The notes under the pieces are model-generated. The model searched no databases. It saw only the letters and a program-made list of their open reading frames with translations, and had not been told where the DNA came from. DNA of 41,324 nucleotides from Halorubrum sp. Hd13 (GTDB lineage: Archaea; Halobacteriota; Halobacteria; Halobacteriales; Haloferacaceae), in assembly GCF_002252755.1 (NCBI RefSeq), contig NZ_NHOY01000042.1:1-41324 (forward strand), read 5' to 3'. Shown here piece by piece: positions 1-41,324 of the stretch. The stretch's first letter is position 1; every line of letters starts with the position of its first letter. A program made the position numbers and the translations under genes.

Positions 1-30
1 GCCGCGTCGTCGCCGAAGTCGATCGAGACC

Positions 31-42
31 GCACGAACGTGC
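31..42. promoter_or_regulatory. Short perfect palindrome upstream of purL
   Basis: GCACG-AA-CGTGC is a perfect inverted repeat about 45 bp before the purL start. It could be a regulator site or the end of an upstream transcript. Palindromes of this size arise by chance in GC-rich DNA, so support is weak. Confidence 0.2.
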
Positions 43-85
43 ACATAGAAAAGCATTAGAACGGGCTCGATAACCACGTAAGTGA

Positions 86-2359
86 ATGAGTCTCTCCGAA
101 CCGGACCGCGAGCTCGTGGTGGCCGAGCTCGGTCGGGAGCCGACGACCGCCGAGGCCGCGCTGTTCGAGAACCTCTGGAGCGAGCACTGCGCGTACCGCT
201 CCTCGCGGCCGCTGCTGTCGGCGTTCGAGAGCGAGGGCGACCAGGTCGTCGTCGGTCCCGGCGACGACGCGGCCGTCCTCGCACTGCCCGAGCCGGACGC
301 CGCCGACGCCCCCGCGGCCGACCGCGACGACGACGACTACGGCGACCAGTACGTCACCTTCGGCGTCGAGAGCCACAACCACCCCTCCTTCGTCGACCCG
401 TTCGACGGGGCCGCCACGGGGGTCGGCGGCATCGTCCGCGACACCATGTCGATGGGCGCGTACCCGATCGCCTTACTCGACTCGTTATACTTCGGCGGCT
501 TCGACCGCGAGCGCTCGCGGTACCTCTTCGAGGGCGTCGTCGAGGGGATCTCCCACTACGGCAACTGCATCGGCGTCCCCACCGTCGGCGGCAGCGTCGC
601 CTTCCACGGCGGCTACGAGGGGAACCCCCTCGTCAACGTCGCCTGCGTCGGCCTCACGAACGAGGACCGACTCGTGACCGCGACGGCCAAGGAACCCGGC
701 AACAAGCTCGTCCTCGTCGGCAACGCCACCGGCCGCGACGGGCTCGGCGGCGCGTCGTTCGCCTCCGAGGACCTCGCGGAGGACGCGGAGACGGAGGACC
801 GCCCCGCGGTGCAGGTCGGCGACCCCTACGCCGAGAAGCGGCTGATCGAGTGCAACGAGGCGCTCGTGGACGAGGACCTCGTCCTCTCCGCCCGCGACCT
901 CGGCGCGGCCGGGCTCGGCGGCGCCTCCTCCGAGCTCGTCGCGAAGGGCGGGCTCGGCGCCCGCATCGACCTCGACCGCGTCCACCAGCGCGAGCCGAAC
1001 ATGAACGCGACCGAGATCCTGCTCGCCGAGAGCCAGGAGCGGATGTGTTACGAGGTCGCCCCCGACGACGTCGAGCGCGTCGCGGCGCTCGCCGACCGGT
1101 TCGACCTCGGCTGCTCGGTCATCGGCGAGGTGACCGACGGGAACTACGTCTGCGAGTTCGCCGGCGACGGTGAGGCGTCCGAGTCCGAGACCGTCGTCGA
1201 CGTCGACGCCGAGTACCTCGCCGACGGCGCGCCGATGAACGACCTCGCGAGCGAGACCCCCACGCCGGCCGACCGCGACCTCCCCGACCCCGAGCCCGCG
1301 CTCGCCGACGCGGTCGAGGCGGTCGTCTCGGCCCCGTCGACCGCGAGCAAGCGCTGGGTGTACCGCCAGTACGACCACGAGGTCGGCGCCCGGACCGCGG
1401 TGAAGCCCGGCGACGACGCCGCGATCATGGCGATCCGGGAGACGGCGGCGGACGGCGAGGGGGAAGCCGGTGACGACGCCGCCCCGGCCGACGCCGACGA
1501 GCGGGGGGTCGGGCTCGCGCTCTCCTCGGGCGCGAACCCGAACTGGACGTCGGCCGCCCCGTACGAGGGCGCCCGCGCGGTCGCGCTGGAGAACGCGACC
1601 AACCTCGCCGCGAAGGGCGCGGTCCCGCTCGCGGCGGTCGACTGCCTCAACGGCGGCAACCCGGAGAAGCCCGACGTGTACGGCGGCTTCGAGGGGATCG
1701 TCGACGGGCTCGCAGACGCCTGCGCCGCGCTCGACACCCCGGTCGTCGGCGGGAACGTCTCGCTGTACAACGACAGCGTGGAGGGGCCGATCCCGCCGAC
1801 GCCGACGCTCGCGCTGATCGGGACGAAGCGCGGCTACGACGCGCCGCCGGCGGCCCTCGACGCCGACCGCGCGGCCGACTCCGAGCTCCTCCTCGTCGGC
1901 GCCGGCGGGGACGCCCTCGGCGGCTCCGAGTACCTCGCGCAGGCGGGCGGGACGGACCGGTTCCCGGACCTGCCGGACGCCGACGCCGGCGCCCGCGGGC
2001 TCGCCGACCTCGTCGCGTCGCTCGCGGCGGTCGCCCGCCACGAGTCGACGCTGGCGACCCACGACGTGAGCGACGGCGGACTCGCGGTCGCGCTCGCCGA
2101 ACTGGTCACCGACGCGGCCGGCGTCGACGCGACGCTCCCCGACCGGGTCGCGGCGTTCGACGAGGCGCCCGGTCGCCTCGTCGTCCAGACGACCGACCCC
2201 GAGGGCGTCGCCGAGGCCGCGGGCGACCTCCCCGTCCACCGCCTCGGCGAGGTGACGACGGACGGGACGCTCTCGCTGTCGGTCGGCGACGAGTCGACGG
2301 CGCTCGACGCCGACGCGATCCGGGAGCTCCGCGGCGTGATCGAGCGCGAGCTGGCCTGA
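86..2359 (+). CDS. purL: Phosphoribosylformylglycinamidine synthase subunit PurL
   Basis: This is the large subunit of FGAM synthase. It makes formylglycinamidine ribonucleotide from FGAR, ATP and ammonia delivered by PurQ in cytoplasmic de novo purine synthesis. The 757-residue protein has the hallmarks of the short, archaeal/Gram-positive-type Pur[11 protein letters not shown] at residues 31-40, a GPGDDAAV glycine-rich segment near 57-64, SHNHP at 96-100, and a second half that repeats the AIRS-like fold ([30 protein letters not shown]). It is slightly longer than usual because of acidic loops near 70-86 and 455-475, normal for a haloarchaeon. The ATG at 86 gives the N-terminus expected for the family; an out-of-frame GTG lies 4 bp earlier. 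PurS and PurQ are not in the window. Confidence 0.97.
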
Positions 2360-2419
2360 CGACGGGCCGTCGACCCTCCGGCGTCCCCGATTTTCGTCCG
2401 GCGAAAGCGAGCGATACGC

Positions 2420-2437
2420 TTTTAGGCCTTCCTAAAA
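2420..2437. promoter_or_regulatory. DtxR/Idr-type iron box overlapping the promoter
   Basis: TTTTAGG-CCTT-CCTAAAA is a perfect 7+7 bp inverted repeat with a 4-bp spacer, 50 bp upstream of the ABC ATPase start. It resembles the TTAGG...CCTAA sites described for haloarchaeal iron-dependent DtxR-family regulators (Idr/SirR). The right arm merges with an AT-rich TATA-like stretch, so a bound repressor would block the basal factors. The match is by eye. Confidence 0.65.
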
Positions 2438-2487
2438 TACGTAGGGGCAACCAGGGGACGCCGGCAGGCTCGGCGCCCGATTCACCG

Positions 2488-3618
2488 ATGGCTCAGACAC
2501 AATCAGTCGGAACGAAGCGATCGAGCGCGACGGAGAGCGGATCGCCCGCGGACCCGTCGCCCGATCCGGTGTTGTCGCTGTCGGACGTGACCAAGGAGTT
2601 CGGGCCGGAGACCGCCGTCGACGGGGTCTCGCTCGACGTCGAGCCCGGCGAGCTCCTCACCTTCCTCGGCCCCTCCGGCTGCGGGAAGACGACGACGCTC
2701 CGGACCATCGCCGGACTGGAGGAGCCGACCGAGGGACAGATCCGCCTCGGCGGCGAGACCGTCGCCGGCGACGGCGCGCTCGTCGCGCCGGAGCAGCGCG
2801 ACGTCGGCATCGTCTTCCAGAACTTCGCGCTGTTCCCGCACCTCACCGTCCGCGAGAACATCGCCTTCGGGCTCTCCGACGCCGACGAGGCGGCGACCGC
2901 GGCGCGCGTCGACGAGCTGCTCGAGCTCGTCGAGATGACCGACCACGGCGAGAAGACGCCCGACCAGCTCTCCGGCGGACAGAAGCAGCGGGTCGCGCTC
3001 GCGCGGTCGCTCGCCCCCGAGCCCGAGGTGCTCCTGCTCGACGAGCCGTTCTCGAACCTCGACGTCCGGCTCCGCGTGGAGATGCGCGAGGAGGTCCGCC
3101 GCATCCTGAAGGAGGCCGGCGTCACCGCCGTCTCCGTCACCCACGATCAGGAGGAGGCGCTCTCCATCTCCGACCGCGTCGCCGTCATGAACGAGGGGAA
3201 GATCGAGCAGGTCGGCCGCCCCGAGCAGGTGTTCGAGCGCCCCGAGTCGAAGTTCGTCGCCTCCTTCCTCGGGCGGGCGTCGTTCCTCGAGGGCGAGCTC
3301 CGCGACGGGAAGGTCGAGACCGGCATCGGCCGGTTCGACGCCGTCACGCTGGAGGGGTACGACACCGTCTACGACGGCGCGCCGGTCGACGTGCTCGTGC
3401 GCCCGGACGACCTCCGGGCGACGCCCGCGAGCCCCGAGCTGGCCGACGGCGTCATCGTCTCGCGACAGTACGTCGGCCCCTCGTTCGTCTACCGGGTGGA
3501 GCTGGAGACCGGCGACACGGTCCACTGCCTCCACAACCACGTCGAGGAGTTCGGGCTCGACGAGCCCGTGAGCCTGGAGCTCACCGCCGACCACCCGCTG
3601 GCGTGGTACCCGCGGTAA
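2488..3618 (+). CDS. ABC transporter ATP-binding protein, probably Fe(III) uptake (FbpC-like)
   Basis: This is the cytoplasmic ATPase of an import ABC transporter. Walker A GPSGCGKTT is at residues 61-69, Q-loop Gln111, signature LSGGQ at 161-165, Walker B LLLDEP at 182-187 and switch His219. The last ~110 residues look like the TOBE/regulatory domain of the CUT1/FbpC/PotA group. That group is hard to split by sequence alone. Iron is preferred because a DtxR-type palindrome overlaps the promoter. The gene stands alone: no permease or binding protein is adjacent, so it must work with partners encoded elsewhere. A Ser/Pro-rich N-terminal extension of ~27 residues precedes the ATPase core, and the true start could be further downstream. 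Thiamine, spermidine or sugar transport are alternatives. Confidence 0.85.
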   Translation: MAQTQSVGTKRSSATESGSPADPSPDPVLSLSDVTKEFGPETAVDGVSLDVEPGELLTFLGPSGCGKTTTLRTIAGLEEPTEGQIRLGGETVAGDGALVAPEQRDVGIVFQNFALFPHLTVRENIAFGLSDADEAATAARVDELLELVEMTDHGEKTPDQLSGGQKQRVALARSLAPEPEVLLLDEPFSNLDVRLRVEMREEVRRILKEAGVTAVSVTHDQEEALSISDRVAVMNEGKIEQVGRPEQVFERPESKFVASFLGRASFLEGELRDGKVETGIGRFDAVTLEGYDTVYDGAPVDVLVRPDDLRATPASPELADGVIVSRQYVGPSFVYRVELETGDTVHCLHNHVEEFGLDEPVSLELTADHPLAWYPR

Positions 3619-3674
3619 GCGCGTCGCTGGCGGCGGTTCGTCCTATCTGTTAAAACCGGAGCGACCCGTGCTGC

Positions 3675-3824
3675 TTAGAAGCTGAACAGGAAGGGGAGGA
3701 CGTACGCGACCAGCAGACCGACGAGGGTGACGGCCGCGCCGATGCCGACCTCGCGGCTGCCGAACTCCTGCATGGGGGCGGTCACGCGTTCGTCCGGGTC
3801 GGGTTCGTGGGAGTGGTCGTCCAT
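3675..3824 (-). CDS. Small single-TM protein (DUF7550-like)
   Basis: This 49-residue ORF encodes an acidic, His-containing N-terminus (MDDHSHEPDPDERV), a conserved-looking TAPMQEF segment, and one C-terminal transmembrane helix (about residues 25-48, IGAAVTLVGLLVAYVLPFLF). I recognise the pattern as a tiny haloarchaeal membrane family (DUF7550-like) of unknown function; that name is from memory. A TATA element (minus strand, near 3848-3854) sits about 25 nt upstream of the ATG, giving a leaderless transcript and supporting expression. It converges on the ABC ATPase and is divergent from the nucleotidyltransferase-like gene. Confidence 0.75.
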   Translation of the reverse strand: MDDHSHEPDPDERVTAPMQEFGSREVGIGAAVTLVGLLVAYVLPFLFSF

Positions 3825-3918
3825 GTGCGAAGGTCAGTACGGCGGACATATAAGCGCATCTGAACCGGGCGGTGGATGCGACGCCCGATCGCGGAGTTCT
3901 CGGCGGGTCCGTCGGGGA

Positions 3919-3926
3919 GATTTATC
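3919..3926 (+). promoter_or_regulatory. TATA box for the nucleotidyltransferase-like gene
   Basis: ATTTATC-type element about 25-30 nt before the ATG at 3950, the spacing expected for a leaderless haloarchaeal mRNA. Confidence 0.5.
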
Positions 3927-3949
3927 AGACGCCGTGTTGACCGACACGT

Positions 3950-4552
3950 ATGACGGGCGTCGAACTCACCGATCGCGGGCTCGTCGTCGACCGCGAGCCG
4001 AACCGGCTCGACGAGCTCGCTGTCGGGTTCTCCGAGATCCTCTCTCGGCTCGACATAGACCACGTCTTCGTCGCCGGCTACGTCGCGATCCTCGCCGGCC
4101 GGTCGCGGTCGACCGAGGACATCGACGTGTTCATCGAGCGCTGTTCGGTCGAGCGGATCGACGGGCTCGTCGCCGAGCTGGAACGCGAGGGGTACTGGGG
4201 ACCCGCGATGCCGCTCTCCGAGATGCACGGGAACCTCTCCAACGAGACGAACATCTGGGTCGCGCCCGACGGCGAGATGACGCCCCACCTCGAAGTGAAG
4301 TTCCCGAGCGACGAGTTCGACGACGCGTCCCTCGCGAACGCGGTGGACGCGCACGTCGGCGGCCACACGGTCCCCATCGGGCCGCTCGAACTCCAGATCG
4401 CGTACAAGCTCTCGCTCGGCGGTCGCACCGACCTCGAGGATGCCGCGCACCTCTACACAGTCTTCGGAGAAACGCTTTCCCGCGACCGACTCGAAACGTG
4501 GGTCGAACGACTCGACGTCGAGGAGCGCTATGAGCGACTCACGAACGCCTGA
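3950..4552 (+). CDS. Nucleotidyltransferase-fold protein (DUF6036/AbiEii-like)
   Basis: The 200-residue protein carries the minimal nucleotidyltransferase signature: GYVAILAG at 43-50, then RSRSTEDIDVF at 51-61 with the paired acidic residues Asp57 and Asp59. A third acidic position could be in the HLEVKF strand near 120-125. The remainder (ELQIAYKLSLGGRTDLEDAAHL) resembles the helical part of AbiEii/MNT-type proteins, where the KLxxxGRxxDLxDA motif is typical. Such proteins are often toxins or antitoxins that nucleotidylate tRNA or a partner protein. The next gene starts inside this one (23-nt overlap), so the two are almost certainly co-translated. The function as a toxin-antitoxin half is inference; a standalone modification enzyme is possible. 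Confidence 0.7.
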   Translation: MTGVELTDRGLVVDREPNRLDELAVGFSEILSRLDIDHVFVAGYVAILAGRSRSTEDIDVFIERCSVERIDGLVAELEREGYWGPAMPLSEMHGNLSNETNIWVAPDGEMTPHLEVKFPSDEFDDASLANAVDAHVGGHTVPIGPLELQIAYKLSLGGRTDLEDAAHLYTVFGETLSRDRLETWVERLDVEERYERLTNA

Positions 4553-4808
4553 GGAGGACTCGGCCGAAGCCGACGACGACCCCGAGCGACCGCCCCGCTA
4601 CGAGCAGGTGATCCGGTGGGCCGAATATATAAACGAACAGCCGCCAGAGGTGTGGGGACCACAGCAGAACGCGGTCGTGAACGGACAGATCGAGAGCGCG
4701 CAGGCGGTCGACGTGAGCGCCGAGGACAGAAAGCGAATTCGGGAGTTCGCGGACGAGACGTTGCGGGCGGAAGGTGAGACCGATGAGAAAAATCACAACG
4801 AGGAGTAG
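4530..4808 (+). CDS. Small acidic partner of the nucleotidyltransferase-like protein
   Basis: A 92-residue protein whose ATG lies inside the preceding gene (23-nt overlap, different frame). The first ~20 residues are acidic and likely disordered. A more structured core follows (RYEQVIRWAEYINEQPPEVW, then GPQQNAVVNGQIESAQ), and the C-terminal helix contains AEDRKRIREFADETLR. I do not know the family with certainty. The tight overlap with a nucleotidyltransferase-fold gene is typical of two-component toxin-antitoxin or enzyme-adaptor pairs. The start at 4530 is preferred over a possible earlier in-frame ATG at 4440 because that would overlap over 110 nt of the upstream gene and encode a non-acidic Ser/Arg-rich extension. 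Confidence 0.65.
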   Translation: MSDSRTPEEDSAEADDDPERPPRYEQVIRWAEYINEQPPEVWGPQQNAVVNGQIESAQAVDVSAEDRKRIREFADETLRAEGETDEKNHNEE

Positions 4809-4822
4809 GTCGACATCCGAAC

Positions 4823-4936
4823 TCAGCCGTAGGGTATCTCGTCGATGTCCGCTTCGTCGGTCGCGACCCCGGAACTGACTCGGCCGCGCCGCGTTCGTTC
4901 CTTTTCCTCCTCTGATAGCGGGAGTGACGATGCCAT
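4823..4936 (-). CDS. 37-residue ORF downstream of the DUF3368 gene
   Basis: The ORF reads MASSLPLSEEEKERTRRG, then VSSGVATDEADIDEIPYG and stop. It begins 32 nt after the stop of the DUF3368/PIN gene on the same strand and ends 14 nt from the converging acidic-partner gene, filling the gap almost exactly. Composition (many E and D, a charged helix followed by an acidic tail) fits a haloarchaeal peptide better than random frame. It may be a third gene of the toxin-antitoxin operon or a remnant of one. No family is recognised. Confidence 0.4.
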   Translation of the reverse strand: MASSLPLSEEEKERTRRGRVSSGVATDEADIDEIPYG

Positions 4937-4968
4937 ATCGAGGCCTCTCTCACGAGCCGTAATAGTCG

Positions 4969-5478
4969 TTACTCGAACGACTCCAACTTCCCGACGATCT
5001 TCGTGTACACGTCCGGCGCCACGTACCAGCCGTGATCGATCATCGCGTCGATGGCGTCACGGCCCTCCACCGTCGACAGCGCGCCGTCCCTCACGGCGGC
5101 GAGAACGACGTACGCGGTCCCGCGCGTCTCGACGTCCTCCACTTCGGCCGCGGAGCGTCCGGCCGACTCGTCCATCGCGGCGACGGCGTCGCGGGCGTCC
5201 GCACAGCCGAGCACCGCGGCGTCGGCGTCGCTCAATCCCGGATGTTGCGCGAGCCGCGTCGCGACCGTCGAGTCGTCGGTGTCGACCGCGACGACGTCGA
5301 CGAGGCCGTCCTCCACGGCGCGCTCGATCCGGCGCGCGTCGTCGTATCCCTGCTCGACACCGGTCGTTACGACTTCTCGGTAGACGGCCTCCGGGACGAC
5401 TCGCGGCTCGTCCAGCGCCTCGATGACACCGAGCCGGTCCGCCTTCGCGAGGTAGATCAGCGGCGTCGCGTCGAACAT
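4969..5478 (-). CDS. DUF3368/PIN-like toxin
   Basis: This 169-residue protein has the PIN-fold layout: N-terminal Asp in MFDATPLIYLAKADRL, VVPEAVYREVV, then LSDADAAVLGCADA with acidic residues on a helix, and a late conserved Asp region (RGTAYVVLAAVRDG). This matches DUF3368, a family of predicted nucleic-acid-cleaving toxins partnered with UPF0175 antitoxins. The start at 5478 (MFDATPL) is preferred because it puts the catalytic Asp at position 3 as in relatives; earlier in-frame ATG would add 17 Arg-rich residues inside the upstream gene. The antitoxin stop is 5 nt upstream of this start, so the two are one operon. Substrate unknown; RNA cleavage is inferred from the family. Confidence 0.85.
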   Translation of the reverse strand: MFDATPLIYLAKADRLGVIEALDEPRVVPEAVYREVVTTGVEQGYDDARRIERAVEDGLVDVVAVDTDDSTVATRLAQHPGLSDADAAVLGCADARDAVAAMDESAGRSAAEVEDVETRGTAYVVLAAVRDGALSTVEGRDAIDAMIDHGWYVAPDVYTKIVGKLESFE

Positions 5479-5483
5479 CCAGC

Positions 5484-5774
5484 TCACAGCTCGTCGAGGT
5501 CGGCTTCGAGGTGGTCGGCCGAGACCCACGCGTCGTCCGCTTCTTCGACGAGGTCGGCGAACTCCCAGACAGAGACGCCGGCGAGGTCGGCGGCCTTCGC
5601 GAGCGACACCTCACCGTCGGCGAACCGTTCGAGCGCGCGCTCGGTGCGCCACTCGTCGAGGCCCTCGGAGAGAAGCTTTCGGACCGCCGTACTCCGGTCG
5701 AGGCGTTCCGATTCGAGGTACGCCTCGAGTTCGGCTTCGAGGTCGTCCGGGACGCGAGTGGAGATGGTGGGCAT
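5484..5774 (-). CDS. UPF0175-family antitoxin with ribbon-helix-helix N-terminus
   Basis: The 96-residue protein begins with a ribbon-helix-helix type DNA-binding segment (TISTRVPDDLEAELEAYLES, then LDRSTAVRKLLSEGL). The C-terminal half is the UPF0175 helical motif (ERFADGEVSLAKAADLAGVSVWEF). UPF0175 proteins pair with DUF3368 PIN toxins, exactly the arrangement here. It probably neutralises the toxin and represses its own promoter through the imperfect palindrome just upstream of its ATG. First gene of the minus-strand operon. Confidence 0.88.
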   Translation of the reverse strand: MPTISTRVPDDLEAELEAYLESERLDRSTAVRKLLSEGLDEWRTERALERFADGEVSLAKAADLAGVSVWEFADLVEEADDAWVSADHLEADLDEL

Positions 5775-5776
5775 AG

Positions 5777-5793
5777 CGTATACTATGTGTACG
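5777..5793. promoter_or_regulatory. Imperfect inverted repeat at the antitoxin promoter
   Basis: CGTATAC-TAT-GTGTACG (one mismatch between 7-bp arms) lies 2 bp upstream of the antitoxin ATG, between the start and a TATA-like AT-rich element near 5797-5805. Its position suits autorepression by the ribbon-helix-helix antitoxin. Confidence 0.45.
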
Positions 5794-5825
5794 ATGTATT
5801 CATAGGTTTCGGCGGGATTCGTTCG

Positions 5826-6632
5826 CTAGTTTGAACCGTTACCGCGGCTTTCGCCTTCGATTGGATTCTGTCCACTCTGGACCCATCCATTCGGGAGGTC
5901 AATATCCTCTAAATTAGCGTTCGGATTATAGTATGTCTCGTCACGCCCCGTGAAACGGACGGCTATCAGTTGACCTTTCGTCATAAAATCGCCCTTCGGA
6001 CGAGCGCTATCGAAGCTCTGACTTGTTTCCCACAAAAACGGTCCATCGGAAGGTTCCACTCGTCTGTCTCCTTTGTGTGAATAGAGTACCCTAGTGTTGA
6101 GTTCAAGATCGCTAGGAGAGACGAAAACACTACCTTCCCCAGCGAACTCGACTGTGAGTGGATCGCACTCGACGATGAACGATCGGGTCTCTCCGAACAG
6201 TTCCGCTTGGACACCGTCCCCACGAACCCGAACTGTGACTTCGAACTGCGATTTCCCGGATTCCTCCCCGCAAGTGACCTCTCCTATTATCACTTGGTCA
6301 CCGTCCCACTGGCCGAACTTTTCCTCCGGGTAAACTGGCTCACCTACAAGCGTAGGTCCATTCCCTTCTATTTCCGTCACTTTAACCTCAGCTTCTTCGA
6401 TCTCAATTTCTGTATCGTCGCCGAACTGGTTTCGAATTTCAACGAGATTGATCGTCGTATTCGATGAAACTGTCTTCTTAGAAGATCTGTACCGCACGAA
6501 CGCGTCCTCATCGTCTTCCACGCTCACCTCCACACCGCGCTCGGCCTCCATACTGCTGAACGCGCCGGTTCCGACGCTCATCGCGCCGGAGCTCGCGCCG
6601 CCGAGCAACAGGATGAGGTTCCGTCGTTTCAT
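5826..6632 (-). CDS. TasA/camelysin-like secreted protein (SipW-dependent-type signal, DUF1102-like)
   Basis: A 268-residue exported protein. The N-terminus MKRRNLILLLGGASSG followed by VGTGAFSSMEAERGVEVSV matches the signal-plus-mature-start pattern shared by haloarchaeal SipW-dependent/DUF1102 proteins: twin Arg, short hydrophobic core, GTGAF, then an ERxVxV strand. The mature part is predicted mostly beta, as in TasA/camelysin folds, and ends in a less conserved hydrophilic tail. The sequence is notably lower in GC and uses more A/T-ending codons than flanking genes. Its promoter is a TATA (6687-6696, minus strand) about 55-60 nt upstream. Neighbours are a second such protein, a SipW-like peptidase and a DUF5305 gene. 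Assembly into surface fibres is an inference from TasA relatives. Confidence 0.7.
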   Translation of the reverse strand: MKRRNLILLLGGASSGAMSVGTGAFSSMEAERGVEVSVEDDEDAFVRYRSSKKTVSSNTTINLVEIRNQFGDDTEIEIEEAEVKVTEIEGNGPTLVGEPVYPEEKFGQWDGDQVIIGEVTCGEESGKSQFEVTVRVRGDGVQAELFGETRSFIVECDPLTVEFAGEGSVFVSPSDLELNTRVLYSHKGDRRVEPSDGPFLWETSQSFDSARPKGDFMTKGQLIAVRFTGRDETYYNPNANLEDIDLPNGWVQSGQNPIEGESRGNGSN

Positions 6633-6686
6633 GTGCGGTGGGATCTCACGCTTCGTTCACGCTATCCAACGTGTTCCGACCGTATG

Positions 6687-6696
6687 GTTATACACT
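6687..6696 (-). promoter_or_regulatory. TATA box of the minus-strand TasA-like gene
   Basis: GTGTATAACC on the minus strand, 55-65 nt before the ATG at 6632, implying a short 5' leader of about 30 nt. Confidence 0.45.
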
Positions 6697-6734
6697 CCCG
6701 GAAGCGCGGAAGGCACCGCCTGAAACCCCGCGCC

Positions 6735-7316
6735 TTACGTCAGTTCCGGGGGGTCGTCGGGTTCGCCGAGCTTCATCTCCGCGGTGTAGTACTTGTGCGC
6801 CATCGCGGAGAACGCGAACGCAACGACGATCGCGACCGTCCACGCCATGTCGGGCAGGAGGACGAACGGCCACGCGCCGAGCCACACCGCGCCGGTGAGC
6901 GCGACGGCGACCCCCGACAACCCGAGGTAGTAGTCGCTCCAAGGGATCTCCTTCCCCTCGACGACGTCCATATATAAATCGACGTTCTGCAGGGCGTGCG
7001 TGGGCTCGACGACGCCCCGGTCCTTGTTGAACTCCACGACCCCCGCCTCGTCCATCTTCGGCAGGTGTGACTGCTGGAGCGCGGTGTAGACGCGCTTGCG
7101 CTCGTTGCCCGTGATCTCCGTCGTCTCGATCCCGTTCTCCCAGGCCGCGATCTGCTCCGCCATGTCGCCGATCGCGATCCGGTCGTCCTCCTCTCGTTTC
7201 AGCAGGTGCACCGCGAACCGCCGACGCTGGTTCGCCAGGACGTCGAACAGCTCGTCCTCGGACACCTCTGTCGTCGGTTCGACCCCTCCCCCGTCGATCT
7301 GTTGTGCCGACGCCAT
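6735..7316 (-). CDS. Winged-helix regulator with two C-terminal TM helices (DUF7344-type)
   Basis: The 193-residue protein starts with a short acidic linker and a winged-helix domain (ELFDVLANQRRRFAVHLLK at 22-40; IGDMAEQIAAWENG; RKRVYTALQQSHLPKMDEAG; VVEFNKDRGVV), the haloarchaeal DUF7344 pattern. Residues ~125-178 form two membrane helices (GLSGVAVALTGAVWLGAW and WTVAIVVAFAFSAMAHKYY). It therefore is a membrane-tethered DNA-binding protein. It sits between two TasA-like genes, so control of that surface locus is plausible. A perfect palindrome directly before its ATG suggests autoregulation. The signal it senses is unknown. Confidence 0.82.
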   Translation of the reverse strand: MASAQQIDGGGVEPTTEVSEDELFDVLANQRRRFAVHLLKREEDDRIAIGDMAEQIAAWENGIETTEITGNERKRVYTALQQSHLPKMDEAGVVEFNKDRGVVEPTHALQNVDLYMDVVEGKEIPWSDYYLGLSGVAVALTGAVWLGAWPFVLLPDMAWTVAIVVAFAFSAMAHKYYTAEMKLGEPDDPPELT

Positions 7317-7329
7317 TGTCTGTCAGACA
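7317..7329. promoter_or_regulatory. Perfect palindrome abutting the regulator start codon
   Basis: TGTCTG-T-CAGACA directly precedes the regulator's ATG (7316, minus strand), downstream of its TATA (TTTATG on the minus strand, near 7344-7350). It is well placed as an autoregulatory operator. Confidence 0.5.
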
Positions 7330-7722
7330 CATATTCACAAGTCAACATAAATCCCGCGGTTATGATAATCAAGGAAACTTTCTCTCTGTTTATACAGTCA
7401 TCAGTACAAATACTCTTTATCGGCGTAATATCGTCTAAGGACGCGAAAACACAGGGATCCGAGAGATCGATATCATCTTTCGATCGCCGTAAATTATCAC
7501 TTTCTGTCAAATCCAAGCGCCCCATCAGAAGCAACGATTGCCGGTTCTGGTGCGTCCTGAACGACCCGCGAACGGATCTCAGACCCGGCCTGAAGCGGTC
7601 GAATCGGGGTTCAGGCGAGGGCGGAACCCGTCGGCAATGTCTTCAGTCTCGCCCGGAAGTGTTTCTGGAAATTCATAACGATATGGGATAGGCCTCATGG
7701 GTGACGTAGAGCGACCCCGGGT
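7330..7722. other. AT-richer non-coding region between regulator and TasA-like gene
   Basis: About 390 bp with lower GC than the window average. It holds the divergent promoters: the regulator TATA on the minus strand, and a possible TATA (TTCATAACGATA, ~7671-7682) for the plus-strand TasA-like gene. One open frame (7362-7691) is basic and Ser-rich and not convincing as coding. Several ATCG/GATC-rich short repeats (e.g. around 7460-7490) may be protein-binding sites. Confidence 0.5.
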
Positions 7723-7742
7723 GACGCGGGATGTCCCGCGTC
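7723..7742 (+). promoter_or_regulatory. GC-rich hairpin in the 5' leader of the TasA-like gene
   Basis: GACGCGGGA-TG-TCCCGCGTC is a perfect 9-bp inverted repeat 44 nt before the ATG at 7786. As RNA it would form a stable hairpin in the untranslated leader. It may affect mRNA stability or translation; as DNA it may be an operator. Confidence 0.5.
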
Positions 7743-7785
7743 GGCGGGCCGCGGGTCGTGTGCGGACAACACGAGGTCAATAACA

Positions 7786-8418
7786 ATGGCAAACCGACGC
7801 AAGTTCATCGCCGGTCTGGGCGCATTGGCTACGGGTAGCGCAGCTGCAGTGGGTACGGGCGCGTTCGAAACCTCCGCATCCGAGCGGACGGTCAACGTGA
7901 ACGTCGCCGCTGACAGTGCTGGTTTTGTGGATATCACTGCACTGAATGACACTTACGCCTCTGGGACCGATGATGGTCAACTTGAGCTCAATTTCAATAG
8001 TGATTCAGGACTTGGAATTTTTGCCGGTGATGCTCAGGGGCTTAACCCTGACACGACGTTCAATTTCTCCGAGGTTTTCCAAATCGCAAATGTTGGAGGA
8101 ACTGGCAGCCCTCGTGTTATCATTGAAGCAACTGGATTCAGTGATCTCGAATCACTCGAATTGACAGTTGCGACCGAATCTGGCAGCAGTGGTGCTGGAC
8201 ACCAAGCTGACAAAGGTGACTCGCTGCGGGCAAAGGATTACGAGAACCCGGTGAACCTTCCGGTACTCAACGAACCGGGCGATATAACTGTGGACATCGA
8301 GATCGAGACGAAATCTGCAGATGATTTCACCGGAACAATCGATGGGGAGCTTACTATCCACTACGCAGCTGGAGGCAGTAGGAATGAGCTCACGGATGTG
8401 CTCGGATCCGGCTCGTAA
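7786..8418 (+). CDS. TasA/camelysin-like secreted protein (SipW-dependent-type signal, DUF1102-like)
   Basis: A 210-residue exported protein. The N-terminus MANRRKFIAGLGALATG contains a Tat-like NRRKFI, followed by AVGTGAFETSASERTVNVNV, the shared cleavage-region and first-strand pattern of the family. The mature domain has alternating beta-strand pattern (LELNFNSDSGLGIFAG, FNFSEVFQIANVG, RVIIEATGFSDLESLELTV, DITVDIEIETKSADDF) and ends after a final strand (ELTIHYAAGG), consistent with a single jelly-roll-like domain. GC content is low relative to neighbours. It is likely a structural surface subunit processed by the SipW-like peptidase at 11541-12704; fibre formation is inferred only from bacterial TasA and archaeal bundling-pilus relatives. 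Confidence 0.75.
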   Translation: MANRRKFIAGLGALATGSAAAVGTGAFETSASERTVNVNVAADSAGFVDITALNDTYASGTDDGQLELNFNSDSGLGIFAGDAQGLNPDTTFNFSEVFQIANVGGTGSPRVIIEATGFSDLESLELTVATESGSSGAGHQADKGDSLRAKDYENPVNLPVLNEPGDITVDIEIETKSADDFTGTIDGELTIHYAAGGSRNELTDVLGSGS

Positions 8419-8452
8419 TACAGGCTACTAGTTACATCCAACACCTCCTCAA

Positions 8453-8752
8453 GTGAAGCGCAGAACCCATCTGCCCGGTTTGGCTGCTGCTACTGGAGGA
8501 GGCACATCGGTAATAGGAGCTAGTGGTTTCAATACCGCCCAGATTGAATGGCAAGTGTCGATCAGAGCCGTCCCTGATGACGGGGCGCTATTATTGTTGA
8601 GGGTTCCCTATGCGAGAGAGACCTCCTCGCAAAGTACTGCGGTTGAAAAAGGACTGCCTAGCCACCTAAATCTGGTAAATAAGCAAGTCCGAGCTGTAGG
8701 ATTACATTTCCTCGAATCTGATTGCCGACATAATATTGTCAACCATATTTAG
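8453..8752 (+). pseudogene. Decayed TasA-like gene copy
   Basis: A GTG-initiated frame reads MKRRTHLPGLAAATGGG, then SVIGASGFNTAQIEWQVSIRAV. This is the same twin-Arg, G(T/A)xGF, xxIExxVS layout as the two intact TasA-like proteins. After about residue 50 (DDGALLLL) similarity ends and the frame continues as unrelated-looking sequence to a stop at 8752, far short of the usual ~200 residues. No SD or clear TATA precedes it. It begins 34 nt after the stop of the intact copy. I read it as a relic left by duplication and decay or by recombination, though a short expressed protein cannot be excluded. Confidence 0.6.
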
Positions 8753-8766
8753 ATTGTTGTCTAAAA

Positions 8767-8771
8767 GGTGA
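8767..8771 (+). promoter_or_regulatory. Shine-Dalgarno site of the modular surface protein
   Basis: GGTGA 7 nt before the ATG at 8779; it supports that start. A TATA-like CATATTTAG lies near 8744-8752. Confidence 0.5.
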
Positions 8772-8778
8772 CTTATCG

Positions 8779-10317
8779 ATGCCCACTGCCAGACGCACTC
8801 TGACCCTCGCCCTCCTGCTCGTAGCCGCGGGCTCCCTCGCTTTCGCCACGGGCGCGGCGGTGGTTGACGGTCCGGCCGACACCTTCGCGGACGACGACCT
8901 CGCGGTACAACCGGCCGACGGCCCGAACGGGAACTACTCCTATTTAAATGACGCCAACGAGATCGCGATCGACGTCTCGGCGTCGAATCCGAACATCAAG
9001 GATCCCTCGTTCGAGGGCGTAAACGTCGGAACCACCGGAACCATCGACGGCATCTTTACGATCACGTACACGGCCGAGCGGTACGCGCACGTGTGGATCG
9101 AGTACGACGGCGACGGCGAGGTCGCCTTCGTCTCCGACGGCGACTCGATCGAGGGCGAGGCGAACAACGTCACGCTCGGACCCAACCAGACCGTCACGGT
9201 CGGCCTCGCGCTCGACGCGGGCGACTCGGCCGCCGGGACGCAGTTGGGTGCCGACGAGTTCTCGATCAACGCGAAGCTCGCCGAGCCGGAGCAAGCGTCC
9301 GGGACGACCGCGACGGGCGGCGGGAGCCAGCAGGCGGGCGGCGGCCCGACCACGACGGTCAGGGCGCCGAACGCGACCTACCGGGAGTTCGTCGCGAGCG
9401 GGATCGGCCGCGGGGAGTCGGTCCGGTGGCTCGCGGAGGGGATGCACCTCGACGGCGACAACGTCACGCTGGAAGGGATCGACCTGGACGGGATCGACAA
9501 CGAGCGCGTCGAGCTGGACGCCGCGGGGAGCCCGGACCCGTTCGCGGACGCGGGGCCGGTGTCGGCGCCGACCACGCCGCACTCGATGGCGTACCTCGCG
9601 CTCGACCACGACTTCGCGCCCGACGCGGTCGACGAGATGACGGTCCGGTTCAGCGCGGCCCCGTCCCACCTGAACGCGACCGGGACCGACTCCGAGGACG
9701 TGACGCTCTACCGGCGGACGGCGGCGGGCGCGTGGGAGGAGGTTCCGGTGGAGGTCGTCGACGACGACGTGGCCCGAATGCTGGGGCTTCCCGAGGACCG
9801 TGTCCACTTCCGCGCGACGACCGGGCCGTCTTCGACGTTCGCGGTCGCGGCGCACGCCCCCCGGTACGACGTGACCGAGGCGACGGTCGCGCCCGAGGCG
9901 ATCGACCCCGGCGAGAACGTCACGGTCCGGACGACCCTGCGGAACGGCGGCGGCGCGGCCGGCGAGCGCACGGTGACGCTGACGGCGAACGGCACCCCGG
10001 TCGCGAGCGAGACCGTCGCGCTCGACCCGAACGAGACGGCGACGGTGGCGTTCGACGCGACGTTCGAGTCCCCCGGCGCCTACGACCTCGCGGTCGACGG
10101 GACGTCGGTCGGCGAGCGCCTCCTCGTCGGCGACCCCGCGAGCGACGACGCGGGGGGATCGGGCGACGAGTCGAACGCCGGTAGCGACGGGTCCGCCACC
10201 GTCGCCGGGACCACGGAGGAGCCGTTCGGGATCGATCCGGCGGACCTCGCCGGTCCGCTCGCGCTCGTGGCCATCGTCCTCGCCGCCCTCGCGCTCGTCC
10301 GCCGGATGCCGCGATGA
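8779..10317 (+). CDS. Modular cell-surface protein (DUF1102-like, PGF-pre-PGF-like and CARDB-like domains, C-terminal TM)
   Basis: A 512-residue exported protein. Residues 1-28 are a signal peptide (TLALLLVAAGSLAFATGA). Residues ~45-170 form a beta-rich domain with N-terminal pattern like DUF1102 (YLNDANEIAIDVSASN; VGTTGTIDGIFTITY). A Gly/Thr/Gln-rich linker follows (~170-190). Residues ~195-360 resemble the PGF-pre-PGF type module (RGESVRWLAEG; VTLYRRTAAGAWEEVPVEVV; FAVAAHAP). Residues ~360-440 look like a CARDB/Ig-like adhesion domain (PGENVTVRTTLRNGG). A Ser/Gly/Asp-rich linker and a C-terminal helix (PLALVAIVLAALALVRRMPR) anchor it. Many NxT/NxS sequons suggest N-glycosylation. It probably displays or anchors the adjacent TasA-like subunits; this is inference. 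Confidence 0.75.
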   Translation: MPTARRTLTLALLLVAAGSLAFATGAAVVDGPADTFADDDLAVQPADGPNGNYSYLNDANEIAIDVSASNPNIKDPSFEGVNVGTTGTIDGIFTITYTAERYAHVWIEYDGDGEVAFVSDGDSIEGEANNVTLGPNQTVTVGLALDAGDSAAGTQLGADEFSINAKLAEPEQASGTTATGGGSQQAGGGPTTTVRAPNATYREFVASGIGRGESVRWLAEGMHLDGDNVTLEGIDLDGIDNERVELDAAGSPDPFADAGPVSAPTTPHSMAYLALDHDFAPDAVDEMTVRFSAAPSHLNATGTDSEDVTLYRRTAAGAWEEVPVEVVDDDVARMLGLPEDRVHFRATTGPSSTFAVAAHAPRYDVTEATVAPEAIDPGENVTVRTTLRNGGGAAGERTVTLTANGTPVASETVALDPNETATVAFDATFESPGAYDLAVDGTSVGERLLVGDPASDDAGGSGDESNAGSDGSATVAGTTEEPFGIDPADLAGPLALVAIVLAALALVRRMPR

Positions 10318-10399
10318 CCGGTCGGTCGTCGGGGGACGCCCTCGTTCGAACCGCCCTCTCGGGCGTCGGGTTCTCAGCGGTGAGACGCGCGCCGACAGG

Positions 10400-10408
10400 C
10401 CTTAACCG
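10400..10408 (+). promoter_or_regulatory. TATA-like element for the rhomboid-type gene
   Basis: CCTTAACCG about 25 nt before the GTG at 10430; leaderless initiation expected. Confidence 0.4.
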
Positions 10409-10429
10409 CTGGTCTGCGAGGTCCCGTCC

Positions 10430-11335
10430 GTGACCGCGCCACCGACCGACGAGCGCGACCGCGCCGCCGGCGCCGCGAGCGCCGACCGCGCCGCCGACCA
10501 CGCCCTCCGCCGGGAGCTACTCGCGAGCGCCCGGGCCGTCGACCTGCTCGTCCTGCTCGCGGTGCCGGCGGTGCTGGTCGGCGTCTTCTCGCTCCCGGAG
10601 GCGACTCGCCGGTCGCTCGCGTTCGCGTACGCGGACCCGACCGTTCCGACCGCGTTCGCCGCGCACTACGTCCACCTCGACGCCGGTCACCTCGCCGGCA
10701 ACCTCGCGGGGTACTGTCTCCTCGCGGGCGTCGGCTACGCGCTCGCGGTCTTCGGGGGCGCCCGCCGCTTCTTTTTGACCGCGCTGGCGACGTTCCTGCT
10801 GGCGTTCCCGCTCGTCCTCTCGGCGCTGAACCTCGCCGTGCCCCGAGACGCGATCGGGTTCGGCTTCTCCGGGATCAACATGGCGCTCGCGGGGCTGCTC
10901 CCGCTGCTGCTCGGGACGTACGCCCGCGCGCGCTTCGCGCCGGGGGCCTCGCTCCGCGCGCTGCCCGCGGTCTTCTTCGCGCTCGTCGGCTGGATCGCGC
11001 TGCTCGCGCTCCCGGTCTCGGCGACCGGCCCGGGCATCGCCGGGCTCGCGACCGGCGTCGCCGGCGCGCTCCTCGCCGTCCTCTACGCGTCGAGCGCCGG
11101 GATCCCGATCCGCGAGACGGTCCGCGAGGGCGTCCGCACGGTCGCCTCGCGGCCGGGCGAGGGCGACCTGTTCGCCGTCGGCGCGGTCCTGGTCGTCGGC
11201 TATCCGGTCGTCGGCTTCCCGGCCGATCCGACCGGCGCGGGCAGCGTCGTGAACCTCTACGTCCACCTGCTGGGCTTCTGTCTCGCCTTCATCGGCCCGT
11301 TCGCGCTGCTCGCGGTCGGGGTGTTCGAGACGTGA
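10430..11335 (+). CDS. Rhomboid-type intramembrane serine protease
   Basis: A 301-residue polytopic membrane protein with an Ala/Arg-rich cytoplasmic N-terminus (1-35). Family hallmarks: the helix-2 motif HLDAGHLAGN (82-91), GFGFSGIN (143-150) with the nucleophile Ser147, and a late VHLLG (278-282) supplying the catalytic His279. About 7-8 hydrophobic helices are visible. The sequence is divergent from bacterial GlpG (GFSG instead of GASG), as in other haloarchaeal rhomboids. The GTG start follows a TATA-like element by 25 nt; no better ATG is present. It lies between the modular surface protein and the signal peptidase, suggesting release of membrane-anchored surface proteins; in Haloferax a rhomboid protease influences surface glycoprotein glycosylation (from memory). 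Confidence 0.75.
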   Translation: MTAPPTDERDRAAGAASADRAADHALRRELLASARAVDLLVLLAVPAVLVGVFSLPEATRRSLAFAYADPTVPTAFAAHYVHLDAGHLAGNLAGYCLLAGVGYALAVFGGARRFFLTALATFLLAFPLVLSALNLAVPRDAIGFGFSGINMALAGLLPLLLGTYARARFAPGASLRALPAVFFALVGWIALLALPVSATGPGIAGLATGVAGALLAVLYASSAGIPIRETVREGVRTVASRPGEGDLFAVGAVLVVGYPVVGFPADPTGAGSVVNLYVHLLGFCLAFIGPFALLAVGVFET

Positions 11336-11407
11336 CCTCGCGACGCGGGATCCCGGGCCCGCGACCCGACGGGCGGCTTCCCGCCACGTCCTGCTCCGAA
11401 CCCCGAA

Positions 11408-11415
11408 CTTATAAC
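11408..11415 (+). promoter_or_regulatory. TATA box upstream of the signal peptidase gene
   Basis: TTATAACG lies 126 nt before the chosen peptidase ATG. A transcript from it would carry an untranslated leader of ~100 nt that includes three 18-bp repeats. Confidence 0.5.
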
Positions 11416-11457
11416 GTGTCGATTACATTCCATGATCGGAGAGCCTCGCCGAACCGC

Positions 11458-11511
11458 GGCGGAACCGACGATCGAGGCGGAACCAACGCCCGCGGCGGAA
11501 CCGACGCCCGC
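11458..11511 (+). repeat. Three tandem 18-bp repeats in the signal peptidase leader
   Basis: Units at 11458-11475, 11476-11493 and 11494-11511 share GGCGGAACC(G/A)ACG and differ at few positions. Read from an ATG at 11432 they encode repeated AEPT, but that frame is not the peptidase frame. They may be replication slippage products or a leader regulatory array. Confidence 0.7.
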
Positions 11512-11540
11512 AGCGCGACGCCCGCGCCAACCCACGACAC

Positions 11541-12704
11541 ATGTCACCGAAACGCATCCTCTCGATAACGCTGCAGGTCGCGGTCGTCCTCGTCGTCCTC
11601 TCGCTGGTCGTCGGCCAGCTGCTCGGACAGCCGATCCTGCTCAGCTTCGTCGAGACCGGGAGCATGCAGCCCACGCTGGACCCCGGTGACGGGTTCGTGG
11701 CGATCCCCGCGCCGCTCGCCGGCGACGTCGGCGTCGGCGACGTGGTGACCTTCGACGCGCAGGAGATAGAGGGGGGCGGGCTGACCACCCACCGCGTCGT
11801 CGAGGAGACGGAACGGGGGTACGTAACGCGGGGCGACAACAACCCCTTCACCGATCAGGATGGGGGCGAGCCCGTGGTGCAGGACGCCGACGTGGTCGCG
11901 GTGGCGCTCCAGGTCGGCGGGAGCGTGGTCGTCATCCCCCACCTGGGCACCGTCGCGATGGCGATCCAGTCGGGGCTCGCCTCGGTCCAGACGTGGCTGG
12001 CGGTCACCTTCGGGGTCCGGTCGTTCCAGGGAACGCAGGGGTTGGCGTACATCCTCTTCGGGCTCTCGGCGGTCGCGTACGCGGCCGACTGGTACCTGAC
12101 TCGAAACGCGCGCGAGACCCGCGAACGCGACCGCTCCCGCGACGACGGCACCTCCGTGTTCCTGATCGTCGCCGTGCTCGCGCTGGTGCTGATGGCGACC
12201 GCGACCGCGGCGATGGTCGTCCCGGCCGGCACGCAGGAGTACGGCGTCGTGAGCGCCGAGTTCGAGTCCGAGAACCCCACCGTCATCGAGCGCGGCACGA
12301 GCCAGGAGCTGGAGTACGTCGTCCCCAACTCCGGACTGGTGCCGGTGTACGCGTACGTCACCCCGGCGAGCCCCGGCGTCGAGGTCGAGCCACAGCGGCT
12401 CAGCGTCGAGAGCCGGGGCGAGGCGTCGACCACCGTGACGCTCACCGCCCCGCCGGAGACCGGCTACTACCGGCTGTTCGTCACCGAGCACCGGTATCTC
12501 GCGGTGCTCCCGCGCGGCGTGATCGACGAGCTGTACGGCGTCCACCCGTGGGCGCCGATCGTCGCGATCGACGGCCTGCTCGGCGGCACCATCGCCGGGA
12601 TCGGGCTCGTCCTGCTGCGCGGCGAGCCCGCGCGGATACGCTCCCGTGAATCGCGCGAGAAACCCCCGCTGTATCGCCGCCTCCTCCGCCAGATCTACAG
12701 GTGA
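11541..12704 (+). CDS. SipW-like signal peptidase I
   Basis: A 387-residue membrane serine protease. An N-terminal TM helix (8-28) leads to ETGSMQPTL with nucleophile Ser41, then TTHRVV with His84 (archaeal/ER type uses His in place of Lys) and RGDNN at 97-101 with Asp99. This Ser-His-Asp set is the SipW/Sec11 type. Further TM helices follow (~150-178 and ~205-226), then a beta-rich C-terminal region (~230-330) and a last TM (AIDGLLGGTIAGIGLVLLRG). At 387 residues it is longer than minimal SipW (~180), the added C-terminal domain being common to haloarchaeal members. It is coupled to the DUF5305 gene 4 nt downstream and probably removes signal peptides from the TasA-like proteins nearby. Confidence 0.88.
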   Translation: MSPKRILSITLQVAVVLVVLSLVVGQLLGQPILLSFVETGSMQPTLDPGDGFVAIPAPLAGDVGVGDVVTFDAQEIEGGGLTTHRVVEETERGYVTRGDNNPFTDQDGGEPVVQDADVVAVALQVGGSVVVIPHLGTVAMAIQSGLASVQTWLAVTFGVRSFQGTQGLAYILFGLSAVAYAADWYLTRNARETRERDRSRDDGTSVFLIVAVLALVLMATATAAMVVPAGTQEYGVVSAEFESENPTVIERGTSQELEYVVPNSGLVPVYAYVTPASPGVEVEPQRLSVESRGEASTTVTLTAPPETGYYRLFVTEHRYLAVLPRGVIDELYGVHPWAPIVAIDGLLGGTIAGIGLVLLRGEPARIRSRESREKPPLYRRLLRQIYR

Positions 12705-12708
12705 CCGA

Positions 12709-14061
12709 ATGAGCTCCTCATCCCCAGACGAGAACCGACTCCGGCTCCGCGCGGTGTTAGACGCACAGTTCGCCGTGATCGTCGCGGTCTTGCTGATCGC
12801 GGCCGCCGTCGGCGGCGCGCTCGTCTACACGACCCACGTCGATCCCGGCACCGAGACCCGCGAGCGGACCGTCTCCTCGTTCACCGTCGAGACGGCGTAC
12901 AACCACTCCGCCGAGGTGACCGAGCCGAACTCGGTGTTCCAGATCGGGACCGTCCTCGACGACCGTACCACGTACTTCACGCGGATCGCTCCCGAACTCG
13001 ACGTCGCCGTCGAGACGACGTACGCGGCCGCGTCCGCGTCGGACGTCGACGTGCGGTTCGACTCCGTCCTCGTCATCCGCAACGTCGGCGAGGACGGGAA
13101 CGTCGTCTACTGGAGCGAGCGGGAGCCCCTGGCGTCGGAGACGGTCTCGGACGTGGACCCCGGGGGGACCGCGACGGCGTCGTTCGCGCTCAACAGCTCC
13201 GCGGTCGACGCGACCGCGGCCGAGATCGAGGAGGAGCTCGGCGCGTCGCCCGGGGAGACGGAGACGTTCGTCGTCACCGACGTGGCGGTCGAGGGAACGA
13301 TCAACGGCGAGCCGACCTCGTACGCCCGGACGGTCCGGCTCGGAATCGACCACGGCGGCGACACCTACACCGTCTCCGACCCCGGCGTCCGGTCGGACAC
13401 CTCGGACCGCACGGAGACGGTGACCGTCGATCAGAGCTACGGCCCCCTCCGGTCCATCGGCGGGCCGCTCCTGTTCGTGGTCGGCCTCGCCGGAGCCGGC
13501 GCGCTGGTGTACGCCCGAAGGGAGCGCGAGTTCGCGCTCACGCCCGCCGAGCGCGACTACCTCTCGTACAGGGACGACCGGTCCGAGTTCGCGGAGTGGA
13601 TCACGACGTTCCGACTCCCGGCGTCCGTCCACGAGCGCCCCGAGGCGGAGGCGGAGAGCCTGCGCGACCTCGTTGACTTCGCCATCGACAACGACACCGG
13701 CGTCGTGGAGGACCCCGAGACGGGCGCGTACCACGCCGTGGCCGGCGAGTTCGTCTACACCTACCGGCCGCCGTCTCCGCCGTCGGTCGACGCACTCTCC
13801 GAAGGGGAGGACGGCGACGCGCCCGCGGTCGACGACCTCACGGCCGCCGACGGAGCGGTGGGCGCCGAAGACGTCGACGCGCGCGACGGTGACGGTGCCG
13901 ACGTCGATGTCGACGGCGACGGTACAGGCGCCGATGTCGACGGTGACGGTGCAGGCGCCGATGTCGACGATGACGGTGCAGACTCCGACGGTGCCGAGGC
14001 GACGGGAACGGACGCGGCGGGGGACGACGACCCCGGGAGCGACGACGCAAACCGGGAGTGA
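12709..14061 (+). CDS. DUF5305 membrane protein
   Basis: A 450-residue protein with an N-terminal TM helix (~17-40), an extracellular beta-rich domain (~45-250), a second TM (GGPLLFVVGLAGAGALVY) and a cytoplasmic C-terminus. The cytoplasmic part includes a conserved-looking domain (PAERDYLSYRDDRSEFAEW; LVDFAIDNDTGVVEDP) and a long Asp/Gly/Ala tail. This matches DUF5305, typically adjacent to SipW-type peptidase genes in haloarchaea. The ATG at 12709 follows the peptidase stop by 4 nt and is preceded by a GGTGA Shine-Dalgarno at 12700-12704, so coupling is likely. Function unknown; a chaperone or anchor in export of the TasA-like proteins is a guess. Confidence 0.82.
   Translation: MSSSSPDENRLRLRAVLDAQFAVIVAVLLIAAAVGGALVYTTHVDPGTETRERTVSSFTVETAYNHSAEVTEPNSVFQIGTVLDDRTTYFTRIAPELDVAVETTYAAASASDVDVRFDSVLVIRNVGEDGNVVYWSEREPLASETVSDVDPGGTATASFALNSSAVDATAAEIEEELGASPGETETFVVTDVAVEGTINGEPTSYARTVRLGIDHGGDTYTVSDPGVRSDTSDRTETVTVDQSYGPLRSIGGPLLFVVGLAGAGALVYARREREFALTPAERDYLSYRDDRSEFAEWITTFRLPASVHERPEAEAESLRDLVDFAIDNDTGVVEDPETGAYHAVAGEFVYTYRPPSPPSVDALSEGEDGDAPAVDDLTAADGAVGAEDVDARDGDGADVDVDGDGTGADVDGDGAGADVDDDGADSDGAEATGTDAAGDDDPGSDDANRE
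13900..13980 (+). repeat. In-frame 27-bp tandem repeats coding an acidic tail
   Basis: Two near-identical 27-bp units (13927-13953 and 13954-13980) preceded by a degenerate one encode GADVDGDGA-type repeats at the C-terminus of the DUF5305 protein. The DxDxDG spacing looks like calcium-binding loops, but on a cytoplasmic tail this may be only acidic low complexity. Confidence 0.7.
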
Positions 14062-14100
14062 CGCGCTCGTCGACGCGGCGACGCCCCGCGAGTCGACGGG

Positions 14101-15003
14101 TCAGACGAATTCGGGACCGTCGACGTCGACTCCTTCCGCCTCCCGCCAGGAGTGCGCCGGCTCCCAGCCGAGCACCCGCTTCGCCTTCCCGAGGTCGAAG
14201 GCGGTCTCGTCGCCGTCGAGGTCGCAGTCGTCGGGGAGGTCGCCGTGGACCGCCTCGATCGCGGCGGCCGTGTCGCGCCCGACGAAGTTCTCCGCCGCGG
14301 TGACGAGCACGGCCTCGTGACCCGCGACCGGCGGTTCCGGAGCGGCCGGGTCGATCGCGGCCTCGACCGCGGCGATCAGGTCGCGGACGTCGACGTAGCT
14401 CCAGAAGTTACCGCTTGGCTCGGCGGTCGCGGGGTCGAACGCCTCCCGCGCCGCGCGGGTCTCGTAGGCCCCGGGGTAGTTCACCCACGAGGCGCGCAGC
14501 GAGACGGCGGAGACGCCGTACCGCCGGGCGACCCGCGCCGCGATCTCCTCGCCGACGACCTTCGAGAGGCCGTACGGGTCCTCCGGCTCGGTCGGCGTCT
14601 CCTCGTCGATCGGGAACGCGTCGGGGAGCCAGTGCTCCTCGGCGAAGGCGTGACCGTAGCAGCTCTCGCTCGACGCCCACGCGATCCGCGCGCCGGCCGC
14701 GCCCGCGGCGTCGAGGACGTTGTAGGTGCTGACGACGTTGTTCTCGAAGACGCGCGAGCCGGCGTGGTGGTCCGGGTTCGGGATCGCGGCGAGGTGGACG
14801 ACGGCGCCCGGGTCGGCGGCCTCGACCAGCTGTTTCGTCTCGCCGTAGTCGGTCAGGTCGGCCGCCTTGAACGCGGCGTTCTCGCGGGTGCCCGACGGGA
14901 GCCGTCGGTCGACGCCCACGACCTCCTGGCCGGCCTCGGCGAAGTGGTCCACCGCCCAGCTCCCGACGCCGCCGCAGCTCCCCGTGACGAGGATGGTTGC
15001 CAT
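14101..15003 (-). CDS. NAD-dependent epimerase/dehydratase (extended SDR)
   Basis: A 300-residue extended short-chain dehydrogenase/reductase. The N-terminal Rossmann motif is TGSCGGVGSWA (7-17). An acidic residue after strand 2 (VVGVDRR) indicates NAD preference. DLTDYGE, VVHLAAIPNPD, ASSESCYG and the active-site YGLSK (YxxxK) follow in the expected order, with a substrate-binding C-terminal part. The start at 15003 is chosen because it places the GxxGxxG motif at the very N-terminus; an upstream in-frame ATG would add 30 residues without family resemblance. Substrate is likely a nucleotide sugar or sugar acid; uronate dehydrogenase-like or glucose-6-phosphate dehydrogenase-like activities are alternatives that sequence alone cannot separate. 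It converges on the DUF5305 gene. Confidence 0.85.
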   Translation of the reverse strand: MATILVTGSCGGVGSWAVDHFAEAGQEVVGVDRRLPSGTRENAAFKAADLTDYGETKQLVEAADPGAVVHLAAIPNPDHHAGSRVFENNVVSTYNVLDAAGAAGARIAWASSESCYGHAFAEEHWLPDAFPIDEETPTEPEDPYGLSKVVGEEIAARVARRYGVSAVSLRASWVNYPGAYETRAAREAFDPATAEPSGNFWSYVDVRDLIAAVEAAIDPAAPEPPVAGHEAVLVTAAENFVGRDTAAAIEAVHGDLPDDCDLDGDETAFDLGKAKRVLGWEPAHSWREAEGVDVDGPEFV

Positions 15004-15104
15004 CTCCGGGGGTTCCGCGATCGGCGCACGTAGCTCCGGCGATCGGTCGCCGACCGGTCGGGGAAGGTAACCTACTTGAGTGCGCGCGGGCAATCACCGG
15101 TCGC

Positions 15105-15255
15105 AGTCCCGTGGTGTAGTGGCCAATCATAATGGCCTTTGGAGGGAATCCGTCGGCGTCCGCGGTTGAGACGCGATCGCCGTCCGTCTCGCCGGAGACG
15201 GCCGTCGGATGCCCGAAGTCAGCCATTGACGGCGGTTCGAATCCGCCCGGGACTA
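15105..15255 (+). tRNA. tRNA-Gln(UUG) with intron
   Basis: Acceptor AGTCCCG (15105-15111) pairs with CGGGACT (15248-15254); discriminator A15255. The anticodon stem is ATGGC (15132-15136) with GCCAT (15222-15226), and the anticodon TTG is 15139-15141. T-arm GGCGG-TTCGAAT-CCGCC is 15231-15247. A 78-nt intron (15143-15220) interrupts after position 37. The splice region forms a bulge-helix-bulge: CTTT (15137-15140) pairs with GAAG (15215-15218), with 3-nt bulges 15141-15143 and 15219-15221. The inner helix pairs GGG-ATCCG with CGGAT-CCC around one A/G mismatch. An intron in this tRNA is known in haloarchaea. Confidence 0.95.
15143..15220 (+). other. tRNA-Gln intron (78 nt)
   Basis: Bounded by the two bulges of the bulge-helix-bulge motif and probably excised by the archaeal splicing endonuclease. 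Its ends pair (15144-15152 with 15206-15214, one mismatch). The interior is GC-rich with a further stem (GCCGTCCGTCTC / GAGACGGCC). Confidence 0.9.
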
Positions 15256-15356
15256 TTCTCCGAACGAAGTGAGGACGAATAGTCGCAATACGGATTCGAA
15301 TCCGAGAACGGAGCGAAGCGGAGTGACCGTGGTTCGAATCCGCCCGGGACTATTCT
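15234..15356. repeat. 26-bp direct repeat of the tRNA-Gln 3' end (att-like)
   Basis: Bases 15234-15259 (from the T-stem through the tRNA end plus four trailer bases) recur exactly at 15331-15356, 97 bp later. The bases flanking the repeat differ. Duplication of a tRNA 3' end is the footprint of integrase-mediated insertion, but no integrase lies between the copies. Confidence 0.85.
15251..15284 (+). terminator. Hairpin overlapping the tRNA 3' end and trailer
   Basis: GACTATTC (15251-15258) is complementary to GAATAGTC (15277-15284) across an 18-nt loop that adds TCC/GGA pairing. It may end tRNA transcription, guide 3' processing, or be part of an integration site. Confidence 0.4.
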
Positions 15357-15518
15357 GCCGCGAGCAATATCCCGATCGGGAAGCGCGCCGCCTCGGGTCT
15401 CGTTCGACCGCCGCCACCGCATCAGGCACAGGAGTTTTAGCGGAGGCATCAGATGGTGAGGTAGAGGCCGACGAGCCGGTGGCCGGCGGCGACACCTCGG
15501 CCGATAAGCCCCTTACTG
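15357..15518. other. Leader region of the Mrp operon
   Basis: Between the second att-like copy and mrpA. It contains a perfect 12-bp palindrome TCCCGATCGGGA (15370-15381) and a TATA-like GTTTTAGC near 15431-15438. Transcription from the latter would leave a leader of roughly 60 nt. No gene seen. Confidence 0.45.
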
Positions 15519-17921
15519 ATGGCACCGGACCTGACAATCGTAACGACCGCCGTCGCGCTCCCCTTCGTTGCAGCAGCCCTCTCGCCGCTTCTGTATCGCG
15601 TCCTCGGCGAACGGACCGGCTACGCGGGCGCCGCCGTGGCGGCGGCCAGTTTCGGACTGCTGGCGACGGGGATCGGCAGCTACGGTACCGTCGGGGTGCC
15701 GTGGATCCCCGCGCTCGACGTCGGGGCCCAGTTCACCGTGGACGGGTGGGGGCTCCTCTTCGCGCTCCTCGCCAGCGGCATCGGCGTCCTCGTGTTCGTC
15801 TACTCGGCCGCGTACATGCACGGCGAAGCGGGGTTAGCGCGCTACTACGCGGCGCTGTTGGCGTTCATGGGTTCGATACTCGGCGTCGCGCTCGCCTCCG
15901 ACCTCGTGTTCGTCTTCCTGTTCTGGGAGCTGACCAGCCTCTGCTCGTTCGTGCTCATCGGTCACCACACCGACGACGACGAGTCGCGCTACTCGGCGCG
16001 GATGGCGATGGTCGTCACCGTGGGCGGCGGCCTGTGCCTGCTCGCGGGGGTGCTGATGCTCGCGGCGGCGGCGCGGGGCGCCCTCGGCGGCGCGACGTTC
16101 GACCTGACGGCGATGATCGCGAACGACGAGGCGATGCGCGCGGCCCTCCGCGAGTCGGGGCTGTTCGTCCCGGCGCTGGGGCTGATCGTCGTCGCCGCCG
16201 CCGCCAAGTCGGCGCAGGTGCCGCTCCACTTCTGGCTGCCGAACGCCATGGTCGCGCCGACGCCCGTCTCCGCGTTCCTCCACTCCGCGACGATGGTGAA
16301 GGTGGGCGTCTACTTCCTCGGCCGCGTGCGCCCCCTCCTGATGAGTCCCGAATGGGTGTCGCTCGTCGCGACCCTGGGCCTCCTGACCATGACCGTCGGA
16401 GCGCTGCTGGCCGTCGCCGCGACCGACACGAAGGAGCTGCTCGCCTACTCGACGGCGAGCCACCTCGGGCTGATGGTCGCGGGCTTCGGCTTCGATATCG
16501 TCTACGGCGGCGAGGCCGGCGCCTTTCACCTCCTCAACCACGCGCTGTTCAAGGCGCCGCTGTTCCTCGTTGCAGGGATCGTCGTTCACGAGGCCGGGAC
16601 CCGAAAACTCGACGACCTCGGCGGACTCTGGCGGGAGCTCCCGGTGACGGCCGCCGTCACCGCGGTCGCCGCGTTGAGCATGGCCGGCATCCCGCCGTTC
16701 AACGGCTTCTACTCCAAGGAACTGCTGTTCGAGGCGGCGTACGAAGTCGCCCACGAGGCCGGCGGCATCGCGTGGCTGTATCCAGTCGTGGCGACGCTCG
16801 CGAGCGTGTTGACCGTCGTCTACTCGATAAAGTTCCTCGCGCTGTTCTTCGGCGAGCGGCGGGCCCCGGTCGCGGACGTCCACCGACCGCCGATCGCGAT
16901 GGTCGCACCCCCGGCCGTGCTGGCCGTCGCGGCGGTCGTCGTCAGCCTCGCGCCGCAGTTGGCGGTCGACGGTATCGTCCAGGGCGCCGTCGAGGCCACC
17001 GCCACCGGCGAGGCCCGGCTCGAGGTCGGACTGCCGACGCACCTCTCGCCGCCGGTCGCGATGTCCGCCGTCGCCGTCATCGGCGGGTTCGCCGCGTACC
17101 CGCTTCGAGAGCGTCTCGCGGCGGGAATCAACCGCGGCGTCGACGCGCCGATTCCGGTTCGACCCAGCGGGTGGTACGACCGGATCGTCTCGACGGCCGC
17201 GCCGACGAGCGCTCGGTTCGGCTCGGCGGTCCACGACGGCCTCCTCCGGACGTACGTGGGGTGGGTGGCGGCGGCCGGGAGCCTGTTCGCGCTCGCCGGC
17301 TTCGCCGCGGCGGGAGCGTCCCTCGGGGCCGGCGGGGTCGGCGGGGTCCGCGTTCCGCTGGCTGTCGCCGTCGTGCTGGGCGTCGCGACCCTCGCCGGCG
17401 TGGCCGTGGCGACCGCGTCGTCGCACGTGTCCGGCGTGCTCACGCTGTCGATCCTCGGGTTCATGCTCGCCATCTTCTTCATCCTCGCGAGCGCGCCGGA
17501 CCTGGCGCTCACGCAGCTGGTCGTCGAGACGCTCGTCCTCCTCGTCTTCCTGCTCGTCCTCCAGCGGCTGCCGTCGTTTTACTCGGACGTCCGCCCGCTC
17601 GCCATCGCTCGCGACGCGGCCGTGTCGATCCTCGTGGGCGCGACGGCGTTCGTCTCGGTACTCCTGACGATACCCCGTCCCGACGCCGAGCCGACGAGCG
17701 TCGCCACGTACTACACGGAGCAGGCGATTCCGGGCGGCGGCGGCTCGAACGTCGTCAACGTCATCCTCGTGGACTTCCGGGCGTTCGACACGCTGGGCGA
17801 ACTACTGGTCGTCACGATCGCCGCGATCGCCATCCTCGTGCTCGTGACGATGCGGACCCGCGGTGAGACGGTGACCGAGGGCGACGAGGAAGCGGTCCTC
17901 GACGGAGGTGAGTCGCCGTGA
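15519..17921 (+). CDS. mrpA: Mrp Na+/H+ antiporter subunit A (with MbhD/MbhE-like C-terminus)
   Basis: An 800-residue membrane protein of the complex-I-related antiporter family. Residues ~1-480 form the NuoL-like proton-channel module: FWELTSLCSFVLIG with the helix-5 Glu, AAAKSAQVPLHFWLP with the helix-7 Lys, and the TPVSAFLHSATMVKVGVY segment. Residues ~590-660 match DUF4040 (MbhD-like: VLGVATLAGVAVATAS, ILASAPDLALTQLVVETLVL), and ~690-790 MbhE-like (IPGGGGSNVVNVILVDFRAFDTLGE), giving the usual full-length MrpA. It exchanges Na+ for H+ at the cell membrane together with subunits B-G, important for pH and sodium homeostasis. Its stop overlaps the GTG of mrpB by 4 nt. Confidence 0.95.
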   Translation: MAPDLTIVTTAVALPFVAAALSPLLYRVLGERTGYAGAAVAAASFGLLATGIGSYGTVGVPWIPALDVGAQFTVDGWGLLFALLASGIGVLVFVYSAAYMHGEAGLARYYAALLAFMGSILGVALASDLVFVFLFWELTSLCSFVLIGHHTDDDESRYSARMAMVVTVGGGLCLLAGVLMLAAAARGALGGATFDLTAMIANDEAMRAALRESGLFVPALGLIVVAAAAKSAQVPLHFWLPNAMVAPTPVSAFLHSATMVKVGVYFLGRVRPLLMSPEWVSLVATLGLLTMTVGALLAVAATDTKELLAYSTASHLGLMVAGFGFDIVYGGEAGAFHLLNHALFKAPLFLVAGIVVHEAGTRKLDDLGGLWRELPVTAAVTAVAALSMAGIPPFNGFYSKELLFEAAYEVAHEAGGIAWLYPVVATLASVLTVVYSIKFLALFFGERRAPVADVHRPPIAMVAPPAVLAVAAVVVSLAPQLAVDGIVQGAVEATATGEARLEVGLPTHLSPPVAMSAVAVIGGFAAYPLRERLAAGINRGVDAPIPVRPSGWYDRIVSTAAPTSARFGSAVHDGLLRTYVGWVAAAGSLFALAGFAAAGASLGAGGVGGVRVPLAVAVVLGVATLAGVAVATASSHVSGVLTLSILGFMLAIFFILASAPDLALTQLVVETLVLLVFLLVLQRLPSFYSDVRPLAIARDAAVSILVGATAFVSVLLTIPRPDAEPTSVATYYTEQAIPGGGGSNVVNVILVDFRAFDTLGELLVVTIAAIAILVLVTMRTRGETVTEGDEEAVLDGGESP

Positions 17922-18382
17922 CGACGACGATCATGCGGACGACGGCCCGGGTGACCGTCCCCATCGTGCTCGTCGTCTCCATCTCGCTGTTCTTACAGGG
18001 CCACAACCTGCCCGGCGGCGGCTTCATCGGCGGCGTCCTCACCGCGGCGGCGTTCGTGCTGATATACGTCGCCCACGACCTCGACTACCTGGAGTCTGGG
18101 GTGCTCGGCCGGGAGGTCGAGGCCGGCACCAGCGTCTTCGAACACCGCACCGTCACCGCCTACCGCCGCACGTTGCTCGCGGGCCTGGTGATCGTGCTCG
18201 GCAGCGGATTCGCGGGGCTCCTCGTCGGCGACCCGTTCCTGACTCAGGGGTACGTCCACCTCGAAGGCGTCCCGATCTACCACGAGGTCGAACTCGCGAG
18301 CGCGCTCGCGTTCGACCTGGGCGTGTACCTCGTCGTCGTCGGCAGCCTCCTGACTATCGTCTCGGTGGTGAGCGCGGAATGA
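17918..18382 (+). CDS. mrpB: Mrp antiporter subunit B
   Basis: A 154-residue protein with four predicted TM helices. The MrpB hallmark QGHNLPGGGFIGGVL is at ~28-42, and the C-terminal VELASALAFDLGVYLVVVG is also family-typical. The GTG start overlaps the mrpA stop (GTGA), which signals translational coupling; an internal ATG 15 nt on is a less likely start. Structural subunit without its own proton channel. Confidence 0.93.
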   Translation: MTTTIMRTTARVTVPIVLVVSISLFLQGHNLPGGGFIGGVLTAAAFVLIYVAHDLDYLESGVLGREVEAGTSVFEHRTVTAYRRTLLAGLVIVLGSGFAGLLVGDPFLTQGYVHLEGVPIYHEVELASALAFDLGVYLVVVGSLLTIVSVVSAE

Positions 18383-18428
18383 GGCGGCGCGAAACGATTC
18401 CGTCCGGCCGACGCGGGGGCGGTGAGCG

Positions 18429-18773
18429 ATGAGCGTCGCCCTCGCGGTCGCGGTCGGCGGGCTGTTCGCCGTCGGGACGTTCCTGCTGTTACAACGGGAC
18501 CTGGTTCGGGTCGTGTTGGGCGTCGCCGTCGTCTCCCAGGCGACGTTCGTCTACCTGATCGCGATGGGGGGCATCGACGAGGGTACCGGGGACCTCGTGC
18601 CCGTCCTCGAGGTCCACGGCGGCGGCGTCCCCGAAGTCGCCGACCCGGTGGTACAGGCGCTCGTCCTGACGGCGATCGTCATCAGCCTCGGAACGACCGC
18701 GCTGGCGCTCGTGCTGTCGTACCGCGCGTACGAGGAGAACGAGAGTATGGACGTCACGGAGTGGAAGCCATGA
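18429..18773 (+). CDS. mrpC: Mrp antiporter subunit C (NuoK-like)
   Basis: A 114-residue protein with three TM helices, homologous to NuoK. Visible motifs are GTFLLLQRDLVRVVLGVAVVSQ in the first half, and DPVVQALVLTAIVISLGTTALALVL in the last helix, the standard MrpC/NuoK signature. A 46-nt gap separates it from mrpB, the longest within the A-F block, with GGTGA near the start. Its stop overlaps the mrpD ATG (ATGA). Confidence 0.93.
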   Translation: MSVALAVAVGGLFAVGTFLLLQRDLVRVVLGVAVVSQATFVYLIAMGGIDEGTGDLVPVLEVHGGGVPEVADPVVQALVLTAIVISLGTTALALVLSYRAYEENESMDVTEWKP

Positions 18774-20377
18774 GCCGGTTCGTGATCGCGCCGCTACTAG
18801 CCGCGGTAACCACCGCCGTGCTGACGCTCGCGCTCGGTCGGCGGCCCCGGATACAGCGCGCGACGAGCGTGGCCGGCGCCGTCGCCTACGTCGGGACCGT
18901 GTCCGCCGCCGTCTGGTCGGTGGTTCTCGGGCCGGCGGCGCCCGGCGCGGCCGCGTATCAGGTGGGCGGCTGGCCCGCCCCCTTCGGGATCACGCTCGTT
19001 CTGGACGGGCTGTCGGCGTTCATGCTGACGATCGCCGCGGGCGTCGGCGCCGCGTCGATACTGTTCTCGCTCCGGTACGTGACCGCCGAGAACCAGCGCG
19101 TGTACTACCATCCGCTGTTCCACATGCTCCTCGTGGGCGCGACCGGCGCGTTCCTCACCGGCGACCTGTTCAACCTCTTCGTCTGGTTCGAGGTGATGCT
19201 GATCGTCAGTTACGTCTTCGTCGCCTTCTACGGCACCGACCACGCCACCGCGGCGTCGTTCCGGTACCTGGTGATGAACGTGTTCGGAAGCGCGCTCATG
19301 CTCGTCGCCGTCGGCGGCCTGTACGCCACCACGGGGACGCTCAACATGGCCGACATGGCCCGACGACTGGCGGCTCCCGACGCGTACGGCATCGATCCCG
19401 CGCCCGTCGTCGGGCTGTCGGCCCTGTTGCTCGCGGTGTTCGCGCTGAAGGCCGGGCTCGTCCCCTTCCAGTTCTGGGTGCCCGCCGCCTACACCGCCGC
19501 CCCGGCGCCGATCACCGCGATGTTCGCCGGCGTCACGAAGAAGGTCGGGATCTACGCGATCGTTCGCCTCTACTTCACGGTCCTCGCCGCCGCGTCGGTC
19601 CCCGTCGACGCGCCGGGCCTCACCGCCGCGTCACCCCTCGGCTTCCTCGCCCCGGTGCTGGGGGCGATGGGGGTTGCGAGCATCGTCGTCGGCGGGTTCG
19701 GCGCCGTCGGCCGGGACCGGCTCGGGGCCGTGTTCGCGTACTCGAGCATCGGGCAGGTCGGCTTCATCGCCGTGCCCGTCGCCGTCGCCGCCGCGGCGCC
19801 TCCCGCGGGGACGCTCCGCGGGGTCGCCATCGCCGCCGCGCTCGTGTTCGCGCTCCACCACGCGCTCGCGAAGGGACTGCTCTTCCTCTCGGCGGCCGCC
19901 GTCGAGGACGCGACGAAAACGGACCGCCTGGCGGACCTCGGCGGCTTCGCCGGCCACTCGCCGGTGCTCTCGGGGGCCGTCTTCGTCGGCCTCCTCTCGC
20001 TGATCGGCCTCCCGCCGCTGACCGGGTTCTTCGGGAAGCTCCTCGCGTTCGACGCGGCGGTCCGGGGAGTCGCGTCCGCTCCCGGCCCGTCGTCGGCGCT
20101 CGCGCTGGTCGCGTTGCTCCTCGGTGCCGTGCTCACGATCCTGTACGCGACGCGGGTGTGGGTCGGCGGCTTCTGGGGGCGCGAGACGACGGCGGTCGAG
20201 GTCGCGACCGTCGAGTCGGGTCAGGTCGCCGTCCTCGTCGCGCTCGCCGCGGCCGTCGTTCTCGTCGGCGTGGGGTTCGACCCGATCTACCGGTTCGCGG
20301 AGACGGCCGCGGCCGCCGCGCTCGACTCCGAGGGGTACGTCGACGTCGTGGGGCTGAGCGGGGGTGACGGCGCGTGA
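18770..20377 (+). CDS. mrpD: Mrp antiporter subunit D (NuoM/N-like)
   Basis: A 535-residue antiporter-type proton channel with about 14 TM helices. Characteristic sites are FVWFEVMLIVSYVFVAF (helix-5 Glu), ALKAGLVPFQFWVPAAYTAA (helix-7 Lys, near 225-245), PITAMFAGVTKKVGIYA and HHALAKGLLFLSAAAVED. The start at 18770 overlaps the mrpC stop by 4 nt; an earlier in-frame start would run 116 codons back through mrpC and is rejected. Its own stop overlaps the GTG of mrpE. Confidence 0.95.
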   Translation: MSRFVIAPLLAAVTTAVLTLALGRRPRIQRATSVAGAVAYVGTVSAAVWSVVLGPAAPGAAAYQVGGWPAPFGITLVLDGLSAFMLTIAAGVGAASILFSLRYVTAENQRVYYHPLFHMLLVGATGAFLTGDLFNLFVWFEVMLIVSYVFVAFYGTDHATAASFRYLVMNVFGSALMLVAVGGLYATTGTLNMADMARRLAAPDAYGIDPAPVVGLSALLLAVFALKAGLVPFQFWVPAAYTAAPAPITAMFAGVTKKVGIYAIVRLYFTVLAAASVPVDAPGLTAASPLGFLAPVLGAMGVASIVVGGFGAVGRDRLGAVFAYSSIGQVGFIAVPVAVAAAAPPAGTLRGVAIAAALVFALHHALAKGLLFLSAAAVEDATKTDRLADLGGFAGHSPVLSGAVFVGLLSLIGLPPLTGFFGKLLAFDAAVRGVASAPGPSSALALVALLLGAVLTILYATRVWVGGFWGRETTAVEVATVESGQVAVLVALAAAVVLVGVGFDPIYRFAETAAAAALDSEGYVDVVGLSGGDGA

Positions 20378-21033
20378 CCCGCACCTGGCCGGTCGCCGGG
20401 TTCCTGTTCGGCGTCATCTGGGTGTTCGTCCAGGGACCGCCGCTCGCGCCCGAACCGCTCGTCGGGTCGCTGCTGATCGGCCTCGCGGTCGGCTTCCCCA
20501 CGGCCTTCGTCTTTCGGCGTCTGTACGGGGAGACCGTCGACCTCCCCCGGTCGATCCGCGCGGTCCCGTACGCGCTGTGGTACGTGCTGACGTTCGTTCG
20601 GGAGGCGATCGTCGCCAGCCTCGACGTCACGTACCGCGTGCTCGCGCCCTCTCGACCCACCGACTCCGAGGTGATCCTCATCCCGTTGCGCGTACAGACC
20701 GACCTCGGCGTGACCACCATCGCCAACAGCATCACGATGACCCCCGGATCGCTCACGCTCAACTACGACCCCGAGGAGAACGCGCTGTACGTCCACGTGA
20801 TCGACGGGAGCGATCCGGAGGACGTCGTCGACCCGATCCGCGACTGGGAGAGCTACGCGCTCGTCATCTTCGACGAGGAGCTCTCGCCGAGCGACCCCGC
20901 GCCGGACTTCGCTGTCTACCCGCCCGACCGAACGCATCCCGCGCTCAAGCAGGCGGCTCCGGAAGCGGGGGAGGAGACGGCGACCGATCGGCCGACCGAG
21001 GAGGCCACGGGAGGTGACGGAGATGGCCGCTGA
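20374..21033 (+). CDS. mrpE: Mrp antiporter subunit E
   Basis: A 219-residue protein. Two or three N-terminal TM helices are followed by the soluble MrpE domain: VDLPRSIRAVPYALWYVLTF, then VILIPLRVQTDLGVTTIANS, ITMTPGSLTLNYDPEENALYVH and IDGSDPEDV, all characteristic. The C-terminal ~45 residues are Glu/Ala/Asp-rich and likely disordered, longer than bacterial MrpE (~160). GTG start overlapping the mrpD stop. Confidence 0.93.
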   Translation: MTRTWPVAGFLFGVIWVFVQGPPLAPEPLVGSLLIGLAVGFPTAFVFRRLYGETVDLPRSIRAVPYALWYVLTFVREAIVASLDVTYRVLAPSRPTDSEVILIPLRVQTDLGVTTIANSITMTPGSLTLNYDPEENALYVHVIDGSDPEDVVDPIRDWESYALVIFDEELSPSDPAPDFAVYPPDRTHPALKQAAPEAGEETATDRPTEEATGGDGDGR

Positions 21034-21316
21034 GGGGTCGCTGGTGGCGGTCATCGACGCCGCGATCGTCCTCGTGGCGCTGCTGAACCTGCTGTGCGGC
21101 TACCGCGCGGTCCGAGGGCCGACGGTCCCCGACCGCGTGGTCGCGCTGGACGCGATCGCGACGAACGTCGTCGCGATCGCCGTCCTGTTCGCCATCAAGA
21201 CCGGTCGGGGCCTCTTCGTGATCGTCAGCCTCGTGCTCGCGATCATCGCGTTCCTCTCGACGGTCGCGGTTGCCAAGTTCATCACCGAGGGCGACATCAT
21301 CGTTACGAACGAGTGA
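21014..21316 (+). CDS. mrpF: Mrp antiporter subunit F
   Basis: A 100-residue protein with three TM helices. The MrpF signature RAVRGPTVPDRVVALDAIATN is at ~31-51. The GTG at 21014 lies 20 nt inside mrpE; an ATG at 21023 (three codons later) is an equally good start, preceded by GGAG. Small structural subunit of the complex. Confidence 0.92.
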   Translation: MTEMAAEGSLVAVIDAAIVLVALLNLLCGYRAVRGPTVPDRVVALDAIATNVVAIAVLFAIKTGRGLFVIVSLVLAIIAFLSTVAVAKFITEGDIIVTNE

Positions 21317-21321
21317 CAACT

Positions 21322-21393
21322 ATGAATTACCGACATCGAACCCGACGGGAGAGTCAGACCGGGCAGCGCGCCTCCGGAGGGGGACGCCGATGA
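21322..21393 (+). CDS. Possible 23-codon leader ORF between mrpF and mrpG
   Basis: An ATG 6 nt after the mrpF stop opens a 23-codon frame rich in Arg and Gly (MNYRHRTRRESQTGQ...). Its TGA overlaps the mrpG ATG in the ATGA arrangement used between other genes of this operon. It could couple translation of mrpG or be fortuitous. The basic composition is unlike the proteome, so support is low. Confidence 0.25.
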   Translation: MNYRHRTRRESQTGQRASGGGRR

Positions 21394-21731
21394 TCGAATC
21401 GACTCCGATACGCGCGTGGATCGTCATCGCGCTCGTCGTCGTCGGGGCGTTCTTCCTCACGGTCGGGACGATCGGGCTGTTGCGGCTGCCGAACGTGTAC
21501 AACCGGATGCACGCGACGAGCAAGCCGGCGACCATCGGTGCGGTCGCCGTCTTCCTCGCCGGGTTCGTCCACTTCGGTCCCGGGGGCGCCGGCCTCTCGT
21601 CGCTCATCGGTATCGTCTTCCTGTTCCTGACGGTGCCGACCGGCGCGCACATGATCTCGCGGGCGGCGGAACGGACCGGCGTCCCGTTCCTCGGGTCCGT
21701 CACGTGGCCGGGGAGATCGGACGACGAGTGA
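21390..21731 (+). CDS. mrpG: Mrp antiporter subunit G
   Basis: A 113-residue protein with three TM helices. The MrpG hallmark TIGLLRLPNVYNRMHATSKP is at ~26-45, followed by the LSSLIGIVFLFLTVPTGAHMISRAA segment. The ATG at 21390 is preceded by GGAGGGGG and overlaps a short upstream reading frame. It completes the A-G set and ends the operon; no terminator hairpin with T-tract is evident after it. Confidence 0.93.
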   Translation: MIESTPIRAWIVIALVVVGAFFLTVGTIGLLRLPNVYNRMHATSKPATIGAVAVFLAGFVHFGPGGAGLSSLIGIVFLFLTVPTGAHMISRAAERTGVPFLGSVTWPGRSDDE

Positions 21732-21817
21732 GGGGGCTCCCGACGCGCGTCGCCCGCTCCCGTCGAATGTGAACTACCCGCAAGGTATATGCCGGACAGG
21801 TCTCTCCTCGCACTCGT

Positions 21818-22213
21818 ATGTCGGGACCGACTCGATCGCCGCGCTCGACGCGAGCCGCCGAGGGCGACGAGACCGCTCGCGGTGACGGCGACTCCCGGAC
21901 GCGGTCCGCGAGGGACCGTATCCGCGTCGACGACGAGGTGCCGCCGGCGTTCGAACGCGACCTGCGGGGCCTCGCGGACGTCGCTCGGAACCCCTCGCGT
22001 CGACCCCTCGCCACCCTCGTCGCGGCGGTCGTCGTCGGCGCGCTCGGCTACCAGTCGTACGTCGTCGCCGCCGCGGCCGGCCCGGTCGCCGGGCTCCTCG
22101 CGGCCGCCGCCGTCGCCGTCGCGTACGCGGCCGCCAAGCGATTCTGGGCGGTGCAACACCGGCTCATGATCGCGGCGCTCGCGGCGGCGGACGAGCTCGA
22201 TCGGCTCCGGTGA
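21818..22213 (+). CDS. Hypothetical protein with two TM helices
   Basis: A 131-residue protein. Residues 1-45 are hydrophilic and charged, and a segment PPAFERDLRGLADVARNPSRR precedes two closely spaced hydrophobic helices (~65-82 and 84-107). A short amphipathic C-terminal helix (RLMIAALAAADELDRLR) ends it. No family recognised. It has its own TATA-like element (AAGGTATATG near 21782-21791) about 30 nt before the ATG, so it is probably transcribed separately from mrp. Confidence 0.6.
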   Translation: MSGPTRSPRSTRAAEGDETARGDGDSRTRSARDRIRVDDEVPPAFERDLRGLADVARNPSRRPLATLVAAVVVGALGYQSYVVAAAAGPVAGLLAAAAVAVAYAAAKRFWAVQHRLMIAALAAADELDRLR

Positions 22214-22317
22214 CTGAGGGGTATCGGACGCGGCGAGCGCGTTCGAAGGCGGCCGGGAGTTCGCGCGGGTCGCCGCCATGTGTGTCATTTTTTAACATCC
22301 AAGTCGTGTGATAGCGT

Positions 22318-22791
22318 ATGGACCACACGCAGTACCGCGACGCCGTCGTCGAGAACCGTCGGAAGCACGGCTTCGAGCCGGTCGACGAGTACACGAACGG
22401 GTTCGACCCGGTATGGGAGACCCGCGACGAGGACGCCTCTATCGGCCCCGTCGCCGTCATCGCCACGCTCGTCGACGACGAGCCGGACCCCAGCCCGGAG
22501 GACCTCGTCGCGGTCGCGGACTCGTTCCGCGACGTGCTCGTCGACCGCGTCGACGACCGGCACGGCTCGACGACCCCCCTCGGCTACGTCGTCTTCCCGG
22601 TTCCCGATCCGGACCCGTCGCTCGTCGACGCGGCGCGCTCGTACACGGTCGCCCGCCGCCGGACCAACGTCTTCCCAATCGTGTACGACTGCGAGGACGA
22701 GACGCTCCACCGACACGAGGTGCCGCGGCTGAAGGGACGGGGTATCTACCGCCGACAGGCGGAGGACGCCGACCGGCTGTTCGACGTCTGA
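22318..22791 (+). CDS. Conserved-looking soluble haloarchaeal protein of unknown function
   Basis: A 157-residue acidic, soluble protein. The N-terminus (HTQYRDAVVENRRKHGFEPV) is helical, the centre has alternating strands (VAVIATLVDDEPDP; TPLGYVVFPVPDPDP), and the C-terminus contains VFPIVYDCEDETLHRHEVPR followed by a basic patch (LKGRGIYRRQ). No signal peptide, TM or catalytic motif recognised. A TATA (TTTTTTAAC, ~22288-22296) lies 25 nt before the ATG: leaderless. It converges on the actin-like gene. Confidence 0.65.
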   Translation: MDHTQYRDAVVENRRKHGFEPVDEYTNGFDPVWETRDEDASIGPVAVIATLVDDEPDPSPEDLVAVADSFRDVLVDRVDDRHGSTTPLGYVVFPVPDPDPSLVDAARSYTVARRRTNVFPIVYDCEDETLHRHEVPRLKGRGIYRRQAEDADRLFDV

Positions 22792-22819
22792 GACGCAGTT
22801 AAAAAACGGCGGCGACCGC

Positions 22820-23875
22820 TCAGATCAGGCGCTCGGCGATCCGACCGGCGCCCTCGGCGGCGGCGGTCGCGGGGTCGTCGGGGGAGACGACCTCGACGTC
22901 GCGGTCGAGCTCGGCCGAGAGCCGCTTCTCGAACTCCTCGGCGAGCCCGGGGATGCAGGCCATGCCGCCGGTCGCCGCGACCGGCCGGCCCAGCGCGAGC
23001 TGGTACGGCTTCATGTGGTCGTTCGCGAGCTCCGGCAGGAACTCGTTGGCGACGACGTCGACCGCCTCGTCGATGTAGCGGTCGACCGGCTCCCGCACGC
23101 CGCGGTCGACGGTGAACTCGTGGCTCCCGCCGCCGGGCTGTTGGATCACGTCCGTGAACGGCTCGAAGTCGTACACGTCGGCGTGCTCCTCCTTGTACTC
23201 GCGGGCGGTCGTCCGGTCGATGTGGACGCGCCCCTGGCTCTCCTCCTCGACGGCGGCGACGATCCGGCGGTCGACCTCGTTGCCCGTTACCGAGCCGGTC
23301 GAGAACGGCGAGAGCTGCTCGCCGCGGCGGTAGGCGCACGCCTCCAACGTCGTCGACCCCATGTTAATCGAGACGAACACCTCGTCGATGGCGGCCAGGT
23401 CGTCGCCGTAGGCGGGGATCGCCCCGCACAGCGACTCCGGGTAGCTCCGCGTCTCGGCCTGCCCGATCCAGGAGCCCTCGATGACCGACTTGAGGTTCTC
23501 CACGCCCGCCTCGTTGTCGATGGTGGGGACCGCGTAGACGACCGCGCTGTCCTCGGGGACGTCGTGGGCGTCCACGAGGGCCTCGAAGAAGCGCTCGGCG
23601 TCGGCGACGCTCTCGTCGTCCTCCGGCAGCCCCGACCGGAGCATAAACCGCACCGTGTCGGGGTACTCGATCGCGGCCTCGTGGCCGAACAGGACCCGCT
23701 CATCGCCCGTGATGGCGTCCTCGTACGTCGCCAGACACGTCAGCGTCGAGTGTCGCTCGCGGCCCCCCCGTCCGTCGGGGAGGTCGAGCACCGTCCGCGT
23801 GCTGCCGAGTTTCACACCCACCGCTTCCGGGCCGTCTGTACTGTTGATCTCCGTGGATTCGTCGTCGTCGCTCAT
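22820..23875 (-). CDS. Actin/MreB-superfamily protein (salactin-like)
   Basis: A 351-residue protein with the layout of the actin/Hsp70 superfamily: a phosphate-1-like strand turn AVGVKLGSTRTV (18-29), a phosphate-2-like VSINMGSTTLEACAYR (168-183) and an adenosine motif ATGGMACIPG (301-310). The lengths between motifs and the size fit prokaryotic actins. It may belong with salactin, the haloarchaeal actin reported to show dynamic instability; I cannot align it here. Notably, the Asp normally found in both phosphate loops appears as Lys22 and Asn171. It is preceded, 2 nt upstream, by a FlaD/E-domain gene, so both form an operon. Confidence 0.75.
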   Translation of the reverse strand: MSDDDESTEINSTDGPEAVGVKLGSTRTVLDLPDGRGGRERHSTLTCLATYEDAITGDERVLFGHEAAIEYPDTVRFMLRSGLPEDDESVADAERFFEALVDAHDVPEDSAVVYAVPTIDNEAGVENLKSVIEGSWIGQAETRSYPESLCGAIPAYGDDLAAIDEVFVSINMGSTTLEACAYRRGEQLSPFSTGSVTGNEVDRRIVAAVEEESQGRVHIDRTTAREYKEEHADVYDFEPFTDVIQQPGGGSHEFTVDRGVREPVDRYIDEAVDVVANEFLPELANDHMKPYQLALGRPVAATGGMACIPGLAEEFEKRLSAELDRDVEVVSPDDPATAAAEGAGRIAERLI

Positions 23876-23877
23876 TG

Positions 23878-24375
23878 TTAATCACTCGCACACGAAGCGA
23901 TTCGGACGATGGAGACGAGACTGATCCGGTGGTCCGCGGGAGTGAACGGCCGATCGTGGCGGGGGGCGTCGAACCCCTCCAGTCGACGCGTCAGCGCGTC
24001 GACCGCGTCGGGGGCGACCCAGCCGAGTTCGGCGTAGTACGACAGCGCGTCGCGGGCTCGCAGGCGGCCGCCGACGTCGACGAGGTAGCCGAGCCACTCG
24101 CCGACCTCGCGTTCCGCGTCCGTCGAGGCCGGGACCGCCCGCAGGTACGGGCGGTCGCCGGCGTCGGCGGGTCGGTCCCCGCCGCCGGCCAGCCGCAGCC
24201 CTCGCTGGCGCTGGAGCAGCTCCGTGAACGCGGCCGAGCGGGCGGCCTGCTCCGCTCGGTTCCGGTTCGGCTGACGAAGCGACCGCTCCCGAGGCGCTCC
24301 GTCCGCGCCGTCCCGCGGTGCGTCCGCGATCCGGCGCAGCTCCCGTACGTCGTATCTCCGTGGATTCAGACTCAT
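23878..24375 (-). CDS. FlaD/E-domain protein (archaellum accessory-like)
   Basis: A 165-residue protein. Residues 1-75 are Arg/Ala/Gly-rich and low complexity. Residues ~78-140 match the conserved domain of archaellum accessory proteins FlaD/FlaE (ArlD/E): YLRAVPASTDAEREVGEWLG, then YLVDVGGRLRARDALSYYAELGWV and LTRRLEGFD. Usually this domain lies in the archaellum operon; here it is upstream of an actin-like gene with a 2-nt gap and no other archaellum gene. It may be an adaptor linking the filament to the motility or polar machinery. TATA-like ATATATG near 24420-24428. Confidence 0.75.
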   Translation of the reverse strand: MSLNPRRYDVRELRRIADAPRDGADGAPRERSLRQPNRNRAEQAARSAAFTELLQRQRGLRLAGGGDRPADAGDRPYLRAVPASTDAEREVGEWLGYLVDVGGRLRARDALSYYAELGWVAPDAVDALTRRLEGFDAPRHDRPFTPADHRISLVSIVRIASCASD

Positions 24376-24537
24376 GTTCCGTCCGTCGTTCGCGTCCGTA
24401 CGGTCACGGTTGCCGTCGGCATATATGATAGTTCCTCCGCAGTTATCAGCGGTGAGAAACTATTCGCCGGGCCGACGGCGCGGGACCGGGACCGCAGTCA
24501 CCTCAGCGCTTTCCCGTGCGGAGCCGCTACCCCGTAT

Positions 24538-24756
24538 GTGAAACGAAACGTCGGACGGATCGACGCGTTCGCACGGGTCGCCGGCGGCGCCGCGCTCGCG
24601 GTCATCGCCGTCCTCGTCGCGAGCGGCGAGGTGAGCGTTCCGGTGGGCTCCGCGGTCGGCCTCGGCCTCGCCGGCGCGGTGTTGATCGTCGAGGGCGCGA
24701 CGCGGCGGTGTCTGCTGTATCGGGCGCTCGGAATCGACCGCTGTCCGGTGGAGTGA
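24538..24756 (+). CDS. DUF2892 (YgaP-type) small membrane protein
   Basis: A 72-residue protein with two TM helices: KRNVGRIDAFARVAGGAALA at the start and a final CLLYRALGIDRCPVE. The NVGxxDRxxRxxxG beginning and the C(P/L)LYxxLGIxxC ending are the DUF2892/YgaP-TM pattern, often next to rhodanese or sulfur-handling genes, but none is adjacent. The GTG at 24538 is the only start that fits; an overlapping ATG three bases earlier reads directly into TGA. The two cysteines are conserved in the family. Confidence 0.75.
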   Translation: MKRNVGRIDAFARVAGGAALAVIAVLVASGEVSVPVGSAVGLGLAGAVLIVEGATRRCLLYRALGIDRCPVE

Positions 24757-24768
24757 CCCCGACGGGGA

Positions 24769-25200
24769 CTACCTGACCGTCTCCCGACCGGTCACGGTCT
24801 CCACCTCCAGTTCGTACAGCGAGAAGTCGACGCGCTCGACCGCTTCGTCGAACAGCCGAAACGGCGGAAACCACTCGTTGAGCGTCTCCTCGTCGACGTC
24901 CCCCTGCCACTCCCGGAGCGGGCCGCGGACCTGAACGCTCCACGACTCCGTCGCCGAGCCCTCGTAGCACACGAACGTGGCGGTCTCGGTCGTCTCGATG
25001 AACTTCCCCTTCTCGCTGTCGCCGTCGTGCTCGCTCACGCGGAGGAGGAACCGGTCGCCGTCGTAATGGTAGCTCAGCGGGACGGCGTACGAGTCGTCGG
25101 CGTCAGCGAGCCCGAGAACGCCGTGCTCGCCCGCTCGGAGGCGGTCGTCGACGTCGGACTCGGACATGCCGCTCGTGTACACGTACTCTGCGTGTTCCAT
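24769..25200 (-). CDS. Pyridoxamine 5'-phosphate oxidase family protein (FMN-binding split barrel)
   Basis: A 143-residue protein. The order of elements is that of small haloarchaeal PPOX-like proteins: an N-terminal helix (SESDVDDRLRAGEHGVLGLA), strands AYAVPLSYHYDGDRFLLRVS, GKFIETTETATFVCYEG, SWSVQVRGPLREW and a final strand/helix pair (FSLYELEVETVTGRE). These bind flavin and act as oxidoreductases or are uncharacterised; substrate is unknown. TATA (CCTATTTG, minus strand, ~25224-25230) lies 25-30 nt before the ATG. Confidence 0.85.
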   Translation of the reverse strand: MEHAEYVYTSGMSESDVDDRLRAGEHGVLGLADADDSYAVPLSYHYDGDRFLLRVSEHDGDSEKGKFIETTETATFVCYEGSATESWSVQVRGPLREWQGDVDEETLNEWFPPFRLFDEAVERVDFSLYELEVETVTGRETVR

Positions 25201-25329
25201 ACGTCCGACACGCGGCGGAGGGACAAATAGGCACCACTCCTGTCAATCGACCGTCAGCACCCCTTGCGCCGGCGCCGGCCGATTCGAACACGGCGCGTCG
25301 GGACCCCGAAAGCTCGCGCCCGGGGAGAC

Positions 25330-25833
25330 TCACTCGCCCTCGCTCCACGGGAGCGGCTCCGTACACCAGTGACAGAAGTCGAGCTCGGCGTCGGTCTCCT
25401 TCCCGCAGGCCGGGCACTCGACCCGCACGGCCTCGCCGCCCTCGCCGGTGAGTCCGGCGACCGGCGAGCCGGCGGCGCCCCCCTCGTCGTCCGCGCTCGC
25501 GGCGCGGCGTCGCACCGCCTCCGCGGTCGCGTTGACGCGCTTCCGCTCGGCGACGTCCGCCCGCCCGACGACGTAGGCGTCGATCGACGAGAGCACGGTG
25601 AGGAGGGCGACCGGGAGCGCGACCTCGGTCGGTAGCGCGGCGGCGGCCTCGACCGGCGACGCCGCCGGCCCGGCGGGGTCGACGTCGTAGAGCGCGAGCA
25701 GCGCGACGCCGCCGCCGACGACCGTGACGTGCCACAGCAGCGCCCGTCCCCAGCGGCGCAAGACGAGGTGACCGAGCCCCGGGAACGCCAGCGCGAGGAC
25801 CGCGGCGAGGACGGGACGCAACTGGTCTCGCAT
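25330..25833 (-). CDS. Membrane protein with C-terminal zinc ribbon
   Basis: A 167-residue protein with two hydrophobic stretches in the first half (VLAAVLALAFPGLGHLVL and LLWHVTVVGGGVALLALY, with a further ALPVALLTVLSSIDAYVVG helix). A charged linker and a C-terminal zinc ribbon follow: CPACGKETDAELDFCHWC, two CxxC pairs 12 residues apart. Similar haloarchaeal proteins exist (DUF7575-type, from memory). The start at 25833 is followed by the hydrophobic core; a further upstream ATG adds an unsupported tail. TATA (GTAAATAG, minus strand) ~20-25 nt before the ATG. Function unknown. Confidence 0.75.
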   Translation of the reverse strand: MRDQLRPVLAAVLALAFPGLGHLVLRRWGRALLWHVTVVGGGVALLALYDVDPAGPAASPVEAAAALPTEVALPVALLTVLSSIDAYVVGRADVAERKRVNATAEAVRRRAASADDEGGAAGSPVAGLTGEGGEAVRVECPACGKETDAELDFCHWCTEPLPWSEGE

Positions 25834-25934
25834 ACGACGCGGGTTTGGGTGGGGACTATTTACCGTCTGCGGTGTCGACGCTCCGCCCGCCGCGGATAAC
25901 AACCGTTAATCGACGCGCGGTCCTCCGGTCCGGC

Positions 25935-26918
25935 ATGAGCAGGCAGCGGGCGACCGCGTTCGTTCCCGGGCACGTCACCGCCTTCTTCAGCGCCCATCCG
26001 GCCGAGCGCCCCGCGGCGGCCGGGTCGCGCGGGGCCGGACTCGCCCTCACCGACGGCGTGACGGTCCGGGTGTCGGCGGCGGGGACCGAGACCGACGGGT
26101 CGGGGACCGCCGACCCAGCGGCCCACGGATCGCAGACCGCCGACCTCCCGACCGACGGCGACGCCGGATCCCGCGCGATCGACGGCGAGCCCGGAACGAT
26201 CGGCGCGGTCGAGGACGTGCTCGCGGAGCTGGGGGCCGCGGGCGGCGCGGGCGACGCCGACGGGGTCCCCGTCGACGTCGCGGTCGAGACCGACCTCCCG
26301 ATCGGCGCCGGCTTCGGCGTCTCCGGCGCGGCGGCGCTCGGCGCGGCGCTCGCGGCCAACGACGCCCTCGACCGCGGGCGCTCCGAGAACGAGCTGGTCC
26401 GGACCGCCCACGAGGCGGAGGTGAACCGAGGGACCGGCCTCGGGGACGTGGTCGCGCAGGCGCGCGGCGGCGTCCCGATCCGGGTGACGCCCGGCGCGCC
26501 GGGCGTCGGGAAGCTCGACGGGATCCCCGCGGTCGGCCGCGTGGAGTACGTCACCTTCGGCGAGCTGTCGACGGAGGCGGTCCTCGGCGGCGACACGACC
26601 GCCCTCTCCGCGGCCGGCGAGGCGGCGCTCGACCGCCTCCGCGCGGACCCGCGGCTCCCGACGCTGATGGCCGCGGCCCGCGACTTCGCCGGCGAGGCGG
26701 ACCTCCTCGTTCCCGAGGTCGCCGAGGCGATCGACGCGGTCGCCGAGGCGAACGGCGGTTCGGGCGGCGCGGCCGACGGCCCCGGGGCGGCCATGGCGAT
26801 GCTCGGGCGCACCGTCTTCGCGCTCGGCACCGGGCTCTCCGACGCGGGCTACGACCCCCGAGTCTGCCGAATCGACGCCGCGGGCGCGCGGCTCGCCGGG
26901 GACCGCAACCGTGAGTAA
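25935..26918 (+). CDS. Pantoate kinase (archaeal CoA biosynthesis)
   Basis: A 327-residue GHMP-family kinase. The N-terminus has AFVPGHVTAFF; the ATP-binding P-loop is DLPIGAGFGVSGAAALG (120-136), followed by NRGTGLGDVVAQARGGVPIR with a conserved Gly-rich loop. This is archaeal PoK, which phosphorylates pantoate to 4-phosphopantoate before phosphopantothenate synthetase. It is a little long because of an Asp/Gly/Thr insertion at ~50-90. The partner synthetase is not in the window. It shares a divergent promoter region with the zinc-ribbon gene. Confidence 0.88.
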   Translation: MSRQRATAFVPGHVTAFFSAHPAERPAAAGSRGAGLALTDGVTVRVSAAGTETDGSGTADPAAHGSQTADLPTDGDAGSRAIDGEPGTIGAVEDVLAELGAAGGAGDADGVPVDVAVETDLPIGAGFGVSGAAALGAALAANDALDRGRSENELVRTAHEAEVNRGTGLGDVVAQARGGVPIRVTPGAPGVGKLDGIPAVGRVEYVTFGELSTEAVLGGDTTALSAAGEAALDRLRADPRLPTLMAAARDFAGEADLLVPEVAEAIDAVAEANGGSGGAADGPGAAMAMLGRTVFALGTGLSDAGYDPRVCRIDAAGARLAGDRNRE

Positions 26919-26950
26919 GGACTTTGCCGCGTTCGGCCGGAGTGGCGGAC

Positions 26951-27192
26951 ATGGCTGAGTCGCTCCGCCCGTTCTTCGACGGGCTCTCGGCGCTCCCGCT
27001 GACGGTCCACACCGGCACCTCGTACCCGTACCGGCGGTCGTGGTTCGTCGTGTTCGCGCCGCCGAGCGGTTCCGAGGGCGATCACGTCGCACTGCTCGCG
27101 CTCGAGGACGAACCAACGTCTGGGACGGCTTCTGGACGTTTCGCCCGGAGCTCGTGACCCGACTGGAGCGGTACATCGCCGAGGAGCTCTGA
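26951..27192 (+). pseudogene. DICT-like domain protein, frameshifted
   Basis: The first 54 codons (MAESLRPFFDGLSALPLTVH, then WFVVFAPPSGSEGDHVALLALEDE) read in one frame. The natural continuation, [20 protein letters not shown], is in another. One missing base at about 27114 (a CC_ codon before AAC) would join them into an 80-residue protein ending at 27192. The combined sequence resembles the end of DICT sensory domains (FVVF, GFWTFxPELV). So this is either a decayed fragment or a sequencing error. As written, the first frame stops at 27157. Confidence 0.65.
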
Positions 27193-27277
27193 GGCGGGCG
27201 GGCCGCCCGATCCCGCGGCCGCCTCGGGCGACGCCGACGAACAAAGCTTTACCGCGTCGACCGCCTATCTCCGGCAA

Positions 27278-28672
27278 ATGGTACTCGACGACCTCGGTTC
27301 GTCCCTGCGGGGCAGCCTCGACAAGCTCCAGGGGAAGACCCGCCTCTCCGAGAGCGACGTCGAGGAGATCGTCAAGGAGATCCAGCGCTCGCTCCTCTCG
27401 GCCGACGTCGACGTCTCCCTCGTCATGGAGCTGTCGGACTCGATCAAGACCCGCGCGCTCGAAGAGGAGCCGCCGGGCGGCACCACGGCGAAGGACCACG
27501 TCCTCAAGATCGTCTACGAGGAGATGGTCGACCTCGTCGGGGACTCCACGGAGCTCCCCTTGGAGAACCAGACGATCCTCCTCGCCGGCCTCCAGGGGTC
27601 GGGGAAGACCACCTCCGCCGCGAAGATGGCGTGGTGGTTCTCGAAGAAGGGCCTCCGCCCCGCCGTCATCCAGACGGACACCTTCCGGCCGGGCGCGTAC
27701 GACCAGGCCAAACAGATGTGCGAGCGTGCGGAGGTCGACTTCTACGGGAACCCCGACAACGACGACCCCGTCGACATCGCGCGGACGGGCCTCGAAGAGA
27801 CGGAAGACGCCGACGTGCACATCGTCGACACCGCGGGCCGACACGCGCTCGAGGACGACCTCATCGCGGAGATCGAGGAGATCGAGCGCGCGGTCGACCC
27901 CGACCGCTCCCTCCTCGTCCTCGACGCCGCGATCGGGCAGGGCGCCAAGGAGCAGGCCCGCCAGTTCGAGGAGTCGATCGGGATCGAGGGCGTGATGATC
28001 ACCAAGCTCGACGGGACCGCGAAAGGCGGGGGGGCGCTCACGGCGGTCAACGAGACCGACTCCTCCATCGCCTTCCTCGGGACCGGCGAGACGGTCCAGG
28101 ACATCGAGCGGTTCGAGCCCTCCGGGTTCATCTCCCGGCTGCTCGGGATGGGCGACCTCAAACAGCTCTCCGAGCGCGTCGAGCGCGCCATGCAGGAGGC
28201 CCAGGAGGACGACGAGGACTGGGACCCCGAGGACATGCTGCAGGGGGAGTTCACCCTGAAAGACATGAAAAAGCAGATGGACGCGATGAACCGGATGGGG
28301 CCGCTCGACCAGGTGATGGACATGATCCCCGGCATGGGCGGCGGGATGATGGACCAGCTCCCGGACGACGCGATGGACGTCACCCAAGACCGGATGCGCA
28401 AGTTCGAGCGGATCATGGACTCGATGACCGAGGAGGAGCTGACGAACCCCCGCGTCGTCGGTCAGTCGCGCACGGAGCGGATCGCCCGCGGCTCCGGCAC
28501 CGACGAGGAGACGGTCCGGCAGCTTCTGGAACAGCACTCCATGATGGAACAGACGATCAGCCAGTTCCAGGGGATGGGCGAGGGCGACATGCAGCGCATG
28601 ATGAAGAAGATGGGCGGCGGCGACGGCGGCGGCCTCGGCGACATGATGGGCGGCGGCAAGGGCCCGTTCTGA
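27278..28672 (+). CDS. srp54: Signal recognition particle 54-kDa protein
   Basis: The 464-residue GTPase of SRP, which binds signal sequences via its M domain and SRP RNA and delivers ribosomes to FtsY at the membrane. N domain 1-95; G domain with P-loop GLQGSGKTT (104-112), [19 protein letters not shown] and [10 protein letters not shown]; then a Met-rich M domain (~300-464) with [10 protein letters not shown], the RNA-binding [20 protein letters not shown] segment and Gly/Met-rich tail. Single-gene unit with a TATA-like element (GCTTTACC, ~27245) about 30 nt upstream. Neighbouring FtsY gene is not seen. Confidence 0.97.
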
Positions 28673-28753
28673 TCGGCGTCTCGCGGCGACCGGACGCCCG
28701 CTTCGACCCTCGAGTGGCTTGACGGCCGACGCCGTCGCGCCACTGACACTTTT

Positions 28754-28766
28754 GAGAGCCGCTCTC
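28754..28766. promoter_or_regulatory. Small palindrome upstream of the membrane protein gene
   Basis: GAGAGC-C-GCTCTC lies 12 bp before the ATG at 28778, just after a TATA-like CACTTTT. Possible operator; short, so weak. Confidence 0.25.
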
Positions 28767-28777
28767 GAACTCCCCGT

Positions 28778-29653
28778 ATGGTCCCGGCCTCCGACGAACC
28801 GCCGACCGACGGTCCGGCCGGCGCCTCGCCGGACGACGGGCCGTCGGCCGCCGGCCCCGTCACCGACCGCTCGCCCCGTCCCGGCCCGCTCCTCGACCGG
28901 ACGCTCGCGCACGTCGAGCGGCTCCTCCCCCTCGCGCTCGTTCCGCTTCTCACAGCGCTCCTCAACGTCGAGGACCTGGCCGCCACGGCGGAGACCGACA
29001 CGGTGGTCTCCGTCAGCGCGTCGTTCCCCGTCTATCGATACGACCTCTGGAGCATCATCGACCCGCCCGGCGACGGCGGCGCGTCGACGTCGGTTCCCTT
29101 CGACTCGGTCGGGCCACTCGCGCTCGCCGTCCCGCTCCTCGGCGCGTACGTCGTCGTTTCGGGGGCGCTGAGCGCAGGGTACTTCGGGAGCATCGCCGAG
29201 GGGATCACGACCGGTCGATTCGACTTCGTCGCCAACGTCCGACGGTTCGCCGTCCGGCTGATCGCGCTGGAGGCGCTCGTCGTCGCCGCGATCCTCCTCG
29301 CCGTCGTGCCGTTGGCCGCGTTCCCGCCGCTGCTCGTGTTTGCCGTGGTCGCCCTCCTCGTCCTCTCGTACCTGTTCTTCCCGACGGTGTACGTCCTCGT
29401 GCTGGAGGACCGCGGGATCGAGTCCGCGATTCGGCGGGCGTACGGGCTCGTCACGCGACACCGGCCGCTGTGGTTCTTCCTCGCGCTCGCGGCAGCGACG
29501 GCGCTCTGTTCGGTCCCGCTGAGCGCCCTCGCTTATTCCGGTCCGGTACCCGCGGTCGTCGCGGCGGTGGTCGCGGCGCCGATCGCCCTCGCGTTCAACG
29601 TCGCGGCGGCCCTGAAGGTCGCCGCGATGGCGGACGTCGACGCGGTCCGCTGA
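28778..29653 (+). CDS. Polytopic membrane protein of unknown function
   Basis: A 291-residue protein. Residues 1-45 are hydrophilic and Pro/Asp-rich; five to six TM helices follow (e.g. LLPLALVPLLTALLNV, ALAVPLLGAYVVVSGALSAG, LIALEALVVAAILLAVVPLAA, PLLVFAVVALLVLSYLFFPTVY). A conserved-looking loop with DRGIESAIRRAYGLVTRHRP precedes the last helices, the pattern of haloarchaeal DUF7847-like/glycerophosphoryl-diesterase-associated membrane families. Assignment tentative. Confidence 0.65.
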   Translation: MVPASDEPPTDGPAGASPDDGPSAAGPVTDRSPRPGPLLDRTLAHVERLLPLALVPLLTALLNVEDLAATAETDTVVSVSASFPVYRYDLWSIIDPPGDGGASTSVPFDSVGPLALAVPLLGAYVVVSGALSAGYFGSIAEGITTGRFDFVANVRRFAVRLIALEALVVAAILLAVVPLAAFPPLLVFAVVALLVLSYLFFPTVYVLVLEDRGIESAIRRAYGLVTRHRPLWFFLALAAATALCSVPLSALAYSGPVPAVVAAVVAAPIALAFNVAAALKVAAMADVDAVR

Positions 29654-29706
29654 CTCGATGGGCGTCTTCACGACCCTTATACGTCCCGCTCGGCTACGAT
29701 CGATAG

Positions 29707-30939
29707 ATGGAACTCAGGCGGATCGGCGGCTACGACGCACTGATCCTCGTCTCGGTCATCTGGTTCCTCGGGAAGTTCGCTCGCTACCTCTTCCCGCCGC
29801 TCTTCGGTCCCCTCCAGTCGACGTACGGCCTCAGCAACGCCACGATCGGTGCCGCCTTCTCGGGGTTCATGATCGCGTACGCGCTGATGCAGTTCCCCAG
29901 CGGCGCGGTCGCCGACCGGATCGGTCCGGTCCCCGTGGTCGTCGGCGGCGCGTCGGTCGCGGGGGTCGGCGCCCTAGCGCTCGTCGTCGACTCGCCGTTC
30001 GCGGCGCTGGTCGCGGCGATGGCCGTCATCGGAGTCGGGACGGGCGTCCACAAGACGGTCGCCGTGCGCCTGCTCGCCCGCGTCTACCCGGCTCGAATGG
30101 GGCGGATGCTCGGCATCCACGACACGCTCGGCGCGCTGAGCGGGGTCGTCGCGCCCGCGGTCGTCGTGGCGTTCCTCTCGCCGCCGGCGGCGCTCGCGCT
30201 CGCGCTCGACCGGTTGCCCGGCGCCGACTGGCGCGCGCTCTTCCTCCTGACCGGGATCGCCTTCCTCGCGCTCGCGCTCGTCTCCGCCCTGCGACTCGGC
30301 GGGCGCTTCGCGAGGGAGCGCCCCGCGACCGACTCGGGAGACACCGAGTCGGTGGGTGCGCGCGAATACCTGCGTCAGTTCGGCGATCGACGCTTCTCGG
30401 CGTTCGTCTCGGTGACCGTCGGAGTCTCGTTCGCTCACAACGGCCTCGTCGCGTTCCTCCCGCTGTACCTCGCCGAGGAGGTCGGGCTCGCGACCTCGAC
30501 CGCGGGCCTGCTGTATTCGGTCCTCTTCGCGGTCGCGCTCGTCCAGCTCCTCAGCGGCGACCTCTCCGATCGGGTGGGCCGGTTCCCGGTGATGGTCGCG
30601 ACGAGCGGGCTGGCGGCGGCCGGGCTGGCGGCGCTCGTGGCGCTCCCTCCCCTCGACGTCGGCGTCGTCGCGGCCGCCGTCGCCGTCGCCGGTTTCGGCG
30701 TCGGATCACACGGGTTTCAGCCGGTCCGAAGCGCGTACCTGATGGAGCTGCTTCCGGAGCGGCTCGCCGGCGGCGGGCTCGGCGTCGTCCGGACGCTGCT
30801 GATGGGGGCCGGCGCGCTCGCGCCGGGGATCGTCGGCGTCGTCGCTGATACGGCCGGGTTTCGGCCCGCGTTCGGCCTGCTCGCGGCGGTCCTCGCGGTG
30901 TCCGCGGCCGGTACCGTCGCGCTGTGGGTCACCGGGTGA
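29707..30939 (+). CDS. MFS transporter
   Basis: A 410-residue major-facilitator carrier with 12 predicted TM helices. The loop 2-3 signature is present as GAVADRIGPVPVVV and repeated after helix 8 as GDLSDRVGRFPVMV. Two homologous halves are joined by a charged loop (RFARERPATDSGDTESVGAR). Substrate unknown. A TATA (CCTTATACG) lies ~23-29 nt before the ATG. It is 94 bp from the convergent TetR gene but has no copy of the TetR operator. Confidence 0.88.
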   Translation: MELRRIGGYDALILVSVIWFLGKFARYLFPPLFGPLQSTYGLSNATIGAAFSGFMIAYALMQFPSGAVADRIGPVPVVVGGASVAGVGALALVVDSPFAALVAAMAVIGVGTGVHKTVAVRLLARVYPARMGRMLGIHDTLGALSGVVAPAVVVAFLSPPAALALALDRLPGADWRALFLLTGIAFLALALVSALRLGGRFARERPATDSGDTESVGAREYLRQFGDRRFSAFVSVTVGVSFAHNGLVAFLPLYLAEEVGLATSTAGLLYSVLFAVALVQLLSGDLSDRVGRFPVMVATSGLAAAGLAALVALPPLDVGVVAAAVAVAGFGVGSHGFQPVRSAYLMELLPERLAGGGLGVVRTLLMGAGALAPGIVGVVADTAGFRPAFGLLAAVLAVSAAGTVALWVTG

Positions 30940-31032
30940 CCCGGCGAACGGCTGCCGGTTCGGCACCGGCGGGGCGCGGTCCGGCGACGGTTCGATCGAC
31001 ATCCCGGTCGCCGGCCCTCGGCGTCGCGTCCG

Positions 31033-31647
31033 TCAGTCGTCGGCGTACAGCGAGTCGAGGACGAACTGGTCGATCGCCTTCCGCGCCTCCGCCGGCGCGT
31101 CCTCGTGGCCGAGCGCCATGCGACGGCCGCGCGCGGCGTGGATGACGTCGGTGATGAGCTGGCCCATTCGTTCGGCGTCGACGGGCTCGAACTCCCCGGT
31201 CTCGATCCCGTCTTCGACGACCTCGATGATGCTCCCGCGGACGCGGTCGTAGTGCTCGTTGAAGATCTCGCGGTGGTCACCGTCGTTCTGCGCGTGGGTG
31301 TACAGCTCGTGGTACACCTTCATGCGCTCCCAGTGGGAGAACTCCTCGAACTCGGGCCCGAACAGGCACTGGTCGATCCGCGCGTCGAGCTCCGAGCGGG
31401 GGTCGTCGTCCGCGTCCACCTCGACGCTCCCCTCGTACTGGTCGATGACGTACTCGAGGAACGACGACAGCAGGTCGTACTTGCCGTCGAAGTGGTAGTG
31501 GATCACCTGCCGGGTGAGGTCCATCTCCTCGCCGATGTCGCGCATCCGGAGGTCCGTGTACCCGTGCTTGCTCAGCGCACGGAACGTGGCCTCCATGATC
31601 ACCTCCTCGGTGTCCTTGGAGGAGACGGTCTCGCGGGAGTCGCTCAT
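31033..31647 (-). CDS. TetR/AcrR-family transcriptional regulator
   Basis: A 204-residue regulator. The N-terminal helix-turn-helix is at ~14-60 (EVIMEATFRALSKHGYTDL, then MRDIGEEMDLTRQVIHYHFDGKYDL), the canonical TetR pattern. The remainder is the helical ligand-binding/dimerisation domain. The ATG at 31647 gives the family's usual N-terminus; an upstream ATG would add 36 residues that run through the intergenic region. A TATA (TTATGT, minus strand, 31671-31676) is 25 nt upstream. It lies divergently to the amidohydrolase gene and the palindrome between them, also present at 35670-35687, is its likely binding site. Confidence 0.88.
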   Translation of the reverse strand: MSDSRETVSSKDTEEVIMEATFRALSKHGYTDLRMRDIGEEMDLTRQVIHYHFDGKYDLLSSFLEYVIDQYEGSVEVDADDDPRSELDARIDQCLFGPEFEEFSHWERMKVYHELYTHAQNDGDHREIFNEHYDRVRGSIIEVVEDGIETGEFEPVDAERMGQLITDVIHAARGRRMALGHEDAPAEARKAIDQFVLDSLYADD

Positions 31648-31698
31648 ACGGCCCTCTCCGACGGTGAGACACATAAGCGATCCCACCGTCCGATTCGG

Positions 31699-31714
31699 TT
31701 TACCATACAGTAAA
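31699..31714. promoter_or_regulatory. TetR operator candidate O1
   Basis: TTTAC-CATACA-GTAAA is a perfect 5+5 bp inverted repeat with 6-bp spacer in the TetR/amidohydrolase divergent region. It lies right before the amidohydrolase TATA-like ATTTTTAA (31714-31721). The same core occurs again at 35670-35687. Confidence 0.7.
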
Positions 31715-31748
31715 TTTTTAACCTCATGGTCAAACGGTACAGTCGGAC

Positions 31749-33104
31749 ATGACACGAAAGATCATCCGAAACGGGACCGTCGTCTCTCTCGATCCCGACG
31801 TCGGCGAGCTGGCGGAGGCGGACGTGCTGATCGAGGACGGCGAGATCGTCGACGTCGGCCGCGGACTCTCGGCCGAGAACGCCGAGGTCATCGACGCCGC
31901 CGGCCAGATCGTCGTTCCCGGATTCGTCGACTCGCACATTCACCTCGCGCAGACGCAGGTCCGCGGCATCGCCGGGGACTGGTCGCTGATGGGCGAGTAC
32001 TTCGACCACATGCTCGGCAACATCACCGGGCTGTATCGGCCCGAGGACATGTATCTCGGCGGCCTCTTCGGCGCGTTCGAGAAGCTCCACACGGGGACGA
32101 CGACGGCCTTGGACTGGTCGTACCCCAACACGCTCGAACACGGCGAACGCGCCGTCGACGCGCTGCGAGACGCCGGGTTGCGGGCGGTGTACACCTACGG
32201 TCCGCCGGGCGACGACGCGGCGAAGTGGTGGTACGAGAGCGACGTCGGCCTCCCCGAGGAGAACATCCGCGAGCTCTACGAGGGCGCGATCCGCGACGAC
32301 GACCTGCTCAGCCTGGCGCTCGGGCTCCGCGGCCCGGACTTCTGTACCGATGAGACCGCCCGGGCCGACCTCGAACTGGCCCGCGACTTGGGGGCGCTCT
32401 CGACGATCCACATGGGCGCCGCCCTGTGGCCGTCGTCGGTGTACGGCGAGGAGTACCAGGGGTTCGGCGCCATCGAGGACATGCTCGGCCCCGACGTCAA
32501 CGTCGCCCACGGGAACCACTTCGCGCAGGAGGACGTCGACCACGCCGTCGAGCAGGGCGTCTCCTTCTCGTCGACACCCGAGGTCGAGATGCAGATGGGC
32601 CACGGCATCCCCGTCACCGAGAAGGTGCTCGAGGCGGGCGGGCGCCCGGCGTGGGGCGTCGACGTCTGCTCGAACGTCAGCGGCGACATGGGCAGCCAGA
32701 TGCGGATCGGGATGCAGCTCCAGCGGATGTTCGACAACCAGGCGGTCCTCGAGGGCGACGAGGAGGTCACCGAGGTGAGCCTCTCCGCGCGCGACACGCT
32801 GGAGATGGCGACGATCGAGGGCGCGAAGGCGCTCGGCCTCGACGACGAGATCGGGACGATCACGCCCGGCAAGCGCGCCGACCTCGTCCTCTTCGACGCC
32901 TCCGACTTCATGACGGCGCCCTCGCACTCCCCGGTCCAGACCGTCGTCTTCCAGGCCGACCCCTCGCACATCGACACGGTGCTCGTCGACGGCGAGGTCG
33001 TCAAGCGCGACGGCGAGCTGACGAACCCGAAGGTTCACGAGGAGTTCGACCGGTTCGTCGCCTCCGGCGAGCGCCTGCTCGACGAGGCCGGCATCGACCT
33101 GTAG
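31749..33104 (+). CDS. Amidohydrolase-superfamily enzyme (TrzA/AtzA-like)
   Basis: A 451-residue metal-dependent hydrolase. The N-terminal beta domain contains GTVVSLD and PGFVDSHIHLAQTQVRG with metal ligands His63 and His65. Further ligands/active residues are His221 (TIHMG), AHGNHF with His254 and His257, and Asp305 in GVDVCSN. SSTPEVEMQMGHGIP sits on the barrel as in the cytosine-deaminase/ATZ-TRZ group. It probably deaminates or hydrolyses an N-containing ring or amide; the substrate is unknown. First gene of a two-gene operon with the FAH-family gene; regulated from O1 by the adjacent TetR protein. Confidence 0.85.
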   Translation: MTRKIIRNGTVVSLDPDVGELAEADVLIEDGEIVDVGRGLSAENAEVIDAAGQIVVPGFVDSHIHLAQTQVRGIAGDWSLMGEYFDHMLGNITGLYRPEDMYLGGLFGAFEKLHTGTTTALDWSYPNTLEHGERAVDALRDAGLRAVYTYGPPGDDAAKWWYESDVGLPEENIRELYEGAIRDDDLLSLALGLRGPDFCTDETARADLELARDLGALSTIHMGAALWPSSVYGEEYQGFGAIEDMLGPDVNVAHGNHFAQEDVDHAVEQGVSFSSTPEVEMQMGHGIPVTEKVLEAGGRPAWGVDVCSNVSGDMGSQMRIGMQLQRMFDNQAVLEGDEEVTEVSLSARDTLEMATIEGAKALGLDDEIGTITPGKRADLVLFDASDFMTAPSHSPVQTVVFQADPSHIDTVLVDGEVVKRDGELTNPKVHEEFDRFVASGERLLDEAGIDL

Positions 33105-33140
33105 ACAGCGCGATTCGACGTCATCACTCACCACATCTCA

Positions 33141-34034
33141 ATGCGACTCGGACAATACCGAACGACGGACGCAGAATCCCCTTGGTGCGGCGTACCGACC
33201 GACGACGGCGACGTGATCGACCTCGCCGAGGCGGGCGCGGCCACCGGGGTCCACATCGACGGCGGAACGACCGGCCTGCTCGCCGACTGGGAGTGGCGCC
33301 GGAAGGCCGAACTGGCGGTCGAGTACGCGACGGAGACCGGCGTCGGGCGCTACGACGCCGCCGACCTCTCGCGGGCGGCGCCCGTCTCCGACCCGCAGAA
33401 GGTCGTCTGCGTCGGCCTCAACTACCGCGACCACGCCGAGGAGGGCGACAACCCGATCCCGGACGAGCCGGTCCTCTTCTCGAAGTTCCCCACCTCGGTG
33501 GCGGGGCCCGAGGACGCCGTCACGTGGGACCCGGACCTCACCCAGAAGGTCGACTACGAGGCTGAACTCGTCGCCGTCATCGGCGAGGAGGCCCGCCGCG
33601 TCGACCCGGAGGAAGCGATGGATCACGTCGCCGGCTTCACCGTCGGCAACGACGTGTCGGCGCGCGACCTCCAGCACGGCGACGGCCAGTGGGTCCGCGG
33701 CAAGAGCCTCGACTCGTTCGCCCCCGTCGGCCCGGAGCTCGTGACGACCGACGAGGTCGGCGACCCGCACGACCTCGCGATCTGGGCGGACGTGAACGGC
33801 GAGCGGCTCCAGGAGTCGACGACGGCGAACCTGATCTTCGGGGTCGACGAGCTCGTCTCCTTCTGTAGCCGGGCGTTCACGCTGAAGCCGGGCGACCTGC
33901 TGTTCACCGGCACGCCGCCGGGCGTCGGCGTCTACCGCGAGCCGCCGGTGCTGCTGGGGGACGGCGACAGCGTCACGGTCGGCGTGGAGGGCGTCGGCGA
34001 ACTGACGAGCGAGTTCGCGTACGACGGGGCATAA
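33141..34034 (+). CDS. Fumarylacetoacetate hydrolase-family protein
   Basis: A 297-residue enzyme. The C-terminal domain (residues ~85-290) is the FAH fold: CVGLNYRDHAEE, PVLFSKFPTSVAGPED, DYEAELVAVIGEEAR with metal ligands Glu140 and Glu142, and NDVSARDLQ with Asp171, then GKSLDSFAPVGPELV and LKPGDLLFTGTPPGVG. These enzymes cleave C-C bonds of acylpyruvates or hydrate/decarboxylate 2-oxo acids in ring catabolism. The 36-bp gap from the amidohydrolase and same strand suggest one transcript. Substrate unknown. Confidence 0.9.
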   Translation: MRLGQYRTTDAESPWCGVPTDDGDVIDLAEAGAATGVHIDGGTTGLLADWEWRRKAELAVEYATETGVGRYDAADLSRAAPVSDPQKVVCVGLNYRDHAEEGDNPIPDEPVLFSKFPTSVAGPEDAVTWDPDLTQKVDYEAELVAVIGEEARRVDPEEAMDHVAGFTVGNDVSARDLQHGDGQWVRGKSLDSFAPVGPELVTTDEVGDPHDLAIWADVNGERLQESTTANLIFGVDELVSFCSRAFTLKPGDLLFTGTPPGVGVYREPPVLLGDGDSVTVGVEGVGELTSEFAYDGA

Positions 34035-34170
34035 CAACATCGGCGATATTTATAACTGACAGAGCGTGTCGTCGGCAGCTGTTTATACGTCGTTGCTCGG
34101 GCGGCGAGAACTCACAAGCGCGGAGCCGCTCAGGTATAAATAGCAGACAGCGGAGCGACGGCGAACGCTC

Positions 34171-34302
34171 CCAAAGCCCCAGCCGCTCGGTTATAGACGG
34201 TCGATATCAGACCGGCGGGGAACATCTCCAAAGCCCCAGCCGCTCGGCTATAGACGGTCGATATCAGACCGGCGGGGAACATCTCCAAAGCCCCAGCCGC
34301 GA
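34171..34302 (+). repeat. 57-bp tandem repeats
   Basis: Two complete units start at CCAAAGCCCCAGCCGCT (34171-34227 and 34228-34284), the first exact period being 57 bp, and a third partial unit runs from 34285. Another diverged copy precedes 34171 (TATAAATAGC...GGCGAACGCTC). The internal parts contain GACGGTCGATATCAGACC. Confidence 0.85.
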
Positions 34303-34390
34303 GGCGGGCGCACGCTCGCTGTGCGCCTCACTCGGTCGCTGACGCTCCCTCGTTGCGGTGCTTGCATCGCCTGCGCCCGCCTCGCGGCTG
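34294..34390. repeat. 19-bp perfect inverted repeat hairpin
   Basis: CAGCCGCGAGGCGGGCGCA (34294-34312) is the exact reverse complement of 34372-34390, with a 59-nt loop. The similarity continues imperfectly outward (CTCC-AAAG / CTTTGAG). It resembles a miniature inverted-repeat element or a structured RNA end. Confidence 0.8.
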
Positions 34391-34605
34391 CCCCTTTGAG
34401 TCCCGCCCGCCTGCACCGCATCCTCACGCCTCCCCAACCTCGCGGTTCGCGCTCTCCGAGCGCTCACCGCGTCCCTCGCACGCGCTGACTCGCGGCCGCC
34501 GAGGGCGGCCGCCGAGGGCGGCCGCTCGCAGGCGCGCGCCACCGCATCGTATCTTAAATAATCGTCGCGGTCGCGTTCCGTTATTTAAATATCATATATC
34601 GGTGT

Positions 34606-35613
34606 CTACTCCTGCTCGAATCCGAAGACCTCCCGGGGATTCTCCAGCACGACTTTCCGGATGTCGTCGACGTCGATCCCGTACCGGTACAGCTCGAATA
34701 TCGCGCGCTTGAGGGCGTACGGGTCGGTCCGGAGGACGTTCGCGCAGTCGGTGTCGACCATGATCCGGTCGGGGCCGTACTCGTCGATGGCGTCGGCGAC
34801 GTCGGCGGCGTCGACGCCGACCAGCCACGAGTGACCGATGGTGTAGCTCAGGTAGCAGTCGGTCTGTTCCATCAGGTACGCGGTGTTGTTTCGGTCGGCG
34901 TGCGAGGCGACGACGCGCTCGTCGTCGAGGCCGGCGTCGCGCATCGCCTCCACGTCGAGCCGGACCGCGTCGAGCGCGGGGTTCTCTCCGTCGAGGACGG
35001 GGTCGGTACCGAGCCCCGCGTTCTTCTCGTAGCCGGGCGTCACGCCCAGCCCGTCGCGGTAGGGCCGCTTCGCGTCCGTCGACGTGTTCGGCGTGTGGAG
35101 GATCACGGGGAGGCCGTGGTCGCGCGCGAGCTCCATCTGCGCCCCGACGACCGCCTGCTGCTCGTCGAGCGCCCACCCCTCGACGTGGCCGGCGGGGACG
35201 ACGCCGGTCTCGCCGACCGCGACGACCTCGTCGAGCGCGCAGTAGTCGTCCATCGCCGCCAACAGCTCGTCGGGGTCCTCGATGCGGACGCCGGTGTGGA
35301 CGCCGAGCCCCAGCTTCGCCTCGAAGAAGTGGTTCCGCTCGATGGCCGCGCGGCGATTGATCGCGTCGTCCCAGAGGAAGCGGATGTCGTCGGCCGCGAC
35401 CGGCTTGTATGGGGTCCAGTGGTAGCCGGACGCGACCATGAGCATGGACCGACACCCGGAGAGCGCGTAGCGCTCGCGGTCGTCCCACGAGAGCGTGTGG
35501 GCGTGGTTGTGGACGTCGATCCACGGGAGGGTGAGCAGCTCCCGCGGGGGGTCGATGTCGTCGTCGAGGTGCGCCGCGTCCGTCGGTCGCTTGGTCGGGT
35601 GGGGTGTGGTCAT
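34606..35613 (-). CDS. TatD-like metal-dependent hydrolase
   Basis: A 335-residue TIM-barrel hydrolase. Metal sites are visible: WIDVHNHAHT (His35, His37), VGETGV (Glu), ILHTPN (His), ASHAD (His) and DTDCANVLR (Asp), the TatD/YcfH order. It is longer than classic TatD (~260), and the N-terminal loop and the SGYHWTPYKP region are unusual, so it may be a specialised amidohydrolase rather than a DNase. Divergent from the BNR gene, with operator O2 between them, so likely part of the TetR regulon. Confidence 0.8.
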   Translation of the reverse strand: MTTPHPTKRPTDAAHLDDDIDPPRELLTLPWIDVHNHAHTLSWDDRERYALSGCRSMLMVASGYHWTPYKPVAADDIRFLWDDAINRRAAIERNHFFEAKLGLGVHTGVRIEDPDELLAAMDDYCALDEVVAVGETGVVPAGHVEGWALDEQQAVVGAQMELARDHGLPVILHTPNTSTDAKRPYRDGLGVTPGYEKNAGLGTDPVLDGENPALDAVRLDVEAMRDAGLDDERVVASHADRNNTAYLMEQTDCYLSYTIGHSWLVGVDAADVADAIDEYGPDRIMVDTDCANVLRTDPYALKRAIFELYRYGIDVDDIRKVVLENPREVFGFEQE

Positions 35614-35669
35614 GGCGTGTGGAATCGGGATGCCCGCTGCTCTCCACTTTCACCCCCGGCCACTTAGCG

Positions 35670-35687
35670 TTTTACAGCTTGGTAAAA
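35670..35687. promoter_or_regulatory. TetR operator candidate O2
   Basis: TTTTAC-AGCTTG-GTAAAA (6+6 bp arms, 6-bp spacer) contains the same TTTAC-N6-GTAAA core as 31699-31714. It lies between the divergent TatD-like and BNR-repeat genes, 34 bp from the latter's ATG and 57 bp from the former's. Confidence 0.7.
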
Positions 35688-35720
35688 ACTTTAGTACGCG
35701 TCCGACGCACGTAGCCGTGT

Positions 35721-36773
35721 ATGACACTGTTGATCGGGACGGACGACGGGCTCTATCGAGTCGACGACGTGCCCTTCGAGCGCGACGAGGCCGAGCGGGT
35801 CCTCGACTGCGAGGTCGTCACCGCGGTGAAGTCGTGGGACCACGCGGCGGGCGTCTTCGTCGCGTCCTCGACGGGGGCGTACCGCTCCCGCGACGGGGGA
35901 CGGACGTGGGAGGACCTCGAGGTTCCCCTCGGCGACCGCTTCTGGCACGCTGGCCAGAGCGAGGTGTGGTCGATCCTCGCGACCGCCGACGGGGCGCTGT
36001 ACGCCGGGACGAACGACCCGTACATCTTCCGCTCGGTCGACGACGGGGAGACGTGGACGGAGCTGAAGGGGTTCCGCGACCTGCCCTCGCGCGGCCACTG
36101 GGAGTCGCCGATCGACCCCCACTACGCCAGGCTCCGGGCGCTGGAGGCCGTCCCGGGGCGACCGGAGCGGCTGATCGCGGGCGTCGAGGCCGGCGGGATC
36201 CACCTCAGCGACGACGCCGGGCAGACGTGGACGGACCGGCGCGACACGATCGTCGACGACGTCCACCAGATCCTCCCGATCTCGGAGGACGTGTGGCTCG
36301 CGACGACCGGCTACCTCGACCACGACCTGGAGAACCTCGGGCTCGGCCACGCGGTCGGCGAGGGCGGGCTCTGGCGAACGACCGACGCGGGCGAGTCGTG
36401 GAGCCGGATCGACGCCGGGAACGACTTCTCGTACATCCGGCGGGTGTTCGTCCACGACGGCACCGTCTTCTTCTGCGGCGGCGAGGAGGCGCCGCCGGCG
36501 TGGGTGAACGACGACCACGAGGTCGCGCTGTTCGAGTCGACGAACTTCGGCCGCGACTTCGAGCGCGTCCCGTTCCCGGGCGAGCCCCACGAGATCGTCG
36601 AGACGTGGGCCGTGCACGACGGTGACGTGATCTGCGGCTCCGGGCTGTTCGACGTGCCCGATCAGCGCGACGACGTCGAGGGCCGGATCATGCGTCGCGG
36701 CGACGACGGCGCCTACGAGACGGTCGGGCGCGTCGACGCGAACGTCAGCCGCATCGAGGTGGTGTCGGCGTGA
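35721..36773 (+). CDS. BNR/Asp-box repeat beta-propeller protein
   Basis: A 350-residue protein built of Asp-box repeats: SRDGGRTWEDL, SVDDGETWTEL, SDDAGQTWTDR and TTDAGESWSRI each carry the SxDxGxxW pattern of sialidase-like propellers. About six blades are visible. No signal peptide or TM is present, so it is cytoplasmic, arguing against a secreted glycosidase. The arrangement with amidohydrolase-regulon genes suggests a lyase or hydrolase for a regulon substrate. Overlaps the next gene by 4 nt (GTGA). Confidence 0.8.
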   Translation: MTLLIGTDDGLYRVDDVPFERDEAERVLDCEVVTAVKSWDHAAGVFVASSTGAYRSRDGGRTWEDLEVPLGDRFWHAGQSEVWSILATADGALYAGTNDPYIFRSVDDGETWTELKGFRDLPSRGHWESPIDPHYARLRALEAVPGRPERLIAGVEAGGIHLSDDAGQTWTDRRDTIVDDVHQILPISEDVWLATTGYLDHDLENLGLGHAVGEGGLWRTTDAGESWSRIDAGNDFSYIRRVFVHDGTVFFCGGEEAPPAWVNDDHEVALFESTNFGRDFERVPFPGEPHEIVETWAVHDGDVICGSGLFDVPDQRDDVEGRIMRRGDDGAYETVGRVDANVSRIEVVSA

Positions 36774-37204
36774 GCGACGACGACGCGGCCTCGGCCGACG
36801 ACGCGGCGCCGACGGTGGGGTCCGCCTCCGATCCCCCGTCGGCGATCGGCCGCGCCCTCTACGGCGGCATCCTCGCGTACATGGCCGTCGACGGGTTCAA
36901 GAACAACGAGAAGCGGGTCTCGGTCGCCGAGGAGAAGGGCGTCCCGATGTCCGACGTGCTCGTCCCGTTCGTCACCGGGATGCTGTTCGTCGCCAACCTC
37001 GGCGTCGTCTTCTGGAAGTTCCCGCGCGCGTCCGCCGGCGCGCTGATCGTCTTCTTCCTCGGCACCACCCCCTCGATCCACGACTTCTGGACGATGGAGG
37101 GGAAGGAGCGGCACGGCAACAAGATCAACTTCCTGAAGAACGTCGCGCTCCTCGGCGGCGCGGTGATGCTCCTCGACGCGGCCGCCGAGAGCGCCGACGA
37201 GTAG
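36770..37204 (+). CDS. DoxX-like membrane protein
   Basis: A 144-residue protein with four TM helices (e.g. ALYGGILAYMAVDGF, VLVPFVTGMLFVANLGVVFWKF, AGALIVFFLGTTPSIHDFW, NVALLGGAVMLLDAAAE). The layout fits the DoxX/DUF417-type small membrane family. The first ~28 residues are acidic and Ser/Ala-rich. The GTG start overlaps the stop of the BNR gene, so translation is coupled. Role in the regulon unknown. Confidence 0.75.
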   Translation: MSDDDAASADDAAPTVGSASDPPSAIGRALYGGILAYMAVDGFKNNEKRVSVAEEKGVPMSDVLVPFVTGMLFVANLGVVFWKFPRASAGALIVFFLGTTPSIHDFWTMEGKERHGNKINFLKNVALLGGAVMLLDAAAESADE

Positions 37205-37218
37205 CCGCCGCTTCGGCG

Positions 37219-37662
37219 TTACTCGTCCGCGCCGGGCGATTCCGGATCGAATTCATCGGGATCGAACGCCTCCGGGTCGAACTCGTGCTCCCGGAGCCGG
37301 TCGGGGTCGACGGCCCGGAGCACGGACTCGTCGGTCGCCTCCAACACGACCGGGGGCGCGACCCCCGCGTCGGCCGCCTCGACCCACCGGCCGACGCAGA
37401 GGCACCAGCGGTCGCCCGGCTCCAGCCCGGGGAAGTCGAACTCCGGCCGCGGCGTGATCAGGTCGTTGCCCCGCTCCCGGCTGTACGTCAGGAACTCCGC
37501 CGTCACGACCGCACAGAGGGTGTGCTCGCCGACATCGCCGTCGACGTCGCGGCAGTAGCCGTCGCGGAGGTACCCCGTCGTCGGCTCGCGGCCGCAGGGC
37601 GCCAGCTCGCCGCCGAACACGTTGCGGTCGCCCTCGCTCCCGTCGGTCTCGTCGGTGGACAC
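37219..37662 (-). CDS. DUF2237-family protein
   Basis: A 147-residue cytoplasmic protein. NVFGGELAPCGREPTTGYLR is the DUF2237 opening; then GYCRDV, HTLCAVVTAEFLTYSRERGNDLITPRPEFDFPGL and GDRWCLCVGRW are highly characteristic, with several conserved Cys. The GTG at 37662 is chosen because a TATA (GATAAGTC, minus strand, ~37684-37691) lies about 25 nt upstream; an ATG at 37725 would lie before that TATA. The C-terminal repeats DPEAFDPDEFDPESPG are acidic. Function not known. Confidence 0.85.
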   Translation of the reverse strand: MSTDETDGSEGDRNVFGGELAPCGREPTTGYLRDGYCRDVDGDVGEHTLCAVVTAEFLTYSRERGNDLITPRPEFDFPGLEPGDRWCLCVGRWVEAADAGVAPPVVLEATDESVLRAVDPDRLREHEFDPEAFDPDEFDPESPGADE

Positions 37663-37798
37663 GCGTGTCGTTCGGTGCCCGCGCGACTTATCGGTGGCGC
37701 CGGGCGACCGCCGCTCTCCGGACACCGCAGCGTCGAGCGCGCCGTCGAGCGCCCCCTCGGATCGGTGCGACTATGCGACTTCCGCCTCATCCGGTAGC

Positions 37799-39109
37799 AT
37801 GGCCGAACGCTGGCTGTACGGCTGGGGGCTCGGGTCGGTCGCGTTCGGGGGCGCCTCGCTCGTCGTCCCGCTGTACGTCGTCGAGCTCGGCGGGGGACCG
37901 TTCGTGCTCGGCGTGCTCGCCGCGGTCGCCGCCGTCGTCGGGGTCCCGGCCGCGCTCGGCGCCGGTCGGATCGCCGATCGGACCGGCAAACGCCGCCCGA
38001 TCGTGCTCGCGATGCTGGCGCTCGTCGCGGTCGGAATCGGGGTCATCCCGCTCACGGACCGGGTGACGCCGGTGATCGTCGCGAACGGCGCGATCTGGTT
38101 CGCGTTCGCGGCGGCGACGCCCGTCCTGACGCTGCTCGCGGTCGCCGACGTCCCGGAGAGCGCCTGGAGCGAGCGGATCGCCCTGTTGAACCAGTACCAG
38201 GGCGTCGGCTGGGCGCTCGGGCTGCTGCTCGGGGCGGTCTGGACGGGCGTCGGCGGGCGACTCCTCCCCGCCGAGACCGTGATCCGGTGGCTGTTCGTCC
38301 CGTTCGCGGCCTTCGCGGTGCTCGGGCTCGCCCTCGGCGTCCGCACGCTGCCCGCGGACCCGGGCCCCGGCGGCGACCGACGGGCGTCGGGGACGCGCCT
38401 CAGGCGCGCCATCCGCGCGGCCGACCGCTTCAGCGTCCGGACCGCCGCGTTCCCCGTCACCGTCGGTCGGGCCGACTTCCGCGGGCTCCACCCGCGCCGG
38501 TTCGTCGAGCGGTTCACCCCGGCGCTCGCGCTGTACTTCCTCGCCGTCTTCTTCGCGTTCGCGGGGTTCGCGGTGTTCTTCGCGCCGCTGCCGGCGTTCC
38601 TCACCGCGGTCGGCTTCGGCTCCGACGGCGTGTTCGCGCTGTACCTGATAAACGGCCTCGCCGCCGCGGCCTTCTTCGGCGCCGCGGGAGAGCTGACCGC
38701 CGACCGCGACGCCGCGCTCCTCCAGCTCGCGTCGCTCTCGACGCGCGCGGTCGCCCTCCCCGCGGTCGCGCTCGTCGGCGCGGCGTGGGGCGCGGCCGCG
38801 CTCGGGTTCGGCGTCGCCGCGGCCGTCTTCGCAGTGATCGGGGTGACGTGGGCGGTGATCGCGGTGACCGCGGGGACGCTCGTCGCCCGGCTGTCCCCGC
38901 TGTCGATCCGCGGGGAGGCGCTCGGCACCTACGCCGCGCTCGGCGCCCTCGCCGGCGGGGTCGGGAGCGTCGCCGGCGGGTGGCTCGCCGCCCTGAGCTA
39001 CGCCGTCGCCTTCGGCGTCGCCGGCGGACTGGTCCTCCTCGGCGCGGCGCTGGTGGCCCTCGTCCGACGGTACACGGCCGCGCCGCCGGTCGACCGCACC
39101 GCGGGCTGA
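37799..39109 (+). CDS. MFS transporter
   Basis: A 436-residue carrier with 12 predicted TM helices. The loop 2-3 motif is GRIADRTGKRRPIVLAML. The middle loop is long and basic (~195-245). The ATG at 37799 starts the first TM (LYGWGLGSVAFGGASLVV) directly; an upstream frame would run into the DUF2237 promoter. Substrate unknown; the sequence resembles drug/sugar-efflux-like MFS groups, but this is not certain. Confidence 0.85.
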   Translation: MAERWLYGWGLGSVAFGGASLVVPLYVVELGGGPFVLGVLAAVAAVVGVPAALGAGRIADRTGKRRPIVLAMLALVAVGIGVIPLTDRVTPVIVANGAIWFAFAAATPVLTLLAVADVPESAWSERIALLNQYQGVGWALGLLLGAVWTGVGGRLLPAETVIRWLFVPFAAFAVLGLALGVRTLPADPGPGGDRRASGTRLRRAIRAADRFSVRTAAFPVTVGRADFRGLHPRRFVERFTPALALYFLAVFFAFAGFAVFFAPLPAFLTAVGFGSDGVFALYLINGLAAAAFFGAAGELTADRDAALLQLASLSTRAVALPAVALVGAAWGAAALGFGVAAAVFAVIGVTWAVIAVTAGTLVARLSPLSIRGEALGTYAALGALAGGVGSVAGGWLAALSYAVAFGVAGGLVLLGAALVALVRRYTAAPPVDRTAG

Positions 39110-39170
39110 CCGGATCGGGGGGTCCGCCTCGCCGGTCAGTATAAGGAGCGCCCGGCCGAACCCCGACTCA

Positions 39171-41030
39171 ATGAGCCGGAACGACGAGGTCGCCGCCCTC
39201 TTGGAGGAGTTCGCCGACCTGCTCGAGGCGACCGGCGTCGAGTACAAGCCGACCGCGTACCGCCGCGCCGCCGAGAACGTCCGCGAGCACACCGCCCCGA
39301 TCGAGAACCTCGCGGGGGAGGGGGAACAGGCGGTCGCCGAGATCGACCGCGTCGGCGACGCGATCGCGTCGAAGATCGTCGAGTACTTCGAGACCGGCGA
39401 GATCGAGGAGCTGGAGGCCCTGCGCGAGGAGCTCCCGGCCGACATGGCGGGGCTCACCGCCGTGGAGGGAGTCGGCCCGAAGACGGTCGGAAGCCTCTAC
39501 GAGGCGCTCGAGGTGACCACCCTCGACGAGCTGGAGGCGGCCGCGGAGGCGGGCGAGATCCGGGAGGTCTCCGGCTTCGGCGCGAAGACCGAGGAGAACA
39601 TCTTAGCGAACATCCCGTTCGCCCGCGAGGCGCGGAAACGGACCCGGCTCGGCGACGCCCGGCCCGTCGCCGACGCGGCGCTCTCGTACCTGACCGACGT
39701 CGACGCCGTCGAGTCCGCCGAGGTGTGCGGCTCGATCCGGCGCTGGAAGGACACCATCGGCGACATCGACCTCCTCGTCGCCAGCGACGCGCGCGAGCCG
39801 ATCGTCGAGGCGCTCACCGGCTGGTCGGAGGCGGACGCGACGATCGAGGCGGGCTCCGGGAAGGCGAGCGTCCGCGCGAGCGGGACCCGAGTCGACCTCC
39901 GGATCGTCGACCCGGACGAGTTCGGCGCCGCGCTCCAGTACTTCACGGGGTCTCGGGCCCACAACGTCGCGGTGCGCAACCGCGCCATCGACCGCGACCT
40001 GAAGCTCAACGAGTACGGGCTGTTCGACGTGAGCGACGTCGACGACGGGGCCGACGCAGACGACGCGAGCGACGACGGGGCCGAGTCCGATTCCCGGCGC
40101 GTCGGCGAGCGCGTCGCCGGCGAGAGCGAGGCGGGGGTGTACGAGGCGCTCGACATGGCGTTCGTCCCGCCGGAGCTCCGAGAGGACAACGGCGAGGTCG
40201 CGGCGGCCGCGGCGGGCGAGCTCCCGGACCTCGTCGAGACGGTTGAACTGCGCGGCGACCTCCACACCCACACCGACTGGTCGGACGGCGGCTTCTCGAT
40301 CGCGGAGATGATCGAAGCGGCATCGGAGCGCGGCTACGGCTACCACGTCGTCTCCGACCACGCCGCCGGACCGGGGATCTTCGGGAACACCGGCCTCGAC
40401 GAGGCCGACATCGCGGAGCAGGCCGCGGCGGTCGAAGACGCGGTGAGCGAGGTCGACGGCGCCGTGATGGGCCGCGAGGTCGACGACGCGAGCGCCGACG
40501 ACGGAGCGGGCGCCGGCGACGACGCCCGGATCGCGGTGTTCCACGGCATCGAGGCGAACATCGACGCGGAGGGGGCGATCACCACCGACGACGCGACGCT
40601 CGCCGACCTCGACCTGGTCGTCGCCTCGCCGCACTCCGCGCTCGGGCAGGACGGCGACGCCGCCACGGAGCGACTGGTCCGCGCGGTCGAACACCCCCAC
40701 GTCGACGTCCTCGGCCACCCGACCGGCCGCATCATCAACAGCCGCCCGGGGATCTCGCCCGACCTGGCGGCCGTCGTCTCGGCCGCCGCCGACGCCGGCA
40801 CCGCGATCGAGGTGAACGCGAACCCCGCCCGCCTCGACGCAGACGGCGACGCCGTGCGCGCCGCGGTCGACGCGGGCGCCGCGATCGCCGTGAACACCGA
40901 CGCCCACTCGCCCCGCGAGCTGGACAACGCCCGGTACGGCGTGCACACCGCCCGGCGCGGCTGGGCCGAGACCGCCGACGTGATCAACGCGCGCCCGGTC
41001 GACGGCCTTTGGGAGTTCCTCGACGGCTGA
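39171..41030 (+). CDS. polX: Family X DNA polymerase / 3'-5' exonuclease (PolX)
   Basis: A 619-residue gap-filling repair enzyme. N-terminal helix-hairpin-helix regions (VEGVGPKTV at 98-106, VSGFGAKTEENI near 133-144) bind DNA. The polymerase nucleotidyltransferase motif GSIRRWKDTIGDIDLLV (187-203) has Asp198 and Asp200, and VDLRIVD gives the third acidic residue. The C-terminal PHP exonuclease/phosphoesterase has GDLHTHTDWSDG, VVSDHA, FHGIEANID, VASPHS, VLGHPTGR and NTDAHSPREL, so both active sites are intact. It exceeds the usual ~575 residues through acidic insertions (~284-310 and ~435-450). TATA (AGTATAAGG, ~39137) fits the ATG. Overlaps the next gene by 1 nt. Confidence 0.95.
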   Translation: MSRNDEVAALLEEFADLLEATGVEYKPTAYRRAAENVREHTAPIENLAGEGEQAVAEIDRVGDAIASKIVEYFETGEIEELEALREELPADMAGLTAVEGVGPKTVGSLYEALEVTTLDELEAAAEAGEIREVSGFGAKTEENILANIPFAREARKRTRLGDARPVADAALSYLTDVDAVESAEVCGSIRRWKDTIGDIDLLVASDAREPIVEALTGWSEADATIEAGSGKASVRASGTRVDLRIVDPDEFGAALQYFTGSRAHNVAVRNRAIDRDLKLNEYGLFDVSDVDDGADADDASDDGAESDSRRVGERVAGESEAGVYEALDMAFVPPELREDNGEVAAAAAGELPDLVETVELRGDLHTHTDWSDGGFSIAEMIEAASERGYGYHVVSDHAAGPGIFGNTGLDEADIAEQAAAVEDAVSEVDGAVMGREVDDASADDGAGAGDDARIAVFHGIEANIDAEGAITTDDATLADLDLVVASPHSALGQDGDAATERLVRAVEHPHVDVLGHPTGRIINSRPGISPDLAAVVSAAADAGTAIEVNANPARLDADGDAVRAAVDAGAAIAVNTDAHSPRELDNARYGVHTARRGWAETADVINARPVDGLWEFLDG

Positions 41031-41324
41031 TGGCGCCCCGCGTCCTCGTCGACACGATGTGCGGCAAGCTCGCGACCTACCTCCGGATGTGCGGGTACGA
41101 CGCGGCGTACGCGCTCGACCGCGGGGTCGAGGCCGACGACCGGCTCCTGTCGCTCGCGGCCGACGAGGACCGACTCCTCGTCACCCGCGATCGGGAACTC
41201 GCGGCGCGCGCCGCCGACCGCGACCACGGGGCGGTCCTCCTGACCGAGCGCGACGTGCTCGACCAGCTCCGCGAGGTCGCGGCGGCCGGGCTTCCGGTGG
41301 CACTCGCCGCGGAGCCGACCCGCT
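41030..41324 (+). CDS. Mut7-C RNase-domain protein (partial, runs off the window)
   Basis: The first 98 codons are seen. MAPRVLVDTMCGKLATYLRM, then CGYDAAYALDRG, LLVTRDRELAARAAD and VLLTERDVLDQL match the Mut7-C domain, a PIN-like predicted RNase also linked to a zinc ribbon in the usual ~150-residue protein; the ribbon would lie outside the window. The start overlaps the stop of polX (TGATG), so the two are co-translated. Confidence 0.85.
   Translation, partial: MAPRVLVDTMCGKLATYLRMCGYDAAYALDRGVEADDRLLSLAADEDRLLVTRDRELAARAADRDHGAVLLTERDVLDQLREVAAAGLPVALAAEPTR

Follow-up and report, generated by a model that had tools for sequence, protein, structure and literature searches.

Tafi, or Tat-fimbriae, were described in 2025 (Galeva et al., iScience 28:111793, as cited in PMC12687288), and the Tafi pilus of Natrinema sp. 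J7-2 is represented by PDB 9p0a. In Bacillus, TasA forms a donor-strand fibre (PMC9674648) and TapA has an Ig fold with a donating N-terminus (PMC10151520). The thread of Sulfolobus acidocaldarius (Saci_0406, PDB 7pnb) is likewise a donor-strand filament (PMC11607397). We compare with these systems a locus at positions 5826-14061 of contig NZ_NHOY01000042.1 of Halorubrum sp. Hd13, whose 41,324 nt constitute the window analysed here. A sequence-only reading had proposed an archaeal locus for TasA-like fibres, equipped with a dedicated signal peptidase, and both the Tafi match and the presence of a SipW-type gene bear this out; all genes that it named were located at the positions it gave. The locus is probably a Tafi-type fimbria locus that combines constant machinery with exchangeable mature subunit domains. 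Its gene order is found again in 24 of 34 other Halorubrum genomes and is therefore not a matter of chance. Like Tafi, it combines Tat-signal TasA-like subunits, a TafF-like partner, a DUF7344 protein and a SipW-type peptidase, with three of its proteins matching Taf families (NCBIfam models) and with a pilin that matches in profile and fold. The view that the fibre system was undescribed has to be given up, since the subunit at 7786 matches 9p0a and the modular partner is TafF-like.

The match to Tafi is clearest for TasA2 (7786-8418, forward strand), a Tat-signal subunit with a Pfam DUF1102 match (5.9e-5). Its constant part (7786..7866) is a 27-codon Tat signal ending GTGA/F, the proposed SipW cleavage point, and its variable part (7867..8418) encodes the mature Tafi-type pilin, which we propose to be the major subunit of the fibre. 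The TasA2 profile matches 9p0a with an E-value of 2.5e-18 over mature residues 1-139, and the match begins exactly at residue 28, with the mature starts of both proteins in register. The reading had suggested fold comparison with TasA and AbpA as a check, and the AF2 model of TasA2 did resemble pilins of this type, with a Z of 8.7 against 9p0a (rmsd 3.0 over 126 residues), 8.5 over 125 residues against AbpA of the Pyrobaculum calidifontis bundling pilus (7ueg) and 7.8 against the Sulfolobus thread. However, sequence identity to both AbpA and Saci_0406 is only 10%, AbpA comes from a different phylum, and isopeptide bonds have been reported for the thread. No TasA chain was among the sequence or fold matches listed for TasA2, and no direct sequence match of a locus subunit to TasA was obtained; the link runs via AbpA and 9p0a. 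The mature domains share the framework F1, R7, D16, G58, N75 and G137 and are of similar length. A twin-arginine (RR) motif is present in TasA1, TasA2 and nearly all their relatives and would fit export by the Tat pathway.

Two intact TasA-like proteins had been claimed, and this holds for TasA2; for TasA1 (5826..6632, reverse strand) the likeness is convincing in the N-terminal part only. TasA1 is a secreted protein with a Tat signal (MKRRNLILLLGG...GTGAFSS), and its constant N-terminus consists of the signal and about 20 further residues, followed by a variable body. It shares the signal and mature N-terminus with TasA2 (hhalign 97.6%), and its NCBIfam matches to TafE (2e-11) and TafC (4e-5) are both N-terminal and under cut-off. 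A PDB sequence search yielded nothing beyond weak similarity of its N-terminal part to 9p0a (E 0.05), and the fold search with its AF2 model (pLDDT 79.5) matched only generic Ig-like domains with Z up to 8.6. As these fold matches are unspecific, we do not claim a TasA fold for TasA1. The gene is single-copy and adjoins the DUF7344 gene in relatives. We propose that TasA1 is a minor subunit, putatively Tat-exported, and that it serves as end or initiating subunit, with an Ig fold and a donating N-terminus like those of Bacillus TapA. The decayed third subunit could be confirmed as a TasA3 remnant (8453..8752, forward strand). Over residues 1-57 it is 65% identical to the intact TasA3 of Halorubrum xinjiangense, and it carries an in-frame internal deletion of 378 nt with a 7-nt overlap at the junction (8616-8622).

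The modular surface protein (8779..10317, forward strand) consists of a pilin-like domain, a CARDB domain and a C-terminal hydrophobic anchor. It matches NCBIfam TafF (8e-8) and, by hhalign (98.8%), TasA2 from mature residue 18 onwards, its pilin-like domain having no N-terminal donor-strand segment; we propose it as the base of the fibre. Of the two assembly partners that had been regarded as undescribed, this one is accounted for as TafF-like. The other, the DUF5305 membrane protein (12706..14061, forward strand; Pfam 4.4e-58), indeed has no described role, yet it is a regular neighbour of SipW: it occurs in 158 of 194 genomes of the class, and at 14 of the 20 haloarchaeal sites sampled SipW lay within 1.7 kb of it. 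The protein has two hydrophobic segments and ends in an acidic tail, and its start is more likely at 12706, directly after the SipW stop, than at 12646. A PDB sequence search with DUF5305 gave no credible match, and the idea that it might be another pilin was rejected, as hhalign against the pilin profile (1.3%) indicated no relation. We propose DUF5305 as a partner of SipW or of assembly.

The SipW/ER-type signal peptidase itself (11541..12704, forward strand) matches archaeal SPase I (1.1e-15) and, under its 190-bit cut-off, the SipW model (8e-8). Residues S41, H84 and D99 are conserved in 87 relatives, and the protein is 79-94% identical in 24 genomes of the genus. A subunit with a dedicated SipW peptidase (ER-type, Ser-His) alongside is also the arrangement of the tapA-sipW-tasA biofilm fibre operon in Bacillus subtilis; in contrast to that operon, the window locus has the twin-arginine export motif and several subunits, its SipW has an extra C-terminal half that is missing from the 189-residue Bacillus SipW model, and the TafF-like anchor, the rhomboid and DUF5305 are absent from the Bacillus operon. 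The rhomboid protease (10430..11335, forward strand), with eight hydrophobic segments, gave no rhomboid match in the Pfam search. Its identification nevertheless stands, as the motifs HxxxN (H87, N91) and GFSG (S147), together with H279, are retained by at least 93% of 60 relatives; its proposed substrate is the adjacent TafF-like anchor. The winged-helix protein (6735..7316, reverse strand) has a DUF7344 domain (Pfam 1.3e-30) followed by two C-terminal hydrophobic segments in the hydropathy profile, as had been read from the sequence, and a median identity of 79% across the genus. We propose it to be a membrane-tethered regulator.

Taken as a fibre system, the locus could work as follows. Subunit precursors would be exported folded via the Tat pathway and cut by the locus SipW after GTGA, which would free an N-terminal strand beginning with Phe. 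Subunits would then polymerise, each donating its N-terminal strand to the next, and the TafF-like protein, with its pilin-like body, missing donor strand and C-terminal membrane anchor, would terminate the fibre and anchor it at the cell, from where the rhomboid may release it. DUF5305 would act as membrane partner of SipW, and DUF7344 would regulate from the membrane. Alternatively, the proteins could be secreted or S-layer-associated camelysin-like proteins that form no fibre. The TasA/camelysin family includes non-filament proteins, the evidence for the locus comes from genes, and the body of TasA1 resembles generic Ig domains. Still, we regard this as quite unlikely, because TasA2 specifically matches the Tafi pilus and archaeal bundling pili with mature starts in register and because the TafF-like anchor has a pilin domain.

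If the locus makes a fimbria, it could be no different from the tafi cluster as already described. The gene kinds and the Tat/SipW logic are the same, and in NCBIfam-type tafi loci, too, the mature part of TafA loses DNA homology past about codon 42. We compared the published operon by way of the NCBIfam models and the title of 9p0a. The window proteins do not reach the equivalog cut-offs (43.9/155 for TafE, 40.5/190 for TafA and 31.8/420 for TafF). As the mature 9p0a fragment, a solved Tafi pilin, also stays under cut-off (38/155), the NCBIfam Taf models cover one lineage only, a warning that family models from one pilin lineage miss others. A locus of the NCBIfam type (L089) has TafA, TafC, TafE and TafF all above cut-offs with DUF5305, SipW and DUF7344 alongside, and such a locus is also carried by the window's own genome. 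The SipW proteins of the two locus types form separate clades (100/100) and both occur in the same genomes, and the flanks differ, with purL next to the window type and a carB-like gene next to the NCBIfam type. Unlike described Tafi, the window locus further has a constant rhomboid and DUF5305, a hairpin leader restricted to Halorubrum and Halobellus and a pattern of subunit exchange. We therefore consider identity with the described cluster rather unlikely; judged by its sequences, the window locus is a separate lineage.

In this lineage machinery and signals are conserved and mature subunits differ widely, a constant-variable design that looks new and that the sequence-only reading had not noticed. 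Median identities in the genus are 85% for SipW and 86% for purL, and 83-85% for both signals (85% for TasA2), but only 28% and 27% for mature TasA1 and TasA2; the TafF-like gene, at 54%, is fairly variable too. Local BLAST alignments, which stop where identity drops, place the end of DNA homology 70-173 nt from the TasA2 start for 77 of 78 pairs (median 82, codon 27); for TasA1 the corresponding range is 121-193 nt (64 of 66 pairs, median 139, about codon 46). When the TasA2 gene was used as DNA query against 51 other genomes of the genus, matches lay almost wholly within bases 1-81. Very fast point mutation driven by viruses or another selective force, with no cassette exchange, could also make subunits vary, and a common framework and similar length of the mature domains would be expected from diversifying selection on one lineage. 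Four observations make this very unlikely. Two sister species are 95% identical in DNA up to the signal end, show no similarity from there until the TafF-like gene and are again 95% identical on that flank. Across distant genera, mature subunits are 79-85% identical while SipW reaches only about 54-62%, as in a Haloarcula subunit that is 85% identical to its Halorubrum counterpart (SipW 54%). Subunit GC3 is 0.41-0.82 (0.51 in the variable part of TasA2) against about 0.9 in neighbouring genes. Finally, spare cassettes of leader and subunit exist outside the locus in two genomes (G016 and G022), that of G016 sitting between integrase and resolvase genes and including an intact relative of TasA3. 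We infer from these between-species comparisons that a fixed expression site receives exchanged cassettes, horizontal recombination replacing either the mature subunit by itself or TasA2 and TasA3 as a pair.

Each 7786-type cassette normally has a conserved 90-nt leader, likewise missed by the sequence-only reading, which in the window lies in front of TasA2 (7696..7785, forward strand). It contains an inner hairpin (7723-7742; GACGCGGG-ATGT-CCCGCGTC) within an outer CGACCC...GGGTCG stem and is 86% identical in a 21-sequence alignment; all 35 strong leader loci inspected directly precede a Tat-signal subunit gene. An Rfam search of 5800-9000 gave no match. A peptide-coding leader was rejected because 1-nt insertions put the leaders of different species out of frame with one another but leave the stems intact. 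In the alignment 98% of pair cells are preserved, the changes including G-U pairs and two compensatory substitutions, and the covariation score was reached in 2 of 500 shuffles and dropped when partners were slid, but covariation is modest (2 pairs), the folding energy z is -1.57, and related rows can yield the same without structure. The leader might as well be a DNA site, a DUF7344 operator or a recombination site, to which we give nearly even weight: the inverted repeat is identical when read as DNA, sequence conservation exceeds what pairing alone requires, the leader separates the DUF7344 gene from the divergently oriented subunit gene, and it accompanies the subunit gene on either strand and at other loci. 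In either form, leader and signal peptide would constitute the constant 5' anchor of exchange.

The locus thus suggests how Tafi fibres diversify, with machinery and signal constant and mature subunits interchangeable. A tempting reading, for which we would claim slightly less than an even chance, is archaeal surface-antigen exchange, in which recombination between species and genera brings mature pilin cassettes, some of them carried by mobile islands, into a fixed fimbria expression site. The conserved signal anchors on either side of the DUF7344 gene and the conserved leader on one side could, with the same reservation, be part of this exchange. If so, the outer face of the cell would change, for example to evade viruses that bind it, and the assembly machinery would stay untouched. 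DUF5305 and the rhomboid are candidate partners in a SipW-driven fibre pathway, the conserved 5' leader offers a regulatory handle, and the locus as a whole provides a testable archaeal counterpart of pilin antigenic variation.

All genes that the sequence-only reading had named between 5826 and 14061 were found in the window, a single contig from a 3.8-Mb genome related to named Halorubrum species. The start of DUF5305 most likely lies at 12706, immediately after the SipW stop (12706..14061, plus strand). The decayed subunit, TasA3 (8453..8752, plus), represents a third gene; compared with an intact homologue it has lost 378 nt from its interior, in frame. A TasA-like fold had been expected of both mature subunits, and structure prediction bore this out for TasA2 (7786..8418, plus), which aligns with PDB 9p0a and 7ueg, but gave only generic Ig-like matches for TasA1 (5826..6632, minus). 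The profile of mature TasA2 with 41 relatives matched 9p0a, entitled 'Structure of Natrinema sp. J7-2 Tafi pilus', at 2.5e-18. Its AlphaFold2 model (pLDDT 78.6) also aligned best with 9p0a (Z 8.7), followed by the Pyrobaculum bundling pilus 7ueg (Z 8.5) and the Sulfolobus thread (Z 7.8); since models of this kind often reach Z 7-8, the Tafi assignment rests mostly on the sequence match. NCBIfam Taf models match three window proteins, every score being below cut-off, but the mature 9p0a fragment misses the same cut-offs, so these scores do not exclude Tafi.

Genes exceeding the TafA, TafC, TafE and TafF cut-offs occur in locus L089, where SipW, DUF5305 and DUF7344 adjoin. The window genome also holds such an NCBIfam-type tafi locus (G000:C38; L090, 7.9-12.9 kb), comprising TafA-like, TafC-like, TafF-like, DUF7344 and SipW genes (TafA 187/190 bits, TafF 308/420); its neighbour is presumably carB-like, judging from the N-terminal sequence. 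The window-type locus adjoins purL. In a SipW tree, 24 window-type and seven tafi-type rows fall on opposite sides with support 100/100. With relatives' genes called mechanically, the window-type locus was found in 24 of 34 other genus genomes in the order TasA1(-), DUF7344(-), zero to three subunits, TafF-like protein, rhomboid, SipW and DUF5305; exceptions are local losses and subunit genes on the far side of TasA1. Comparable orders occur in Haloarcula, Halomicroarcula, Halobacterium, Haloarchaeobius and others. Further TasA-like subunit pairs of the window genome lie on G000:C17 (L091, 7644-9516) and, beside a DUF7344 gene, on G000:C75 (L192, 7938-10399), both with no SipW within the stretches examined. 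The variable stretch preceding the fimbria genes contains a toxin-antitoxin-like PIN/DUF3368-UPF0175 pair (4969-5774, minus), which is present, absent or relocated in relatives. A 200-aa protein (3950-4552, plus), nucleotidyltransferase-like by eye and without Pfam match, is 83-98% identical in some relatives and missing from others.

Residues 1-17 of mature TasA2 carry a conserved F..R.V.V motif and could form the donor strand, which fits their low confidence in the monomer model. The TafF-like protein (8779..10317, plus) contains a pilin-like domain starting at pilin residue 18 (hhalign 98.8%) and a C-terminal hydrophobic segment, consistent with a terminal, anchored acceptor. TasA1 retains the N-terminal segment on a different, Ig-like body and thereby recalls Bacillus TapA, an Ig fold that donates its own N-terminus (PMC10151520). 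DUF5305 occurs in 158 of 194 haloarchaeal genomes. At 20 places drawn from the top of the score-ordered list, a SipW-like gene lay within the 14.7-kb stretch in 17 and within 1.7 kb in 14, which by association places DUF5305 in the SipW fimbria pathway as a candidate partner. The rhomboid (10430..11335, plus) is not recognised by Pfam; of the 60 relatives compared, at least 93% keep its HxxxN, GxSG and last-helix His. The SipW-like peptidase (11541-12704) is twice the length of the Bacillus SipW model, and its extra half (residues about 140-387) adds hydrophobic segments flanking an extracellular-looking domain conserved in relatives.

A 90-nt leader (7696..7785) stands before the 7786-type gene wherever that gene is located. 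Of 52 genus genomes, 33 carry it. Across 146 genomes of the order it turned up only in nine that belong to the genus and in one from another genus of the family; the latter is probably Halobellus, given that three named Halobellus loci fall in the same set. All 35 strong matches inspected have a Tat-signal subunit gene directly next. Both an RNA element and a DNA operator are possible readings. The nested stem keeps 98% of pair cells with two compensated pairs, and its covariation score was attained in 2 of 500 shuffles; the folding energy of the window leader is unexceptional (z -1.57), and Rfam gave no match to the leader. In Halorubrum lipolyticum (G005, L067) the promoter-like part is present and the hairpin is missing, a natural loss upstream of a still open subunit gene at oriented 9694. 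Pilin genes may not be the only ones with this leader, because a weak match in L217 (G194:C5, 6742-7659) precedes another kind of Tat-signal secreted protein, 305 aa long. By eye, most relatives share the promoter-like motif CATAACNNTANGG upstream of both subunit genes (5826 and 7786).

Identity and breakpoint statistics were restricted to the window and L061-L084, the handle-derived set; some genomes occur twice, as handles and as named loci. Median pairwise protein identities in the genus were 86% for purL, 85% for SipW, 79% for DUF7344 (6735..7316, minus), 67% for the rhomboid, 64% for DUF5305, 54% for the TafF-like protein, 34% for TasA1 and 35% for TasA2. Splitting the subunits at GTGA|F, the proposed SipW cleavage site, gave genus medians of 83% for the signal versus 28% for the mature part in TasA1, and 85% versus 27% in TasA2. 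GC3 is about 0.9 in the machinery, with subunit medians of 0.54-0.72. Of 78 pairs of loci, 77 lose DNA homology at nt 70-173 of TasA2 (median 82, the 27th codon); for TasA1 the loss falls at nt 121-193 in 64 of 66 pairs (median 139). The sister species' loci L074 and L076 share 10.4 kb at 95% identity that ends at the last signal codon and restarts just upstream of the TafF-like gene. Used as DNA query against 52 genus genomes, the 7786 gene matched elsewhere almost wholly within bases 1-81, except in G029, where the match reaches base 294 and the final 27 bases match as well. NCBIfam-type TafA has a similar break near codon 42.

One subunit of Haloarcula amylovorans is 85% identical to one of Halorubrum salsamenti, whereas the window and Haloarcula SipW share only 54%. 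In genome G016 the fimbria locus and a spare leader-TasA2-TasA3 cassette lie some 1.2 Mb apart, the cassette in a stretch with a phage-type integrase and a resolvase, and G022 has another spare leader-subunit cassette on a 14-kb contig. Two leader-bearing cassettes stand within one locus in L080 (G019) and L082 (G022), in the former on opposite strands, flanking TasA1-DUF7344. Within-strain switching was not seen; comparison between genomes suggests that the subunit cassettes of these fimbriae have been replaced horizontally.
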